Shown piece after piece: positions 1 through 64,000 of a DNA stretch of 64,000 nt. The stretch's first letter is position 1. Each line of letters starts with the position of its first letter. The stretch comes from Synechococcus sp. NOUM97013. Its GTDB lineage: Bacteria > Cyanobacteriota > Cyanobacteriia > PCC-6307 > Cyanobiaceae. The stretch covers positions 310,001 through 374,000 of the forward strand of contig NZ_CP047941.1 of assembly GCF_014279815.1 (NCBI RefSeq). The letters run 5' to 3'. The position numbers were made by a program, and so were the translations under genes. Under the pieces are notes generated by a model that searched no databases, was not told the DNA's origin, and was given only the letters and a program-made list of their open reading frames with translations.

Positions 1-3000
1 ACGGCGTGTCCTATCACCACATCCAGGGCGATGTCGTCGTCGAAGCGCATGCTCGGATTTGCTGTGGCGAAGGCCATCAACGAGAGCAGGCTCTCGGTGC
101 AGAGCTGGCGATATTCCGGAGCCCCGATGCGGCTGAGCAGGTGCTCCACCTGAATGGCGAAGTTTCGCTCTCCAGGCGTTTTTTCCAGCAGCAAAGCACT
201 GGTGAGTCGGTTGCGGCGTTCCAGCTTGTCGCCAATCACCAGGCCGCGGCAGTGGTGGAGGAGTGACCAAATCCCGGCGTAGAACTCCTTGGGGACCTGT
301 TGCAGAGATCCAAGACGAATGCGGTGCTGCAACCAGTTGCTACCGCCAGGGCGTTCGTCCAGGGGTTCCGGGATGTTCCATTGCACCTGTCCGCTTAGGT
401 GAAGCAGCTCGCGGCGTTGTAGGGCTGCCCGGGCGTGATCGACGTCTGCCAGCACCGTTCGCAAGCGCAGACTGATCTGGTGAGGTGGTTCATCACAAAG
501 GGCCTCAAAGGCTTCGTCCTGGCTGAGCTGGCGTTCACTGGCCAGCTCTGAGGTCAGCAACAGCAGTAGCTGACCGAGCTGGAATGTCAGAGATCCTCTG
601 ATCATGTCGGGCTCGCGTCGCGCGATGCCGTCGAGGGCCAGCAGCAGCTCCTGCTGCAACATCCGTTCCCGGCTGTCGATGCCGCAGGTGCGATCAATCA
701 GAGCGGCGATGGCTTGGCTGGAGATAGGACTGACCAGCCGTGAGTCGCTGGTGTAGTTGCGCCCCACCACCACCTGTTTCTGGCGGCTGAGGAGATCGAT
801 CACGGCATCTTCCAGCTGTGGATGGATCAGACCGATGGCGCCGGCGCAGCGGCGCGCCACGTTCCAGTCCTCCTGCTTCAGTCCGCGCCGGTAAATCTCC
901 TCCACAAGCGTGTTCAGCTCCACAGGCGCGCCTTGCGGGCTCGTGAGGATGGCCTGATGCCCCAACCGACGGGTGAGCAGTTCCAGCACCTCCGCCTGTT
1001 CCCGGAGGGAGTGGCTGCTCCAAAGCCTGCGTCGCAGCTCCTTCAGCGGGACGTCGTCCAGTTCTTGTTCCTGCGCTGCCGTGAGGTCGCTCAAGTCGGT
1101 GGAGTCCTGCAGCAGCTCCGCAGCCTGGCCTTCGGCAGTCGGGCTGAAACGGTCAAGCTCAGCGGGTAGCTTCTGCCACTGGGCTTGCTGAGCCAGGGTC
1201 TCCAGGTCGCCGAACTGCACGGTCACCCCTTCCACGCAGCCGCTCTGCAGCCGCGCGGTCAGCTCCAGCAGCAGTCTGCTGCTGCGTTCCAGTAGAGCGG
1301 CCTGCACGGGAATCAGCAGCAGTGGTGCGCCAGGACCTTGCCAGTGCCGTTGCAGCAGATGCAGTTCGTTGACGACCGTGTCCACGAGATGACGTGGGTC
1401 ATGGCTCAGGAAGAAGGTCCCTTCCTCCAACACGGCGGGTAAGAACCCGAGAGTCTGGTCGCCTTGGCGATACAGGCGGGCTGTGACGGTGGTTTCAGGT
1501 CTCAGTGGTGGGTGCCCTGTAAGGCCGAGTGCGGCATCAGCGCCGACATATTCCAGCCGCTCCCTCAGGGCATCGGAGGGCAGCACCTTCAGGCCCGCAT
1601 GGTTGGGCTCACTCACAGGCAGCCCCAGGCTCTGCAGTCGCTGGGCGACGACCGCGTCAGCGGGAACCAGCGCCACCAGCACGGCAGGGCTTCCCAGAGA
1701 CCCCTGATGTCGCCGCCCGCACGGGTCAAGATCCTCGGCTTCGATCAACCCCTCCAGGAGCATCTCTCCAAGCCAGGCCAGGCTCTGGGTCCAGAGCAGC
1801 GGAACGTTCTCATTGGCGACACGCCGTTGGCTGCCGGGGTTGCGTCGTTCCAAGGCCAGCAGCTCTTCAGGAACGAGATACAGCTCAGGGAAGAGGCGCT
1901 GCCCATCGCGGTCCACCTGGAGCGCCTCCAGGCGCTGCCGCCATTGCCTGGCTTCGTCCCAGCGCTGCTCGCAGCAGGCAGTCATCAATTCGTAGGCCAG
2001 GAACAGGGGCCATTCCGATTCGATCCCTTCGAACTTGGCCAGTTCATCCCGTTCGTAGTGCAAACGGCTGATGTCCTCCACCACGGTCTGATGGCCGTCG
2101 CGGCGGAAGCGCTTGTAGCCGTAAGCGCCGCCGAGTTCACGCCGGATGCGTGCGCTGGTGCGCTCAATCAGGCCTGGGTCCTCCACAGCCCAGGCCGGAT
2201 AGCCGATCACCGAGAGGCAGGCGCTGTCGACTTCTTTGCTGGCGGATTCCCTTGGCAGCAGGCCCTGGAGGGCCCGTCGCAGACGCACGACGGCGCCATG
2301 GGGGATCAGGACTTGGGTGCTGCCATCGCCGTGTTCGCCGTAGAGGTCGATGCCATCGAGGGCTTCGAGCGCTGCTTTGGCCATGCCGATGGAGCTGGCA
2401 TTGCGCTCCGGCAGCCCGTGATTGCCCTTGTCGCCCCGTTCCCAGATGCCGTAGTCCGGCACCCGGTAAGCCCGGGACACGTAGTACACCAGGTTCTGAA
2501 CAAAGGCCGCTTCGTGCCGGTTGTGGATCAGGGTGAGGCCGCTGCGGGTCAGTTGAGCCAGCTGCAGCAGGAACAGGGACGTGGCATCGATCTGCAGATG
2601 TCCCCAGCCGTCATCCGGAACCACGGGCTCCCCGCTGGCGCTGTCGTATTTGGCATGCAAGGCATCGAGTGGATCCAGGCTGCGCTTGAAGCGCTCCACC
2701 TTCCCGGCCTGGCGCATCATCGCGTTGAGTAATCCGCGCATCAGGTCCACCACGCGCTGCTCCAGCTCCCAGCTGCGCTGGCAGGGGCCTTTCATCCGGT
2801 GATGCGCCTTTGCCAGGCCCCACACACATTGAATCGAATAGACGCAGTCCCGGACCCAGGCATCGCCGTAATTGCCATGCACGGTGTGGGCTGTGCTGGC
2901 TGGCAGCAGTCCGCTGATCGGGTTCTGGCGCTGCAGCACCACGGCCTCGATCGCCTGATCCAGTTTGTTTAGCCGCTCCAGTTGTTGGGCTTGGTCTTCA

Positions 3001-3023
3001 GCTGTCGGCTGCGACAGAACCAT
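1..3023 (-). CDS. GH15 / phosphorylase-kinase-alpha-like protein (3' end outside window)
   Basis: The reading frame is open from an ATG at 3023 to the left edge, at least 1007 codons, so the C-terminus is missing. The N-terminal part carries the (alpha/alpha)6 glucoamylase-like signature seen in phosphorylase kinase alpha and GH15 proteins: GNYGDAWVRDCVYSIQ near residue 50 and CLSVIGYPAWAVED near residue 270. Cyanobacteria carry proteins of this family of roughly 1050 residues whose substrate is unknown; a role in glucan or glycogen metabolism is only inferred. It is divergent from the glycosyltransferase at 3073, with 49 bases between the starts. The many long frames on the opposite strand here are shadows of this GC-rich gene. 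The family call is good; the activity is not established. Confidence 0.8.
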   Translation of the reverse strand, partial: MVLSQPTAEDQAQQLERLNKLDQAIEAVVLQRQNPISGLLPASTAHTVHGNYGDAWVRDCVYSIQCVWGLAKAHHRMKGPCQRSWELEQRVVDLMRGLLNAMMRQAGKVERFKRSLDPLDALHAKYDSASGEPVVPDDGWGHLQIDATSLFLLQLAQLTRSGLTLIHNRHEAAFVQNLVYYVSRAYRVPDYGIWERGDKGNHGLPERNASSIGMAKAALEALDGIDLYGEHGDGSTQVLIPHGAVVRLRRALQGLLPRESASKEVDSACLSVIGYPAWAVEDPGLIERTSARIRRELGGAYGYKRFRRDGHQTVVEDISRLHYERDELAKFEGIESEWPLFLAYELMTACCEQRWDEARQWRQRLEALQVDRDGQRLFPELYLVPEELLALERRNPGSQRRVANENVPLLWTQSLAWLGEMLLEGLIEAEDLDPCGRRHQGSLGSPAVLVALVPADAVVAQRLQSLGLPVSEPNHAGLKVLPSDALRERLEYVGADAALGLTGHPPLRPETTVTARLYRQGDQTLGFLPAVLEEGTFFLSHDPRHLVDTVVNELHLLQRHWQGPGAPLLLIPVQAALLERSSRLLLELTARLQSGCVEGVTVQFGDLETLAQQAQWQKLPAELDRFSPTAEGQAAELLQDSTDLSDLTAAQEQELDDVPLKELRRRLWSSHSLREQAEVLELLTRRLGHQAILTSPQGAPVELNTLVEEIYRRGLKQEDWNVARRCAGAIGLIHPQLEDAVIDLLSRQKQVVVGRNYTSDSRLVSPISSQAIAALIDRTCGIDSRERMLQQELLLALDGIARREPDMIRGSLTFQLGQLLLLLTSELASERQLSQDEAFEALCDEPPHQISLRLRTVLADVDHARAALQRRELLHLSGQVQWNIPEPLDERPGGSNWLQHRIRLGSLQQVPKEFYAGIWSLLHHCRGLVIGDKLERRNRLTSALLLEKTPGERNFAIQVEHLLSRIGAPEYRQLCTESLLSLMAFATANPSMRFDDDIALDVVIGHA

Positions 3024-3072
3024 GGCGTCAAGCGCGACCAGACCTAGATTCTCTCTTGCAGGCGATCCCTGG

Positions 3073-3819
3073 ATGGAACCAATCACCACTGGTCCGCGCG
3101 ATCAGCGCCGGTGCCGCGTGCTCGGCATCCCCATTGATGTCTGCCGGGATGTGTTCGCCGCTGCCATCGGTCTGCACAGCGATGGTGGTGGTCAGATCGT
3201 CACCCTCAATGCTGAGATGACGATGAATGCCCGTCGCGACAGCGATTTGGGTGCTGTCATTGAGGCTGCGGATCTTGTGGTGCCGGATGGAGCCGGCGTG
3301 GTCTGGGCTCTGGGACGGCAGGGCGTGAAGGTGCGCCGCAGTCCAGGGATTGAGCTGGCCTGGTCATTACTTACCTATGCCGCTGCCCATGGCTGGCGTG
3401 TTGCGCTGGTAGGCGCTTCCCCTGATGTGATGGAGCGTCTGCTGGATCGACTCAGCGTCCAGTTGCCTGATCTGAAACTTGTATTTGCTGAAAACGGCTA
3501 TCAGCAGCCTTCGGACTGGCCTTTGTTGGAAGCACGGCTAAAAAGCCTCAGGCCCGATCTTGTGTTGGTGGCACTCGGGGTACCCAGACAGGAATTTTGG
3601 TCCTGCAGCCAGCGTCAGGGGTTGCCAGGACTCTGGATGGGTGTTGGAGGCAGTTTCGACGTCTGGTCCGGTCTGAAGCAACGGGCTCCCGAATGGACCA
3701 GTCGACTCCGGTTGGAGTGGCTGTATCGCCTCGTTCAGGAACCGAGCCGCTGGCGCCGGTACCTGGTGCTACCTCGTTTTGTCTGGACAGTGCTGCGCCG
3801 TGGAGAACGGCGCAGCTGA
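3073..3819 (+). CDS. WecG/TagA/CpsF family glycosyltransferase
   Basis: A 248-residue protein of the family that adds a sugar, typically ManNAc or ManNAcA, to a polyprenyl-diphosphate-linked GlcNAc during surface polysaccharide or teichoic-acid-type synthesis. Family signatures are IVTLNAEMTMNAR near residues 42-54, the motif VVPDGAGVVWA around residue 73, and LVLVALGVPRQEFW near residue 165. I start it at the ATG at 3073, because the frame upstream runs into the divergent GH15-like gene and does not look like this family. A WecA/TagO-type phosphotransferase at 19774 could make its lipid acceptor, but the two genes are 16 kb apart. The exact donor sugar is unknown. Confidence 0.85.
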   Translation: MEPITTGPRDQRRCRVLGIPIDVCRDVFAAAIGLHSDGGGQIVTLNAEMTMNARRDSDLGAVIEAADLVVPDGAGVVWALGRQGVKVRRSPGIELAWSLLTYAAAHGWRVALVGASPDVMERLLDRLSVQLPDLKLVFAENGYQQPSDWPLLEARLKSLRPDLVLVALGVPRQEFWSCSQRQGLPGLWMGVGGSFDVWSGLKQRAPEWTSRLRLEWLYRLVQEPSRWRRYLVLPRFVWTVLRRGERRS

Positions 3820-3824
3820 GGGCT

Positions 3825-3968
3825 TTAACGGAAGCCGACCGAGGCCTGCCACACGAAGGCCAGAAGCAGGAAGAACACAGGGATGATCGGCAGGATGTCG
3901 ATCAGCGGACCGAAAGCTTGATAAGCCTCAGGAAGCTGGGCCAGCAGATCGAGGGAAAGTGCAGCCAT
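3825..3968 (-). CDS. psbK: photosystem II reaction center protein PsbK
   Basis: This 47-codon gene encodes a protein starting [19 protein letters not shown] and ending [13 protein letters not shown]. The KLPEAY-type sequence after a short propeptide and the single transmembrane helix ending in WQASVGFR are diagnostic of PsbK, a small thylakoid subunit bound near CP43. The first residues are probably removed as in other PsbK precursors. It lies 29 bases downstream of tgt on the same strand and may be transcribed with it. Its stop is 5 bases from the stop of the convergent glycosyltransferase gene. Confidence 0.95.
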
Positions 3969-3997
3969 CCCGGCAATAAACAGTCAGTGTGCGGACG

Positions 3998-5128
3998 CTA
4001 CCACGTGTGATGAGCAGGAGAGGTCTCCTCCCAGGGAGCGAAATCCTCTGAAAAACAGCCGTCCTGAATCGCCTGGGCCATCGCCGTGGTGAAGCGGATC
4101 AGATGGGTGAGGTTATGCAGGCTGAGCAGGGTCAGCCCCAGCAACTCCTCGCTGCGAATTAGGTGATGCAGATAGGCGCGGCTGTGCTGGCTGCAGGCCG
4201 GGCAGGGACAGGTTGGATCCAGTGGCGAGTGGTCATGGCGGAACCGGGCATTGCGCAGGTTCCAGCGTTCTCCGCCCACCATGGCGGTGCCGTGTCGACC
4301 CAGCCGCGTGGGCAGCACGCAGTCGAACAGATCAATGCCGTTGGCGACAGCCACGCTCATCTCCCGAAGCGTGCCGATCCCCATCAGGTATCGGGGGCGA
4401 TCATCCGGAAGCAGCGGCGTCACCTGGCGCACGATCTTGTGCATCTCCTCCACAGGCTCGCCGACGCTGACGCCGCCGATGGCGATGCCCGGGAGATCAA
4501 AGCTGGCGACGGCGCGGGCGCTGCGTTCGCGCAGGTGGGGGAAGCAACCGCCCTGAACAATGCCGAATAGAGCCTGATCATCGCGATGGTGCGCCTGCGC
4601 GCAGCGCTCAAGCCATGCGTGGGTGCGACGGCTTGCTTCCTCCACATCGTTTTCTGTGGCCGGATAAGGGGGGCACTGGTCGAAGGCCATGGCCACATCC
4701 GCCCCGAGCGCCATCTGAATCTCCATTGAGCGTTCGGGTGTGAGCAGGATGCGGCTGCCATCACGGGGGTTGCGGAAGTCCACGCCGTGGTCGTCAATCC
4801 GATTGAGGTCGCCAAGGCTGAACACCTGGAAACCACCGGAATCGGTAAGCATCGGTCCGTCCCAGTTCATGAAGCGGTGCAGTCCCCCAGCGGCTTCCAC
4901 CACTGCTTCTCCCGGTTGGAGATGCAGGTGATACGTGTTGGACAGCACCATCTGAGCGCCCGTGGCGGCGAGCTGATCCGTGGTCACGCCCTTCACCGTG
5001 GCCAGGGTGCCCACGGGCATGAAGCGTGGTGTGGTGACGGTGCCGTGGGGCGTGGTGAAGCTGCCGCAGCGCGCCGCCGTGCGCTGGCATTGATCCGTGA
5101 TTGTGAAGTCGAACACCCGCCTCTCCAA
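3998..5128 (-). CDS. tgt: queuine/preQ1 tRNA-ribosyltransferase
   Basis: A full-length 376-residue bacterial-type tRNA-guanine transglycosylase, which exchanges the wobble guanine of GUN-anticodon tRNAs for the queuosine precursor base. Visible motifs are [12 protein letters not shown] (general acid/base Asp, near residue 95), [15 protein letters not shown] (nucleophilic Asp, near residue 270) and the zinc site [16 protein letters not shown] near residue 310. The ATG at 5128 gives the usual N-terminus, [19 protein letters not shown]. psbK follows on the same strand. A YhhQ-type queuosine-precursor transporter is encoded at 54419-55195, so salvage of the base is plausible. Confidence 0.95.
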
Positions 5129-5180
5129 CCAAGGTCTGAACCTACGGTGAGCGCATCCCCGTGCGGTCGACGTCCTGCGG

Positions 5181-5960
5181 TTGAGCTCTCCTTCCTGGCT
5201 GCGTGATCTGGCCGGTGCCTGGGTCTTCTACACCGTCCTGCCCGGCTGGATCTGGCCGGCGCCCCGCTTTGAGCGCATCGCACGGTTTGCCCCCTGGATT
5301 GGTGCTGTCATCGGCGGATTGATGGCCGGTCTCTGGCTTCTGCTCACGGCTCTGGGCTGGAATGTGCTCTCGGTGGCGCCGGTCGTGTTGGCCTTCGGTT
5401 TATGGCTCACCGGGGGACTGCATCTCGATGGCCTGATGGACACGGCGGATGGTCTGGCCGCGGGAGCGACTCGGGTGCTGGAGGCGATGGATGACAGTCG
5501 CGTCGGCGCCAGTGGTGTGCAGGCCCTGGTGATGGTGCTGCTGCTGCAGTTCGCGGCCCTCATGCGCTTGGACGCGACGGCGCCGGCGGTGTTGATCCTG
5601 GCTGCCGTGGCGGGGCGGGTTGCGCCGCTCTGGGCGATGGCGCGCTTCCGTTATCTGCGCAGTGAGGGAACGGCTGCGTTTCATCGCCGCCATCACCGCG
5701 GGCTGCGGGAAGGTTGGCCAACACTGCTGTTGCTGGCGGTGGTGATGGTGATGGCCCTAATGCTTCAGCCAGGTCTGCTGCCGCTGCTGGTTGTCGTGGT
5801 GCTGCTGGCTCTGGGCGTTGCCGTGTTGGTGGCGGAATGGCTGGGGCGTCGCCTGGGGGGGCACACCGGAGACACCTATGGCGCCAGCCTGATGGTGACG
5901 GAAACCCTGGTCCTGCTCCTCATGGCGGTGTTGTTGCCTTGGATGACCGCGGCAGCCTGA
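5181..5960 (+). CDS. cobS: adenosylcobinamide-GDP ribazoletransferase (cobalamin synthase)
   Basis: A 259-residue integral membrane protein that joins adenosylcobinamide-GDP and alpha-ribazole in the last steps of cobalamin assembly. The segment [17 protein letters not shown] near residues 79-95 is the conserved acidic CobS motif, and [17 protein letters not shown] follows it. The rest is a series of hydrophobic helices, as usual for CobS. The start is a TTG at 5181 giving [10 protein letters not shown]; no better ATG exists upstream. The 3' end overlaps the convergent histidine-kinase gene by 41 bases. A CobO-like gene is present at 36248, far from here. Confidence 0.9.
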
Positions 5961-7053
5961 GCACAAAGGCGTTGCCCATGGCCGGCAGGGTCGGATCCAG
6001 TGTTTTCGGAGTGGTCTGCAGTGTGAGCGAGCCGCCAAGGTTCTCTGCCAGCTGTCGCGCCAGGGCAAGGCCAAGGCCGGATCCCGGTCGATCGGTGCTG
6101 CTGCTGCCCCGCTCCCCTTGCGCGAAAATCCGTTCTCGTTCCTCGTCCGGGATGGCCGGTCCTGCATCCCAGATGCAGATGCCGTGATCGAGCAGCGTCA
6201 GGCCCAGCGCGCACCCCGCTGGGCTGTAGCGGAAAGCGTTTTCCAGCAGGTTGGCAACGATTTCCGCCACCACGGCATCGGCTGCGGCGCGGGGTGCCTG
6301 CGTCCAATCGGGCCATTGCGATGGCCCATGCCAGGGTCGGCTCTGCAGGGTTGCGGTGGCTGATGCCCTCTGAATCAGCGGAGACAACAGGTCCGAGACG
6401 GTGAGATCAGGAGCATCCGCTGGCACGGGTGGAAGCAGCAGCGGTGTGGCGTTGTCTGCTCCGAGGCGTGGATCCGCCTGGCCGATGCGATCGAGAGACT
6501 GCAGGTAAAGGTTGAGCTGGGCCTGTTCCTGCATCAGGCTTTCCACCAGTGAACGGTGCTGATCGTCTGGCCCGAGACGACGCAGCAACAGCTGGGCGTA
6601 GGTCCGCAGGGCCGTCAGTGGGTTTCGCAGCTGGTGCACCACCAGATTCAGTTGATTGCGTTGCTGATCCAGCTGGTCGTGCAGACGACGGCGTTCCAGT
6701 TCGAGGCCAAGGATGCACGCGAGAGTGTCTGCGCATGCCTGAAGACGCGGGGCCTCATGGCTCTGGGGATTGGGCGATGGATGTTGCTCGGCACGCAAGA
6801 CGCCCAACAGGTTCTGGTCGTGGCGCAGTGGGTACCAGCGGCGTTCCGGTGCTGCGCTGCGCAGGCTGGGATCATCCGAAATCGCTGGGGGCAGTGTCTT
6901 GTTGTGCGGCCATTGCGCCACAAGAGTCAGCGTGGGCGTCTCCTGCTGATCCCGTTCGGTGACATAAAGGGCCAGTCGTGCCAGGTCAGCATCAGCGGCG
7001 AGGAATTCCAGTTGCTGCTGCGCGAGTTCCAGAAACCGATCGGAGAGATGCAT
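5920..7053 (-). CDS. GAF-domain sensor histidine kinase, Hik2/CSK-like
   Basis: A sensor kinase of 377 residues when started at the ATG at 7053 (MHLSDRFLELAQQQLEFL); the open frame extends 54 codons further upstream into low-quality sequence. An N-terminal GAF-like sensor (about residues 10-120) is followed by the phosphoacceptor motif LVVHQLRNPLTALRTYAQLL with His at residue 140. The catalytic ATPase domain has EIVANLLENAFRYSP (N box) and GSGLGLALARQLAENLGG (G2 box). There are no membrane helices, so it should be cytosolic. GAF plus HQLRNPL resembles Hik2, the cyanobacterial relative of chloroplast sensor kinase, which responds to redox state and salt; that assignment is by resemblance from memory. 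No response regulator gene is adjacent. The gene overlaps cobS tail to tail. Confidence 0.8.
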   Translation of the reverse strand: MHLSDRFLELAQQQLEFLAADADLARLALYVTERDQQETPTLTLVAQWPHNKTLPPAISDDPSLRSAAPERRWYPLRHDQNLLGVLRAEQHPSPNPQSHEAPRLQACADTLACILGLELERRRLHDQLDQQRNQLNLVVHQLRNPLTALRTYAQLLLRRLGPDDQHRSLVESLMQEQAQLNLYLQSLDRIGQADPRLGADNATPLLLPPVPADAPDLTVSDLLSPLIQRASATATLQSRPWHGPSQWPDWTQAPRAAADAVVAEIVANLLENAFRYSPAGCALGLTLLDHGICIWDAGPAIPDEERERIFAQGERGSSSTDRPGSGLGLALARQLAENLGGSLTLQTTPKTLDPTLPAMGNAFVLRLPRSSKATTPP

Positions 7054-7446
7054 CGGCGGAACCGTGTTGCTGAATACAGACGACTGGCCGGCAGCTGATC
7101 CGACCTGCTTGCCAATTTGGGAAAAAGTCTTAAGATCAGATGAACGACAACAAGCACACCCTTCGGGCGGCCGTGCTTCTTCGTTGCTCCAATTGAGGTT
7201 GCGCTTTGCGCTCAACCGAGGTTACAGCAGAGGTTGATGTATCCCCTGTTGACGTCGATGTCATGTCGACGTGAGCCATGGAGTGAGTCCATACGCGATC
7301 CGGTGACCCTGGATCCCTTGATTCCTGTGCTGATGATTGCCGACGCTTGTCGCGAGGTGGTCACTGAAGGGCTGTGAGCAACAGCTCGGATGTTCAGCGC
7401 TCCCCCGTCCTCTCTCTTCACTCCCGTCCACGGGAGCCTTTCTCTC
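7054..7446. other. intergenic region of about 390 bases between divergent genes
   Basis: This is the longest stretch without an assigned gene. It holds the upstream extension of the kinase frame on the minus strand, an inverted repeat at 7252-7272, and a 47-codon open frame at 7235-7378 on the plus strand (MYPLLTSMSCRREPWSES to stop) that I do not recognise and cannot support as a gene. It should contain the promoters of both flanking genes, but I cannot place convincing -35/-10 pairs. Confidence 0.5.
7252..7272. repeat. inverted repeat, possible operator
   Basis: Seven-base arms ACGTCGA and TCGACGT are separated by 7 bases (TGTCATG). The dyad is about 175 bases before the start of the 122-residue gene at 7447 and about 200 bases before the kinase start. 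It could be a regulator-binding site; no known consensus matches. Confidence 0.35.
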
Positions 7447-7815
7447 ATGTCAAAGAAGCGCAAGCGGATCAGTCGTCGTCGCCTCGCTGGCCAGCGTGTT
7501 CTCGCGCATGTGCCCACCTTCAATCTGGAAACCGGTGAACACAAGCCTGTGACGGCTGCTCGCCGTTTCATCGCTGAGGGTGGCCTTGTGCCTCCGGCCC
7601 TGCTGTTCGTCCGTCGTAACGAGCACACCACCGACCGCTTCTTCTGGGGGGAGAAGGGTTTGTTCAGCGCTCAATACGCTGAGGAGAACCACTTCCTGTT
7701 CCCTTCGCTGCGTTGCATCGTCGACAAGGTGGGTGAAGAGGTCATCTTCGAGGGGCTGGAACTGGCTTCTGATGACTGGGAAGAGATGGAAGAGTACGAA
7801 TACGCCTTCGTCTGA
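7447..7815 (+). CDS. conserved hypothetical protein, basic N-terminus and acidic C-terminus
   Basis: A 122-residue protein beginning MSKKRKRISRRRLAGQRVL and ending EEMEEYEYAFV. The N-terminus is strongly basic and the C-terminus strongly acidic, with no membrane segment. I start it at the ATG at 7447, which gives the basic MSKKRKRISRRR opening, rather than at the in-frame ATG 57 bases upstream. Regular codon use supports a real gene. I do not recognise the family. The charge layout might suit a nucleic-acid or ribosome contact, but that is speculation. Confidence 0.7.
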   Translation: MSKKRKRISRRRLAGQRVLAHVPTFNLETGEHKPVTAARRFIAEGGLVPPALLFVRRNEHTTDRFFWGEKGLFSAQYAEENHFLFPSLRCIVDKVGEEVIFEGLELASDDWEEMEEYEYAFV

Positions 7816-7851
7816 TCATCAGCCGCTCTGACTGACGGACCCGTAGCGCCC

Positions 7852-7883
7852 AAGGCCTGGCTGGATTAATCCAGCCAGGCCTT
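7852..7883. terminator. 32-bp perfect palindrome between convergent genes
   Basis: Arms AAGGCCTGGCTGGATT and AATCCAGCCAGGCCTT are exact reverse complements with no spacer. The right arm includes the last codons and stop of the esterase gene on the minus strand; the 122-residue gene ends 37 bases to the left. It can fold in RNA from either strand and probably acts as a two-way terminator, though only a three-base T run follows on the plus strand. Confidence 0.65.
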
Positions 7884-8474
7884 TAAGGTTTGGACCATCG
7901 CCTGCTCCGCTTGCTGCGGGATCGCATGACCGCCCGGAAAGTTGATTAAGTCACAGTCGGTGGATGATCCCTGCTTCAGTTGCGTCTGCAAATTGACGGA
8001 AGCTTCCGGCGGGACGACGTCATCATTGAGACCATGCAGCAACAGCACTGGGGGGCGCACCTGGGGTGGCGTCCAGCTCGGATGGCCGTAGGCGCTGCAA
8101 CCAATCACGCCGGCCAATGGCAGGTTGCAGCCTGCGTGCACGGCCATGGCGCCTCCCTGTGAAAAACCGATCAGCACCGTTCTTGACAGAGGAATCGGCG
8201 TTTGCTCGAGTGCCTCAAGCCGCTGCTGCAGTTGGGCAACGGCTGGGGTCACGGCCTGCCAATCGGCAGGGAACAAGCCGTACCACTGGCGTCCCATGCC
8301 GCCGGGATGGGGATTGGGTGCAGGCAAGCCAAGACAATCAATCGCGGCTGGCAGCTGTGCGCTCAGTGCAGCGCCGAGGGGCATCAGATCATCGGCATCG
8401 GCACCCCACCCATGCAGAAGCACCAGTCGCGCCGTTGCCGGAGGCGTGGCGGCGTGAAGCACGGAATCGGGCAT
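7866..8474 (-). CDS. alpha/beta-hydrolase, phospholipase/carboxylesterase family
   Basis: About 202 residues from the ATG at 8474 (MPDSVLHAATPPATARLVLL). The fold signature is clear: LVLLHGWGADADDLMPL (oxyanion region), the nucleophile elbow IGFSQGGAMAVHAG with Ser, the Asp in LLLHGLNDDVVPPEAS and the His in FPGGHAIPQQAEQAM. This matches the YpfH/acyl-thioesterase branch of small carboxylesterases. The frame is open 31 codons further upstream but would then overlap purH on the other strand, so 8474 is preferred. The natural substrate is unknown. The last codons lie in the 32-bp palindrome. Confidence 0.85.
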   Translation of the reverse strand: MPDSVLHAATPPATARLVLLHGWGADADDLMPLGAALSAQLPAAIDCLGLPAPNPHPGGMGRQWYGLFPADWQAVTPAVAQLQQRLEALEQTPIPLSRTVLIGFSQGGAMAVHAGCNLPLAGVIGCSAYGHPSWTPPQVRPPVLLLHGLNDDVVPPEASVNLQTQLKQGSSTDCDLINFPGGHAIPQQAEQAMVQTLKAWLD

Positions 8475-8532
8475 GGGTGCGTGTCCTGCTGCTGCGTAGG
8501 TTGGCCCAAGGTCTGTTCCGTGTCCTGCTGCC

Positions 8533-10119
8533 ATGGCTCCCACAGCGCTGCTGAGCGTTTCCGACAAGCGCGGACTGGTGCCGCTTGCCGAGGCTCTGCA
8601 TCACCGTTTTGGCTATCAGTTGCTGTCCAGCGGTGGCACGGCCAAGGTGCTTCAAGACGCCGGCCTTCCTGTGACGAAGGTGGCTGATCACACCGGTGCA
8701 CCTGAAATTCTGGGTGGCCGCGTCAAGACCCTCCATCCCCGCATCCATGGCGGAATCCTGGCCCGACGGGGCGATGCGGCCCATGAGGCGGATTTGGTTG
8801 CTCAGAACATCGATCCGATCGATGTGGTGGTGGTCAACCTTTATCCATTCCGCGAAACGGTCGCCGATCCCGCTGTCAGCTGGGACAAGGCCATTGAGAA
8901 CATCGACATCGGCGGTCCCACCATGGTTCGCTCAGCGGCCAAGAACCACGAGCATGTGGCGGTGCTCACCGCCCCGGATCAGTACGACAGGGTCCTGGCA
9001 GCATTAGAGGTGTCTGGCGGTGCACTCAATGCTTCGGTCCGCCGGCAACTGGCGCTTGAGGCATTTGCGCATACAGCGGCCTATGACGCGGCCATCACCC
9101 GCTGGATGCAGGCCCGACCTGAACTGGATCTGGAGCCAGAGACATCGGCCGCGGCTCTGCCCTGGCTGGAGGCGCTCCCCCTGCGTCAACAGCTTCGCTA
9201 CGGCGAAAATCCGCATCAGAAGGCTGGCTGGTACAGCGCTGAGACATCCGGCTGGGGTGGTGCTGTGCAGTTGCAGGGCAAGGAGCTGAGCACCAACAAC
9301 CTGCTGGATCTGGAGGCGGCTCTGGCCACGGTGCGTGAATTCGGTTACGGCAGCGGGGGACTGCATCCCGCCAGTCGTGCTGCTGCGGTGGTGGTCAAGC
9401 ACACCAATCCCTGTGGTGTGGCCGTTGGTGATGGCACAGCTACGGCGCTCACCCGTGCGTTGGATGCCGATCGGGTCAGTGCCTTCGGCGGCATCGTGGC
9501 TTTGAACGGGTGTGTGGATGCTGCCGCAGCCAAGGAACTCACCAGTCTGTTCCTGGAGTGCGTCGTCGCCCCTTCGTTTGCACCTGAGGCCCGCGAGATC
9601 CTGTCGGCCAAGGGCAACCTGCGCTTGCTGGAGCTGGCTCCCGAAGCCATTGATGCGGCTGGGCGCGATCACGTCCGCAGCATTCTTGGCGGAGTGCTCG
9701 TTCAGGACCTTGATGACGAACTGGTCACACCTGACGACTGGACCGTGGCCACCGACCGTGCGCCCACGGCGACGGAGCGGGACGATCTCTGCTTCGCCTG
9801 GCAGCTGGTGCGACATGTGCGCTCCAATGCGATCGTCGTGGCACGCGATGGTCAGAGCCTCGGGGTGGGAGCCGGCCAGATGAACCGGGTGGGTTCGGCC
9901 CGAATTGCTCTCGAGGCTGCTGGCGCTCGGGCCAAAGGTGCTGTTTTGGCCAGTGATGGATTCTTCCCGTTCGATGACACGGTTCGCCTGGCCGCTGAAC
10001 ACGGCATCACCGCTGTGATTCATCCCGGTGGCAGCAAGCGAGATGACGATTCAATTCGGGCTTGCAACGAACTGGGCGTGGCCATGCTCCTGACGGGACG
10101 CCGCCATTTCCTGCATTGA
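8533..10119 (+). CDS. purH: bifunctional AICAR transformylase / IMP cyclohydrolase
   Basis: A 528-residue protein for the last two steps of IMP synthesis: formylation of AICAR, then ring closure. The N-terminal MGS-like cyclohydrolase domain (about residues 1-200) shows [28 protein letters not shown] and [19 protein letters not shown]. The C-terminal transformylase domain contains [15 protein letters not shown], the catalytic [11 protein letters not shown] and [17 protein letters not shown] near the end. Length and both domains are complete. The start at 8533 is 59 bases from the divergent esterase start. Confidence 0.97.
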
Positions 10120-10139
10120 CGCGATCATTGCTGCGCTCG

Positions 10140-10157
10140 CCCGGGCATCAGCCCGGG
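10140..10157 (+). terminator. hairpin downstream of purH
   Basis: CCCGGGC-ATCA-GCCCGGG lies 20 bases after the purH stop. The stem is strong but no run of T follows, so it is only a possible terminator or transcript-end stabiliser. Confidence 0.35.
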
Positions 10158-10198
10158 GTGTTGCAGTTCTAGGGTCATTGAAATCCATGTGATCTTTG

Positions 10199-10657
10199 AT
10201 GCCTGCGACCCTGTCTTTTGGCCTCAACTTCGTTCATCCCTTGATGATGTGGTCGCTGCTCGCCGCAGGCGGTTACGCCATGTATCTGGGCATCAAGGCC
10301 AAAAAGGTCCGAACCGGCACGGCCGAACAACGCAAGGCGTTGCTGCCCGGAAAGTTTGCTCAGCGCCATTACCTCTGGGGCAGTGCCCTGCTTGCCTTCA
10401 TGGTGTTCGGCACCATCGGCGGCATGGCCGTCACCTACCTCAATAACGGCAAGCTCTTTGTCGGCCCCCACCTGCTGGTGGGCCTGGCGATGACCGCCAT
10501 GATCGCTGGCGCTGCTGCATTGTCCCCATTGATGCAACGCGGCAATCTGATTGCCCGCAAGGCTCACGTCGGACTGAATATGGGCCTGCTCACCTTGTTC
10601 CTCTGGCAGGCGGTCAGCGGTATGGAGATTCTCAACCGCATCTGGGAAAACCGCTGA
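10199..10657 (+). CDS. DUF4079 family membrane protein
   Basis: A 152-residue protein with four predicted membrane helices, near residues 8-25, 58-80, 90-112 and 122-142. The pattern FVHPLMMWSLLAAGGYAMYLG, FAQRHYLWGS and AHVGLNMGLLTLFLWQAVSG fits DUF4079, a family of cyanobacteria and plastids. Spaced His residues in the helices (FVHP, QRHY, PHLL, AHVG) recall b561-type haem proteins, so an electron-transfer role is possible but unproven. I start at the ATG at 10199 rather than the TTG immediately before it. A clear terminator follows. Confidence 0.8.
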   Translation: MPATLSFGLNFVHPLMMWSLLAAGGYAMYLGIKAKKVRTGTAEQRKALLPGKFAQRHYLWGSALLAFMVFGTIGGMAVTYLNNGKLFVGPHLLVGLAMTAMIAGAAALSPLMQRGNLIARKAHVGLNMGLLTLFLWQAVSGMEILNRIWENR

Positions 10658-10687
10658 TTCAGTTCATCTGCTGAGGTTTCAGTGCAG

Positions 10688-10718
10688 AAACCCCCTTCAT
10701 CGATGGAGGGGGTTTTTT
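10688..10718 (+). terminator. rho-independent terminator after the DUF4079 gene
   Basis: Stem AACCCCCT / AGGGGGTT with loop TCATCGATGG, then a run of T. It sits 31 bases after the stop codon at 10657. Confidence 0.85.
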
Positions 10719-10756
10719 GATGGCGTTGATGATGCAGGGATCAACTCAGTTGGCGG

Positions 10757-11164
10757 CTAAGTGGTCTCGAGGCCGTTGAAGAGCTCTTGGTGCACCGCAA
10801 AGGTGTGATAAAGCGATGTGCCATCTTCCGGCTGAAGCTTCCGGCCATCGCAGGTGTAAGCGATGGAACAGACGAGATTTCCATGCCAGGCGATGTGGTC
10901 ATCACTGTGTGACTGAGACCAAGACATCATTTCTGCAAAATCAATTGCGAGGTGCGCCCCGATTTTTGTGCAGGCTTTGCAGAGTTTGTAGAGGGCAGGA
11001 GGCTTTGAAGCTAGTGAGAGTGACTGCCTCAAAGACAATTCATTGAACACACCGGTGTAGCGGATGTAGTCAATGATTTCCGTTTCATCATCGCTGAGAT
11101 CGGCCTTCAGCAACGCCGCTTCAAACCGTTCTGGATCGAGGCTGGGTCTGGGCGCGACCGACAT
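10757..11164 (-). CDS. hypothetical protein, 135 residues
   Basis: Begins MSVAPRPSLDPERFEAALL at the ATG at 11164; a TTG two codons upstream is less likely. It is soluble and largely helical, with a short Cys pair (LCKACTKIG) in the middle and HSDDHIAWHGNLVCSIAY further on. I do not recognise the family. It lies 6 bases downstream of the DUF1997 gene on the same strand and is probably in the same transcript. Codon use is like that of its neighbours, so I treat it as real. Confidence 0.65.
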   Translation of the reverse strand: MSVAPRPSLDPERFEAALLKADLSDDETEIIDYIRYTGVFNELSLRQSLSLASKPPALYKLCKACTKIGAHLAIDFAEMMSWSQSHSDDHIAWHGNLVCSIAYTCDGRKLQPEDGTSLYHTFAVHQELFNGLETT

Positions 11165-11170
11165 GGGCAA

Positions 11171-11833
11171 TCAGAAGGCGGCCCGACGCCGGGGGGGACA
11201 TGCCAACCCGTGGCTGGCATGAAAGTCTTCCTGGACTTTCCAGGTGAGTCGACGAGAAATCTGGCGCACGATTTGGCGGAGCAGATGATCGCCGCTGGAT
11301 TGGACCAGACGGTCGGGAAGCATGGTGATCACGCGAGGCAAGGCCACCCAGACCGTCAGATCCAGAGTCCAGCTCACCCAGGTCTGCGCGAGGCCTGAGG
11401 GATCCAGCTGATCATTCACCAACCCAAGGCTGGCCTGGAAGTCAACGTCGTACAACTTGGCCAGGCTGGGATCAAGATCCGGCAGCGCTACCGTCTCGAT
11501 GGCGTATTGGTCGTTGTCCCGGGGCAGCAGACGCAAGCCGATGGTCGGCTCCACCTCGAATCCGAAGTTGCCGAAACGTCCCAGGGTGAGGGCATAGGCC
11601 TGGGCGTCGATAGCTTCCACGTCCATGGGAGCGGCGCAACGACGAAACCAGCCTTCGTGTTGATCGAGATAAGCCGAGACCGTCTGGGGATCAGCCCGCA
11701 TTTCCATGCGGTCACTGAAGTGACTGCGGTAGCAGCGCACCTGGGGGTCTTGGTCCTGGCGAGAGCGCAGGGTATCGGCTGATGGTCTCGACAAGAGCAG
11801 CACGGATGGGAGTCCCTGGCGGGTCAGTCGCAC
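11171..11833 (-). CDS. DUF1997 family protein
   Basis: A 220-residue soluble protein whose core from about residue 35, CYRSHFSDRMEMRADPQTV and the downstream LTLGRFGNFGFEVEPTIGL, matches the cyanobacterial and plastid DUF1997 family. The family resembles SRPBCC/START-like folds, but no function is known. The start is a GTG at 11833; an internal ATG at residue 43 is less likely because it would remove part of the conserved core. It sits 30 bases downstream of ispH on the same strand, with a small unknown gene following. Confidence 0.8.
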   Translation of the reverse strand: MRLTRQGLPSVLLLSRPSADTLRSRQDQDPQVRCYRSHFSDRMEMRADPQTVSAYLDQHEGWFRRCAAPMDVEAIDAQAYALTLGRFGNFGFEVEPTIGLRLLPRDNDQYAIETVALPDLDPSLAKLYDVDFQASLGLVNDQLDPSGLAQTWVSWTLDLTVWVALPRVITMLPDRLVQSSGDHLLRQIVRQISRRLTWKVQEDFHASHGLACPPRRRAAF

Positions 11834-11863
11834 AAGGTGAACTAATGTAAAGCGCTTGGGTCG

Positions 11864-13063
11864 TCAGTTCTCATCGCTGAGCGCAATCAAGCGTTGGATC
11901 ACGTGTTCCACCACGCGATCGGGTGTGGATGCACCCGAGGTGATGCCCACGTTGATGGGGCCACTGGGTAAGAAGTTGTGGTCGCGGGTCAGGTCCTCGC
12001 CCAGTGGTTTGTGCTCAATGCTGTTGTCTTCGCTGATCCGTTCCGGCGTGTCGATGTGGAAGGAGCGAATGCCGCGACTGATCGCGATTTCCTGCAAGTG
12101 GGTGGTGTTGGAGGAGTTGTAGCCGCCGATCACGACCATCAGGTCCAAGGGTTCATCCACGAGCGAGAACATGGCGTCCTGGCGCTCCTGGGTCGCATCG
12201 CAGATGGTGTTGAAGGCCAGAAAGTGTTCGTTTAGCTGAGTCGGGCCGAACTTGCTGAGCATCGTTCGCTCGAACAGCCTGCCGATTTCCTCGGTTTCAC
12301 GTTTGAGCATCGTGGTCTGATTGGCCACTCCCAGGCGTTCCAGATCGCGGTCGGGGTCAAACCCAGGTGAGCAGGCCTTGGAGAAGCGGGCCATGAAGCT
12401 GGAGCGCTCGCCTTTGCCAAGGATGTAGTCGGCAACAATCTGGGCTTCCTCCAGATCAAGAACCACGAGGTAAGTCCCGGCGAACGAACTGGTGGCCAGT
12501 GTCTCCTCATGCTTCACCTTGCCGTGAATGATCGAGGTGAACGTGTGCTTCTTGTGTTTCTCGACGGTGTTCCACACCTTCGACACCCAAGGACAGGTGG
12601 TATCCACGATGTGGCAGCCCCGTTCGTTGAGCAGCTGCATCTCCTGCACCGTGGCGCCGAAGGCGGGAAGAATCACCACATCGCCGTTGGTGACGCCAGA
12701 AAAATCCTTGACGCCATCCTCAACTGGGATGAACTGCACGTTCATCTCGCGCAGGTGATCGTTCACCGAAGGGTTGTGGATGATCTCATTGGTGATCCAC
12801 AGGCGCTCGCTGGGGTAGTGCTTGCGGGTTTCGTACGCCATGGCGACGGCTCGTTCCACGCCCCAGCAGAAGCCGAAGGCTTCGGCTAGGCGCACATTCA
12901 GGCGGCCATGGCTGAGCTTGTAGCCGTTTTCGCGGATGGATCCGATCAGACCGCTCTGATAGGCCTGCTCAAGGCTTCCCGCCACTTCCTCGGCCCGTCC
13001 GAACCCGCGTCGGTTGTAACGGTCGGAGTGATGCAAGGAGCGCTTGAAGGCGTGGGTATCCAT
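11864..13063 (-). CDS. ispH: 4-hydroxy-3-methylbut-2-enyl diphosphate reductase
   Basis: The last enzyme of the MEP isoprenoid pathway, converting HMBPP to IPP and DMAPP with a [4Fe-4S] cluster. The 399-residue length is the longer plant/cyanobacterial form. Visible features are [17 protein letters not shown] (first cluster Cys, near residue 64), [19 protein letters not shown] (second Cys), [18 protein letters not shown] and [18 protein letters not shown]. It supplies precursors for carotenoids (crtR in this window) and for the chlorophyll tail. The ATG at 13063 fits the family N-terminus. Confidence 0.96.
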
Positions 13064-13160
13064 GGGCGCGGCGGCAGTTCGGTGACTCTATGGGCTGTGG
13101 GCCATGGTCGTCTTCATGGAATGACCAGGGCGAGGTCATTCCCATGGGAGTGACCATTAG

Positions 13161-13188
13161 AAAACCCCGACCCGTGAGGGCCGGGGTT
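13161..13188 (-). terminator. terminator downstream of amt
   Basis: On the minus strand, AACCCCGGCCC-TCAC-GGGTCGGGGTT is followed by TTTCT. It begins 22 bases beyond the amt stop codon and fits a rho-independent terminator. Confidence 0.85.
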
Positions 13189-13209
13189 GATGGGTTCACG
13201 TGATGAACC

Positions 13210-14682
13210 TCAGTTGCCGGCAGAGGCGAAATCGGGATAAGCCTCCATTCCGTGCTCGCCGATGTCGAGACCGTTGATCTCTTCTTCTTCGGTAACACGG
13301 ATGCCGCCGAACAGAGCACCGATGATGCTCCATGCGATCCAGCAGGTGACCAGCGTCCAGATGGCATAAGCCGCGCAGCCAACAGCTTGGATGCCCAGCT
13401 GAGAGATGCCGCCGCCGTTGAACAGGCCAATGCCGGTTGCACCGTCAACGCCCCAGAGGCCAACCACCAGGGTGCCCCAGACGCCGCACACGCCGTGAAC
13501 GGAGAAGGCGCCGACAGGGTCATCGATGCCTGCGTTGTCGAGGGCTGCGACCGCGAACACCACGATGATGCCGCCGATCAGGCCAGCCACCCAGGCACCA
13601 ACCATGGTCATGTTTCCGCAACCTGCGGTGATGCTCACCAGACCGGCAAGGATGCCGTTGATGATCATGGTGAGGTCAGGCTTGCCAGACGTGATAGTGG
13701 ATACGATTGTGGCGCCAATGGCTCCACCAGCTGCGGCAAGGGTGGTTGTCACGGCCACATAAGCAACCGTTTCATCCATCCCAAGCACAGAGCCCGGGTT
13801 GAAGCCGTACCAGCCGATCCAGAGGATCAAGGCACCCAGTGTGGCGATGGCCATGTTGTGGCCAGGAATGGCTTGGGTGCGGCCATTCACGTATTTACCG
13901 ATGCGGGGTCCGAGCAGCATGGCGCCAACCAGGCCAGCCCAGGCACCCACGGAGTGAACGATGGAGGAACCAGCGAAATCGATGAAACCAAGTTTCGCCA
14001 GCCAGCCATCGCCGTTCCACTGCCATGAGCCGGAAATCGGATAGATGAAGGCGGTGAGGACCAGCGCGAAGATCACAAACTCACCGAACTTGACGCGCTC
14101 AGCAACAAGTCCGGAAACGATGGTTGCGGCCGTTCCTGCGAAAGCAGCCTGGAAAAGGAAATCAACGGAAGGAACGAGGCTTCCATCCGTGACCATCTCG
14201 GGAGTCACCGTGGGATCAAAGAACAGTCCCAAAGCGCCACCTTTGCCGTAGTAAAGGATGCCGTCCCAGAAGGCGCTGCCATACATCAGCGAGAAGCCGA
14301 TGAACCAGTAGGCAGTCACCGCCAGAGCGAAGACGAAGAGGTTCTTGGCAAGGATGTTGACTGCATTTTTCTGGCGACACATCCCGGCTTCCACCATGGC
14401 GAAGCCGGCGTTCATGAAGATCACCAGAATGGTTGCCACCAGCAACCAGAGATTGTTGGCGAGAAACGCTGCGTTCAGATCGGGGAGATCAGCAGCGTGG
14501 GCCGACAGGTTGAAGAGGCCCAGACCCACGAGGGCCACAGGCACGCAAGCGAGCCAGGTGAGCGAGCGGTTCGTGCGGAAGCCGCGAATGCTTCTCAGGA
14601 GAAGCATCGGTCCATTCAGGAGGCTGACCTCCTGAAGCCGCGACTTGCTCCGCCTGGAAGGCGTATGCAGAGCAGTTGTCAT
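13210..14682 (-). CDS. amt: ammonium transporter (Amt/MEP/Rh family)
   Basis: A 490-residue ammonium channel of the cytoplasmic membrane. An N-terminal extension of about 50 residues ends in a signal-like helix (ACVPVALVGLGLFNLSAHAA), followed by eleven helices. Signatures are NAGFAMVEAGMCRQKNAVNI, the first pore His in SIVHSVGAWAGLVGAMLLG, and GHNMAIATLGALILWIGWYG. The ATG at 14682 (MTTALHTPSRRSKSRLQEV) is preferred to the TTG at 14703. Transcription is probably nitrogen-controlled; a weak NtcA-like site lies upstream and ntcA itself is at 34577. A strong terminator follows. Confidence 0.95.
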   Translation of the reverse strand: MTTALHTPSRRSKSRLQEVSLLNGPMLLLRSIRGFRTNRSLTWLACVPVALVGLGLFNLSAHAADLPDLNAAFLANNLWLLVATILVIFMNAGFAMVEAGMCRQKNAVNILAKNLFVFALAVTAYWFIGFSLMYGSAFWDGILYYGKGGALGLFFDPTVTPEMVTDGSLVPSVDFLFQAAFAGTAATIVSGLVAERVKFGEFVIFALVLTAFIYPISGSWQWNGDGWLAKLGFIDFAGSSIVHSVGAWAGLVGAMLLGPRIGKYVNGRTQAIPGHNMAIATLGALILWIGWYGFNPGSVLGMDETVAYVAVTTTLAAAGGAIGATIVSTITSGKPDLTMIINGILAGLVSITAGCGNMTMVGAWVAGLIGGIIVVFAVAALDNAGIDDPVGAFSVHGVCGVWGTLVVGLWGVDGATGIGLFNGGGISQLGIQAVGCAAYAIWTLVTCWIAWSIIGALFGGIRVTEEEEINGLDIGEHGMEAYPDFASAGN

Positions 14683-14764
14683 GAATGAGGAGCAGGGCTG
14701 CAATCACAGTGAGGATTTCCTCACCGCTTAGATAGCAATGTGCACCTCAACTGACACCTGGCAA

Positions 14765-14778
14765 GTGTCTGTTGTTAC
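14765..14778 (-). promoter_or_regulatory. weak NtcA-like site upstream of amt
   Basis: On the minus strand GTA-ACAACAGA-CAC resembles the NtcA consensus GTA-N8-TAC with one mismatch. It lies about 83 bases before the amt start. I cannot place a -10 box at the standard 22-base spacing, so support is limited. Confidence 0.35.
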
Positions 14779-14832
14779 ACAACTGATGCTGGGTATTGCA
14801 AATTGTGCATGCGCAGTAACGAACGCTGCATT

Positions 14833-15597
14833 TCACTTGTTAAGCGGTTTTGGAAGGCACACATCCCTCGTCCCTTCCCAAAGCACGCGATCGGCTTCAA
14901 AGCGAAAACAACACGGGAGCACTTCAACGCCGCAGGCCATGGCTTCGCGGAAGAGCTCCCCATAGCGCGGGTCGGCGATGTCGCCTGGAGCAAAACCCGT
15001 CACATCCGGTCGGCTCAGGCAAGGCACCAGCACGCCGCGAGCCTCTGGCAGCACATGCATCAGTTCCTGCAGGTGTTTCTGACCGCGCTCTGTGACGGTG
15101 TCAGGGAAGAGGGCCAATGGGCCGTCGCTCCAGGTGGTGTTTTTGACCTCGAGATAGATCGGACGCTGATCTTCGGCGCTGGCATCCGGAGTGAGCAACA
15201 GGTCGATGCGACTGCGGCGGTTCTCGCCGTAGGCCACCTCAGCCCGGATTCCAGCAATCGCACCCAGCTGCTGCTCCAGGCAGCCGGCTTCGATCGTTGC
15301 CCGGATCAAACGGTTGGGTAGTGCGGTGTTGATGCCCACCCAGCAAGGCGTCCCGTCGGCACCGGGAACTTCCGCCTGCTCCCAGGTCCAGGCCAGCTTG
15401 CGCTTGGGGGAGGGGGCGTAGCGCATCCGCACCCTGCCACCGGGATGCAGCACTCCGGTCATGGGACCGGTGTTAGCGCAGTGGGCCGTCACAACGGTCC
15501 CGTCCTCGAGTTCAACGTCTGCCAGAAAGCGTTTGTAGCGCTTGATCAGGACGCCCTCCGTCAAGGGTTCGAATGCGAGCAGCGGGGTGACGGTCAT
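14833..15597 (-). CDS. sfsA: SfsA family DNA/RNA nuclease-like protein
   Basis: A 254-residue SfsA homologue (sugar fermentation stimulation protein A). The family has an OB-like N-terminal part and a PD-(D/E)XK nuclease-like core; here the core is seen as SRIDLLLTPDASAEDQRPIYLEVKN, cut by an insertion. The N-terminus TEGVLIKRYKRFLADVELED and the segment AHCANTGPMTGVLHPGGRV are typical. I start at the ATG at 15597; the open frame extends 40 codons further upstream toward the divergent murJ. The physiological role in cyanobacteria is unknown. Confidence 0.92.
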   Translation of the reverse strand: MTVTPLLAFEPLTEGVLIKRYKRFLADVELEDGTVVTAHCANTGPMTGVLHPGGRVRMRYAPSPKRKLAWTWEQAEVPGADGTPCWVGINTALPNRLIRATIEAGCLEQQLGAIAGIRAEVAYGENRRSRIDLLLTPDASAEDQRPIYLEVKNTTWSDGPLALFPDTVTERGQKHLQELMHVLPEARGVLVPCLSRPDVTGFAPGDIADPRYGELFREAMACGVEVLPCCFRFEADRVLWEGTRDVCLPKPLNK

Positions 15598-15679
15598 CGG
15601 GGCGGGCTGGCTGCCGCCATCGTGCCTTGTACATGCACCGAGAATCCCCGCATGTGATGGAAGAGGCCTGCGGGCGTCA

Positions 15680-17287
15680 ATGGCGAGATCCCTTAAGCGC
15701 ATTGCCCTGGTGGTCACCTATGGCACCCTCCTGAGCAAAGGAGGTGGGTTGATTCGCCAACTGGTAATCGCTGCCGCCTTCGGCGTTGGTGCGGCCTATG
15801 ACGCCTACAACTACGCATACGTGCTGCCTGGCTTTCTGCTGATCCTGCTTGGAGGGATCAATGGGCCGTTCCACAGCGCCATGGTCAGCGTGTTGAGCCG
15901 TCGCCCCCGCGACGAGGGAGCCCACATCCTCGCGGCGCTCAACACCACGGTGAGTGCCCTTTTGCTCGCGGTGACGGCGGTTCTGGTGCTGGCGGCAGAA
16001 CCATTGATCACGCTTGTGGGGCCGGGACTGTCTCCTGAACTGCATGGGATTGCCGTCGCGCAGTTGCAGGTGATGGCTCCGATGGCCTTGCTGGCTGGCT
16101 TGATCGGCCTCGGTTTCGGGTCCTTGAACGCGGCGGATGAATTTTGGATTCCTGCCATCTCTCCGCTGATGTCGAGCCTGGCTCTGATCGTTGGGGTGGG
16201 TCTGCTCTGGTGGCAACTGGGTGCCTCGATCGCTGAACCCATCCATGCGCTTTGGGGTGGCGTGGTGCTGGCGTTGGCCACGCTTGTGGGGGCCCTGTTG
16301 CAATGGTTGCTCCAGCTGCCGGCGCTGGCGCGCCAGGGTTTGGCGCGTCTGCGCCTGGTGTGGGACTGGCGTCATCCCGGGGTTCGCGAGGTCTGGCGCG
16401 TGATGGGTCCGGCAACGCTCTCGTCGGGGATGCTTCAGATCAACGTGTTCACGGACCTGTTTTTTGCGTCGGGAATCTTCGGTGCAGCCGCCGGACTCGG
16501 CTACGCGAATCTCCTGGTCCAGACCCCTCTGGGTCTGATCTCCAATGCCTTGCTGGTGCCGCTACTGCCGACTTTTTCTCGCCTGACGGCTCTGGAAGAT
16601 CGTCCTCAGCTGATCGCCAGAATTCGTCAGGGGGTGATGTTGTCAACGGCCTCCATGCTGCCGCTCGGCGCGTTGTTTCTGGCCCTGGCGGCGCCGATCG
16701 TGGCGCTCGTCTATGAGCGTGGTGCCTTTGATCAGCAGGCGGTGCAGCTGGTCACTGGGTTGCTGATGGCCTACGGCATCGGCATGCCGGCCTATCTGGG
16801 CCGGGATGTGCTGGTGCGGGTGTTCTATGCCCTCGGTGATGCGACAACGCCCTTCCGTCTTTCCGTGGCGGGCATTGGTCTGAATGTGCTTTTTGACTGG
16901 GCTCTGGTGGGTGGCCCCACGCCCTGGGGATCGCAGTTGCCGATCAATTTCGGCGCGCCCGGTCTCGTGTTGGCCACCGTTCTGATCAATCTGCTCACCT
17001 GTGTGGTGCTGTTGCTGGCGCTTCAGGCACGTCTCGGTGGGCTGCCGCTGAGGGAATGGGGCTTGGACACCATCAAGCTGATCCTGGCTGCGGTCGGCGC
17101 AGGTCTCTTCGCCTGGGGCCTCAGTGTTGGCCTCGCTTGGCCGGAGCATCTGATCGGACGTGGTCTCCAGGTGGCGCTTCCCGGGAGCCTGGGGCTGCTG
17201 CTCTTTATGGTTTTTGGTCAGGCTCTGGGCGTGCCGGAAGTGAACCAGATCAGTGGTGGCCTGCGGGGCAGGCTTATCCGTCGGTGA
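15680..17287 (+). CDS. murJ: lipid II flippase MurJ
   Basis: A 535-residue MOP-superfamily membrane protein that moves lipid II across the cytoplasmic membrane for peptidoglycan synthesis. The start is the ATG at 15680 (MARSLKRIALVVTYGTLLSK). About fourteen helices are seen, with typical motifs: GLIRQLVIAAAFGVGAAYDAY at the N-terminus, VYERGAFDQQAVQLVTGLL near residue 347 and RVFYALGDATTPFRLSVAG near residue 385. The 3' end overlaps the convergent small gene at 17274 by 14 bases. Confidence 0.93.
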   Translation: MARSLKRIALVVTYGTLLSKGGGLIRQLVIAAAFGVGAAYDAYNYAYVLPGFLLILLGGINGPFHSAMVSVLSRRPRDEGAHILAALNTTVSALLLAVTAVLVLAAEPLITLVGPGLSPELHGIAVAQLQVMAPMALLAGLIGLGFGSLNAADEFWIPAISPLMSSLALIVGVGLLWWQLGASIAEPIHALWGGVVLALATLVGALLQWLLQLPALARQGLARLRLVWDWRHPGVREVWRVMGPATLSSGMLQINVFTDLFFASGIFGAAAGLGYANLLVQTPLGLISNALLVPLLPTFSRLTALEDRPQLIARIRQGVMLSTASMLPLGALFLALAAPIVALVYERGAFDQQAVQLVTGLLMAYGIGMPAYLGRDVLVRVFYALGDATTPFRLSVAGIGLNVLFDWALVGGPTPWGSQLPINFGAPGLVLATVLINLLTCVVLLLALQARLGGLPLREWGLDTIKLILAAVGAGLFAWGLSVGLAWPEHLIGRGLQVALPGSLGLLLFMVFGQALGVPEVNQISGGLRGRLIRR

Positions 17288-17543
17288 GCCGCACCGCGCG
17301 CTCCTCGCGCACTTGGATGGGTAGCTCGAGGTGTTGGCGTCCGATTACCTGTGGTCCTTCCACCGAGAGAATCCGCGCCTCGATGCCGAATTCGCGGAAG
17401 GCCGTATCGATCTCCTGGATCAAGGCTTTTTCAACCTGCGCTTCGGGATCGACAACCTTGCCAATCAGCCGTTCGCCCAGCCGACCAATTCTCTGGCGCA
17501 CCACCTCTCTGGCGTTGGTGACCTCGATGATGAGCACGGGCAC
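17274..17543 (-). CDS. conserved hypothetical protein, 89 residues
   Basis: Soluble alpha/beta protein: MPVLIIEVTNAREVVRQRI at the start and VIGRQHLELPIQVREERAV near the end, with helices in between. It is first-line compact and codon-regular, and lies 18 bases after the DUF3181 gene on the same strand, suggesting a shared transcript of three small genes (18137 down to 17274). I think it is a cyanobacterial conserved protein, but I cannot name the family. It overlaps the end of murJ. Confidence 0.7.
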   Translation of the reverse strand: MPVLIIEVTNAREVVRQRIGRLGERLIGKVVDPEAQVEKALIQEIDTAFREFGIEARILSVEGPQVIGRQHLELPIQVREERAVRLTDG

Positions 17544-17561
17544 TCCAGGTTCTCAGCAACC

Positions 17562-17852
17562 TTATCGGCAGTGGTCCTCAAGAATCTGCTCGAGTTCGCA
17601 AAGTTGAGAGGACGGCAACAGGCGTGCCAGGGGTAGACGGCTGCTGCCGCCTCCAATCGGAACCTGCACGGCTTCGAGGGCACGCCGAGCACAAATGGCG
17701 GGGCCCTGGTCGAGAAGAGCGCTGCATTCAATGGCAAGCGTTTCGGCCAGGCCAGCGTCCCTGAGATACAGATGCCAGCCCGCCACCTGCAGATACAGAC
17801 GGTCGCCCAGTGCAGCGGTGAGGTCCTGCAGATCAGCAGCGTCCAGGGTCAT
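17562..17852 (-). CDS. DUF3181 family protein
   Basis: A 96-residue soluble protein. The segment LGDRLYLQVAGWHLYLRDAG near residues 15-34 and the Leu/Ala-rich middle match DUF3181, a small family of cyanobacteria of unknown function. The start is the ATG at 17852. It is the middle gene of three small co-directional genes between the tRNA-Arg region and murJ. Confidence 0.7.
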   Translation of the reverse strand: MTLDAADLQDLTAALGDRLYLQVAGWHLYLRDAGLAETLAIECSALLDQGPAICARRALEAVQVPIGGGSSRLPLARLLPSSQLCELEQILEDHCR

Positions 17853-17882
17853 GGCGATGGCGAGGCTGCCGTCATGTTGCTC

Positions 17883-18137
17883 TCAGGATGCGGAGCTGTC
17901 CGCATCCTTACCTGGACGCAAGCGCAGAACGATCACCAGGTGGGTGATCAGTGCAGCAAGCCAAAGCTCGCTGAACAGGTCGAGATGACCCCAGGGTTGG
18001 CGCATTTCCTGGATAAACCAAAGCCCACTGTTCACTGCTGCAAACACCATGGCGTGCAGCACGAAATTCACCACTCGATTGAAGTGGCGGTACGTGGGAT
18101 CGGTGGGGTCAGCGGGGCCGTACCAGCGGATGGGCAT
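17883..18137 (-). CDS. small membrane protein with two helices (2TM-domain-like)
   Basis: An 84-residue protein with two hydrophobic helices, FVLHAMVFAAVNSGLWFIQ near residue 25 and LFSELWLAALITHLVIVLRL near residue 55, preceded by YRHFNRVVNF. The pattern matches the bacterial 2TM domain, a short helical hairpin often containing a conserved His in helix one. Its function is unknown. It is the first gene of a three-gene minus-strand set. Confidence 0.7.
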   Translation of the reverse strand: MPIRWYGPADPTDPTYRHFNRVVNFVLHAMVFAAVNSGLWFIQEMRQPWGHLDLFSELWLAALITHLVIVLRLRPGKDADSSAS

Positions 18138-18229
18138 GGGGATGGGCCGTTGCAGTGAAGTGATTGTGGCGTGGGGATGGACCCCTGTTGACGAAGGGCA
18201 CCTCTGTGGGGTCAGATGGTGTCACGCAA

Positions 18230-18303
18230 GCGCTTGTAGCTCAGCGGATTAGAGCATCTGACTACGGATCAGAGGGTCGGGAGTTCGAATCTCTCCAGGC
18301 GCG
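18230..18303 (+). tRNA. tRNA-Arg (anticodon ACG)
   Basis: Full cloverleaf of 74 bases: acceptor GCGCTTG pairs with CAGGCGC, D arm GCTCAGCGGATTAGAGC, anticodon loop CTACGGA with anticodon ACG, and T arm containing GTTCGAATC. CCA is not encoded. The A at the wobble position is expected to be edited to inosine. A strong terminator follows directly. Confidence 0.97.
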
Positions 18304-18309
18304 CTTTCA

Positions 18310-18334
18310 AACTGCCTCCGGGCAGTTTTTTTTT
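18310..18334 (+). terminator. terminator of the tRNA-Arg transcript
   Basis: AACTGCC-TCCG-GGCAGTT followed by an unbroken T run, 7 bases after the tRNA. Confidence 0.92.
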
Positions 18335-18393
18335 GTCTTTTTCGACAAACAGGGCCCGTTGCTTACGATTTAGGCAACGCAACATTGCAAGGC

Positions 18394-19683
18394 ATGACGG
18401 ATTTCGCTTCGGCCCCGATCAATGCATCCTTGGCCGCCATGGATCCGGCCATCGCTGGCCTGATCGATCAGGAGCAGAAGCGGCAGGAGACCCACCTCGA
18501 ACTGATCGCCTCTGAGAATTTCGCGTCCCGCGCTGTGATGGAAGCGCAGGGTTCCGTGCTCACCAACAAGTACGCCGAAGGTCTCCCCAGCAAGCGCTAC
18601 TACGGCGGTTGTGAGCACGTCGATGCCATCGAAGAACTGGCGATCGATCGAGCGAAAGAGCTGTTTGGTGCTGCCTGGGCGAATGTGCAGCCCCACAGTG
18701 GTGCGCAAGCCAATTTCGCGGTCTTTCTGGCTCTGCTGCAGCCTGGCGACACGATCATGGGACTCGATCTCTCCCATGGCGGACACCTCACCCATGGCTC
18801 GCCGGTCAATGTCAGCGGCAAGTGGTTCAACGTTGTCCAGTACGGCGTCGACAAGCACTCCCAGCGCCTCGACATGGAGGCCATCCGTCAGCTGGCGTTG
18901 GAGCACAAGCCAAAGCTGATCGTCTGCGGCTACTCCGCCTATCCCCGCATCATCGATTTCGCCGCCTTCCGTGCCATCGCTGACGAGGTCGGTGCCTACC
19001 TGCTGGCCGATATGGCCCACATCGCTGGTCTCGTGGCAGCTGGTGTGCATCCCAGCCCCGTGCCCCACTGCGATGTGGTCACGACCACCACGCACAAAAC
19101 CCTTCGGGGGCCTCGCGGAGGTCTGATTCTCTGCCGTGATGCCGAGTTCGCCAAAAAGTTCGACAAGGCCGTGTTCCCCGGAAGCCAGGGCGGTCCTCTT
19201 GAGCATGTAATTGCGGCAAAAGCCGTTGCCTTCGGTGAGGCTCTGCAGCCGGCGTTCAAGCAGTACAGCCAGCAGGTGGTCGCCAATGCCTCAGCGCTTG
19301 CGGAACGTCTGGTGGCCCGCGGCATCGATGTGGTGAGCGGTGGCACCGACAACCACGTGGTGCTGCTCGACCTGCGCGGCATCGGCATGACTGGCAAGGT
19401 CGCCGACCTCCTGGTCAGTGATGTGCACATCACGGCCAACAAGAACACTGTGCCCTTTGATCCCGAATCCCCCTTCGTGACCAGCGGTCTGCGCCTCGGT
19501 ACCGCCGCGTTGACCACGCGCGGTTTTGATGTCGAGGCCTTCCGCGAGGTGGCCGATGTGATCGCTGATCGTTTGCTCAATCCCGAGGATGATTCGATTC
19601 AGGCCCGTTGCTTGGAGCGAGTGGCAAGCCTCTGCAGCCGTTTTCCTCTGTACGCCACGGCTGCAGAGCCGGCGCTTGTCTGA
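18394..19683 (+). CDS. glyA: serine hydroxymethyltransferase
   Basis: A 429-residue PLP enzyme that interconverts serine and glycine while loading one-carbon units on tetrahydrofolate; it also serves photorespiratory carbon handling. Visible motifs are [40 protein letters not shown] and the PLP lysine motif [16 protein letters not shown] with Lys at residue 235. The ATG at 18394 ([17 protein letters not shown]) is preferred over a TTG three codons upstream. Length is normal for the family. Confidence 0.97.
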
Positions 19684-19694
19684 CTGGACCACAC

Positions 19695-19717
19695 CCCCTT
19701 GGATCCACTCCAAGGGG
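19695..19717 (+). terminator. hairpin downstream of glyA
   Basis: CCCCTTGGA-TCCAC-TCCAAGGGG, a 9-bp perfect stem 11 bases after the glyA stop. No T run follows, so it may stabilise the transcript end or need another factor for termination. Confidence 0.5.
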
Positions 19718-19773
19718 CTGCCTAGGATTGCCCCATTACGGTCCGTACAGGGCTGCCACCTCCGGAGTTTTGC

Positions 19774-20931
19774 GTGACTCTCGCGAGCACTCCTCTCGCA
19801 GTCGCCATCGGGATCTTCGTCGTTTCGGCGTTGATCACCACGGTGATTGCGCCGGTGGTGCGGCGGCTGGGGTTGCTGCATGGATTCACCGACACGCCTG
19901 ATCCGCGCAAGCAGCACAGCGTTCCCATGGTGCGTTTGGGTGGAGTGGCCATGGTGTTGGGCTTTTGTTTGGCCCTGGGGTTGACCTGGCTGGTCGGTGG
20001 ATTCGGACTGCTCTCCCCAGCCCGCGATCAATTGATCTGGACCACGCTCGCGGGTTCGCTCTGCTTCTTCGTGATCGGTCTGGCTGACGACCTCTTTTCG
20101 CTCTCGCCCTGGCCGCGGCTTGCAGGTCAAGTGGCTGTTGCTGTGGTGGTCTGGTCGCAGGGGGTGCAGATCGGTGCGATCGATCTCCCCTGGTTGTCCA
20201 GCAGCGCAGAGGCGTTGGTGCTGCCCGACATGATCAGCCTCTTGGCCACGGTGATCTGGCTGGTTGGAATCACCAATGCCATCAACTGGTTGGATGGGCT
20301 GGATGGTCTTGCCGCCGGAGTGGCGGGCATTGCGGCCATCGGTCTCGTGTCGGTGAGCTTCTCTTTGCATCAGGTCGCTGCAGCGTTTCTCGCTGCAGCG
20401 CTCGCCGGATCCTGCTTCGGCTTTCTCCGGCACAACTTCAATCCCGCCCGCATTTTCATGGGCGACGGGGGGTCTTATTTCCTTGGTTTCAGCTTGGCTG
20501 CCATCAGCATCGTGGGCCCCGCCAAGGGGCTGACCACCGTCAGCCTGCTGCTGCCGCTGCTGATTCTCTCTCTGCCCTTGGCTGACATGTCGGCCGTGAT
20601 CATGGGGCGGCTCCGCTCAGGACGATCTCCCTTCTATCCCGATCGCCGCCATCTGCATCACCGGCTGCTCAGGGCCGGATTCAGTCATCGCCGAACCGTG
20701 CTGCTCATTTACGTGTTCACCCAGTGGCTCGCAGCCATCGCGATGGTGGTGGCCAATGTGGAGATGCGTTTTCTCTGGCTCGGTCTTGCCACAGCGATTC
20801 TGGTCGGCACCGTCGTGGTGATTCAGCGTCAACGGGGCGACGCGCTCGAGTCTGAAGCTGTGCTCACTTCGAGTGATTCGTCAGTTCCGGAGGATTGTCC
20901 CCAGTCCTGCTGTTCCGACCCCCATGGTTGA
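19774..20931 (+). CDS. WecA/TagO-type polyprenyl-phosphate GlcNAc-1-phosphate transferase
   Basis: A 385-residue multi-helix protein of the MraY/WecA/TagO family that transfers a sugar-1-phosphate to undecaprenyl phosphate on the inner face of the cytoplasmic membrane. Key motifs are the cytoplasmic loop [27 protein letters not shown] (Asp pair), [15 protein letters not shown] and [17 protein letters not shown], then RRHLHHRLL near residue 290, the HHRLL loop typical of WecA/TagO rather than MraY. The start is a GTG at 19774 with GGAG 8 bases before it. Its end overlaps cinA by 8 bases, indicating coupling. It could start the glycan extended by the WecG-like enzyme at 3073. Confidence 0.88.
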
Positions 20932-22198
20932 GAGATCTCAGCCCTTCGGTGTGGAAATCCTCTGCGTCGGCACGGAGCTGCTGCTGGGCAACATCCTTAA
21001 TGGCAATGCCCGCTGGCTGGCAGAAGAGCTTTCGGCCTTGGGGCTACCGCATTACCGGCAGACCGTGATCGGCGACAACCGTGAACGGTTGATCGCCCAG
21101 ATTCAAGAGATTGCAGGACGCTCGCGGGTGTTGATCACCACCGGTGGGTTGGGCCCCACTCCCGATGACCTCACTACCGAAGCGATTGCCGCTGCGTTTT
21201 CAACGCCCCTTGAGGAGCGGCCGGAGGTCTGGGCTGACATCACGGCGAAGTCACGCAGTCGTGGTCGGGAGCCCAGCGTTGAGACCCGTCGTCAGGCCTT
21301 GCTGCCTCAAGGCGCAGCAGTGCTGCCCAACCCCACCGGGACTGCTCCGGGAATGATCTGGTCACCTGTGGAAGGGTTCACGCTGCTGACCTTCCCTGGT
21401 GTTCCGAGTGAGATGCGGGCGATGTGGCAACAGACGGCTGCACCCTGGTTTCGTCAGTCTGGTCTGTCCACTGGTGCTTACGTCAGCCGCATGCTGCGGT
21501 TCTGGGGGATCGGCGAATCGGCGCTGGCTGCGCAGGTTGGCGATCTGCTCGATCAGTCCAATCCAACGGTGGCACCGTATGCAGGCCGCGGAGAGGTGAA
21601 ACTGCGAATCACGGCGCAGGCCGCGTCCGAGGCCGAGGCGCAGCGTTTGGTGATGGCCACGGAAGACGATCTGCGCCAGCGCACCGGCCAGCTCTGTTTC
21701 GGGGTCGATGATCAATCGCTGGCCAGCATTGTGCTTGCGCAACTGCGTCGACGCGGTCAGACCCTGGCAGTGGCTGAGTCCTGCACCGGAGGGGGGCTGG
21801 GCGCCGAGCTCACCGCTGTGCCTGGATCGTCGGACGTCCTTCTCGGCGGGGTGATTGCCTACTCCAATGCCATCAAGAACAAGGTGCTCGGTGTGCCGGA
21901 AGCTCTGCTTGAGCAGTTCGGTGCCGTCAGCGATCCTGTCGCTGAGGCGATGGCGGAGGGCGTCCGTCGCCTCACAGACAGTGACTGGTCTCTGGCCATT
22001 ACGGGGATTGCGGGGCCAGGTGGTGGCACCGAGTCCAAACCGGTGGGTTTGGTGCATCTCGCTGTTGCTGGCCCCGATGGATGTGAGAGTCATCCCATCA
22101 GACTCGGCTCCAGCCGCGGTCGTGACTGGATCCGCATGGTCAGTGCCGGTGAGGTGCTCAACCGCCTGCGGCTGCGGCTGATCGCATCGAATTCCTGA
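20924..22198 (+). CDS. cinA: CinA family nicotinamide-nucleotide amidohydrolase
   Basis: A 424-residue two-domain protein. The N-terminal MoCF/MoaB-like (COG1058) domain has [19 protein letters not shown] and [19 protein letters not shown]; the C-terminal PncC domain has [19 protein letters not shown] and [17 protein letters not shown]. Family members deamidate NMN in pyridine-nucleotide recycling, with ADP-ribose pyrophosphatase activity in the N-terminal domain. I start at the ATG at 20924, which overlaps the stop of the preceding gene; this gives the usual N-terminus. Confidence 0.93.
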
Positions 22199-22239
22199 TA
22201 GCTGGCCATCTAGGGTTGGCTGTTCACAGCTGGCCTGGA

Positions 22240-23643
22240 ATGAGCAGCGGAACCCTTTACGACAAGGTCTGGGATCTGCATCGTGTCGCGGATCTGCCTG
22301 GCGGAGCCACACAGCTGTTCATCGGTCTGCACCTGATTCATGAGGTGACCAGCCCCCAGGCTTTTGCTGCTCTCGACGAGAAAGGTCTGTCGGTGCGCTG
22401 TCCTGAGCGCACGGTGGCCACCGTTGACCACATCGTTCCCACCCTCAGCCAGGCTCGCCCGTTCGCTGATCCTCTGGCGGAGGAAATGCTCAGCACGCTG
22501 GAGCGCAACTGCGAACGTCATGGCATCACCCTCAATGGCCTCGGTAGTGGTCGCCAGGGGATCGTGCACGTGATTGCTCCCGAGCTGGGCCTCACCCAAC
22601 CGGGAATGACTGTGGCTTGCGGTGACTCGCACACCTCCACCCATGGCGCCTTCGGTGCGATTGCTTTCGGGATCGGCACCAGTCAGGTGAGGGATGTGCT
22701 TGCGAGCCAGAGCCTGACGATGAACAAGCTCAAGGTGCGCCGGATCTGGGTGGAGAACCGTCTCAGCGAGGGTGTGTTCGCCAAGGATCTGATTCTCCAT
22801 GTCATCCGCACTCTCGGGGTGAAGGCAGGGGTCGGTCATGCCTACGAATTCGCGGGACCCGCAATCGACGCCCTGTCGATGGAGGAGCGCATGACCCTCT
22901 GCAACATGGCGATTGAAGGTGGTGCGCGCTGCGGCTACGTGAACCCTGATCAGGTCACCTTCGACTACCTCAAGGGCCGAGCTGAGGCACCTGCGGAGGG
23001 ACTGTGGGATCGAGCCGTCACGTGGTGGCGCTCGCTGGCCACAGATGCTGATGCTTGCTTTGACGACGAGATCCGTTTCGACGCTGCCACCATTGCTCCT
23101 ACGGTGACCTGGGGGATCACCCCTGGCCAGGGCATCGGTGTGGATGAGTGTGTTCCGGTCTCGGACGAGCTCGAAGCTGCTGATCGCCCCATTGCGGAAG
23201 AGGCCTATCGCTACATGGATCTTGCCCCCGGTCAGCCCATCGAGGGTGTGCCGGTGGATGTGTGTTTCATCGGCAGCTGCACCAATGGTCGACTCAGTGA
23301 CCTGCAGGCTGCTGCCGCTGTGGCCCGCGGTCGCCATGTGGCAGAGGGCATCAAGGCGTTCGTGGTGCCTGGCTCTGAACAGGTGGCCCGGGCTGCAGTC
23401 GCAGAGGGATTGGATCAGGTGTTCCGGGAGGCTGGTTTCGAGTGGCGGGAGCCAGGCTGCTCCATGTGTCTCGCCATGAACCCGGATCGTCTGGAGGGAC
23501 GTCAGATCAGTGCCAGCTCCAGCAACCGCAATTTCAAAGGCCGTCAGGGTTCTCCCAGCGGTCGCACGCTGCTGATGAGTCCAGCGATGGTCGCTGCCGC
23601 TGCAATCGCAGGCCGAGTCAGCGATGTACGTCAGCTGAACTGA
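22240..23643 (+). CDS. leuC: 3-isopropylmalate dehydratase large subunit
   Basis: A 467-residue aconitase-family subunit for leucine synthesis. It has the family sequence [33 protein letters not shown] and the three cluster cysteines in [14 protein letters not shown] and [13 protein letters not shown]. It pairs with leuD, which starts 53 bases downstream. The start is the ATG at 22240, after which the family N-terminus begins at once; the frame extends 8 codons upstream but those do not match. Confidence 0.97.
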
Positions 23644-23695
23644 GCTCAGCGCTTCCAATTTCGTTGTTTTCTCGCTCCCGTTGTCTGTTTCGCTC

Positions 23696-24310
23696 ATGAC
23701 TGAGACCACTGCCTTCCCTCAGGGTCCGATTGTTCGGGTGTCAGGTCGTGGACTGGTGCTCCGGGGTGATGACATCGATACCGACCGGATCATTCCGGCC
23801 CGTTTTCTCAAATGCGTGAGCTTCGATGCCCTGGGTGAGCAAGCGTTCGCGGATGACCGCACGGAGCTCGCCGGCAAACACCCCTTCGACCAGGAGGCGC
23901 ATCAAGGCGCGTCGATCCTTGTGGTGAATGACAACTTCGGTTGTGGATCCAGTCGTGAGCATGCGCCTCAGGCGTTGATGCGCTGGGGCATCCGAGCGGT
24001 GATCGGCGTGAGCTTTGCTGAAATTTTCTACGGAAACTGCCTGGCACTAGGCATTCCCTGCGCCACGGCTGGCGTGGACGAGATTCGCAAGCTTCAGGAT
24101 GCGGTGCAGGCTGATCCAGCTGCGGAATGGACCCTTGATCTGGAATCACTGACGCTCAGTGATGGTGCGACGACCCAGGCGCTGGCTTTGGCCGGTGGTG
24201 CGCTCGACATGCTGCGCAGCGGTCAATGGGATGCCACCGGACAGTTGCTGGCCAGAGATGCTGAGCTCACCCGCACCATGGCAGGGCTTCCTTATCTGCA
24301 CGGCTTCTGA
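23696..24310 (+). CDS. leuD: 3-isopropylmalate dehydratase small subunit
   Basis: A 204-residue swivelling-domain partner of LeuC. Family motifs are DDIDTDRIIPARFLK, NDNFGCGSSREHAPQAL and ISFAEI-like VSFAEIFYGNCLALGIPC. I start at the ATG at 23696 (MTETTAFPQGPIVRVSGRG) rather than 15 bases earlier. leuC lies directly upstream on the same strand; the pair is evidently one operon. Confidence 0.96.
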   Translation: MTETTAFPQGPIVRVSGRGLVLRGDDIDTDRIIPARFLKCVSFDALGEQAFADDRTELAGKHPFDQEAHQGASILVVNDNFGCGSSREHAPQALMRWGIRAVIGVSFAEIFYGNCLALGIPCATAGVDEIRKLQDAVQADPAAEWTLDLESLTLSDGATTQALALAGGALDMLRSGQWDATGQLLARDAELTRTMAGLPYLHGF

Positions 24311-24364
24311 TTCGCGGCAGACAGCTGAATGATTGTCTATGACTGAGACAGAGGCTCCTCGGCC

Positions 24365-24835
24365 ATGACTCAGTTCAGCTTTGTTCCGATGGCCGCTGCC
24401 GTGCTGCTGAGCGGTCTTGCTCCTTTGGCGCTGCGTGCTGGAACGGTCGAGTCCCTGCGGGTTGAACCCTATGGATCACCCCACGAACGCCTGATTCAGT
24501 CCGGTGCCTGCGTGGGCTGTGATCTACGTGGTGCTCCTCTGGAAGGCGCTCATCTCATCGGTGCTGATCTCCGCAATGCCGATCTTCGCGGAGCTGTTCT
24601 GCGAGAAGCCAATCTTGAAGGCGCTGATCTCAGTGGAGCCCGTCTTGATGGGGCTGATCTGCAGGGAGCCAGCCTCAGCAACGCCGATCTCTCCGGAACA
24701 GACCTGCGTCGTGCTGATCTGAGGGGCGCAGTGGTGATCAATGCCTATGCCCCCGATGTGCGTACAGAGGGCATGCGTTTCGCCGGTGCGGACCTCACCG
24801 GCAGTCATCTGATCTACGGAGGCGGCACCGATTGA
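24365..24835 (+). CDS. secreted pentapeptide-repeat protein
   Basis: A 156-residue protein with an N-terminal signal peptide (FVPMAAAVLLSGLAPLALRA) and then tandem A(D/N)LXX pentapeptides from about residue 48 to 150, such as LIGADLRNADLRGAVLREA. The run of repeats should form a right-handed quadrilateral beta-helix. Pentapeptide proteins are abundant in cyanobacteria and some reach the thylakoid lumen or periplasm; no ligand can be read here. A Cys pair (ACVGCDL) precedes the repeats. It starts 54 bases after leuD and ends 12 bases before the stop of the convergent LptD-like gene. Confidence 0.85.
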   Translation: MTQFSFVPMAAAVLLSGLAPLALRAGTVESLRVEPYGSPHERLIQSGACVGCDLRGAPLEGAHLIGADLRNADLRGAVLREANLEGADLSGARLDGADLQGASLSNADLSGTDLRRADLRGAVVINAYAPDVRTEGMRFAGADLTGSHLIYGGGTD

Positions 24836-24847
24836 CGCCCCTGGGCA

Positions 24848-27800
24848 TCAGAACGGTCGCTCTTCCAGTTCGTTGGGCAGATTTCTCGGTGTGTACGGAA
24901 TGAAGGGGCGTCCGGTTCCCGTGAAGTTGAAATCATTCAGGCGGAAGCGGAAGCCGCCGATGCCTTCGTAGGGATTGAAGTAGAACCCGAGGTCATAGCT
25001 GCGCCGTTGCCAGCGCAGTTCGATGTTGGAGTTGATCACGTTGCCGTAGAACTCCGAGCCGGGGTCGATGTTGACCCCCACGCCTGCATTGAGCAGCAAT
25101 GGACCGGCGATTTGCTGTGTGATGCCGATGCCGAGTGTGGCGAGATCCACCGGCTGATCGAATTTGAAGGGGCTTTCACCCTGCTTGAGGGTGCCACCCC
25201 CTGACACCGACAACTGGGTGTAGTCGAGGAATGGCTTGCTGAAGGTGCCGAGGGTCAGGGTCGGTCCACCGGTCAGGCTGATGGTGCCTTGGCTTCTGCC
25301 GTCACCGAAGGCCGCCATGGTGGTGTTGATATTGGTGCGGAATGTGAGGCCAGGAACGATCGCCACCGGCGAGTAGCGATAGGCCGCTTCCGGAGTGAGT
25401 GCCGCAGGCTTCCCGCGCCAGAGTGGATAGCTGCTGTTCATCGACCCGTAGAAATTCGCTCGCATGGTGTCGATGAGCGGATTATCGCTCTGGTTGGTTG
25501 TCGTGAAGCTCTCGGCCTGATAGTTGCCGACGCCCAGACGCCAGATGTAGTTATTGCTGAGCTTGCCCCAGTTCCAATTGCCTTTCTTCTCGCCGAATAC
25601 GCCAAGAGCGCTGTAGACGTCGGTCTCACCCAGTGAGCCGTTCCAGGTGCGATAGCGGTAAGCACTGAAGAGACGGGCTTCCACTTCTCCCAGAAGTGGA
25701 AGATCGACAAACCGAGTCACATCGCCCCAGAAACGACTGCCGTTCAGGAAATTGCTCGGATCGAGCGTGCTGATGTCGGCTTCGGCCTTTGCCGTCCAGC
25801 CCATGACCTCCGCACTGAGCTCAGCTTCAAGGCCAAAGAGATCACCGAGGCTGTTCTCCTGGGTCACTTTGGCGCTGTCGATCGATGTGCCTGGGGCCAC
25901 ATAGCTGGAGTTGTCCCCGTTGATGGCCCGTTGCAGCATGAATTGCGGTTCGAGCTCCAGGGTGACATCGCTTGAGAGTTCGATCGGGCGGAGCATGCGC
26001 CCGATGTAGAAGCCACTGCGGTCTTCATCGTCGATGCCAAACACCCAGCGGTTCTCCACCTCTTCCTCTTGCTGGATGCGTTGCGTTCTCGAGACGGGGA
26101 TCGGCAACCGCTCCTCGACGATCAGTCGGTTGCGCTCACTCTTGATCAGGATGTCGCCGTTTTCCACTTCCGTGGCGACCACATCCTCGGCATCGATGCG
26201 TGTCTGCGCTGGCGTGAAGGGGTCGTTGGTGAACCCCATCCGATCGCTCGTCCATCCCTCAGGGGTGAGTTGCACGCGCGCAGCCTGAATTCTCCAGCGA
26301 CTGATTTCCCCTGTGATCAGCTTGGTGTCTCCTCGCTTGTTCAGTTGGGTGGGCTTCACACCGCCATAGCGATTTTGTGACAACACCTCGCTGTTGCGGA
26401 GGCCGTCGGCCCCTCCCTGGTTTTGTTCAATCACAAAACGTTGTTGCAACTGAATGCTCGTGATGCGTTGATCAAGAGCGGCGATCGCTTCGCTGCGCAG
26501 TCGTTCCTGTTCCCGGGGCGACAAACGTGATTCACGGGTCTGGGCAAGTGGTTCCGAAGAAAGACCATCTGTGGTGGCCCTGTCTGAACTGCGCGTCGGG
26601 TTGCCGAGGGTGATGTCTTCCAGCTTTTCGCTGAGTGTCTGTGGTGCAAGCCTCGACTCTCGGTTGGGATCAGGACATCCCAGTGGAGGCGGCACTTCTG
26701 TGCCGACGGAAGCCGGTTGGTCCTGCCCCCAGCGGTATCGCACACCCACCAGGTAGGCGTTGCTGCCTTCCTTGACGCCGTTGTAGGTGCCGAAGGCTCC
26801 CGATCGGTGGTGAATGCGTCCCACCAGGGACAGCTGCTCTGAAACGGTGGCCTCCAGTTCGAAGCCGAGATAGTTGAGCAGTTGCGAGAAGTTTTCTCGG
26901 TAGGTCTTCTCGTAGTTGCTGACGGAGGTGTTGTAGCTGATGCCTTCCACAAACCCGAAGCTCAGCCAAGGCTGCACCCAAAGGCGGGCGCCGATGCCGA
27001 GGATGCCTTCCCCGAACAGCTGACCTGGGGTGTCTGCGTTAGGGACGTCCTGGTTGAACGGTCCGCCCTGTTGCACGTAGGCCTGGTGGCCGAAAAGATC
27101 CGCTTCGAGTTCCAACTGCAGCGGTCCTGCACGCCAGATGCGTTTCTGCAAGCTGACGCCGAGCAAATACTCCGGCCGCATCCTGCCGTTGAAAAGAAAC
27201 GTGTCGCCGAAATTGGAATCGATCATCTGCCCGCCCCAGGCGGTGACGGCCCAGGGATGCGGGTGCCAGTCGGGAATCGGTGGCAGTACGGCCGGGCAGG
27301 CCATGTAATCGCCTGGCGTTGGATTGTCAGCAGGCTTGTCGGGAACCGCCCATTCCGTTGCGGGCATGGGAAGCTCGGCTTCCCAGAAGTTGGCACCGTC
27401 TCCCTGGGGACTGATGCGATTGGCTGTGCTGGATTCCAGCTCGATGTCAATCGATGTGGGGAACCCAAGCCCGTTGCTTTCGATGACCGGCAGCAGCGCC
27501 TTGGGATCCCGGCCGGGGTCCTGAGAGCGACGGTCTACGGAGTCGCGGCTGGTGTCGCCTGCGCTCGGATTGCTGGGAAATGGGTTGAAGTCAGCTGCTG
27601 CTGAGTCGAGGTCGAGAACGCCGTAGACGTCCTCCATGGCGCCGTTGCGGTGCACCAGGCTGAAGCGCAGCGTGCTGGCCTGAAAATACTGAGCGCCTTT
27701 GCGATACCGGACGCTGCCTCGAGCAAAGAGGCTGTTGAAGTCGCTGTCGAACTCAAGCCGATCGGCCTGCAGCACGCCGCCATTGAGCAGCAGACGCACA

Positions 27801-28081
27801 TTGCCTTCCGCGATGAACAGCTGGCGTCTGGCGTCGTAACTCTGACGATCGGACTTCAGCCGCAGTTCGAGGGGCGGCTCAGGAATGGCATCTGGATCTG
27901 GGTCAGCCTGCGAGGCTGACCTCGCCGTCAACGATGCACTGTCTTCAGAGCTTGCGAGTTCATTGATCTCGCTGGAACGGCAGGGGGACCCCAGTACGGC
28001 AGCAACCGCCATCAGGCCGGTGAGCGTGATCGAAGTCCGGGACGCTGACAAACCTGCGGCGCAGTGGCCGGTGATCCTCAC
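24848..28081 (-). CDS. LptD/OstA-like outer-membrane protein (DUF3769)
   Basis: A 1077-residue secreted protein with a GTG start. After a signal-like N-terminus (TSITLTGLMAVAAVLGSP) comes an OstA-like repeat region near residues 72-135 (LRLKSDRQSYDARRQLFIAE, GNVRLLLNGGVLQADRLEFD), then a long C-terminal region of alternating hydrophobic/polar strands consistent with a beta-barrel, ending in aromatic residues (ERPF). This organisation is that of cyanobacterial DUF3769 proteins, considered the counterparts of LptD, which inserts LPS into the outer membrane. It is larger than the 784-residue E. coli LptD. No other lpt gene is nearby. Confidence 0.8.
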   Translation of the reverse strand: MRITGHCAAGLSASRTSITLTGLMAVAAVLGSPCRSSEINELASSEDSASLTARSASQADPDPDAIPEPPLELRLKSDRQSYDARRQLFIAEGNVRLLLNGGVLQADRLEFDSDFNSLFARGSVRYRKGAQYFQASTLRFSLVHRNGAMEDVYGVLDLDSAAADFNPFPSNPSAGDTSRDSVDRRSQDPGRDPKALLPVIESNGLGFPTSIDIELESSTANRISPQGDGANFWEAELPMPATEWAVPDKPADNPTPGDYMACPAVLPPIPDWHPHPWAVTAWGGQMIDSNFGDTFLFNGRMRPEYLLGVSLQKRIWRAGPLQLELEADLFGHQAYVQQGGPFNQDVPNADTPGQLFGEGILGIGARLWVQPWLSFGFVEGISYNTSVSNYEKTYRENFSQLLNYLGFELEATVSEQLSLVGRIHHRSGAFGTYNGVKEGSNAYLVGVRYRWGQDQPASVGTEVPPPLGCPDPNRESRLAPQTLSEKLEDITLGNPTRSSDRATTDGLSSEPLAQTRESRLSPREQERLRSEAIAALDQRITSIQLQQRFVIEQNQGGADGLRNSEVLSQNRYGGVKPTQLNKRGDTKLITGEISRWRIQAARVQLTPEGWTSDRMGFTNDPFTPAQTRIDAEDVVATEVENGDILIKSERNRLIVEERLPIPVSRTQRIQQEEEVENRWVFGIDDEDRSGFYIGRMLRPIELSSDVTLELEPQFMLQRAINGDNSSYVAPGTSIDSAKVTQENSLGDLFGLEAELSAEVMGWTAKAEADISTLDPSNFLNGSRFWGDVTRFVDLPLLGEVEARLFSAYRYRTWNGSLGETDVYSALGVFGEKKGNWNWGKLSNNYIWRLGVGNYQAESFTTTNQSDNPLIDTMRANFYGSMNSSYPLWRGKPAALTPEAAYRYSPVAIVPGLTFRTNINTTMAAFGDGRSQGTISLTGGPTLTLGTFSKPFLDYTQLSVSGGGTLKQGESPFKFDQPVDLATLGIGITQQIAGPLLLNAGVGVNIDPGSEFYGNVINSNIELRWQRRSYDLGFYFNPYEGIGGFRFRLNDFNFTGTGRPFIPYTPRNLPNELEERPF

Positions 28082-28180
28082 ATGGTCACCACCAGCAAAG
28101 GGCTGGAAATGACCAGTGCGCGTCGTGACCCTTCAGTGCCGGGTTGAACCGAACACCGTTGGATCCGATTCAATCCCCAA

Positions 28181-28300
28181 TCAATCTTCCAGATCCTTGC
28201 GGCTGGGTGTCCGGCTGGGATCACTCGCCAGGAATCCGAACACGAAGATCCCGAGGAAGAAGAAGACGACCGAGTAAACGGAGATCTTGAGGGCGAGCAT
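28181..28300 (-). CDS. psbI: photosystem II reaction center protein PsbI
   Basis: A 39-residue protein beginning [19 protein letters not shown] and ending [13 protein letters not shown]. This single-helix sequence with the charged tail is diagnostic of PsbI, which binds next to D1 and CP43 and assists early PSII assembly. The LptD-like gene starts 100 bases further downstream on the same strand. The divergent GH38 gene starts 60 bases away. Confidence 0.96.
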
Positions 28301-28360
28301 GGAGACCGACCGGCGTCTTTACAGCGCCATCATCTTATGGGTCAAGGTTGGGAGATCACG

Positions 28361-31330
28361 ATGCAGGCCCCTCTGCAAGCCCGACGATTGGCGTGGATTG
28401 AAACGTTTCGACGTCGCAGCCGGGTGGATCTGCTGTCGTTCTGGCATCGCCATGGCGATCGGCAGCAACGGGCGGTCGTGCAGGAGCCATGGGGTGCAAC
28501 GAACCGCCCTGACTGGGCTGAGAGGGGTCTGTTGATCTGGCCCCGCGGTGGTGTCTGGCTGCAGATCGAGCAGACGATCACCTGGCCTGAGCACTGGCGT
28601 CCTTGCGCGGACAGCTGTGAGCGATTGGAATTGAGCTGGTGGGCCGACGAAGTGCGTCTCTGGGTCGACGGCGATCTGGTCCATGAAGGGGATCTATTTG
28701 ACACCCGCTGTCGCTGGGCGTTGCCGCATCACTGGTGTGAGGGGCCGGGAGTGCATGTCTTGCTGGAGCTGCGCAGTCCCTGCCACGACGATGGTGCGTT
28801 GATTACCAGTGCGTTGGTGCGTGAGCCGAAGCATCCCGAGCGGGATCCCCAGGGATGTCTGCTCCCGGAGGCCCTGCAGCTTGCCGGCACGGCTGTTGAT
28901 GCCATGCCTGAGAGTTGGCTGGCGTGCGATCCAGAGTCAGACGAAGCCGTGGATCTGGTGCGGCAGCACCTCGCTCTCCAGTCCCGTCCCGGAGGTGGTC
29001 TGCATTGGGTCGGGCACGCCCATCTTGATCTGGCTTGGCTCTGGCCTGTGGCCGATACCTGGCAGGCAGCAGAACGCACGTTCCGTTCCGCCTTGCAGCT
29101 GATGGAGCGTGATCCTGAATTGCATTTCGCCCATTCCACGCCGGCTTTGTACAGCTGGATGGAGCGCTATCGCCCAGATCTATTCGCACAGATTCAGGAA
29201 GCCAGTCGCGAGGGACGCTGGGAGCCCATCAATGGACCCTGGGTTGAAACCGACTGTGTGCTGATCAGTGCAGCGTCGCTTTGGAGGCAGTTTCAGCTGG
29301 GTCAGGAAGCCAGTCGCCGGCAGTTTCCGGAATGGCGACACGACTTGGCCTGGCTCCCTGACAGCTTTGGTTTCGGGGCAGGCTTGCCAGCGGTCGCTCA
29401 GGCAACGGGTGTGCGTTGGTTCTGCACCCACAAGCTGGCCTGGAATGCCAGCAATTCCTTCCCTCATCGTCTGTTCCGGTGGCGCAGCCGAGGCGATGGG
29501 CAGGTGCTGGCGCTGATGCTGCCTGGGATCGGCACCGATGCCAGCCCCGTGGCCATGCAGCAGGAACAGCGTTGTTTCGAGCAGGCCACCGGCGTGGATC
29601 AGGCGTTGTGGCTCCCTGGTGTTGGTGATCACGGTGGTGGGCCAACCCAGGAGATGCTCGATCAGCTGCAGCTGTGGGACTGCCACCCCCAGTCGGTGTC
29701 ACGACGTGGGGGCACGGTGCGTGGCTATCTGCAGGGGTTGGAGCCCTGGACGGCGTCGATGCCGATCTGGCGGGATGAGCTTTATCTGGAGTTGCATCGC
29801 GGCTGTCCCACCTCGCGTCCGGATCAGAAACGTCACAACCGCACCTTGGAAAGGCTGCTGCGCGAGGCGGATCTCGTCGAAGCGCTGGGTGCGGAGGCGA
29901 TGCCTGGCAGGGACTGGCCCACGCTTCTGTTCCAGCAGTTTCATGACATCCTTCCCGGCACCTCGATTCCGGAGGTCTTCGATCAGGCGGAGTCTCAGTG
30001 GCGCCGCGCACGCCGTCAGGCGGCAACCGCTCTCACGGAAGGTTTGCGCTGTTTGCTCGATGGCAAGGCCTCTGATGCCGTGCCAGCCCCCGATGGTGTT
30101 GAGCGTTGGGCCTGGTGCGGTCTGCAACCGTTGCAGCGTTGGTCCCCGCTTCGGAGGTTGCCGAGCGGTGATTGGCGCTGCCAGGGACGCGATCTGCCGG
30201 TGCAGCAGGCTGCCGGTGGCGGCGTTTGGGTCCAGCTTCCAGAAGCTGCAGGCATCGTGGCCCTGCCGCTCGAGCGCAGGATGGATGCGATCGCCGGCTG
30301 TCCTGCTTCCGAAGCGATCCGTCATCCCATCTGGGTGCAGACCCTTGCCGAGCAGCACTGGCGTCTCGGTAACGGCTGTCTTGCGCTTGAGGTGGATGAG
30401 CGCGGTCTGATTCGTCTGCAGGATGCCCAGGGCGTGGATCAGCTCTCTGCCCCTGTTCAGATCAAGCGCTATCAGGACCATGGCGAGTTCTGGGATGCCT
30501 GGGATCTTGCGGGCGACTATTTGCAGCATCCGCTGCCGCTGCCGCAGCGATGGCAGGTGGAGATGCAGGAATGTGGCCCTCTGTTGGCACGGGTGGTTCT
30601 GCGTGGCTCGTTCGGCGACAGCACGCTGCGGATGGATCTGATCCTGCGCGCAGATACACCGTGGCTTGAGCTCCAGCTCAGCCTCGATTGGTATCAAACC
30701 CATGAACTGCTGCGGATGGTCTGCCCGCTGGCGGCTCCAGCCGTGCGCTGGGCGGCAGACACCAGTGGGGGTGTGCTCGAACGACCTGCCACCGCCACAA
30801 CACCTGGTGAACAAGCGCGATGGGAGGTGCCGGTGATTTCCTGGATGGCCAGTGAGGCGTTTGCTCCGGGTGGAGGTCTGGGATTGCTGCTCGACGGGCC
30901 CCAGGGCGCCGATGCTGGACCTCAGCATCTCGGTGTGTCCCTGCTGCGTGGTCCGACTTGGCCGGATCCGTCGGCTGACCAGGGGCGTCATCGGCATCGA
31001 CTGGCCCTCATGCCGTCGCCGCAGGGGTGGATGCGGGATGGCCTGCCGCAGGCCGCCATCGCTTTTCGCGAACCGGGCTGGCAAGGGCCGATGGACCTTG
31101 TGGAGAGTTGGCAGGGCTTTCCGGCCCTACCCCAGGCGCTCACACCAGTGTCGTTGCGCTCTGATCCGGAGCGGGCTGGGACGGTGTTATTGCAGGTGCT
31201 CAATCCCGGCGCAGCCCGGGTGATCTGGTCACCTTGTGACGGTGACTGGAGACTGGAGGGAGGGGCCGATGCCGGCCGCATTCCACCAGGTGTCCTCCGT
31301 GAACTCAGGCTGGTGCGTCAGTCCTCGTGA
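28361..31330 (+). CDS. GH38-family alpha-mannosidase
   Basis: A 989-residue glycoside hydrolase family 38 protein. An N-terminal beta domain (about residues 1-210) precedes the catalytic domain, with the zinc site GHAHLDLAWLWP (His221 and Asp223), the nucleophile motif WLPDSFGFGAG (Asp334) and QFHDILPGTSIPEVF; then come a middle helical domain and C-terminal beta domains. No signal peptide is seen, so it is likely cytosolic. I start at the ATG at 28361, which has GGGAG at a good distance, rather than the ATG at 28337. It removes mannose from a glycan or glycoside; the substrate is unknown. It lies between psbI and psbN, and its end overlaps psbN by 13 bases. Confidence 0.9.
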   Translation: MQAPLQARRLAWIETFRRRSRVDLLSFWHRHGDRQQRAVVQEPWGATNRPDWAERGLLIWPRGGVWLQIEQTITWPEHWRPCADSCERLELSWWADEVRLWVDGDLVHEGDLFDTRCRWALPHHWCEGPGVHVLLELRSPCHDDGALITSALVREPKHPERDPQGCLLPEALQLAGTAVDAMPESWLACDPESDEAVDLVRQHLALQSRPGGGLHWVGHAHLDLAWLWPVADTWQAAERTFRSALQLMERDPELHFAHSTPALYSWMERYRPDLFAQIQEASREGRWEPINGPWVETDCVLISAASLWRQFQLGQEASRRQFPEWRHDLAWLPDSFGFGAGLPAVAQATGVRWFCTHKLAWNASNSFPHRLFRWRSRGDGQVLALMLPGIGTDASPVAMQQEQRCFEQATGVDQALWLPGVGDHGGGPTQEMLDQLQLWDCHPQSVSRRGGTVRGYLQGLEPWTASMPIWRDELYLELHRGCPTSRPDQKRHNRTLERLLREADLVEALGAEAMPGRDWPTLLFQQFHDILPGTSIPEVFDQAESQWRRARRQAATALTEGLRCLLDGKASDAVPAPDGVERWAWCGLQPLQRWSPLRRLPSGDWRCQGRDLPVQQAAGGGVWVQLPEAAGIVALPLERRMDAIAGCPASEAIRHPIWVQTLAEQHWRLGNGCLALEVDERGLIRLQDAQGVDQLSAPVQIKRYQDHGEFWDAWDLAGDYLQHPLPLPQRWQVEMQECGPLLARVVLRGSFGDSTLRMDLILRADTPWLELQLSLDWYQTHELLRMVCPLAAPAVRWAADTSGGVLERPATATTPGEQARWEVPVISWMASEAFAPGGGLGLLLDGPQGADAGPQHLGVSLLRGPTWPDPSADQGRHRHRLALMPSPQGWMRDGLPQAAIAFREPGWQGPMDLVESWQGFPALPQALTPVSLRSDPERAGTVLLQVLNPGAARVIWSPCDGDWRLEGGADAGRIPPGVLRELRLVRQSS

Positions 31331-31458
31331 TCATCAAAAGGATCGTCCAGTCGCTTGGATGGCGGACCGAAGGCTGTGTAGACCCCGAAGCCAGTGAGTC
31401 CAAGCAGGGCAGTCAACACCGCAATCGCCACGGATAGGGCCGGGGAGGAGCTTTCCAT
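31318..31458 (-). CDS. psbN: photosystem II protein PsbN
   Basis: A 46-residue protein, [19 protein letters not shown] at the start and [15 protein letters not shown] at the end, which is the PsbN sequence. PsbN is a one-helix thylakoid protein needed for PSII assembly rather than a stable subunit. As in other cyanobacteria and plastids it lies on the strand opposite psbH; here the two diverge across 86 bases. Its end overlaps the GH38 gene by 13 bases. Confidence 0.96.
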
Positions 31459-31544
31459 CACATCTCTCGACAGGATTGACCCTCTTCAGGGCCAGGACCC
31501 CTAGAGTATCCAGACTGAACTTCACCCGAGACCTCAGCGCCGCT

Positions 31545-31745
31545 ATGGCTCAACGCACCCGTCTGGGCGATCTGCTCCGTCCCCTCAACTCCGAGTACGG
31601 CAAGGTTGTCCCCGGCTGGGGTACAACCCCAGTTATGGGCATCTTCATGGTGCTGTTCTTGGTCTTTCTCCTCGTGATCCTCCAGCTGTACAACCAGTCG
31701 CTGATCCTGGAAGGCATCAATGTGAATTGGAACGGTGCCGGCTGA
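31545..31745 (+). CDS. psbH: photosystem II reaction center protein PsbH
   Basis: A 66-residue single-helix subunit: [20 protein letters not shown] at the start, the helix [20 protein letters not shown] and the C-terminal [10 protein letters not shown]. PsbH sits by CP47 and helps PSII assembly and QA-QB electron transfer. It is divergent from psbN and is followed by tatA 22 bases downstream. Confidence 0.97.
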
Positions 31746-31767
31746 CCCGGCTGCATAGGTTCCTTTC

Positions 31768-32007
31768 ATGAACATCTTTGGTATAGGCCTGCCTGAAATG
31801 GCGGTCATCGGCGCGGTTGCGCTGCTGGTGTTCGGACCCAAGCGTCTGCCGGAATTCGGCAAGACGCTTGGTAAAACGCTGAAGGGTTTTCAAACGGCGT
31901 CGAAAGAGTTTGAGCGGGAGATCAGCAAAGCCATGGCTGAACCCGAAGAACTGCCTGCTGCGAAGACTGAGATCGAGTCTTCTTCTCCGAAGGAGCACGA
32001 GGACTGA
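31768..32007 (+). CDS. tatA: twin-arginine translocase subunit TatA/E
   Basis: A 79-residue protein with the TatA layout: a short N-terminal helix (MNIFGIGLPEMAVIGAVALL), the hinge VFGPKRLPEFGKTLGK, an amphipathic helix KTLKGFQTASKEFEREIS and an acidic tail. It forms the translocation pore for folded proteins in the cytoplasmic and thylakoid membranes. It lies between psbH and pth on the same strand with short gaps. Confidence 0.93.
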   Translation: MNIFGIGLPEMAVIGAVALLVFGPKRLPEFGKTLGKTLKGFQTASKEFEREISKAMAEPEELPAAKTEIESSSPKEHED

Positions 32008-32011
32008 ACCC

Positions 32012-32644
32012 TTGATTCAAAGCGGTGACCTCCGATTGGTGGTCGGGTTAGGCAATCCGGGCGAGAAGTACGCCTCCACTCGCCATAACGTTGGGTTCAT
32101 GGCCTTGGAGCAATTGGCTTCTCGCGAGGGAGGCCGTTTTAAAGCGATGGGCAAGTTGCAGGGCGAACTGGCGGATGTCGGTTCCGGTGGTGCCCGTCTC
32201 CGGCTTTTGATGCCGCAGACCTTCATGAATGAAAGCGGTCGTTCGATCCGTGCGGCTCTCGACTGGTTCGGCTTCGAGATTCACCAGCTGATCGTGCTGG
32301 TCGATGACATGGATCTACCGCTGGGCCGGCTGCGGCTGCGCGCTGGTGGTGGTGCTGGAGGGCATAACGGCTTGAAAAGCACCATTCAGCATCTGGGGAC
32401 GCAGCAATTTGCCCGGTTGCGAATCGGGATCGGTGCTCCTGGACGCACCCCGGAGGAGCGCCGCGCTCGCACCGTGTCTCATGTGCTCGGCCAGTTCAAT
32501 CGCGATGAAGAGCCACTTCTCAATGATGTGCTGAGCGAGGTTCTCCGAGGTCTTGAACGCATCCAGCGCCAGGGCCTGGATCGTGCCGGCAATCATCTCA
32601 ATGGGTTGAATCTGGCTCCGGTGGCTGAGGATGAAGCGGTCTGA
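32012..32644 (+). CDS. pth: peptidyl-tRNA hydrolase
   Basis: A 210-residue enzyme that frees tRNA from prematurely released peptidyl-tRNA. Motifs are LVVGLGNPGEKYASTRHNVG (catalytic His in the last part), LLMPQTFMNESGRSIRAAL and VDDMDLPLGRLRLRAGGGAGGHNGLKS, split here by family-typical positions. The most probable start is a TTG at 32012 that puts the family N-terminus at residue 7; the frame upstream overlaps tatA in another phase. It is followed by DUF3146 with a TGATG stop/start overlap. Confidence 0.94.
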   Translation: MIQSGDLRLVVGLGNPGEKYASTRHNVGFMALEQLASREGGRFKAMGKLQGELADVGSGGARLRLLMPQTFMNESGRSIRAALDWFGFEIHQLIVLVDDMDLPLGRLRLRAGGGAGGHNGLKSTIQHLGTQQFARLRIGIGAPGRTPEERRARTVSHVLGQFNRDEEPLLNDVLSEVLRGLERIQRQGLDRAGNHLNGLNLAPVAEDEAV

Positions 32645-32901
32645 TGGCGCGGCTGCCCGTCACCACAGCGCATCTGCGTGTGCATCACCAGAGCTTTCGA
32701 GACCAATGCCTTCAGGGTGAAGTGCAGGCGGGGGGATTCAACTGGGAATTTCAGTGGTTCTTTGATCGTGGTGAACTCTGCGTTGAACCTTCACTCGGCA
32801 GAGCCCTGATTCAGGACGCGCTTCAGCGCTTTCTGGTCAAGTCGGATTATCGGCTGGAGGCCGGTGGGGATTACAGCTTCACGGTCAGGGCCCGATTCTG
32901 A
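32644..32901 (+). CDS. DUF3146 family protein
   Basis: An 85-residue soluble protein, MARLPVTTAHLRVHHQSFRD at the start and GGFNWEFQWFFDRGELCVEP in the middle, matching the cyanobacterial DUF3146 family. Its function is unknown. It shares one base with the pth stop codon, so it is likely co-translated with pth. Its end overlaps the convergent YqgF-like gene by 17 bases. Confidence 0.75.
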   Translation: MARLPVTTAHLRVHHQSFRDQCLQGEVQAGGFNWEFQWFFDRGELCVEPSLGRALIQDALQRFLVKSDYRLEAGGDYSFTVRARF

Positions 32902-33316
32902 GCGATGACGGCTCCGGCCAATCGAGTGGAAACCCGAGGTGGTTTTCCAGCATCACCAGTGCTGCGACAGCGTCCAGTTCGCCTGGGGGCAATTGCAGCC
33001 CAAGAGGCACCAGCCTGCGCCAACCGCGCGCTGGCCATAGCTGCCAATACCGCGATCGTGCCATCAATGTCGTGCCACGTTCGTCAACCAAAGTCACTGG
33101 CAGTTCGGTGGGGAGTTGCGCTGTCCAGTGAGCACTGGAGGTGCCATTGCCCACGATCAATTGTTCCGGTGGCGTGGAACGCTGCCACCGTTCCAGGGTA
33201 TTCAGCACAGCATCGGCTGGGAGAACATGCCCTTCGATCACGCAGCGTTGCTCTTGGGACGCCAGCACCAGCCCGCACTTGCTGCGACCTGGATCAAGGG
33301 CGGCAATCCAGCTCAT
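32885..33316 (-). CDS. YqgF/RuvX-like RNase H-fold protein
   Basis: A 143-residue protein with the resolvase-like RNase H fold: first strand IAALDPGRSKCGLVLA with Asp at residue 8, EQLIVGNGTSSAHWTAQLP, then VTLVDERGTTLMARSRYW and a C-terminal Asp-containing segment LPPGELDAVAALVMLENHL. It resembles YqgF, the 16S rRNA end-processing nuclease, but is divergent and may be a second member in the genome. The start overlaps the DUF3084 stop as ATGA... on the minus strand this gene lies upstream of DUF3084... in transcription order it precedes nothing else on its 3' side, since DUF3146 is convergent. The active substrate is unproven. Confidence 0.75.
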   Translation of the reverse strand: MSWIAALDPGRSKCGLVLASQEQRCVIEGHVLPADAVLNTLERWQRSTPPEQLIVGNGTSSAHWTAQLPTELPVTLVDERGTTLMARSRYWQLWPARGWRRLVPLGLQLPPGELDAVAALVMLENHLGFPLDWPEPSSLRIGP

Positions 33317-34518
33317 GAGCCCGAAGCATCCGAATTGGATTCGATGCTTCGCTTGATTCTGAGCTCGATCGCCACTGGATCGGCCGTTTCGCTGCGGCGA
33401 GCCGCCACCGCTTCGAGTTCAACGCGTCCCCGTCCCCGCTCGATCAGTTCCTTGGCGAGGCTATTCAGAGCATTGCCATCAAATTGGAGTCCCTGGCTGA
33501 GGGAGCCACGGCGCTGGGCCTTTGCCAGCGTTGATGCCAACAGCAAGTTGAGGCGGTTGCGGATCGCTTGCGGATCGCGTTCGTCACTGTTGAGCGTCGT
33601 TGTGGCCAGCACTTCACCTTCGATGGTGACCGTGACATTGGGACGGACATCCGGGAAGGCATAGACCACACGTTCGCCACGGAGCACATTGGCGGCGGAA
33701 CGCAAGAGAACCACCCAGGTGCCGGGCTTGCGAATGGCCTGTTCGAGCCGGTTGATGTCTTGTCGGGGCACCAAGAGAATCTGCCGATCCGGGGCTTCGC
33801 CCGGTAGCACCTGTTGGTAGGCCTGCTGATTGGCCTCTCTGAGGATCTGGTCGATGACCTGGCGTGCCTGATCCGGTCGATCGAGTTTGAGGGTGACCGT
33901 TGCAAGAGGCTGGCCACTGCTGATCGCCACATTGCCCCGTCTCAGGGCGAGCAGATTCTCCTCCAGTTGCAGCAGTTCGTTTTCGCCGTCGCGGATCTGT
34001 GCACGAACGGCGTTCAGCTCGGCATCCGTGCGACGAATTTCGGCATCACGATTGCTGACGTCCTGGCTGAGGCGCTGACGCTCCGCTTCGAGGCGACGGG
34101 TCTGCTCCTGCAGCGGTTGCAGCGTGCTTCGCAATTCGCTGGCACGGGCTTGCGCGTCAGCCAGGGTTTGCCGAGCTTCGATTTCATCGCTGCGGGCCTG
34201 TTGGAGCTGGTCGCGTGATTCCTGCTGTGCTTTTTGGCTGGCCTTCAAAGCGGTGCGGCTGCTGCGCAGACGCGCCTGGAGTTCATTGAGTTCGAACAGG
34301 CCGACCCGCAGCTGGCGACTCACCAGGAGCATCAGCCCGAGCGACAGCACACTGATCAGGCTCCCTGTGAGCACAGTGATCAGGACTGCGGTCTGACGTG
34401 GGCGCAAGCCAAACAGACTCAGTCGGGCTTTGCCCACCCTTGAGCCCAGGCGATCTCCAAGTGTTGACAGCACCCCCCCCAGGATGAGGAGGGTCAGCAG
34501 CAGCAGCCAACCTGTCAC
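33313..34518 (-). CDS. DUF3084 family membrane coiled-coil protein
   Basis: A 401-residue protein with two N-terminal membrane helices (WLLLLTLLILGGVLSTLGD and AVLITVLTGSLISVLSLGLM), a long heptad-rich coiled coil from about residue 75 to 190, and a C-terminal soluble domain. This is the layout of DUF3084, found in cyanobacteria and a few other bacteria, with unknown function. The start is a GTG at 34518. Its stop overlaps the start of the downstream YqgF-like gene (ATGA), so the two are translationally coupled. It lies downstream of ntcA on the same strand. Confidence 0.85.
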   Translation of the reverse strand: MTGWLLLLTLLILGGVLSTLGDRLGSRVGKARLSLFGLRPRQTAVLITVLTGSLISVLSLGLMLLVSRQLRVGLFELNELQARLRSSRTALKASQKAQQESRDQLQQARSDEIEARQTLADAQARASELRSTLQPLQEQTRRLEAERQRLSQDVSNRDAEIRRTDAELNAVRAQIRDGENELLQLEENLLALRRGNVAISSGQPLATVTLKLDRPDQARQVIDQILREANQQAYQQVLPGEAPDRQILLVPRQDINRLEQAIRKPGTWVVLLRSAANVLRGERVVYAFPDVRPNVTVTIEGEVLATTTLNSDERDPQAIRNRLNLLLASTLAKAQRRGSLSQGLQFDGNALNSLAKELIERGRGRVELEAVAARRSETADPVAIELRIKRSIESNSDASGS

Positions 34519-34576
34519 GTGCTCTCAACCATGCGGCAGCCCGCTGAAGTGGTGCCCATCTTCACCCGTCGAGCAT

Positions 34577-35311
34577 TTAGCTGAACCGCTTGGCTAGGGC
34601 GATGGGGTCAAGAACGGTGATCTTCTTGCGGTCGATCTCCACCAGGCCGGAGTTGCGCAAGTCTCCGAGCAGACGGGTGATCGTGACCCGCGTTGAACCG
34701 ATGGCTTCCGCGATCGCTTGGTGGGACAGACGCAGGTCGATCGTGATGCCCTGCGTGCTGGGAATGCCGAAATCGCGGCAAAGCACCAGCAGAAAACTCA
34801 CCAGTCGCGACGACATGTCGCGGTGCGTGAGCGTTTCGATCATGGTTTCGGTCTGCAGGATCCTGCTGGACAGACCTTGCAGCAGCAGAAGCCCAACGCT
34901 GGTGTCGGCTTCGATTGCCTGCCTGACGGAGCTCGCAGGTGCCGTCACCATTTCCACCCGTGTGAAGGCAACGGAGTGATAGAAGCGGTCGGAGCGATGA
35001 CCCGTGAGCAGAGAGAGCACCCCAAAGAGACTGTTCTCTCGCAGTAGCGCCACGGTGATCTCTTCACCGGATTCGTAGACCCTGGAGAGACGCACGGCGC
35101 CGCGGCGGATCAAGTAAACGCGTTCTGCTGGATCGCCAGGGAAGAAGATCGTTTTGTTGCGCTCTACCAGTTCGGTGCTGGCACCTTCGAGCTCACGGAT
35201 CACCTCCAGCAGCGTTCGGCTGGAGGGCGTGGGTGCATTGGTCAGGCTGGTTTCAGGCATCCGACCAACGGGTGGGACGGTTCGGCTGAACCCGCGCATC
35301 ACTTCTGCCAT
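34577..35311 (-). CDS. ntcA: global nitrogen regulator NtcA
   Basis: A 244-residue CRP/FNR-family activator that responds to 2-oxoglutarate and controls nitrogen assimilation genes in cyanobacteria. The cNMP-like effector domain includes [20 protein letters not shown] and [20 protein letters not shown]; the C-terminal helix-turn-helix is [20 protein letters not shown]. The core is typical NtcA. The start could be the ATG at 35311 (MAEVMRGF) or the one four codons later. Upstream is a self-binding site with a matching -10 box. rph precedes it on the same strand and amt in this window is a probable target. Confidence 0.95.
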
Positions 35312-35332
35312 CTCGACCCATCTGATGGGTGG

Positions 35333-35374
35333 AAGTTACGGAGCGATGCGGGGTCACCCTGTAGCAATCAACAC
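35333..35374 (-). promoter_or_regulatory. NtcA-activated promoter of ntcA (autoregulation)
   Basis: On the minus strand GTG-TTGATTGC-TAC (35374-35361) fits GTA-N8-TAC with one mismatch. Exactly 22 bases follow and then TAACTT (35338-35333), a TAN3T -10 box. That spacing is the rule for NtcA class II promoters. The predicted transcript start is about 15 bases before the ATG at 35311. The site lies in the 66-base gap after rph. Confidence 0.75.
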
Positions 35375-35377
35375 GTT

Positions 35378-36112
35378 TCACGCTGCTGGTGAGTCCTGGA
35401 GTGCTGTCTGTTGGTGTGCCATCAGCCGGCTGAGGCCCGGTTCCGCCAGGTCCAGCAGGCTGTTCAGCTGTTGGCGGCTGAAGGCGGCACCCTCCGCTGT
35501 GCCTTGCAGCTCCAGGAGATCACCGGCGTTGTTCATGACCACATTCAGGTCCACGTCGGCGCGGCTGTCTTCGCTGTAGTCGAGATCCAGAAGAGGTGCA
35601 CCATCAATCAGGCCCACGGACACGGCGGCCACTTGCGCTTGCACGGGATTGCTGCTGAGGCGGCTCTGCCCCACTAAACGTTCGCAGGCTTTCTGCAAGG
35701 CCAGCCAGGATCCGGTAATCGCCGCGGTCCTGGTGCCGGCATCGGCCTGAATCACGTCGCAGTCCACCAGCAGGGTGTTTTCCCCCAGCGCTTCCATGTT
35801 CAGGCATGCCCGCAGGCTGCGACCGATCAATCGCTGAATTTCCTGCGTGCGCCCGGAGAGTTTCATCAATTCGCGTCGCTGACGTTCGGGAGTGGATCCC
35901 GGCAACAAGCGGTATTCAGCACTGAGCCATCCCAGGCCTTGATCCCGACGCCAGCGGGGAACGCCCTCCTCGTGGCAAACGCTGCAAAGCACTGCGGTGC
36001 GGCCAGTGCGCACAATCACGGAGCTCAGGGCAAAGCCCATGGGGTCCCATTCCACCGAGAAATCCCTTAGGTCGGCGGGCATGCGGCCATCGTTGCGCGC
36101 GGTTTCGCTCAT
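35378..36112 (-). CDS. rph: ribonuclease PH
   Basis: A 244-residue phosphorolytic 3'-5' exoribonuclease that trims tRNA 3' ends. Family motifs are GRTAVLCSVCHEEGVPRW, GLGWLSAEYRLLPGSTPER, EIQRLIGRSLRACLNMEALG and LVDCDVIQADAGTRTAAITG. The C-terminus LDLDYSEDSRADVDLNVVMN is also typical. The ATG at 36112 gives MSETARNDGRMPADLRDFSV, close to the usual N-terminus. It precedes ntcA on the same strand, but ntcA has its own promoter. Confidence 0.95.
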   Translation of the reverse strand: MSETARNDGRMPADLRDFSVEWDPMGFALSSVIVRTGRTAVLCSVCHEEGVPRWRRDQGLGWLSAEYRLLPGSTPERQRRELMKLSGRTQEIQRLIGRSLRACLNMEALGENTLLVDCDVIQADAGTRTAAITGSWLALQKACERLVGQSRLSSNPVQAQVAAVSVGLIDGAPLLDLDYSEDSRADVDLNVVMNNAGDLLELQGTAEGAAFSRQQLNSLLDLAEPGLSRLMAHQQTALQDSPAA

Positions 36113-36247
36113 CGGTTATCAGCGTGTGTTGATGAGCCTGCCATTCGGTATGAGACACCAGGGATGGTGTCGAAGATCTTGTGAATCGCATTTTCACCGC
36201 TAGATTCGAAGCCTCCTGGTCGTTGTGGACCAGTCCAGACGAACGCG

Positions 36248-36856
36248 ATGACCGCAAGCCTGAGCTCCAGCCATCGATCCCGCGATAGGCGCGGTGCCGA
36301 TCACGGAGCAGTGGAGCGCTCGCGTCTTCAGCCCTTGCCGGCGCTTGACCCTCGCCCACCCCTGCATCTGGTGGCCCCTGAAGGTCAGCTTCAGGTGCAC
36401 ACCGCTCCTTATCGCGGCAGTTTTGGCACTGTGCTCAGTCAGGCCCTGCGGAGTGCCGGACTGGGAAGCCGCGTGGCCGTGATGCAGTTTCTTAAGGGCG
36501 GTGTTGCTCAGGGGCCTGAGGCTGCGCTTACCTTGTGTGACCGCATGACCTGGATGCGCCCAGCCGTGATGGAGTGCCTGTCGCAGCCCGCCAGTTCATC
36601 CGAGCCGGCCACGATTGAGGCGGTCGAAGCAGTCTGGGCGGTTTCCCGCGACCATCTCGCCTGCGGCGATCTCGATCAGCTGGTGCTTGATGAGCTGGGT
36701 CTGGCAATCGCCCTTGGATACCTCGATGAACAGGATGTGCGTGCCAGCTTGGAAGCTCGTCCGGGATCAATGGATGTGATCATCACAGGGACATCCATTC
36801 CTGAGTCCCTGATGGGGCTTGCGGATCAGGTCACCGAATTGCGCCGGGGTTTCTGA
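36248..36856 (+). CDS. CobO/BtuR-like protein with a lost Walker A motif
   Basis: A 202-residue protein that aligns over most of its length with cob(I)yrinic acid a,c-diamide adenosyltransferase. Shared parts are SRVAVMQFLKGG, VLDELGLAIALGYLD (DE of Walker B), ARPGSMDVIITGTSIPESLM and LADQVTELRRGF. At the P-loop, however, the family sequence GNGKGKT is replaced by APYRGSF near residue 54, without any gap, so the ATP-binding Lys and Thr are missing. The first 40 residues are Arg/Pro-rich and unlike the family. It is unlikely to work as a normal adenosyltransferase unless it binds ATP differently. The stop overlaps the dcd start (TGATG). Confidence 0.75.
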   Translation: MTASLSSSHRSRDRRGADHGAVERSRLQPLPALDPRPPLHLVAPEGQLQVHTAPYRGSFGTVLSQALRSAGLGSRVAVMQFLKGGVAQGPEAALTLCDRMTWMRPAVMECLSQPASSSEPATIEAVEAVWAVSRDHLACGDLDQLVLDELGLAIALGYLDEQDVRASLEARPGSMDVIITGTSIPESLMGLADQVTELRRGF

Positions 36857-37449
36857 TGCTCAAGAACGACCGCTGGATCACAGAACAGGCTGCCTCCGGC
36901 ATGCTGGAACCGTTTCAGGATGGCCTGGTTCGTCATCTCGATCCCGATCAGCGGCAGCATCCTGTTCTGAGTTTTGGATGTTCGTCCTATGGCTACGACC
37001 TGCGGCTGTCGCCTCAGGAGTTTCTGATTTTCAAACACGTGCCAGGCACGGTGATGAATCCCAAGCGATTCAATCCAGCCAACCTCGAACCCACGGAACT
37101 GCATCGGGATGAGGACGGTGAGTACTTCATTCTTCCCGCCCATTCCTATGGACTTGGCGTGGCGTTGGAAAAAATGAAAGTGCCCCCCAACATCACAGTG
37201 ATTTGCCTTGGCAAAAGCACCTATGCACGTTTGGGAATCATTGTGAACACAACACCGGCAGAAGCCAGCTGGGAAGGCCATCTCACGCTGGAATTCAGCA
37301 ACAGTTCCGGCGCTGACTGTCGGATCTATGCCAACGAAGGAATCTGCCAGCTGTTGTTCTTTGAGGGTGATCCCTGCGACACCACCTACAGCGATCGTCA
37401 GGGCAAATACCAACATCAGCCTGAGCGGGTGACGCTGGCCAAGGTCTGA
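36856..37449 (+). CDS. dcd: dCTP deaminase
   Basis: A 197-residue enzyme converting dCTP to dUTP, the supply route for dUMP. Motifs are SFGCSSYGYDLRLSPQEFLI, FILPAHSYGLGVALEKMKVP, VICLGKSTYARLGIIVNTTP and SWEGHLTLEFSN with the catalytic Glu. It is fused head to tail with the CobO-like gene through a TGATG overlap, and is convergent with thyX, the enzyme that uses dUMP. Confidence 0.95.
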   Translation: MLKNDRWITEQAASGMLEPFQDGLVRHLDPDQRQHPVLSFGCSSYGYDLRLSPQEFLIFKHVPGTVMNPKRFNPANLEPTELHRDEDGEYFILPAHSYGLGVALEKMKVPPNITVICLGKSTYARLGIIVNTTPAEASWEGHLTLEFSNSSGADCRIYANEGICQLLFFEGDPCDTTYSDRQGKYQHQPERVTLAKV

Positions 37450-37484
37450 ATGTCCTTGGCTTGAATGTCTTCAGGTCTGCAATG

Positions 37485-38210
37485 TCAGGGCGCGAGTCGC
37501 GCCTTGTGAAGCCTGGTTTTTTCATACCAAGCGGCGAATTCAGGAGCCCATTGCTGCAGATGCGGCCACATCAGATCGCAGAGCTCGCGGATTTCCTGCT
37601 GCGCGTCGAGCTTGGCTCGGAGATCCATGAAGTGGAGAAAGGCTCTGAGGCTGAAGCTCACCACGAAATGCTGGCGGTAGTCGAACGGCAGGATTCCGCG
37701 GGCGTGTTCTTCGGCGAAGCCTGAGCGCAGAAGGTCCCGGTAGCGCTCAGCAGCCTGTCGGCACAGCGTCAGGTCCTCGCCTCTGAGGGCGTCGCTGTAG
37801 GTGTATTTCTTGCCTTGGCGATCGCTGTAGTCCCCCACGGGGCGGAGGTAGAACACCTCCTCCAGTTCAAGCTCCCCGTCCGCGGCACGGCAAATCCTTT
37901 CGCCTGTGTAACGCATCGATTGCACATCGAAGCTCACCCCCACCCGGTGTGTGCGGGCCTGCTGCATTACGGAGTGAGGGAACCAGCCCACATTCAGCAC
38001 GATTTGGGCGTGTTCCAGAGGGCCGTAGTGCCCTCGTTCACCAGCGAGTAGGCGTTTGATGCAGATTTCGCCCGCGCGCGTCTCATCCGGCCATTGCTCC
38101 CGGTCGCCAGCGACGAACCCTTCGCTGTAGTCCTGATGCATGCCTGCGTAGACACACTGCTGGGGGTTGGGTGTGGCGGAGATCAGGTCAACCCTGAAGC
38201 GGGAGTCCAT
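37485..38210 (-). CDS. thyX: FAD-dependent thymidylate synthase
   Basis: A 241-residue ThyX, which methylates dUMP with methylenetetrahydrofolate and a flavin. The ThyX motif is seen as ARTHRVGVSFDVQSMRYTGE near residue 85; EHAQIVLNVGWFPHSVMQQ precedes it. The C-terminal RAFLHFMDLRAKLDAQQEIR is the usual substrate-binding region. Many picocyanobacteria rely on ThyX and lack ThyA. dcd lies opposite and convergent, and glyA in this window supplies the folate one-carbon unit. Confidence 0.96.
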   Translation of the reverse strand: MDSRFRVDLISATPNPQQCVYAGMHQDYSEGFVAGDREQWPDETRAGEICIKRLLAGERGHYGPLEHAQIVLNVGWFPHSVMQQARTHRVGVSFDVQSMRYTGERICRAADGELELEEVFYLRPVGDYSDRQGKKYTYSDALRGEDLTLCRQAAERYRDLLRSGFAEEHARGILPFDYRQHFVVSFSLRAFLHFMDLRAKLDAQQEIRELCDLMWPHLQQWAPEFAAWYEKTRLHKARLAP

Positions 38211-38279
38211 GGCAGCGGTCAGATCGAGGGGCAGGGATGTCGGCTGATCATGGCCGCATCGGATGGCATTGAGCGGACT

Positions 38280-38825
38280 TTATGCGTGGCTTCGTGGTCC
38301 GGTGGCATCAAACGCGGCGGCTTCCGGCATGGGGCTGCTGCTGCCGATCCCTGCCAGCACAGGCAAGGGGCTGCCGTCGAGCAGTGAACTTGCGATGGCA
38401 TTCAGCTCATCCGCCTTGCGGCCGCCGAGGGAGCGTCCACGCATGCTGCCGTCGGCAGCGAACAGATTCAACTGGGGAATTCCGGTGACGTCGTAGCGAT
38501 CGGTCAGATCCAGCCAGCGTGGGTTGTCGATGTTGACCAACACCACATCCAGTGCTGAGCCGTGCTGCCGTTCCATTTCGAGCATGGCTGGTGCCATCTC
38601 GCGGCAAACCTCACACCAGTCGGCGTAAAACTCCAGCACGGTGGGACGACCATTGGTTAGCGCCACTTCGGGAGGCAGGGATCGTCGCGCCAGCTGGTCC
38701 AAAGGTGATTCCAGGCTCCCACCGTTGCGCAGCAGAAAGAGACTCACGGCCAAGGCGATGGCGGCCACCAGCAACAGCCCCTTCTGCAGAGGGGATAGTC
38801 CAGCGTTTGGTGAGCTGTCGGTCAT
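38280..38825 (-). CDS. membrane-anchored thioredoxin-like protein (TxlA/HCF164 type)
   Basis: A 181-residue protein with an N-terminal membrane anchor (GLLLVAAIALAVSLFLL) and a thioredoxin domain: VLEFYADWCEVCREMAPAML with the CEVC redox pair near residue 72, YDVTGIPQLNLFAADG with the cis-Pro, and a C-terminal tail. This is the layout of TxlA and of plant HCF164, lumen-facing thioredoxins that help cytochrome b6f and c-type cytochrome assembly. It lies 69 bases downstream of the thyX start region on the same strand as thyX. Confidence 0.85.
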   Translation of the reverse strand: MTDSSPNAGLSPLQKGLLLVAAIALAVSLFLLRNGGSLESPLDQLARRSLPPEVALTNGRPTVLEFYADWCEVCREMAPAMLEMERQHGSALDVVLVNIDNPRWLDLTDRYDVTGIPQLNLFAADGSMRGRSLGGRKADELNAIASSLLDGSPLPVLAGIGSSSPMPEAAAFDATGPRSHA

Positions 38826-38946
38826 GGGCGACTGACATCAGGGTTCCCACTCTGACAGGACAAACCGCTTGCTGTTGCTAGCGTCTGAGCGCAGAAGACG
38901 AAGCCGAATCACGGTGTTAGTCCGCCGCGAGTCCGCCACCAAGCTG

Positions 38947-39444
38947 ATGTCCGTTCTGCGATTTTTGTTGCTGCCACTCCGGGCGCCCCTGCTGCTGGTG
39001 TTGTTCGGTGTGTCGCTGTTTCTCGGGCATCACTGGGCCATTCAGGAAACATGGTTGGCGGAGGCGCACTCCATTTCGGTGAATGCCTTCTGGGCCATCG
39101 AACTGATCCAGGCCCTGGTGGTTGTGATCATCTGCACGATGCCCGACCTGCTCTTGCGGCAGCTCTCGCTGCTGATGGCTTCAAGCCGTGTGCTCAGCCT
39201 TGTGGTGACGCTCACCCTGGTGATCACGGTGGGGCTTTATGTGTTGAGCCTCAGCCTGCTGTCGGATGTTCTCATCCTGGCGTCCGCCACCTTGCTGGCC
39301 CGGCTTGACCTGAGTCGCATCAAGGTGGTCCCTCCGCCGCAGCTGTTGGCCTTCTGGTTAGCGGTGATTGTGGTCAGTGGCATCTGGGTTGGTCATGGCC
39401 TCCCCAACCCCGCCGCTTCACTCAGTGCAGCGATCGCCGCTTGA
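38947..39444 (+). CDS. conserved membrane protein, four helices
   Basis: A 165-residue protein from the ATG at 38947 (MSVLRFLLLPLRAPLLLVLF); 26 more upstream codons are open but basic and poorly conserved-looking. Four hydrophobic helices are seen, including IELIQALVVVIICTMPDLLL and VLSLVVTLTLVITVGLYVLS. The mid-protein MPDLLLRQLSLLMASSRV loop is distinctive. I cannot name the family. It is divergent from the TxlA-like gene and its end overlaps the transglycosylase gene by 27 bases. Confidence 0.65.
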   Translation: MSVLRFLLLPLRAPLLLVLFGVSLFLGHHWAIQETWLAEAHSISVNAFWAIELIQALVVVIICTMPDLLLRQLSLLMASSRVLSLVVTLTLVITVGLYVLSLSLLSDVLILASATLLARLDLSRIKVVPPPQLLAFWLAVIVVSGIWVGHGLPNPAASLSAAIAA

Positions 39445-41499
39445 CGTCAGTTGGTGATAGGCCCAGAGATTGCCGAGCACTTTTTTCGTGTAGAGACGTG
39501 TCTCTGGGTAGGGAATGCGCTCTGTCCAAAGTTCAGGGTCCTGCTCCAGCTCTGAGCTGACCCATGACCCTGCAGCTCCAGGACCAGCGTTGTAGCTGGC
39601 GGCAACCAGCCAGGGATTGCCATCCCATTGCTGCAGCAGGAATGCCAGGTAGCGAGCACCCAGGACGGCATTGAGATCCGGTTGGCGCAGTTGCTCGGTG
39701 CTGAGCTCTTCTCCTGCCATCTCAGCGGCCGTTGCCGGCATCAGCTGCAGCAGGCCCTGGGCGCCGACCGGTGAGGCCACGGCTGGCGAGAAGCGTGATT
39801 CCTGACGAGCGATCGCCAGGAGCAGATCCAGGTTGACCTGCTCCTGTTCGGCTGCTTGCTGGAACTCGGTCAGCAGTGGTTTTGGATGCTGGCTGTGATG
39901 CAGCAGAAAGCGGGTCGGGCAGTCGGGATCCACCAGGCGCAAGCTGGATTTCCAGAGCCGACTGAGACCGCTCCAGTAGTCATTCACGCTCATCAAGAGT
40001 CGGCCTTCCACCAGGAGCTCCTGTGGGGATGGATCGCCGGCGGTGTCTCGGCTTTGCCAGGTCTCCAGGGCTTCGCGGTTCCAGCCGAGGCGCCACAGCT
40101 GATCGATCAAGGGATCGCCGCTGTCGAGTGCTGTCCAGGGTTGGCTCCGATCCGATTCCGTGTCCTCCGCTTCCAGCCCGCTGACGGCTTGCGTGCCAGA
40201 CAGCTCCGGCAGCTCTGCGCCCTCCAGCCGTGCACCGGCTCTCCAGGTGTAGTAGCCAGGTGGTTGCGTGGCCACCAGTGCCTGCCAGATCTGCTGGGCG
40301 ACGTCGTCGTTGCCGCGTTTGAACGCACTGAAGCCGCGCCAGAACTGCTGGCGTGCTCTCAGTGGGTCGGGCAGTTGCTCCTCGGGGATGGCGCTGAGCC
40401 ACGTGTTCGCTTCATCCCATCGGCCTGCGAGTAAGGCTTCACGGGCAAGATCCCACTGCAGTTGCCAGCTGGCTGGATCGTCGGGCCAGCGTTGCAGCAC
40501 GGCCAGTCCACCGTCACCACCGGCAAGGCGGACCCTTGCTGCGGCCACATCCACGGAGGCCGTTTGCACGGACTTAGGCAGCGCATCGAGCAGGACAGGG
40601 TCGGGACGCAGTGGCTCGCTCAGCAGGGCTGCGGCCGCGAGCGCTTCTGGGCTGTCTGGATGGTCGTGGGCGAGTTCTAGCAGCATCGCTTCTCCCCGGC
40701 CTCGCTGCTCGCGACTTCCCCGCATCAGGCTGCGACCGATCAAAAGGGCTTGCTTAGGAGCAAGGGGAGTGCCCTGCAGGCAGAGCTCCGCAGCATTGCC
40801 ATCCCCGAGTTGGGCCAGAGCGCCGGCCAGCTGTAGGCGCTCCTGTTGCGTCATGCCTTCGCCAGTGATCGTCCCGCAGGCCTGACGCAGCAGGGATTGC
40901 GCCCCTGGCCACCGGGGACCCCAGCGGGCCAGGTGGAGTGCGCTGGTGAGAACGCGCTGCTGATCGGCATCCTTCGGCAGTTCCGCTGCTGCGGCTAGGG
41001 CAGCGGCATGGCGTGGCTGTTGGCGCAGCAGCTCGCGGTGCAGGTCGGCTTGGTTTTGGCCGAGGTGATACCGGGCATCAGCGCTCGCGGCAGTGGCAGG
41101 AAAGCGTTGCAGGAGTTCAAGCCAGAGCTCCTGCTCCTCTGCTTCCAGTCCCAGAGCCCCTGCCGTCAGCGCTTGCTGTTTCAGGGCGATCGCTGCAAGG
41201 GGATCCGGTCCCCATCCCTGGCCACTCAGCAGACGCCATCGGCGGTTGGGGGACGCGCTGCTGCGGCTGGCGAGAAGGAGAGCTGCTTCGCGTCGCTGCT
41301 GGGGTTCGCGCGACCACCGGTAGTGCTGCCAGAGTTTGGTGCTGCTCAGGTGGGGTGTTAGCTGGATCTGCCCATGGCGCAGCAGCTGACGGCCGCCAAT
41401 GATCGCCAGGATTGCGAACAGGGAGGAGCCGCCGAGCAGCAGCAGGCCGCGAATGCGGGTGAGTCGAGCGCTCAAGCCAAGGCTCTGAACTGCTGGCAT
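39418..41499 (-). CDS. slt: soluble-type lytic murein transglycosylase
   Basis: A 693-residue periplasmic enzyme that cleaves peptidoglycan between MurNAc and GlcNAc. From the ATG at 41499 there is a membrane anchor (LLLLGGSSLFAILAIIGG), a long helical superhelix region rich in Leu/Ala, and the C-terminal SLT domain: LAIARQESRFSPAVASPVGA with the catalytic Glu, GLLQLMPATAAEMAG, NAVLGARYLAFLLQQWDGNP and AASYNAGPGAAGSW. The frame is open 86 codons further upstream, through the small gene on the other strand; that part is not family-like. glmM and a sugar kinase follow nearby. Confidence 0.9.
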   Translation of the reverse strand: MPAVQSLGLSARLTRIRGLLLLGGSSLFAILAIIGGRQLLRHGQIQLTPHLSSTKLWQHYRWSREPQQRREAALLLASRSSASPNRRWRLLSGQGWGPDPLAAIALKQQALTAGALGLEAEEQELWLELLQRFPATAASADARYHLGQNQADLHRELLRQQPRHAAALAAAAELPKDADQQRVLTSALHLARWGPRWPGAQSLLRQACGTITGEGMTQQERLQLAGALAQLGDGNAAELCLQGTPLAPKQALLIGRSLMRGSREQRGRGEAMLLELAHDHPDSPEALAAAALLSEPLRPDPVLLDALPKSVQTASVDVAAARVRLAGGDGGLAVLQRWPDDPASWQLQWDLAREALLAGRWDEANTWLSAIPEEQLPDPLRARQQFWRGFSAFKRGNDDVAQQIWQALVATQPPGYYTWRAGARLEGAELPELSGTQAVSGLEAEDTESDRSQPWTALDSGDPLIDQLWRLGWNREALETWQSRDTAGDPSPQELLVEGRLLMSVNDYWSGLSRLWKSSLRLVDPDCPTRFLLHHSQHPKPLLTEFQQAAEQEQVNLDLLLAIARQESRFSPAVASPVGAQGLLQLMPATAAEMAGEELSTEQLRQPDLNAVLGARYLAFLLQQWDGNPWLVAASYNAGPGAAGSWVSSELEQDPELWTERIPYPETRLYTKKVLGNLWAYHQLTSSGDRCTE

Positions 41500-41524
41500 T
41501 CTGTGGCCAGCGGGGCTGATCTGG

Positions 41525-41728
41525 ATGGTTGCGCAGCGACGGAGGCCTCGACCGGTCCAACAACAACAATTGCGTTGTGCCGTGGTCGGCGGCCTGGCCC
41601 TGCTGCTGTGGGGCCTGCGTTGGCTCTGGCCTCTGCCATGGCTGCCGGGCTGGTTGCTGTTGCTGATCGTTGCCTGGGCACTGCTCGAGTTGGCGGCCCT
41701 GATGCTCTTCCCCAGGCGTTGGCGCTGA
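41525..41728 (+). CDS. small hypothetical membrane protein, 67 residues
   Basis: Starts with a basic, Gln-rich stretch (MVAQRRRPRPVQQQQLRC) and has two Trp/Leu-rich helices, CAVVGGLALLLWGLRWLW and LPGWLLLLIVAWALLELAAL, ending RRWR. It is divergent from slt with 25 bases between the starts and ends 86 bases before glmM. I do not recognise it, but the charge and helix layout support a real gene. Confidence 0.5.
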   Translation: MVAQRRRPRPVQQQQLRCAVVGGLALLLWGLRWLWPLPWLPGWLLLLIVAWALLELAALMLFPRRWR

Positions 41729-41814
41729 TCTCGATCGTGCAGCTGAGGGCCTGGCACCGATCGAACGGTCTGGTGTCTCAGGGCTCTTAGGGTTCAATCC
41801 ACAAATGAGACCTC

Positions 41815-43203
41815 ATGGCCTCCTCTGCTGCCCATCCGCTCGGTTCCCTTCCGTCGCCTCAGATCAGTTTCGGCACGGATGGTCTGCGCGGTCGGGTCGG
41901 CGATGCCATCACGCCAGCCCTCGCCTTGCAGGTGGGCTTTTGGTGTGGACGCGTGCTGCCGGCAGACGGCCCCGTGCTGATCGGGATGGATTCGCGCTGC
42001 AGTGGATCCATGGTGGTGGCAGCCCTGACGGCAGGCCTCACAGCGGCGGGTCGGGACGTGTGGACGCTCGGACTGTGCCCGACGCCCGCCGTCCCTGGGC
42101 TGATCCGTCGCTTTCAGGCTGCAGGTGGTCTGATGGTTTCCGCCAGCCACAACCCCCCGGAAGACAACGGCATCAAGGTGTTCGGCGCTGACGGGAGCAA
42201 GCTTGGCGCTGACTTGCAAAGCCGGATTGAGTCCGGCCTGCGAGGGGACGTGGAGGCCGCTTCGTCGCTGGGTACCTGCGGTGCTGCCCACCATCGCTCC
42301 GAGCTGCTGGAGCATTACCGCGACAGCCTGCTGAGCAGCGTTCAGCATCAAAGTCTGGCGGGGGTTCCGATCGTTCTCGATCTTTGCTGGGGCTCTGCGA
42401 CAGCCTGCGGTGCCGAGGTGTTCCGCGCTCTTGGTGCTGACATCACCGTGCTCCATGGTGATGCCGATGGTGAGCGCATCAATGTGGGCTGCGGGTCCAC
42501 CCATCTCGAACCGCTGCGTCGCGCGGTGGTCGAGCAGGGGGCTTCCATGGGCTTCGCATTTGATGGCGATGCCGATCGCATGCTCGCGGTGGATGGGCGC
42601 GGCCGCATCGTCGATGGCGATCATGTCCTCTATCTCTGGGGCTCAGCGCTTCAGGAGCGTCATGCCCTTCCGGATCAACGTCTGGTGGCCACGGTGATGT
42701 CCAACCTGGGTTTTGAACGGGCCTGGCAGGCACGGGGGGGGCAGCTGGAGCGCACACCTGTTGGCGACCAGCATGTGCATGCTGCGATGGTGAGCAGTGG
42801 TGCAGCCCTGGGCGGTGAGCAATCGGGTCACATCCTTTCGTCCGCTCACGGCCTCGCCGGGGATGGTGTGCTGACGGCGCTTCAGCTCGCCACCCTCTGC
42901 CATGCCCAGCAGATCACCCTCGCTGATTGGTTGGACCGCAGCTTCCAGGCCTACCCCCAGAAGCTTGTGAATGTGCGCGTGCCGGATCTGGCACGACGCA
43001 AGGGCTGGGCTGATTGCGAGCCGTTGCGCGAGCTGGTGGAGGAAGCCGAGCAGGCGATGGCTGACGAAGGCCGGGTGCTCGTGCGTGCCAGTGGCACAGA
43101 GCCGTTGCTGCGGGTGATGGTGGAGGCGGCGGATGCCACGACGGTGGAGCGCTGGACATCACGGCTGGCTGAGGCTGCCGATCAGCACCTCAATGCGGCC
43201 TGA
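41815..43203 (+). CDS. glmM: phosphoglucosamine mutase
   Basis: A 462-residue phosphohexomutase that makes glucosamine-1-phosphate for UDP-GlcNAc, needed for peptidoglycan and LPS. Motifs are ISFGTDGLRGRVGDAITPAL, the phosphoserine site GGLMVSASHNPPEDNGIKVF, the metal loop FAFDGDADRMLAVDG, GGEQSGHI and the C-terminal LVRASGTEPLLRVMVE. Length is normal. The end overlaps the convergent BadF kinase gene by 14 bases. Confidence 0.96.
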   Translation: MASSAAHPLGSLPSPQISFGTDGLRGRVGDAITPALALQVGFWCGRVLPADGPVLIGMDSRCSGSMVVAALTAGLTAAGRDVWTLGLCPTPAVPGLIRRFQAAGGLMVSASHNPPEDNGIKVFGADGSKLGADLQSRIESGLRGDVEAASSLGTCGAAHHRSELLEHYRDSLLSSVQHQSLAGVPIVLDLCWGSATACGAEVFRALGADITVLHGDADGERINVGCGSTHLEPLRRAVVEQGASMGFAFDGDADRMLAVDGRGRIVDGDHVLYLWGSALQERHALPDQRLVATVMSNLGFERAWQARGGQLERTPVGDQHVHAAMVSSGAALGGEQSGHILSSAHGLAGDGVLTALQLATLCHAQQITLADWLDRSFQAYPQKLVNVRVPDLARRKGWADCEPLRELVEEAEQAMADEGRVLVRASGTEPLLRVMVEAADATTVERWTSRLAEAADQHLNAA

Positions 43204-44173
43204 GGCCGGCCCGATCCAGGGCGAGAACCAGGGCGCCGTGGCAGGCATCACCATCGGTGGTTTGCCAATGACTGTCGGGGAGCTGCTCGCGAAGCGATGT
43301 CTGCACCAGCTGGAGGAACAGCGGCATGTGTTCCAGGGCTCCGCCCCTGGCTTCCAGGCAGGGGGCCTGAAGGCCCAGAGCATGGGCGGTGGCTGTGGCT
43401 GCTTTCGCCAAGGCTGATGCTGAACACTGGAGGATCCTGCGGGCGGCCGGGTCTCCATTGGCGGCGGCATCCGCCACCAGGGGCGCCAGCCTTGCTTCAT
43501 CGGCCACAGCGTGGCGATCGCGCACTACAAGTGCTTTGAGCTCGGCGGCACTGCGGCAATCAAGCGCTTCCCACAGGTTGTGGCGCAAAGGACCATCGGG
43601 AACCCGACCATCGGCCATGCGCACGCTGAGTTGCAGGGCTTGATGCCCGATGTCGAAGGCGGATCCCGCTCCATCCAGCCGCCAGCCCCAGCCTCCGCAG
43701 CGGTGCTCTCGACCGGTGGCATCGCGGCCCACCACGATCATCCCGGTGCCGCTGATCAGCACGATTCCTGCGCGATCAGGAAACGCACCACGCAACGCCG
43801 TGCGTTCATCGCCGGTGGCCAGGCAACGGTGTTCAGGCAGTGCCAAGGCACTGGCGAGTAGGGCCGCGCCGCGGGTCTGCAGATCCGTGTCGGCTTCGAT
43901 GCCGCTGGCCCCGATTGCGGCTGCATGCAGATGCTCCCTGCCGAGAGGTTGTTCCCGGGATTCATCCCTGACTTGCTCCAGGGCCGCCTCCAAGCTGGAG
44001 TCGATGGCACGCCGGAAGCGTGCTTCACCATCGTGGGCATCGAGATGGGAGACGCCACTGCCACGTCCCTCGCCCAGCACTTGAAAACGCTCGCCGTTCC
44101 AGCGACTCAGCCGACAGCGGCAGGTGGTTTGTCCGGCATCGAAGCCGGCCAGGAGGACCAGTTCCTGGTTCAC
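43190..44173 (-). CDS. BadF/BadG-type sugar kinase, probably N-acetylglucosamine kinase-like
   Basis: A 327-residue ASKHA-fold protein. ATPase motifs are LLAGFDAGQTTCRCRLSRW (phosphate 1), IVLISGTGMIVVGRDATG (phosphate 2) and CGGWGWRLDGAGSAFDIGHQ, the last typical of BadF/NagK-like kinases acting on GlcNAc or GlcN. The GTG at 44173 overlaps the stop of the IctB-like gene (GTGA), so translation is coupled; the longer frame upstream lies inside that gene. It is tail to tail with glmM and near slt, consistent with salvage of amino sugars. Substrate specificity is inferred. Confidence 0.78.
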   Translation of the reverse strand: MNQELVLLAGFDAGQTTCRCRLSRWNGERFQVLGEGRGSGVSHLDAHDGEARFRRAIDSSLEAALEQVRDESREQPLGREHLHAAAIGASGIEADTDLQTRGAALLASALALPEHRCLATGDERTALRGAFPDRAGIVLISGTGMIVVGRDATGREHRCGGWGWRLDGAGSAFDIGHQALQLSVRMADGRVPDGPLRHNLWEALDCRSAAELKALVVRDRHAVADEARLAPLVADAAANGDPAARRILQCSASALAKAATATAHALGLQAPCLEARGGALEHMPLFLQLVQTSLREQLPDSHWQTTDGDACHGALVLALDRAGLRPH

Positions 44174-45468
44174 GGTTTGCGTGTCATCAGACTCAGGGTG
44201 GCCAGGCAGAACCATCCGCTGATCTGAACTTCCGGTCGGAAGAAGATCGTGTCTGCAGCCCCTTGCATCATCAGGCCGGCGATCGCTGCCAGGCACCCCA
44301 GGCAGGGGAGGGCCAGATCACTGTCTGCGCTGAGCGCCTGCAAACCGCGTCGCAGGCTGGCTGTGGCCAGACCGATGCAGGCCAGTAAGCCTGGAATGCC
44401 AGTTTCCACAAGGATTTCCAGGGGGAGGGAGTAGGCGCTAAGCGCATTGAATTTTGGTTGCTGATACAGCGGATAGATGCTGTTGAAGGCGGCATTGCCG
44501 GGGCCGATCCCTAGCCAGGGCCTGTCCTGGATCATGTCGATCGCCGCTAGCCAGACGTTGATGCGGAAGTTGTTTGAGCTGTCGCCTCGTCCCGCCAGCA
44601 GGCTGGTCATGCGGGTTCGGACGGGCTCCACTTGCGTGGCAGCGAAGGCAATCGCCATGCCCGCCAGCACCAGCAGGGCGAGAGGCAGTAGGCGACGCCA
44701 AAAGAGCGGCCAGTGGCGGATCTGCCGCAGCACCAGAAGCAGCATCAGTACGCCGAGAGCCGCCAGCATTCCCAGCCAGCCGCCACGGCTGTAACTGAAC
44801 AGGGTTGATGCGGCGCCAAGCACCAGTGCGGTTGCGGCAAAGAGCTTGGATCCCCAGCCGCGCCATCGGAGCACTGCCACCACGGCAATGGGCAGGATCG
44901 GCACTAGGTACCCAGCCAGCAGATTGGGATTGCCCAGAGGGCCATAGATGCGAATCGTGCCCTCCGCCACGGAATTGGGATCCGCCCAGCGCGCCAGTTC
45001 CTCTGTGGGGCCGTAAAGCTGCCGCAAGGCCAGCACGCTGCTCAGCAGGGACCCACCCAGCAGCGCAGCCACCAGGCGGTCCCACCACTGCGGTGCCTCA
45101 GCCAGCAGCTGCCGCATCAGGGCGTAGACCCCGAGATAACTGATCAATTTCACAAGGCCTTTGGCTGCGGCCATCGGCACGGGGGAGGCCCCGGTGGCGA
45201 GTACTGCTACACCAAGGAACAACAGCACCCAGCTGCTGATCGGACCGATCCGTCCAGGTGCCCGCGTCAGTGACCACAGCACCCACAGGGCTCCGCAGGC
45301 GAGAACAATCAGTCCGAGTCCAGCGCGGGTGAGCACCGGCAAAAATCCCAGCAGCAGGATCAGCACCAGACCAGCGAGCGTGCTCAGGCGGTGCTGCTGC
45401 ACGGACGATCCCCCTAGAAGCCCCTGCCAGCGCAGCAACCATGGAGTTGGGGCCGAAGCCTCAGGCAT
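44170..45468 (-). CDS. IctB-family O-antigen-ligase-like membrane protein
   Basis: A 432-residue protein with about ten to eleven helices and the Wzy/WaaL-type periplasmic loop. Distinctive parts are RIYGPLGNPNLLAGYLVPIL, TLFSYSRGGWLGMLAALGVL and RPWLGIGPGNAAFNSIYPLY, which are the conserved blocks of the IctB family. IctB was first linked to inorganic carbon accumulation, but the fold is that of O-antigen ligases and the real activity is unsettled. Its start overlaps the trmB stop as ATGA and its stop overlaps the start of the BadF kinase. Confidence 0.88.
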   Translation of the reverse strand: MPEASAPTPWLLRWQGLLGGSSVQQHRLSTLAGLVLILLLGFLPVLTRAGLGLIVLACGALWVLWSLTRAPGRIGPISSWVLLFLGVAVLATGASPVPMAAAKGLVKLISYLGVYALMRQLLAEAPQWWDRLVAALLGGSLLSSVLALRQLYGPTEELARWADPNSVAEGTIRIYGPLGNPNLLAGYLVPILPIAVVAVLRWRGWGSKLFAATALVLGAASTLFSYSRGGWLGMLAALGVLMLLLVLRQIRHWPLFWRRLLPLALLVLAGMAIAFAATQVEPVRTRMTSLLAGRGDSSNNFRINVWLAAIDMIQDRPWLGIGPGNAAFNSIYPLYQQPKFNALSAYSLPLEILVETGIPGLLACIGLATASLRRGLQALSADSDLALPCLGCLAAIAGLMMQGAADTIFFRPEVQISGWFCLATLSLMTRKP

Positions 45469-46175
45469 CAGGAAGTGAGAGCGGTTTCAGCGGGATTATC
45501 GACCCGTTGCCAAGCCTCCTCCAGGTCTTTGAGCTCCGGCACCGGCCGATTGTTGCGTCTATACAAAACGCGATAGGCCGGTAGGCCTTGCTCCTGCACG
45601 TAACGCTCGCGCTCGGTGGGCACCGGCAGCGGATTTTCTGCCCGCCAGGGACGCGCGTCCTCGTCTGGGCGTTCGAAGCAGTCGCTGAGTTCCGTCAACG
45701 CCACCATCGGTTCGATCACTTCGAGCACATCGCTTTGCAGGAACAGCTCCCTTCCAGGGGTGAGGGCCGCGGCGACGGCTCGCAGCAGCGAGGGTTGCAT
45801 CACCCTGCGCTTGCGATGGCGTCGTTTGAACCAGGGATCGGGGAACTGAATGCTCACCAGCCGCAATTGATCCTCGGGAAGGGCTGCGAGCCAGCCCTCA
45901 ACACTGATGTTCGCGTTGCAGAACAGGTAATGCAGGTTGTGGCGTTCGAGCCGATCGCGGTCGCGCTGTGCCGCCAGCACTAGGGGACGGCGGATCTCGA
46001 CGCCGAGATGATTCCAGTTGGGTTTCAGAGCCGACAGTTCCAGAAGACAAAGACCACGTGCGCAGCCGATGTCCAGGTGAATGGGGCGCCTGGGGTCATC
46101 AAATAACTGGTCGGGTCCTGGCAGCTCCAGGGGTAGCTGGAAGAAGCGGCTCAGGGGATTGACGTGCTGACGCAT
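45468..46175 (-). CDS. trmB: tRNA (guanine-N7)-methyltransferase
   Basis: A 235-residue SAM-dependent enzyme that makes m7G46 in tRNA. Motifs are [19 protein letters not shown] (SAM site), [38 protein letters not shown] (the family's PDPW-K-HKKRR block) and [20 protein letters not shown]. It sits between the FIST gene and the IctB-like gene, overlapping each by the ATGA arrangement. Confidence 0.95.
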
Positions 46176-47479
46176 CAGGACTGGCTGTCGCTTTCAGGGG
46201 GATCGCGGCGCAACAGGCCCCAGCAGGCGGTGTAGCCATGCAGATGAGTTGCCCCACCAAGAGGGCCAAGCTCGCCGTTGCAGAAGCTGCCGGTGACGGG
46301 AAGGTCGGGAAAGACGTCGCGGGCGATGCTGATGTCGCCGTCGGGGCCGCCGAACAGGCCGCTTCCTCGTCCCAGGCAGGCGAACAGTATGCCCATCAGG
46401 GGGGCGGAAGCTGGATCGCGTTCTCGGCTGTTGGCCAGCAGCTGTCTGGCTTCCTGCCTTGAGGCCTGGGCTTCACGCAGCTGGAACTGCACGTTCTGAC
46501 CCGCGCGCACCCGATCCGCCACCGCGACAGCCCCATTGCGGGGATCCACGCCGATCAGGTTGCGCACCAGGAATGCGCGCTCAGGCTGCTTGTTGGAACG
46601 TTCGCGGGATTGGAGCTCCGCGAGCGCAGCACCCGCGCTGAGCTCCTGCCGTTCCACGCCAAGAAACAGCGAATGCTGAACCAGTTCGCGGTCTTCGTCG
46701 CTCAGGTCGGCCAGCACCCGCTGCAGGCATGCCACGGGGCTGGCGCGGCGATCACCATCGCTCAGTTCAAGCAACACATTCCTCTGGGCTTGCTCGATGG
46801 CAAACACAGGGCCGATCGGGCGGCACCCCTGCGCCACCACCGGATCGAGACACCAGCTGCCGCCAAGGCTCAGACCCACTGCGCCACTCAGCACCTGATC
46901 GTCCAGGAGCAGCGAGCCGTGGTCGGCGTTATGGGGCACAGCGATGCCGCCGATCTTGGCGATGCCTGGATAGGCGTAATCCAAACCGCTCACCAGATCG
47001 TTGATGTTGTTGCAGCTGGGGTCCATCAGCAGCAGAAGGGAGCGGCTCTGCGACGGGTCAACGCCTACCCAGTCCTGCCAGTGCTGGGCGGCTCCGTCGA
47101 GATCCGGAAGCTCGGTGCTGTCGAGGCGGAAACTGGTCAGTTCAGCGCCAGGAAGATTGAGCAGGCTGACGCTGAGGGCCGCAGAGCGCTCCAGCTCATG
47201 GGCATCACCAGCGCTGGTCGTCCCCACCACGCCGCCGCCGAGGCATCCCACCCAGTGCTTGGCTCTCAGGCGTTTCTGCAAGAGCGGCAGCAGGCGGGTC
47301 AGATCACTGGCGAAATGGCTGGAGACGAATACCAGGGCCAGGTCCGCTTCGGCAGAGCCCAAGCAGCCAATCACCTCGCGCGTCGCCTCTTCCATCGACG
47401 ACTTGCTGGAGAGCGCATGGCGGCATCGCGCCTCTTGCCCGCGGCTCCTGAACCAGTCGAGGGGATTGAGCGGAACCAT
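46175..47479 (-). CDS. FIST-domain sensory protein
   Basis: A 434-residue soluble protein with FIST_N (about residues 40-230, [18 protein letters not shown] and [19 protein letters not shown]) and FIST_C (about 250-400, ending [20 protein letters not shown] and [20 protein letters not shown]). FIST domains are thought to bind small ligands, perhaps amino acids, and usually accompany signalling proteins; here it stands alone. It is the first gene of a four-gene overlapping set with trmB, the IctB-like gene and the BadF kinase. Confidence 0.88.
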
Positions 47480-47550
47480 GAACTGGACCCTACCAATCCT
47501 GTGGACTTGACGGATGACCGTGATAATGAGCCTTCCAATGACCCTGGCCG

Positions 47551-48162
47551 GTGCCCGACCTCACGACTCGCACCCTGGTGTGGCTGACTTATCGCTTGGG
47601 AGCTGCCGTCGCTCTCGGCTTGCCTTTGGTGCTGCTGATCTGGTCAGGCATGAAACGGGAACCGGCGTTGGTTCGCCTGCTGGGCATCTATTGGAAGGTG
47701 GCCAGCCTGCTGGCGATCAGTGTTCTTCTGCTGACGGATCAGAGGCCCATCGGTTATCTCACCGCTTTCCTCGCGCCCTTGCTGATGGCGGCCTCTCTCT
47801 GGTTCTGGGTGGATCTGAACGAGGAATTGGCTGATAGCCCTCCCGGTCGGGCGCTGCCCATGACCGTTCGGATCTGGCGCTGGGCACTCACCTTCTTTGC
47901 GCTGTTCGCGGCTGTGATGTCAGGTTCAGCTCTTGATTGCACGCGTCAGCTTGAGGCGCAGAGCTGCCGGATCTGGCTGGAAGCACCGCAGGGACTGCAC
48001 CGCGTTGTGGAACGCGTGTTTGATTTTGTCTTCGGCGGTGAGTGGACGATGGCTGTGGCCGCTTTCATCGGCTACGTGGCGTTGGTGGCCTACGCCGTGG
48101 GATTGCTGCAGTGGGCTTTGGTCCGCCTTCCTCGCCAGGGTCGGGTGGCAGGCGATTTCTGA
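47551..48162 (+). CDS. DUF3177 family membrane protein
   Basis: A 203-residue protein with about five helices, starting MPDLTTRTLVWLTYRLGAAV from a GTG at 47551. LLTDQRPIGYLTAFLAPLLM and the lumenal-type loop DCTRQLEAQSCRIWLEAPQG with two Cys are typical of DUF3177, found in cyanobacteria. Its function is unknown. It lies one base upstream of the next small gene and divergent from the FIST gene. Confidence 0.82.
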   Translation: MPDLTTRTLVWLTYRLGAAVALGLPLVLLIWSGMKREPALVRLLGIYWKVASLLAISVLLLTDQRPIGYLTAFLAPLLMAASLWFWVDLNEELADSPPGRALPMTVRIWRWALTFFALFAAVMSGSALDCTRQLEAQSCRIWLEAPQGLHRVVERVFDFVFGGEWTMAVAAFIGYVALVAYAVGLLQWALVRLPRQGRVAGDF

Positions 48163-48163
48163 G

Positions 48164-48457
48164 ATGGAGCCTTCGGTTTTGGTGCAGAAGCTGGAGGAAC
48201 GCACCCGGCTGAAGCCTGAGCGGGTGGTGCGTCTGCATGGCGTGGTTGGCGCCGAGCCCTTTGAGTTGCTGATTTTTCGTGGCTTCAGCAGCAGCACCAC
48301 CCATCCAACCGCCTTTGATCCGGATGCCACCGTGCTGCCGGACGGCACGCAGCTGCAGCGAGCCGAACTGCTCCAGGGTCCACTGAACCCAGACGCAGAG
48401 ATCGTCCTTGTTGGGCCGATCTCTCCAGATGAACTGCTGGCTCAGGCCATCTGGTGA
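48164..48457 (+). CDS. conserved hypothetical protein, 97 residues
   Basis: Begins [20 protein letters not shown] and continues [20 protein letters not shown], ending [12 protein letters not shown]. It is a small soluble alpha/beta protein of a type shared by cyanobacteria and plastids; I think a DUF7734-like family, but cannot confirm. It follows DUF3177 with a single base between, so is surely co-transcribed. Its end overlaps the convergent ileS gene by 16 bases. Confidence 0.7.
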
Positions 48458-51366
48458 GTGCGGCGTTCCAGCACGCCCACACAGCGTCCGCAGATGTGGG
48501 GATGCTCCGGGTGCTGACCCACATCGCCTTCGTAGTGCCAGCATCGCTCGCACTTTTTGCCACGTGCACGGCTCACTTCGATCACGGCAAGTTCGTCCTC
48601 CTGGCTGGCCAGTAGTTCGGCCCAGGGCTCACCGCCAATCTGCAGCTGTGAGACCAGCAACCAGTCCCGCAGGCCATCCACTTCTGCATCACCCTTCTCG
48701 CACAGCCAAGTGAGTGCGGCCTGCAGCTCGGGATTGCGAGCTTCGAGGCGAACCGAGGCTTCCAGCGATGCGCCCAGCTCCTGACGGCCGCGGCAATCTT
48801 CCAGCACTTTGTTGACGGCGGCGCGCAGCTCTCTCAGTTGCTGAATCGGAGCGCTGAGCTCGGGATCGCGCCAGTCGGATGGAACCGTCGGCCAGCCGCG
48901 GTGGAAGACCGAGGTCTCCTCCACGGGGTATGGCAGGTTCTGCCAAATGTCTTCGGCCATGTGGCACAAGACAGGAGCGATCAGTCCGGCCAGGCGTTCG
49001 ATGATTAGGGCCATTACGGTCTGGCAGCTGCGCCGACGCCGGTCGGCGGGGGCACTCACGTAAAGCCTGTCCTTGGCGATGTCGAGGTAGAAGTTCGATA
49101 GATCGGTGACGCAGAAGTTCTGCAGCAACTGGAAGAAGCGGAAGAACTCGAAGCTTTCGAAGGCTTCCGTGATCTCATCCATCACTTCGGCTGTGCGCTG
49201 CAGCATCCAGCGGTCCAGTAACGGCAGTTCCGCCACAGGGATGGCGTCGGTTGCCGGATTGAAGTCGTGCAGGTTGCCCAGCAGGTAGCGGCTGGTGTTG
49301 CGCACCTTGCGGTAGACATCCGCCAGCTGGCGCAGGATCCCGGCCCCGATCGGCACATCGGCGGAGTAATCAACCGAACTCACCCAGAGCCGCAGCACAT
49401 CGGCGCCGTAGGGCGGTTCCTGCTTCTGGTTCTTGCCCCCCTCGATGATCACCATCGGGTCGACCACATTGCCGAGGGATTTGCTCATCTTGCGGCCCTT
49501 CTCATCCAAGGCGAAGCCATGGGTGAGCACCCGCTTGTAGGGGGCGTGGCCATTCACGGCAACTGAGGTGAGCAGTGAACTCTGAAACCAGCCGCGGTGC
49601 TGGTCGGACCCTTCCAGGTAGAGGTCGGCGGGATAGCTCAGGTTGTCGCGCTGGCTGGCGACGGCAGCCCAGCTGGAGCCGGAGTCGAACCACACATCCA
49701 TCGTGTCGGTGCCCTTTCGCCACTGGTCGGCTTGGTCGGCGTAGGCGGGCGGCAGCAGATCCGGTTCGTCTTTCTCCCACCAGACGTCGGCGCCGTGTTC
49801 GGCGATCAACGCTTGGATGTGATCCAGGGTGTCGGCGTTCAGCAGCACCTCGCCGTTGCTGCGGTGATAGAAGACGGGGATCGGCACCCCCCAGGTGCGC
49901 TGGCGGGAGATGCACCAGTCGCCCCGCTCCTTGACCATCGATTCGATCCGGTTCCGACCGGAGGCAGGGGTCCACTCCACTGCAGCGATCGCATCCAGGG
50001 CCTGTTGACGGAACCCTTCCACGGAGGCAAACCACTGTTCCGTGGCCCGGAAGATCGTGGGTTTCTTGGTGCGCCAGTCGTAGGGGTAGCGGTGGCCATA
50101 GGCCTCCTGCTTAAGCAGGGCTCCAGCGGACTCAAGCGCCTCGATGATTTTGGGGTTGGCATCTTTGAGCACATTCAGGCCCGCAAACGGCCCGGCTTCA
50201 TCGGTGAGGGTGCCGGCTTCGTCTACGGGGCAGAGCACTGGCAGCCCGTTCTTCTGGCCGGTGTGGAAGTCGTCGACGCCGTGACCCGGCGCGGTGTGCA
50301 CGAGGCCTGTGCCCGATTCAGTGGTGATGTAATCGCCGCCGATCACCACCGGACTGATGCGCTCCAGCAGCGGGTGGCGGTAGGTCAGCCCAGCGAGCAA
50401 GGCGCCTTTCACCGTGGCGCGTCGGCTCAGCGGTCGATCCAGGGTTCTGCTCAGGGTCTCGATCAGATCGGCAGCTACCAGCAGCAGGAGGCCTTCACCG
50501 TCGTCGGCCAGGGCGTAATCAAGCCGTTCATTCACCGACACCGCCAGGTTGGCCGGCAAGGTCCACGGTGTGGTGGTCCAGATCGCCACCTGAAGGGCCT
50601 TCCCCAGGGCTTTCTCCTCGGTGGGCAGATCCAGGCCCTCGGCCTTGAGGGCATCCCGCAGCGTGTCCGGCAGCTTCACGGCTGGGAAGGCGGCGTAGAC
50701 GCTGGGGCTCGTGTGGCCGTCGGGATATTCCAGTTCCGCTTCGGCCAAAGCGGTGCGTGAACTCGGGCTCCAGTGCACCGGTTTCAGGCCTCGGTAGATG
50801 TGCCCCTTGAGCACCATCTCGCCAAACACCCGGATCTGAGCCGATTCGTACTCCTTTTGCAGGGTCAGATAGGGCTTTTCCCAGTCCGCCCAGATGCCCC
50901 AGCGCTGGAAGCCTTTCATCTGGCCATCCACCTGTTTGCGGGCGTAGGCGGCAGCTTTTTTGCGCAGCTTGAACGGTGTCAGCGCCTTGCGCTGCTCCTG
51001 ATCCATCGACTGCAGCACCTTCAGCTCGATCGGCAGGCCGTGGCAGTCCCAGCCCGGCACATAGCGCACCCTCCGTCCTTTCAACACCTGAAATTTGTTG
51101 ATGACGTCCTTCAGCACCTTGTTGAGGGCGTGGCCCATGTGCAGAGCACCGTTGGCATAGGGCGGGCCGTCATGGAGGGTGAAGGTTGGACCGCTGTTGT
51201 TCAGGCCCAGCTCGCCGTCGATGCCCTGGTCTTTCCAGAAAGCCTGCAGTTCCGGCTCACGTTTTACGGCATTGGCGCGCATGCCAAAACCCGTCTGCAG
51301 CAGGTTGAGCGTGTCCTTGTAGGAGGGACGTCCCTCGGCGGTGGCGTCGCGCGTCTCCTTGCTCAC
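48442..51366 (-). CDS. ileS: isoleucyl-tRNA synthetase
   Basis: A 974-residue class I synthetase. Motifs are the HIGH-type [34 protein letters not shown], the editing domain from about residue 180 to 380, [20 protein letters not shown], the KMSKS site [14 protein letters not shown] and a C-terminal zinc finger [19 protein letters not shown] with CGRC. The most probable start is the GTG at 51366 ([19 protein letters not shown]), since 31 upstream codons do not fit the family. Ycf66 lies upstream on the same strand. Confidence 0.96.
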
Positions 51367-51388
51367 GTTGGGGCAGCTGCAGAGGAAA

Positions 51389-51925
51389 TTATCCGTCTTC
51401 GTTGGCCGGAGTGGTGACAACGTTTTTCTCTGTGCTCTCGCTCTCGCCACTGGCGTCATGGTCAGAGGCTTCCTGAGGCTGGGGTTCTTCAGGACGGACC
51501 CAGCGCTTGCCGCTGCGGCTGCTGCCTTCCGGTCTCTCGGCGGCGGGGACTGAAGAGCGCAGGCTGCCTACGGCCTGGCCGGTGTTGCTGATCAGAGTAT
51601 TGAAAGCGGTTCCGAGCTGCTGAACGCTGGTGGACCAGCGTTCTCGTGAACGCAGGCGTTGTCGTTCTTCCGGGCTAAGGCGCTGCCAGCGGGATTGGGC
51701 CACTTCCGCGGTGAGGCGACTGATCAGCAATCCCGCACAGACGACGGCGAGCATCGGGGCACCGCGCAGTCGATCGCTGCTGGTGACCAGCACAAGGCCG
51801 AGCAGTAGCACCACTCCGCCCCAGGCACCATCTCTAGGCCGACTGAGTTCCGTGGCCAGCAACGGCAGCAGCAGCACTGCCAGACCCAGCAGCAGGCAGA
51901 CGTCTCCAGCAAGGGTGGCCAGCAT
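51389..51925 (-). CDS. Ycf66 family protein
   Basis: A 178-residue protein with three N-terminal helices ([36 protein letters not shown] and [20 protein letters not shown]) and a long polar, charged C-terminal tail. This is the layout of Ycf66, a protein of cyanobacteria and some plastids with no known role. The start may be the ATG at 51925 or a GTG two codons earlier. It is 22 bases upstream of ileS. Confidence 0.75.
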
Positions 51926-51979
51926 CAGCACGCAGGGATGTCTGGGGTCATTCTGGGTCGCTGCCTAAAATTGTCGCCT

Positions 51980-52061
51980 GCCCATCTGGCGGAATTGGTA
52001 GACGCGCTGGTTTTAGGTACCAGTGGCTTCGGTCGTGGGGGTTCAAGTCCCCCGGTGGGCA
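51980..52061 (+). tRNA. tRNA-Leu (anticodon TAG)
   Basis: An 82-base class II tRNA: acceptor GCCCATC with GGTGGGC, D arm GGCGGAATTGGTAGACGC, anticodon stem CTGGT/ACCAG around TTTAGGT with anticodon TAG, a variable arm GTGGCTTCGGTCGT and T arm with GTTCAAGTC. CCA is not encoded. crtR begins 54 bases downstream. Confidence 0.96.
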
Positions 52062-52115
52062 TCCATTTCCCTAATTTGGTGTTGATTTCTGTCAACAGAC
52101 AACGCGCTTCGCTGA

Positions 52116-53144
52116 ATGACTCAGGCTTTCGCACAACCTGCAATGCCGTCCGCTGAGGGGCGTCTGCGTTCGGTGCCGAAGCGGTTCGTCGATCCTCCAG
52201 CGGCGTGGAATCCCACTGTTGGTCTGTTTTTGGGGGGCTATGCCCTTGCTGCATTGACGATCTGGGGCTGGTTTGTCGCCGATTGGCCGTTGCTGGTGCT
52301 GCTCTGCACAGGGTTCCTCGCGCTGCACCTTGAAGGCACCGTTGTGCATGACGCCTGCCACAAGTCGGCCCATCCCGTTCCCTGGGTCAACCAGGCCATG
52401 GGCCATGGTTCCGCTCTTCTGCTGGGTTTTAGTTTCCCGGTGTTCACGCGGGTGCACTTAGAGCACCACGCCCATGTGAACGATCCGAAGAATGACCCGG
52501 ATCACATCGTCAGTACCTTCGGCCCTCTCTGGCTGATCGCTCCTCGATTTTTCTATCACGAGGTTTTCTTTTTTCAGCGCAAGCTCTGGAAGCGCTGGGA
52601 ACTGATGCAGTGGGGACTGGAGCGCGCCGTGTTCTTCACGATCATCGCGGCTGCAGTGAGCTTCGATTTCCTTTCTTTCATCTTCAATTGCTGGTTCGCA
52701 CCAGCGCTGATGGTGGGTGTCACCCTTGGCTTGTTTTTCGACTATCTGCCTCACCGCCCCTTCACGTCCCGCAATCGCTGGACGAATGCACGCATCTATC
52801 CCGGCAGGATGATGAACTGGCTGATCATGGGTCAGAACTATCACCTGGTGCATCACCTCTGGCCATCGGTGCCCTGGTTTGAATACAAACCCGCCTACGA
52901 AGCAACCAAGCCTCTTCTGGATGCCAAGGGCTCACCGCAACGGTTGGGGATCTTCGAAACGCGTGCTGACAGCGCCAATTTCCTCTACGACATCCTTGTG
53001 GGCGTGCGTAGCCACAAGCTCCGCAGCGGCAAGATGCGTCGCGCCGCACGCTTCATCCCTGGACGCTCCCTGCAGCGCGGCTGGCTGAGTTTCGTCGACC
53101 GCATCGCGATCAAAACCCAGCCACGTCGGCCCCATCAGCGCTGA
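52116..53144 (+). CDS. crtR: beta-carotene hydroxylase
   Basis: A 342-residue di-iron membrane hydroxylase that makes zeaxanthin from beta-carotene. The histidine boxes are GTVVHDACHKSAHP, VHLEHHAHVNDP and GQNYHLVHHLWPSVPW, matching the CrtR type of cyanobacteria rather than CrtZ. Four hydrophobic helices surround them. Zeaxanthin is a major photoprotective pigment of marine Synechococcus. The ATG at 52116 follows tRNA-Leu; the gene ends one base before the stop of gatC on the other strand. Confidence 0.95.
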   Translation: MTQAFAQPAMPSAEGRLRSVPKRFVDPPAAWNPTVGLFLGGYALAALTIWGWFVADWPLLVLLCTGFLALHLEGTVVHDACHKSAHPVPWVNQAMGHGSALLLGFSFPVFTRVHLEHHAHVNDPKNDPDHIVSTFGPLWLIAPRFFYHEVFFFQRKLWKRWELMQWGLERAVFFTIIAAAVSFDFLSFIFNCWFAPALMVGVTLGLFFDYLPHRPFTSRNRWTNARIYPGRMMNWLIMGQNYHLVHHLWPSVPWFEYKPAYEATKPLLDAKGSPQRLGIFETRADSANFLYDILVGVRSHKLRSGKMRRAARFIPGRSLQRGWLSFVDRIAIKTQPRRPHQR

Positions 53145-53438
53145 TCACTCAGCAAGGATCTTCGGTACGCGGAAGAAATCACCTTCCCGCAAGGGGGCTT
53201 GATTCAGTAGTTCTTCTCTAACTTCGGTTGCGACCACTGTGTCTTCACGGGTCACATTCACCACTTCCACAGCGCGCGTAGTGGGTGGCACCCCATCCGT
53301 GTCGACACCCTGCAGCTGATCGACATAGTCGAGGATGCGCTCGAGCTGACCGGTGTAGGTCGTGATCTTGTCTTCGGGCAGATCCAGACGTGCCAGATGG
53401 GCCACCTTGCGGACGTCGTCGGCCGTGATCTTGCTCAT
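53145..53438 (-). CDS. gatC: Asp-tRNA(Asn)/Glu-tRNA(Gln) amidotransferase subunit C
   Basis: A 97-residue Gat[21 protein letters not shown] at the start, [20 protein letters not shown] in the middle and a C-terminal segment [19 protein letters not shown]. It stabilises GatA and GatB in the enzyme that makes Gln-tRNA by transamidation. gatA and gatB are not here. Its start overlaps the stop of the creatininase gene (ATGA), so the two are coupled. Confidence 0.95.
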
Positions 53439-54223
53439 GCGGCGTTGAGAAATGTGCTCAGATCCTCGCGCAGCGCCTCCGCTGCCGTGTGAAGCAGCTC
53501 TTCACCGTGTTCTGGTTTGGCAAGAAAGGGATCTGACCCCATGCGTCCGTCGGGGTAACGACGGCGGAAATCGGCTGGTCCATGAATCGAGCCGCACGGG
53601 GCTGCCTCTGGCAGGGCGCGCTGTTTGCTGATGAGGCTGTCGTGCAGATGAAGGGTGACGGCGATTTCGCTGGGTGTGGCGTGCTGGCCTTCGCGATTGC
53701 CGTAGAGATCACGGGCCCGCCGCATCACAGGGCCGGCCATGAACCAGTTGGCGAGCCTGCAGCGCAGACGGGGCGCCACCTCAAGGCCGCGGCTGGCCGC
53801 TGTGCCGTAGGCCTGTGCGAACGCGGCCTTGGCGGTGGCGATATTGCCACCATGACCATTCACCACCAGGATCCGCTCGAATCCGTGAGTGGCCAAGGAC
53901 AGCACCAGGTCATGCAGCACGGCCAGCAGTGTGGCGGGCTGCAGGCTCATCGTTCCGGAAAAGCCGAGATGATGCTCGGCCATGCCAAAGGCCTGCACGG
54001 GGGTCACCAGAACGCCGCTCCTGCGGCCCAGTTCCAGGGCGACGGCTTCGGCCGTGAGGGCATCGGTGCCGATGGCACCGGTCGGACCATGCTGCTCGGT
54101 GGATCCCAGCGGGATGATCACGCCCTTGCACGTTTCCAAGTAGCGATCCACGTCCGGCCAGCTCTGCAAAGCAAGGCGGATGGCATCCGTGCTGGCGACA
54201 GGGCCTGGTAGCGAAGTGGTCAT
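53435..54223 (-). CDS. creatininase family amidohydrolase
   Basis: A 262-residue protein of the creatininase/MftE family of metal-dependent amidohydrolases. The metal-site motifs [21 protein letters not shown] near residue 38 and [17 protein letters not shown] near residue 120 are both intact, as is the segment [15 protein letters not shown]. The physiological substrate in cyanobacteria is unknown. The ATG at 54223 is preferred to a GTG two codons before. The stop overlaps gatC. Confidence 0.87.
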
Positions 54224-54255
54224 GTCCACATCCGAGCGGATCCTGATGATGGCGC

Positions 54256-54399
54256 TCAGTGGGCTGTGCCGTTGCCGTCGTACTTGTCGGTGTTGTAGTA
54301 GCCGCCGCGGGTGCCGAAGAATGCTGTGGCCAGCACGAACAGGCCGCTGCCGAAGAGCAGCACGGTGCCCAGGTTGAATCCAGAGAGTGCGGCGTCCAT
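54256..54399 (-). CDS. tiny one-helix protein, possibly an NDH-1 small subunit (NdhP-like)
   Basis: A 47-residue protein, MDAALSGFNLGTVLLFGSGL at the start, FVLATAFFGTRGGYYNTDKY next and DGNGTAH at the end. One transmembrane helix is followed by a polar tail RGGYYNTDKYDGNG. The layout resembles small thylakoid subunits such as NdhP, but I rely on resemblance only. It lies 19 bases downstream of the YhhQ-type gene and 32 bases upstream of the creatininase gene, all on the same strand. A real gene is likely; the name is not secure. Confidence 0.55.
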   Translation of the reverse strand: MDAALSGFNLGTVLLFGSGLFVLATAFFGTRGGYYNTDKYDGNGTAH

Positions 54400-54418
54400 G
54401 GCGTTGCCTCGTGTCTTA

Positions 54419-55195
54419 TCAGCCTGGCAGGGACGAGCCCGTTGTCATCGCCTGCATGAGCGGATCGTCATCGCCGCCGATTTCACTGCCGGTGCTGGGG
54501 ATGTTCAGCCATTGGCGTAAGGCCCGGGTGATCCAGATGAAGGGCAGGGTGTCGGCCAGGGCCGCGACCGCTTTGAACAAATAGCCGCTGGCAATGAAAG
54601 CAAGCAGCTGCGGCGCCACTGGCTCGTCGGGCCTCACAGGAAGTACGCCTGCGGCGTAGTGACTGATCAGCACAACGGCACTGGTGTCCACCAGTTGACT
54701 GACGAGGGTCGAGCCGTTGTTGCGCAGCCACAGCGCCTGTCCATGGCTGAATTGCTTCCAAAAATGGAACATGCGCACATCGACAAACTGCGCGGTGAGA
54801 TAAGCCGCCATGGACGCGAATACAGCTCCAAATGCCAGCCGCTGGATCTCAAAAAAAGTGTCGTCTGGAGCTCCTGCCAAGCCCGGAAGCAGGCCCCCAA
54901 GCCAGAGAATCAGCACCACCCAGCCATTGAGCAGCAGGCCCACCCACACCACCTGTCCGGCGCGCTCTTCGCCCCAGATCTCGCTGATCAGATCCGTGCA
55001 GAGGAATGTGATCGGGTAAGGGAGCGCTCCGACCGCCACCACAATCGGCCATGAGCCGATCTGCCCCAGGGCCAGAAATCGGGTCAGCCCAAGGATGTTG
55101 AGCATGGCCAACGTCCCTAGGAACAGTCCTGCCAGCACCAGAAAGGTCAGATCACGCCTGGCTTGTAAGGCCTTGGCTTGCTGAGCATCGAGCAT
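54419..55195 (-). CDS. YhhQ family queuosine-precursor transporter
   Basis: A 258-residue protein with six or seven helices matching the VUT/YhhQ family: LNILGLTRFLALGQIGSWPI, PYPITFLCTDLISEIWGEE and AYLTAQFVDVRMFHFWKQF, then GSTLVSQLVDTSAVVLISHY near residue 165. YhhQ members take up preQ0 or preQ1 or similar bases. With tgt at 3998 this suggests some form of queuosine salvage. It is first of a run with the one-helix gene, creatininase and gatC. Confidence 0.85.
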   Translation of the reverse strand: MLDAQQAKALQARRDLTFLVLAGLFLGTLAMLNILGLTRFLALGQIGSWPIVVAVGALPYPITFLCTDLISEIWGEERAGQVVWVGLLLNGWVVLILWLGGLLPGLAGAPDDTFFEIQRLAFGAVFASMAAYLTAQFVDVRMFHFWKQFSHGQALWLRNNGSTLVSQLVDTSAVVLISHYAAGVLPVRPDEPVAPQLLAFIASGYLFKAVAALADTLPFIWITRALRQWLNIPSTGSEIGGDDDPLMQAMTTGSSLPG

Positions 55196-55238
55196 CAGTG
55201 GGGGCAGAACGGTTGGCCGTGGCCGATCAAACGTTGTT

Positions 55239-56375
55239 TTAAGACAGATCCACGACGAAGCTCAGTGGTTCAACCGAACCATCACCATCGGGATAGTTGG
55301 CGAAGCCCACCACTTGATCGGCATAGATCGAATTGGCAGTGCTGAACACGCTTTCAATGTCGGTTCCGCTTTTCATGATGTCGAGGGTGTTCCACTCCGC
55401 TGCTTCCTTGAAGGCACCGCTGCGATCGCGTTCAATGGTTGCCACTGAGGCGATTGCCAGTTCTTCGTCACCGTTCAGATCTACCGATGTCGCAGGGAGG
55501 TGATAGGCCCCATCGTCGTCGCGATAAATTCCTTCGAAGTGAGTGATTAGATCGGCACCATCTTGTTCGTTGTTGTAAGAAAAAGTTTGATAATTAAAAA
55601 ATCGTCCTGTAATTGAGTCGTAGTCAATTAAGTAGCCATCACCAATTGCGAGTTTGTCATCTTTTGAGTCGAGGACTGAGCCGCTTCCTCCGGCAATTGT
55701 GTAAAACCGTTTGTTGTTCTGCCAGATGCCATAGGCGGTATGCGTGACCAGAGGATTGCGATCTCCTGGGAAGCGAATGAATGATTGTTGTCCGCTTTGA
55801 AGGTCGACGAGAAAAGCTGTGGATTTCAAGCTGAAATATCCTGTTCTTCCGTCGCGATCCGCCTCGTCGGCATTGCCAACGGCCAAGCCACCGTCCACGG
55901 AGTGGACAAAGGTGTAGGTCGCGCGTTGCCTGGACTTGGTGATGCCTTGGATGGCGTTCCATCCACGGATGGTGGAGCCGTCCGATCGTCCGGCATACGT
56001 GAACCCCACAACCGCCGGATCGAAGGGGTTCGGGCTGCCCTCGGTGTCTCTGGTGAAAGCGCCCACGTAATTGACCCGGTCAACCCCCGGAAGGCGATCA
56101 GGCCCGTACACGCTGGTGCCAGCAGCTTCGAATCGCTCAGGGATGGAAACGATGGACCATCGCCCTGATCCGCTTACGCCGTTGGATTGCGCCGCGTCCA
56201 AGGGGCCTTGATAGGCCAGGCCGACGGGATTGGGGCCCGACGAGTTATTCGCGCCGACCAGCAAATAGCTGTTGTCTGTCTCGCCGCCTTTGATTCCCTG
56301 TAAGTAAGTGACGACCTCAGGCGAAGACCCTGGGTTGTACTGAAAGGGCGAGATGGTTGATTCAGGCTTGGTCAT
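55239..56375 (-). CDS. unrecognised protein with internal beta-rich repeats
   Basis: A 378-residue protein without a signal peptide or membrane helix, starting MTKPESTISPFQYNPG. At least four segments of about 55-65 residues share a pattern of the form T-x(2)-S/G-[IVY]-x(5,8)-[VI]-[GA] plus a later hydrophobic-VDL-like strand: 155-196 (TFVHSVDGGLAVGNAD), 211-257 (THTAYGIWQNNKRFYTIAGG), 278-317 (THFEGIYRDDDGAYHL) and 345-377 (STANSIYADQVVGFAN). This suggests a beta-propeller or a similar repeat fold. Around 55560-55700 the sequence is clearly AT-richer than its neighbours, hinting at transfer. The 180 bases upstream are also AT-rich. I do not know its function. Confidence 0.7.
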   Translation of the reverse strand: MTKPESTISPFQYNPGSSPEVVTYLQGIKGGETDNSYLLVGANNSSGPNPVGLAYQGPLDAAQSNGVSGSGRWSIVSIPERFEAAGTSVYGPDRLPGVDRVNYVGAFTRDTEGSPNPFDPAVVGFTYAGRSDGSTIRGWNAIQGITKSRQRATYTFVHSVDGGLAVGNADEADRDGRTGYFSLKSTAFLVDLQSGQQSFIRFPGDRNPLVTHTAYGIWQNNKRFYTIAGGSGSVLDSKDDKLAIGDGYLIDYDSITGRFFNYQTFSYNNEQDGADLITHFEGIYRDDDGAYHLPATSVDLNGDEELAIASVATIERDRSGAFKEAAEWNTLDIMKSGTDIESVFSTANSIYADQVVGFANYPDGDGSVEPLSFVVDLS

Positions 56376-56557
56376 TGCAATCCACTCGCCACTTGTTGAT
56401 CTTGGCGTCTGTTGTTCAAATCCTTGCGTTCCTCAATGTTTTTTTAGAATTCATCGAGTCATGGCTTGCTGGTTAATTAGAGAGGCATTTGTTTCATGAT
56501 TGTGCTGTCAGTTCAGGCGGTTGTTGTTGCTTCTCTATGTAGCCTTGTCAGGATGAA

Positions 56558-57199
56558 ATGAATACGGTTGTCGCTCCCGTCGCCGATATGTCCATCGCCA
56601 AGAATTTCCCAGCTCTCCCTCAATCCTTCTTTTGCTGCCCCGCAGAAGTTGTCGGACCTGGCTTGGTGGGCTGCAGGTTGGTGAAACGCCAAACAGACGG
56701 CAGCCTGCTCTGGGGTGTGGTGGTGGAAACGGAGGCGTATTCCCAGGATGAGCCCGCCTGTCACGGCTATCGCCGCCGTTCACCGCAGAACGAAACCCTG
56801 TTCGGTGAGCCAGGGCGGTTCTATGTGTATGTCAGCTATGGCATCCACCACTGCGTGAATGTGGTGACGGATCGGGCTGAATGGGCGAATGGCGTGTTGC
56901 TGCGAGCGGTGGCGCTCCCGGATGAACCCGAACGGGTGGCGGCAGGGCCTGGATTGCTGGCGCGCCGTTTTGGCATCGATCGCCAGCGTGATGCCTGTTC
57001 GGTTTGTGGTGAGCATGACCTGTGGCTGGCGCCGCGCACTGCCGCACTGATGGATCCCGTGTTGACCACCACCACCCGCATCGGTATTTCCCAGGGGCAA
57101 GCGTTGCCCTGGCGCTGGTATCTGCAAGCCAGCCGCAGTGTGAGCAAGCGTGCGCGCGGCGATCGTTCCCCGAAGCCTGCTGATGCCTTCCGACCGTGA
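56558..57199 (+). CDS. 3-methyladenine DNA glycosylase (AAG/MPG family)
   Basis: A 213-residue base-excision repair enzyme of the mammalian-type AAG family that removes alkylated purines. Motifs are [19 protein letters not shown], the catalytic [20 protein letters not shown] with Glu in [23 protein letters not shown] and [15 protein letters not shown]. The start is the ATG at 56558 or the one ten codons later; both leave the domain whole. The C-terminus is short and basic. pyrB follows 60 bases downstream. Confidence 0.9.
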
Positions 57200-57259
57200 T
57201 GAGGCGTGGGCGGACGCGCGATGGGCCTCTACGGTTAATAGCAGTGATCGGACGCCCAG

Positions 57260-58300
57260 TTGAGCGCCTGGACCCACCGTCACATCCTTGATCTTGCGGA
57301 TTTCTCCCGTGAGGATTTCGCCATGGTGCTGGAGCTGGCCCATCGCTTCAGTTCAATGCCAGCGACGGGTGCCAGAAGACTGCCGGCCCTGCAGGGTCGG
57401 CTCGTCGCCACGTTGTTTTTCGAGCCCAGCACCCGCACGCGCAGCAGCTTTGAGTTGGCGGCGAAGCGTCTTTCAGCAGATGTGTCCAGTTTTTCGCCGT
57501 CCAGCAGTTCGCTGAGCAAAGGCGAGTCGCTGCTGGATACCGCCCGCACGTATGTGGCCATGGGGGCGGATGTGCTTGTGGTGCGTCATCGCTGCACCGG
57601 TGTTCCTCGTCAGCTGGCGGAAGCATTGGAACGTACCGGTGAACGCACGGTGGTGCTCAATGCCGGTGACGGCCTGCACAGCCACCCCAGTCAGGGTTTG
57701 TTGGACCTTTACACGCTCGCTCATTACTTTGACCCCAAAAATCCGTTGCCTGAGGCACTGCGCGGGCGTCGCATTGTGATCGTGGGTGATGTGCTCCACT
57801 CCAGGGTCGCGCGTTCCAATCTCTGGGCGCTTAGCGCCTGCGGCGCGGATGTGGTGCTTTGCGGGCCCCCCAGCCTTGTTCCGGAGGCCTTTGCCCATTT
57901 CCTCGATGCGCCGCCGCCTGGTCAAACGCAGGATCCGGTGTCGCAACGCGGTTCACTCACGCTCAGCCGGGATCTCGATGCTGCACTCGTGGGAGCGGAT
58001 GCTGTGATGACGCTGCGCTTGCAGAAAGAACGCATGCGCCAAAACATGCTGACCGATCTCGATCGCTACCACCGCGATTACGGACTTACCCATGAACGGC
58101 TGCGGCGCAATGGGTGCAGCATCCCTGTGCTGCACCCAGGGCCTGTGAACCGGGGGATCGAGATGAGCGGCGCTCTGCTCGATGACCTGAACGCCAATCT
58201 TGTGGAACGTCAGGTCAGCAATGGCATCCCGATCCGTATGGCCCTGCTCTATTGGATGGCGGCTGCTGAATCCGCGCTGGATCCGCCGTCAGTGGTTTGA
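57260..58300 (+). CDS. pyrB: aspartate carbamoyltransferase catalytic subunit
   Basis: A 346-residue ATCase for the first committed step of pyrimidine synthesis. Motifs are [20 protein letters not shown] (carbamoyl-phosphate site), [20 protein letters not shown] and [20 protein letters not shown]. The start is a TTG at 57260 giving [19 protein letters not shown], which fits the family. The 3' end overlaps the convergent NADH dehydrogenase gene by 52 bases. Confidence 0.95.
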
Positions 58301-59754
58301 GTGGACCGGCCTGACACCTGGTTGGAGTAGTAATCCATTGCTGCGCGGAGCGCAGCTCCGGGTTCGGCAATCGAGGGACCTGTCTCGGGAGCCATCGGGA
58401 ACGCGGCATCCGGTGCATCCAACCCCATGTGCTGGCTGGGCATCCCTGTGAGCAGCATGGAGGCACGGTCCTGTGACACCACCGCAAACATCCACTTGAC
58501 GAGCAGGGTCACGCGGTTTTCCCGGGTGGGCATGAAGGCCAGGTGGGCCGCTGCCCACAGCAGCCACCCGATGCCGCCTTTGAATTTCAAGCCCCGCAGG
58601 TCAGCGACGGCATCGATGCGGTCGAGCACTGCCATGCTGCCGAAATCAAACCAGCTAAAGCTGGGCCGTGCCGTCCCGGCCACGATGGCGGCGATGTCTT
58701 TGCCGACGAATCCACCGGCCTGGGTGGCCGGTCCCGCCATGCCAGGTAGCGGCTTGCCATCACGTGTGTGCTTGTAGCTGCAGAGGTCTCCCACCACGCG
58801 AATCTCGGGATGCCCAGCCACCGAGAAGTCGGGTTCCACCACCACACGGCCGGCGCGATCGGTCTCACAGCCGACGGAATCGGCCAGCTTGCGTCCCAGA
58901 TGAGAGGGGCGCACACCTGCGGTCCAGATCACGGTGGCGGCTTGCAGGCGCTGATCACCGTCGGGTGTCCCTACAACCACCTCGCCGGGTTGCATTGCTT
59001 GCACCCGGCCTTTGAACAGAAACTCAACGCCGAGATCGCTGAGCGATGTTTGCGCTGCTTCGGAGAGTTGTTCCGGCATGGCGCGCAGCACCCTTTCGCC
59101 AGGATCCACAACCACGATTCGGGTGTCAGCTGGATCCAGTTGTCGGAATTCCTTGCGCATGGCATTGCGCATCAATTCCGAGGTGGCACCGGCCATCTCG
59201 CAGCCTGTGGGGCCACCACCAACAATCACTACTGTTTGTAGGAAGCGCCGAGCTTGCAGATCGGGAGTCTGTTCGGCCTGTTCCATGGCCATCAGCAGAC
59301 GCCGCCGAATCTCTTCGGCATGTTCGAGGATCTTCATCGGTGGCGCAAAGGTGCGCCAGTCCTCGTGGCCAAAATAGGTACTGCCGGACCCTGTGGCCAT
59401 CACCAGGTAGTCATAGCCATAGGTTTTGCCGTTGAAGACGATCTGCTTGCTGTCGGTTTTGATCTCGGTCACTTCCCCGAGCAAAACCTGCACATTGCGC
59501 TGACGTCCAACAAGCTGGCGGAGCGGTGTGGCGACATCACCTCGCGAAACCAGCCCTGTTGCCACTTGATACAGCAAAGGTTGGAAAAGGTTGAAATTGC
59601 GTTTGTCGATCAGAGTGACTCGAACGTCAGCCTGAGCTAACGCTTTGCAGGCCCGCACGCCTGCAAAGCCACCACCAACGACCACCACATGGGGAGCTTC
59701 GCGCAGACGCTCTTCAGGTGGCTCCAGCTCGAGGAAGAAGTGCTCTCCAGCCAT
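58249..59754 (-). CDS. type II NAD(P)H dehydrogenase (NDH-2)
   Basis: A 501-residue flavoprotein that oxidises NAD(P)H and passes electrons to plastoquinone without pumping protons. Two Rossmann sites are seen: [20 protein letters not shown] near residue 22 for FAD and [20 protein letters not shown] near residue 172 for NAD(P)[21 protein letters not shown] and [19 protein letters not shown] are the FAD and quinone-side motifs. The C-terminal extension of about 60 residues is Ser/Gln-rich. It overlaps pyrB tail to tail. Which of the cyanobacterial NDH-2 types it is cannot be told from sequence alone. Confidence 0.92.
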
Positions 59755-59834
59755 GGATGCATCGGCGGCGGGTTTGTTTGCAGCGTATGGATGCCAATCC
59801 GATTTGTCTGCGCTTTTCGCAGCACTCTCGACTT

Positions 59835-60176
59835 TCAGAGAAGTTTGAAACCTTCCAGCAGCAGCCCATACAGCAGGCCGATTCGCGTCATGTCGAGCAG
59901 TTGCCGGCCAAGGTGACTGCGTTTGTCGCGTGCCCAGTGGCGACGCACTCGCACCATCACTTCCATCAGTCCCACGCTGAGCATGGCGGCCACGGGGTCC
60001 ATAAGGCCCAGGCTGCCTGAGATGGAGGCAATGCCGTTGCCGATCATGAAACTGCCTGTCAATGCAATCAGCAGCAACGACGCTCGGCGCCAGGGGTTAG
60101 TCGCCCAAAGATCCAGTCGGGTCGAAGCATCGCCGACGCTGCGCTGGAGACGTGTGGATTGGAGGCGCGCTGTCAC
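59835..60176 (-). CDS. Ycf20/DUF565 family membrane protein
   Basis: A 113-residue protein with three helices, including LLLIALTGSFMIGNGIASIS and LMDPVAAMLSVGLMEVMVRV, preceded by RLDLWATNPWRRASL. This is the Ycf20 pattern, a protein of cyanobacteria and plastids that in algae and plants is linked to non-photochemical quenching. I start at the GTG at 60176, which has GGGGGAG about 7 bases before it; the frame is open 25 codons further but without signal. Confidence 0.78.
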   Translation of the reverse strand: MTARLQSTRLQRSVGDASTRLDLWATNPWRRASLLLIALTGSFMIGNGIASISGSLGLMDPVAAMLSVGLMEVMVRVRRHWARDKRSHLGRQLLDMTRIGLLYGLLLEGFKLL

Positions 60177-60313
60177 TAAGAGACTCCCCCACAAAAGGGG
60201 CAGGGAAGACAACCGATGATCCCCATCACCCGGCCCTTGCCCTGCCAGCAAATGTATACACCATTTATGGCGTGTATGCCTTTATCAAGCGCTACATATT
60301 GGGGCTTTTTATG

Positions 60314-60338
60314 AAAAAAGCCCGGAGAATCTCCGGGC
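60314..60338 (-). terminator. terminator of the small-gene transcript
   Basis: On the minus strand GCCCGGAG-ATT-CTCCGGGC is followed by TTTTTT. It lies 66 bases beyond the stop of the 66-residue gene, the last of the run of small genes. Confidence 0.9.
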
Positions 60339-60403
60339 CGGATGATGGGGACTGGCGAAGGAAAGCCCGAACAGTCCCGTTCTACAAGGGGGGTGTTTCC
60401 GGG

Positions 60404-60604
60404 TCAGTCGGATTCGGCTTTAGCTTTGCGGGAGCTCTTGCCTTCGAGAAGTTCAAGCAACGCTTCCATTTGGGCCATCACGCCACGCACCTCTCCGGCC
60501 TCTGGCAGCAGGCCATCTTCCATCACGCCTTGATGCATTTCGCGCAGTTCCTGGCGGATATAGCGCAGGTGGCTGACGACCTGTTCGCGTTTCGACTGAG
60601 ACAT
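60404..60604 (-). CDS. small hypothetical helical protein, 66 residues
   Basis: Starts MSQSKREQVVSHLRYIRQEL at the ATG at 60604 and continues GVMAQMEALLELLEGKSSRK. It is charged, with two likely amphipathic helices and no membrane segment. I do not recognise it. A good terminator follows, which supports an expressed gene. It is third of three small co-directional genes. Confidence 0.6.
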   Translation of the reverse strand: MSQSKREQVVSHLRYIRQELREMHQGVMEDGLLPEAGEVRGVMAQMEALLELLEGKSSRKAKAESD

Positions 60605-60670
60605 CAATCGTGGCTTTCTCAGCCTCTCTTTTACCGCATGGCCTGATCCTGCGGACCCATTCGCTGAACA

Positions 60671-60823
60671 TCAGCGGCGCGCCAGCCCTCCAGCCAGCAG
60701 GATCAGGCCATAGGTGAGCAGTGCTGATGGACGCATCAACACTGATAAAAAGGTGGTCATTGTCAACGCGCTCAGCAGCACCGGTCGGATCGAACGTCGG
60801 TAGCTGGTCAGAGAGCGTGCCAT
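60671..60823 (-). CDS. small hypothetical membrane protein, 50 residues
   Basis: MARSLTSYRRSIRPVLLSAL, then helix-like TMTTFLSVLMRPSALLTYGL and ILLAGGLARR. A basic N-terminus and two short hydrophobic helices suggest a membrane hairpin. It starts 3 bases after the stop of the PCP_red gene, so the two are almost certainly translated together. The family is unknown. Confidence 0.55.
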   Translation of the reverse strand: MARSLTSYRRSIRPVLLSALTMTTFLSVLMRPSALLTYGLILLAGGLARR

Positions 60824-60826
60824 CAC

Positions 60827-60988
60827 TCAGCGTTGTGCAAATTGTGCGCGGGCTTCGGCATAAAAAGCAGCATCGATGCATTCGAGCTGACGTTCCTTTG
60901 CCATGGATTCAATTCTTCGCCGTACGGCGGGACGCACGAAGAATGGAACTTCCTTGAGTGATTTTTCTGCTTCAGCGCTCCAGTTCAC
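60827..60988 (-). CDS. stand-alone PCP_red-domain small protein
   Basis: A 53-residue protein from a GTG at 60988: NWSAEAEKSLKEVPFFVRPA, then VRRRIESMAKERQLECIDAA and FYAEARAQFAQR. The core A-x(5)-L-x(2)-[IV]-PFFVR-x(3)-R-x(2)-IE is the signature of the PCP_red domain (protochlorophyllide reductase C-terminal region of ChlB). Here the domain is the whole protein, as in small cyanobacterial PCP-reductase-family proteins. A TGA directly precedes the GTG, and GGA sits about 8 bases before it. It is followed at 3 bases by a membrane protein gene. A role in pigment binding is plausible but unproven. Confidence 0.75.
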   Translation of the reverse strand: MNWSAEAEKSLKEVPFFVRPAVRRRIESMAKERQLECIDAAFYAEARAQFAQR

Positions 60989-61008
60989 TCAGTTCCAACC
61001 ATCCTCGA

Positions 61009-61081
61009 TGGAGAATAGGGGATTCGAACCCCTGACCTCTGCGGTGCGATCGCAGCGCTCTACCAACTGAGCTAATTCCCC
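61009..61081 (-). tRNA. tRNA-Ala (anticodon CGC)
   Basis: A 73-base cloverleaf on the minus strand: acceptor GGGGAAT with ATTCTCC, D arm GCTCAGTTGGTAGAGC, anticodon loop ATCGCAC with anticodon CGC, T arm with GTTCGAATC and discriminator A. CCA is not encoded. Anticodon CGC reads only GCG, which fits a GC-rich genome. Confidence 0.94.
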
Positions 61082-61127
61082 GCGCAGCGCAACTTAGCGC
61101 CTGTGTTTGCGATCTTCTGGGGGCAGG

Positions 61128-61355
61128 ATGGATGAAAGTTCCAACGTTTGGATGCCGATTACACCGGAGCGACTGGCCGCCTTTGATGAAGTCTCGGTGG
61201 CAACGTTGGCGCGTCGTCTTGAAGACGACGACTATCCGACGCCGTTTGAGGGCCTCGGTGATTGGCATCTGCTCAGGGCACTTGCGATTCACCGTCCGGA
61301 ACTCACGGCTCCCTACGTCCATCTGATCGATCAGGAGCCCTTCGACGAGGACTGA
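61128..61355 (+). CDS. DUF2555 family protein
   Basis: A 75-residue acidic soluble protein, starting MDESSNVWMPITPERLAAFD. The block LARRLEDDDYPTPFEGLGDW, then HLLRALAIHRPELTAPYVHL, is the DUF2555 signature, a small family restricted to cyanobacteria with unknown function. It ends 5 bases before coaBC and is likely in one transcript with it. Confidence 0.82.
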   Translation: MDESSNVWMPITPERLAAFDEVSVATLARRLEDDDYPTPFEGLGDWHLLRALAIHRPELTAPYVHLIDQEPFDED

Positions 61356-61359
61356 AGCG

Positions 61360-62622
61360 ATGGAGGGTCTGCTTAAGGGGCGACGGATTTTGGTGGCGGC
61401 CTGTGGAAGCATCGCCGCAGTGAAGACGCCGCTGCTGGTCAGTGCGCTGGTGAAAGCCGGGGCTGAGGTGCGTTGCGTGGTCACCCGAAGCGCGGCTGAG
61501 TTGGTCAGCCCAGTGGCGTTGGCCACTCTCAGTCGTCAGCCCTGCCTGCAGGATGCCGACCAGTGGGATGCCGCAAGACCACGGCCGCTCCACATCGAAT
61601 TGGCGGAATGGTCTGAGCTGGTGATCGTGGCTCCGCTGAGTGCGTCATCGCTGGCTCGTTGGGTTCACGGTGATGGTGAGGGGTTGTTGGCCAGTCTGCT
61701 GTTGGCCTGCGAATGCCCAGTGCTGGCCGCCGCCGCCATGAACACCGCGATGTGGCAGCACCCGGCCGTACAACGCAACTGGCTTCTCTTGCAGGACGAC
61801 CCTCGCGTGTTGCCCCTGCAGCCCGAAGGTGGGTTGCTGGCGTGTGATCGCATTGGCACCGGCCGGATGGCGGATCCAGGTCAGATTGAACTGGCTGCGG
61901 CCAGTGTCCTGCTGCAGTCGAATGCCGAAGGCACCATCGCCAGAGATTGGCAAGGACGCCATGTGGTGGTGAGTGCCGGTCCAACCCAAGAGGGGCTGGA
62001 TCGCGTTCGTGTGGTGTCCAATCGCAGCAGTGGCCGAATGGGGGTTCTGCTGGCCCAGGCTGCTCGCCTTCGAGGTGCCAGCGTTGATTTGGTGCATGGC
62101 CCGCTGCAGGTGCCTGTCTCTTGGCTTGAGGGGCTGCATTGCCATCCTGTTCAGTCGAGTGCAGCGATGGGTGACTGTCTGGACCAGCTCCAGCCCTCTG
62201 CCGATGCGGTGTTGATGTGTGCGGCAGTGGCGGATCTGCGACGTGCCGAGCCTGAGGACCCTGTTGATCCCAAGTTGCCAAAAGATTTGCTGCTGCAAGC
62301 AATGGAGAGCGGTTGGGAGCTGGTCCCGGATCTGCTCAGGCGGTTGGTGGATCGCCGCCCCGAAGGTCAGCTCATGCTGGGTTTCGCCGCCTTGGCTGGA
62401 TCCGAAGAGCAGCTGCTTTCCGGTGGTCGCGAGAAGTTGCTCGCGAAAGGGTGTGATCTGTTGATGGTCAATCCCATCGATCGTCCTGGCCAGGGATTCG
62501 AGAGTTCACAAAACGGCGGCTGGCTGCTGGGACCCGCCGATCAGGCTGAGGCGTGCGCCCCGCAACACAAGCTCGCTCTTGCGCACCACCTGCTGAATCG
62601 CCTTCGTCGCTTGGCGGCTTAG
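61360..62622 (+). CDS. coaBC: bifunctional phosphopantothenoylcysteine synthetase/decarboxylase
   Basis: A 420-residue two-domain enzyme of coenzyme A synthesis. The N-terminal CoaC flavoprotein domain has ILVAACGSIAAVKTPLLVSA, His in PLHIELAEWSELVIVAPLSA, the PXMNXXMW-type AAMNTAMWQHPAVQRN and the clamp GGLLACDRIGTGRMADPGQI. The C-terminal CoaB domain has VVVSAGPTQEGLDRVRVVSN, RSSGRMGVLLAQAARLRGA and AAVADLRRAEPEDPVDPKLP. In CoaC the usual SANT motif is changed to SASSLARW, a minor oddity. The start at 61360 is close behind DUF2555. Confidence 0.93.
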   Translation: MEGLLKGRRILVAACGSIAAVKTPLLVSALVKAGAEVRCVVTRSAAELVSPVALATLSRQPCLQDADQWDAARPRPLHIELAEWSELVIVAPLSASSLARWVHGDGEGLLASLLLACECPVLAAAAMNTAMWQHPAVQRNWLLLQDDPRVLPLQPEGGLLACDRIGTGRMADPGQIELAAASVLLQSNAEGTIARDWQGRHVVVSAGPTQEGLDRVRVVSNRSSGRMGVLLAQAARLRGASVDLVHGPLQVPVSWLEGLHCHPVQSSAAMGDCLDQLQPSADAVLMCAAVADLRRAEPEDPVDPKLPKDLLLQAMESGWELVPDLLRRLVDRRPEGQLMLGFAALAGSEEQLLSGGREKLLAKGCDLLMVNPIDRPGQGFESSQNGGWLLGPADQAEACAPQHKLALAHHLLNRLRRLAA

Positions 62623-62924
62623 GCGGCCATATCAGCGGGGCCTTGATCGAGAAGATCAATGAATGTGCGCAATTGCAACCGCGGGATGTAAGGCCATCCG
62701 CCACTGCGTTCCATGGTCTGCAGCAGGCCGAAAAGCTTCTGGCGATCTTCTGGGAGGCTGGCCCGGAATGCGCCGTCTTGGAGCTCCCGATGCAGTGCTT
62801 CGAGCTCCCGCAGCAGCATCAGCAATGTTTCCGGGTCACCCCGGTGCTCCTCTGACAGCTCACGCAGCTGATCGAGCATCGGCTGCAGTGTGTTGTGAAT
62901 GGATTGGGTGCCGTTGCTCTCCAC
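62619..62924 (-). CDS. hypothetical protein, about 101 residues
   Basis: A Leu/Glu-rich helical protein containing MLDQLRELSEEHRGDPETLL, MLLRELEALHRELQDGAFRA and the C-terminal GWPYIPRLQLRTFIDLLDQG. The start is uncertain: GTG at 62924 is chosen because the frame upstream runs into the psbO leader; an ATG at residue 15 is also possible. It is convergent with coaBC and overlaps it by 4 bases, and is divergent from psbO. The family is not recognised. Confidence 0.6.
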   Translation of the reverse strand: MESNGTQSIHNTLQPMLDQLRELSEEHRGDPETLLMLLRELEALHRELQDGAFRASLPEDRQKLFGLLQTMERSGGWPYIPRLQLRTFIDLLDQGPADMAA

Positions 62925-63042
62925 CGAGAACGCTTCACGTTGTTGAGACGTGCAAAAGGCTAGCCGGAACGGCTGTTTGCCCCTTGTAGGATCCGCCAAA
63001 CCGGTGGATACCTTCATCGTCCGGCCTTTGGGCATCTCCTCC

Positions 63043-63864
63043 ATGCGCTTCCGTCCCCTGCTGGCCTTGGTGCTGGCTTTCTGTCTCACCTTTGTGACCG
63101 CCTGCAGCGGCGGTGCTGACGCTGTCGAACGTGCGAATGTCACGTACGACGACATCCGCAACACAGGCAAGGCCAACGACTGCCCCACCCTGTCTGATTC
63201 CGCTCGCGGCTCTATCGCTCTCACTCCTGGCAGTGCTTACGAACTCCGTGGCATCTGCATGCACCCCACCCAAGTGTTCGTGAAGGGTGAGCCTGCAAAC
63301 AAGCGTCAAGAAGCCCAGTTCATCGAGGGCAAGATCCTGACGCGTTACACCTCCAGCCTCGATGAGGTCTATGGCTCTCTCGTGGTGGGTGAGAACGGCA
63401 TCGCCTTCCAGGAAGAGGGCGGCATCGACTTCCAGCCCATCACCGTTCTCGTCCCCGGCGGTGAGGAGTTCCCCTTCACCTTCTCAAGCAAGAACCTGCA
63501 GGCTGAAGCCGAAGGCGCTGCCATCACCACCAGCACGGACTTCGAGGGCACCTACCGCACCCCCAGCTACCGCACCAGCAACTTCATCGATCCCAAGGGT
63601 CGTGCCCTGACCACAGGCGTCGACTATCCCCAGGGTCTGATTGGTCTGGGTGGCGACTACAAGGAGCTGGAGACTGAAAACGTCAAGCGATACATCGATG
63701 GTCAGGGTGTGATGAGCCTCTCCATCACCAAGGTGGATCCTGAAACCGGTGAATTCGCCGGTGTTTTCTCCGCCATTCAGCCTTCCGACTCCGACATGGG
63801 TGGTCGTGAAATCGTTGACGTCAAGATCAACGGTGAGCTGTTTGGTCGTCTTGAAGAGGCCTGA
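63043..63864 (+). CDS. psbO: photosystem II manganese-stabilizing protein PsbO
   Basis: A 273-residue lumenal extrinsic PSII subunit. The N-terminus MRFRPLLALVLAFCLTFVTA then CSGGADAVERANVTYDDI is an export signal ending near a Cys that resembles a lipobox, as in other cyanobacterial PsbO. Conserved parts are NTGKANDCPTLSDSARGSIA, VKGEPANKRQEAQFIEGKIL, TRYTSSLDEVYGSLVV, and the C-terminal FAGVFSAIQPSDSDMGGRE. It stabilises the Mn4CaO5 cluster. The ATG at 63043 is preferred over earlier starts in the frame. A strong terminator follows. Confidence 0.97.
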   Translation: MRFRPLLALVLAFCLTFVTACSGGADAVERANVTYDDIRNTGKANDCPTLSDSARGSIALTPGSAYELRGICMHPTQVFVKGEPANKRQEAQFIEGKILTRYTSSLDEVYGSLVVGENGIAFQEEGGIDFQPITVLVPGGEEFPFTFSSKNLQAEAEGAAITTSTDFEGTYRTPSYRTSNFIDPKGRALTTGVDYPQGLIGLGGDYKELETENVKRYIDGQGVMSLSITKVDPETGEFAGVFSAIQPSDSDMGGREIVDVKINGELFGRLEEA

Positions 63865-63906
63865 TTCCAGGTTGGGCTGACCCGTCTCTAGCGATGGGTC
63901 ATTGGC

Positions 63907-63930
63907 AAGGGGGGCACAGCCCCCCTTTTT
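63907..63930 (+). terminator. rho-independent terminator of psbO
   Basis: AAGGGGGGC-ACA-GCCCCCCTT followed by more T, starting 43 bases after the psbO stop. The remaining 70 bases to the window end show no gene that I can support. Confidence 0.92.
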
Positions 63931-64000
63931 GATGTCTTGATGTCGGATGCCGGTCTTCACGCTGCGGTCTGGGAGAATCGCGCCGATATCCCTCCGCTCC

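Follow-up and report, generated by a model that had tools for sequence, protein, structure and literature searches.

A gene for a stand-alone PCP_red microprotein of 53 aa is present at 60827..60988 (−) in the window, the whole 64,000-nt stretch of the Synechococcus sp. NOUM97013 genome that was analysed. We tentatively propose, at a probability of roughly 0.35, that its product is a free-standing chlorophyll-synthesis adaptor that mimics the C-terminal domain of ChlB, the B subunit of light-independent protochlorophyllide reductase (DPOR). The stronger leads at this locus are the probable tRNA-coupled start of the gene and a near-invariant 66-aa protein, named HEL66 here.

The structure of a stand-alone PCP_red protein, Asr4154, has been solved since 2010 (PDB 2L09), and a literature search on it and on other free-standing PCP_red proteins turned up no paper bearing on function, as judged by title. 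The window offers a compact case for testing a free-standing PCP_red, beside the even more conserved and nameless HEL66. Both proteins are presumably small enough for annotation to skip them or to leave them hypothetical.

A free-standing PCP_red gene under purifying selection

The 53-codon frame starts with GTG, includes EVPFFVRPAVRRRIE, and encodes a protein with a pI of 9.1. The Pfam profile of PCP_red (PF08369) matches it over 45 of 45 profile positions and scores 60.7 bits where the cut-off is 32.5 (E 1.4e-16), which is far beyond chance. When the 2.55-Mb single-contig genome was scanned as a whole at E 0.001, PCP_red was matched twice, by this frame and by ChlB, which is a separate frame of 595 aa. 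The model for the full-length ChlB/BchB subunit, TIGR01278, aligns to the 53-aa frame at its positions 463-511 only and scores 36.7 bits against a cut-off of 490.35, so that the frame is not a full-length ferredoxin:protochlorophyllide reductase subunit B. As in other stand-alone cyanobacterial PCP_red microproteins, a short ORF holds the domain without the catalytic part and lies apart from ChlB. Its counterparts in the class genomes read are mostly 51-72 aa long.

The frame is under purifying selection: of the 19 further loci fetched from the genus, 17 were compared with the window copy (the broken L146 and L152 were left out) and gave pN/pS of 0.04-0.32. Synechococcus WH 7803 has an orthologue at L204, 5001-5168 (record CT971583.1). 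The start codon is followed by N, D, or E and then by W in 36 of 39 readable orthologues (49 loci, the window copy included, were given, and 10 were missed by the pattern), the exceptions being L016, L035, and L040. GTG or TTG replaces ATG as the start at same-genus loci only. The single broken copy, that of L146, contains two in-frame stops next to open TM50 and HEL66 frames (see below); this assembly is in 110 contigs, and the stops may be an assembly error. With the complete domain match, the kept start, and a frame that is open and selected in relatives, the GTG-started gene called by the first-pass annotation is near certain to be real.

Distribution and two types of stand-alone copies

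Free-standing PCP_red is an already known kind of protein, found in most of the sampled oxygenic cyanobacteria. Among 387 class genomes at 97% completeness or higher, PCP_red is matched in 380, once in 122 of them and two or more times in 258, which leaves 7 without a match; a few double counts from split or duplicated ChlB are possible. Because ChlB accounts for one match, most class genomes carry PCP_red beyond that of ChlB. In a sample of the phylum, 112 of 244 genomes have a match, which exceeds the Pfam cut-off in 111. One listed match lies outside the photosynthetic class (G232, E 3.9e-4), and it would be the one below the cut-off.

Within the window's genus, stand-alone PCP_red was counted by hand in 22 of 31 genomes, including the window's own and the L146 copy with stops. 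Another 8 have ChlB without it, and one genome, 58% complete, has neither. A wider sample of the family has a non-ChlB match in 43 of 121 genomes by our reading of the list. Most open frames of the family copies are shorter than 250 aa; that of L043, with 494 aa, stands in the usual gene order. In another genus (g18), the genomes of 1.5-1.7 Mb each have ChlB and a single PCP_red match. Stand-alone PCP_red is dispensable, since these genomes and the 8 of the window's genus have ChlB without it.

Stand-alone copies are of two types. Type A, to which the window copy belongs, reads ...PFFVRPA.RKKIEKFA..., and type B, which is Asr4154-like, reads ...ARLEFGQ. In a tree of 84 domains, built from a short alignment for which the program warns of few columns, ChlB (branch support 100/100), type B (99/98), and picocyanobacterial type A (97/82) each occupy one side of a branch, and the remaining type-A rows do not. 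Because they separate from ChlB in this short-alignment tree, the stand-alone copies look like an old family rather than recent fragments. Loci L079-L118 and L126-L130 were hand-picked among the short-frame PCP_red matches listed; L130 groups with ChlB in the tree and is counted as neither type. No constant neighbour of type-A copies was found in the loci read outside the window's family.

In 5 of 17 type-B loci, the copy begins 92-271 nt downstream of a psbC-like gene of the same strand; these five (L106, L109, L114, L117, and L127) come from four families, and the psbC identity was confirmed with TIGR01153 in three of three tested among them. At two loci, L108 and L113, a type-B copy follows a KaiC-like gene, recognised by eye, by 2 and 38 nt. 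In G372, psaA/psaB are present only as broken pieces, and ChlB and a stand-alone PCP_red are kept. In G342 of the same genus, psaA/psaB, ChlB, and the stand-alone PCP_red are all lost (loci of the two genomes: L259, L263, and L260).

Predicted fold

AlphaFold2 predicts three helices for the microprotein with a pLDDT of 88.6, in the fold of solved PCP_red domains. The best PDB matches, by sequence and by fold alike, are 2L09 (Asr4154) and 2KRU (the C-terminal domain of BchB), and these two are the only VIA-align rows with Z of 8 or higher. Foldseek aligns the model to 2L09 with E 5.3e-04, a TM-score of 0.84 by query length, and an rmsd of 1.5 Å (VIA-align Z 8.6), and to 2KRU with E 8.0e-04 and an rmsd of 0.9 Å (Z 9.5). 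The gene product would accordingly be modelled as a small soluble three-helix protein with the PCP_red fold of the ChlB C-terminus.

The model also resembles AAA+ lid-like RuvB with a VIA-align Z of 7.9, at 1.5 Å over 52 residues. Because of this likeness to AAA+ lid domains, a partner unrelated to pigment is conceivable; the microprotein would then be a general small helical adaptor, and the name PCP_red would merely tell where the domain was first seen. The lack of conserved neighbours of type A outside the window's family would also fit such an adaptor. However, the significant family matches of the microprotein are to PCP_red and ChlB/BchB models solely, its occurrence in the sampled phylum is restricted to the photosynthetic class, and middling Z values are common for small helical models, so that the RuvB likeness may reflect only a common arrangement. 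We hold a general adaptor to be distinctly unlikely.

A tRNA gene immediately upstream

A tRNA-Ala(CGC) gene, absent from the first-pass annotation, lies at 61009..61081 (−) as detected by ARAGORN and by Rfam (RF00005, 69.5 bits), being the only pass of an Rfam gathering score in 56000-64000. Its 3′ end is 20 nt upstream of the PCP_red start codon. Among 80 named loci, the best 80 of 208, the same tRNA is upstream in 68 at gaps from 3 to 3650 nt by ARAGORN, and in 31 of these 68 the gap is 35 nt or less. In four of the best 80 (L237, L240, L250, and L252), the tRNA is 3-4 nt from the ATG, the smallest gap being 3 nt by ARAGORN, or 4 nt when the tRNA end is set at the A that ends it in the window. 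Of the 19 further loci fetched from the window's genus, 18 have a gap of 20-25 nt; no tRNA was found within the 1.5-kb flank of L152.

Because a gap as short as the 20 nt of the window leaves little room for a promoter and a leader, we infer that the PCP_red transcript probably runs through the tRNA-Ala(CGC) gene or starts at a promoter inside it. The same message would likely continue through TM50 and HEL66 to the terminator. A scan of 59700-61400 found no sigma-70-type promoter, and such a scan says little for cyanobacteria.

A precedent by analogy for tRNA-coupled transcription here may be that of PSHCP, a picocyanobacterial protein unrelated to PCP_red. In the report on it (PMC4215834), its gene is placed between rpl19/tRNA-Trp and tRNA-Asp/gltX, and most of its transcripts are traced to a predicted promoter within tRNA-Trp (81.1% in WH 8102 and 74.9% in MIT 9313 by RT-qPCR), with some co-transcription with the tRNA. 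It is conceivable that tRNA-Ala(CGC) serves as a message leader in picocyanobacteria, so that its trimming or an internal promoter would set the output of PCP_red as a chlorophyll-synthesis adaptor and of HEL66 as a near-invariant, family-specific regulator, but we regard this whole scheme as a long shot. At the four loci with a 3-4-nt gap, a message trimmed in this way would have almost no leader.

The region that follows tRNA-Ala(CGC) is anywhere from 3-4 nt to 3.65 kb long (L119, L120, L182, L224, and others) and has the look of an insertion spot. Neither L119 nor L120 has PCP_red, and their tRNA is about 1.2 kb and 3.4 kb, respectively, upstream of TM50, with a 250-aa frame in between in L119.

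TM50, HEL66, and a terminator-like hairpin

Downstream on the minus strand, the first-pass annotation had placed a 50-residue membrane protein, a 66-residue helical protein, and a terminator, and all three were found. The gaps are 20 nt from the tRNA to PCP_red, 3 nt from PCP_red to TM50, and 66 nt from TM50 to HEL66, after which the hairpin comes. TM50 is a hydrophobic ORF of 50 aa at 60671..60823 (−), with its ATG at 60823. HEL66 occupies 60404..60604 (−). The intrinsic-terminator-like hairpin at 60319..60339 (−) has 9 pairs, 7 of them GC, followed by a T run.

TM50 is weakly constrained, with pN/pS of 0.14-0.76 in 13 comparisons; 6 of the 19 loci were unscored, as their motif differs from the C-terminal RPSALLTYGLI.LAGGL.RR of close relatives. 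It matches 22 of 121 family genomes, and searches of Pfam and NCBIfam (E up to 1) and of PHROGs (E up to 0.1) assigned it to no family.

No other protein of the locus is as conserved as HEL66. It was found in 28 of 29 loci compared aside from the window's own, with 90-98% identity, and is lacking in L037. At the 29 compared loci, identities are mostly 67-83% for IsiD, 59-70% for CoaBC, 53-73% for PCP_red, and 44-59% for Ycf20 over longer segments. The pN/pS of HEL66 is 0-0.05 at dS of 0.4-1.6 in 18 same-genus comparisons. Because pN/pS is this low while synonymous sites are well changed, the constraint is on the protein.

A HEL66 profile matched 14 of 145 class genomes, all 14 in the window's family and with no other family among the matches listed; the first-listed genomes with zero matches belong to other families, and 111 further genomes have zero. 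In the phylum sample, HEL66 is present in 24 of 244 genomes, again all of the window's family. Some family genomes carry up to three copies, the extra ones lying elsewhere with 35-60% identity.

AlphaFold2 predicts HEL66, whose pI is 5.7, to be a helical hairpin with helices at residues 5-29 and 33-54 (pLDDT 87.2). HEL66 is without a family name: searches of Pfam, NCBIfam, and PDB gave no match above cut-off, the PDB sequence search being empty up to E 1, and Foldseek gave no match to the model at 0.001. Several candidates were rejected. Bacteriophage protein K and DUF6674 reach E 0.007-0.03, below the curated cut-offs, and 14-3-3 and Rop reach Foldseek E 1 or worse, which says only ‘helical hairpin’. 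PSHCP, as described in PMC4215834, is set apart from HEL66, which has a pI of 5.66 and different neighbours. A phage origin was likewise rejected: a tblastn search of 50,697 phage records (E 0.01) with PCP_red and HEL66 gave no match, HEL66 has no confirmed relative in viral contigs, and the PHROGs matches were weak (E 0.014 and 0.099). The available portions of two small-protein papers (PMC5126843 and PMC7760959) contain nothing on the proteins of this locus.

A plausible operon, a doubtful functional unit

Among the best 80 of 208 named loci, 79 have HEL66 downstream of PCP_red on the same strand, at a distance of 45-243 nt and with 90-100% identity, so the order is indeed conserved in relatives. 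With a stricter hairpin script, a terminator-like hairpin was found after HEL66 in 10 of 27 loci, among them that of the window, and the interval from PCP_red to HEL66 had one in none of the 27. The 3-nt and 66-nt gaps and the hairpin after HEL66 agree with one transcript. From the sequence, then, an operon of PCP_red, TM50, and HEL66 is plausible.

The first-pass annotation had suggested a three-gene operon of tiny proteins, and of this suggestion the tight run of three coding microgenes and the kept order stand. Joint action of the three products does not follow. Although the conserved PCP_red-HEL66 order and the lack of a hairpin between the two would favour products working together, we find one functional unit highly doubtful. 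A tblastn search, which could have missed diverged copies, revealed TM50 in no more than 8 of the best 80 of 208 named loci. TM50 and HEL66 are kept where PCP_red is broken (L146) and in all four genomes inspected among the 8 same-genus genomes without a stand-alone copy. In genus g5, PCP_red is found alone at another place (L123-L125), and the tRNA, TM50, and HEL66 are still together (L054, L056, and L057). Moreover, order is broadly conserved here, CoaBC, IsiD, and Ycf20 included, so that order alone says little.

The outer neighbours are as follows. Beyond the terminator is a Ycf20-like gene at 59835..60251 (−), matching PF04483 (DUF565 in Pfam) with E 9.6e-14, for which we use the name ycf20 as the first-pass annotation did. 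Of the 76 loci among the best 80 of 208 that offer 1500 nt or more on this side, 72 have it downstream. Further beyond is a pyridine nucleotide-disulphide oxidoreductase frame, for which the NDH2_C match is below cut-off and which we call NDH-2-like. On the other side, a divergent gene with the NCBIfam name IsiD lies at 61128..61355 (+) (NF050006, 97.4 bits against a cut-off of 90; PF10742, E 5.9e-27), with ATG 61128 chosen as its start in the longest frame from 61107. Of the 72 loci among the best 80 of 208 that offer 1500 nt or more on that side, 62 have IsiD upstream. CoaBC is likewise divergent on the plus strand. The Ycf20-like gene, lying past the terminator-like hairpin, is probably a unit separate from the PCP_red run. 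An earlier idea of a pigment or photosystem unit with ycf20 is weakened in this respect, and what is left of it is the indirect tie of the PCP_red domain to chlorophyll synthesis.

A record titled as a Bifidobacterium breve metagenome bin (CALPNT020000071.1) carries the Synechococcus-like order of tRNA, PCP_red, HEL66, and Ycf20, and it is probably mislabelled.

Possible function in chlorophyll synthesis

The tie of the domain to chlorophyll synthesis is indirect. It draws on the family matches to PCP_red and ChlB/BchB models solely, on the restriction of the domain to the photosynthetic class in the sampled phylum, on the joint keeping (G372) or loss (G342) of ChlB and the stand-alone copy, on the type-B copies behind psbC, and on a tendency of PCP_red to be lost with ChlB. 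No PCP_red at all was found in 6 of 10 class genomes without ChlB (E 1e-100) vs 1 of 377 with ChlB (Fisher p 3e-10), a count that is partly circular as it takes in ChlB's own domain. The other four ChlB-less genomes keep one or two PCP_red matches (G248, G354, G656, and G674). One match of G248, a 530-contig assembly, is a genuine stand-alone copy (L110), and those of the other three are possibly split ChlB genes in fragmented assemblies. Because 4 of the 10 retain PCP_red matches, a strict DPOR partner is disfavoured.

As a chlorophyll-synthesis adaptor, the microprotein would bind where the ChlB C-terminal domain binds, its target being either the ChlN-ChlB tetramer or a protein that accepts the tetramer's (proto)chlorophyllide. 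Bound there, it could tune late chlorophyll synthesis or hand on the pigment. The available portions of PMC7948495 and PMC12518044 hold nothing useful on the role of the ChlB C-terminal domain in DPOR.

Alternatively, the microprotein could be a photosystem assembly or chlorophyll-insertion factor that loads pigment into reaction-centre proteins such as CP43, and not a partner of DPOR. The sister type B being directly behind psbC in the five loci of four families would fit this role, as would the confinement of the domain to the photosynthetic class. On the other hand, G372 keeps ChlB and a stand-alone copy despite its broken psaA/psaB, no photosystem gene was recognised by eye beside type-A copies, and the small g18 genomes, which should be photosynthetic, are without a stand-alone copy. 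We rate such a factor as rather unlikely and keep the chlorophyll-synthesis adaptor as the tentative reading.

Comparison with known systems

Asr4154 of Nostoc sp. PCC 7120 (PDB 2L09) is likewise a free-standing PCP_red, a 62-residue chain with the same fold as predicted for the window protein and a sequence match of E 3.4e-07. The two are 33% identical by Foldseek. By reading of the alignment, Asr4154 differs in being of type B, with the ...ARLEFGQ end and ARSQAKAR, whereas the window protein has VRPAVRRR.

The C-terminal PCP_red of ChlB/BchB (PF08369; PDB 2KRU, 2YNM, and 8VQI) is akin to the window protein in the full-length domain match. Identity with the window protein is 38% for 2KRU by Foldseek and 44% over 49 residues for ChlB of the same genome. 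In ChlB/BchB, however, PCP_red is fused to the catalytic nitrogenase-like part, whereas the window protein is free. ChlB domains mostly read FVRGKVRRN or FVRGKVKRN, where stand-alone type-A copies have FVRPA.R..I.

PSHCP resembles HEL66 in being a tiny, near-invariant picocyanobacterial protein encoded in a tRNA-adjacent cluster, as described in PMC4215834. It differs from HEL66 in that the same paper gives it a predicted pI of 11.3 and a helix with four small β strands, whereas HEL66 has a pI of 5.7 and is predicted to be a hairpin of two helices.
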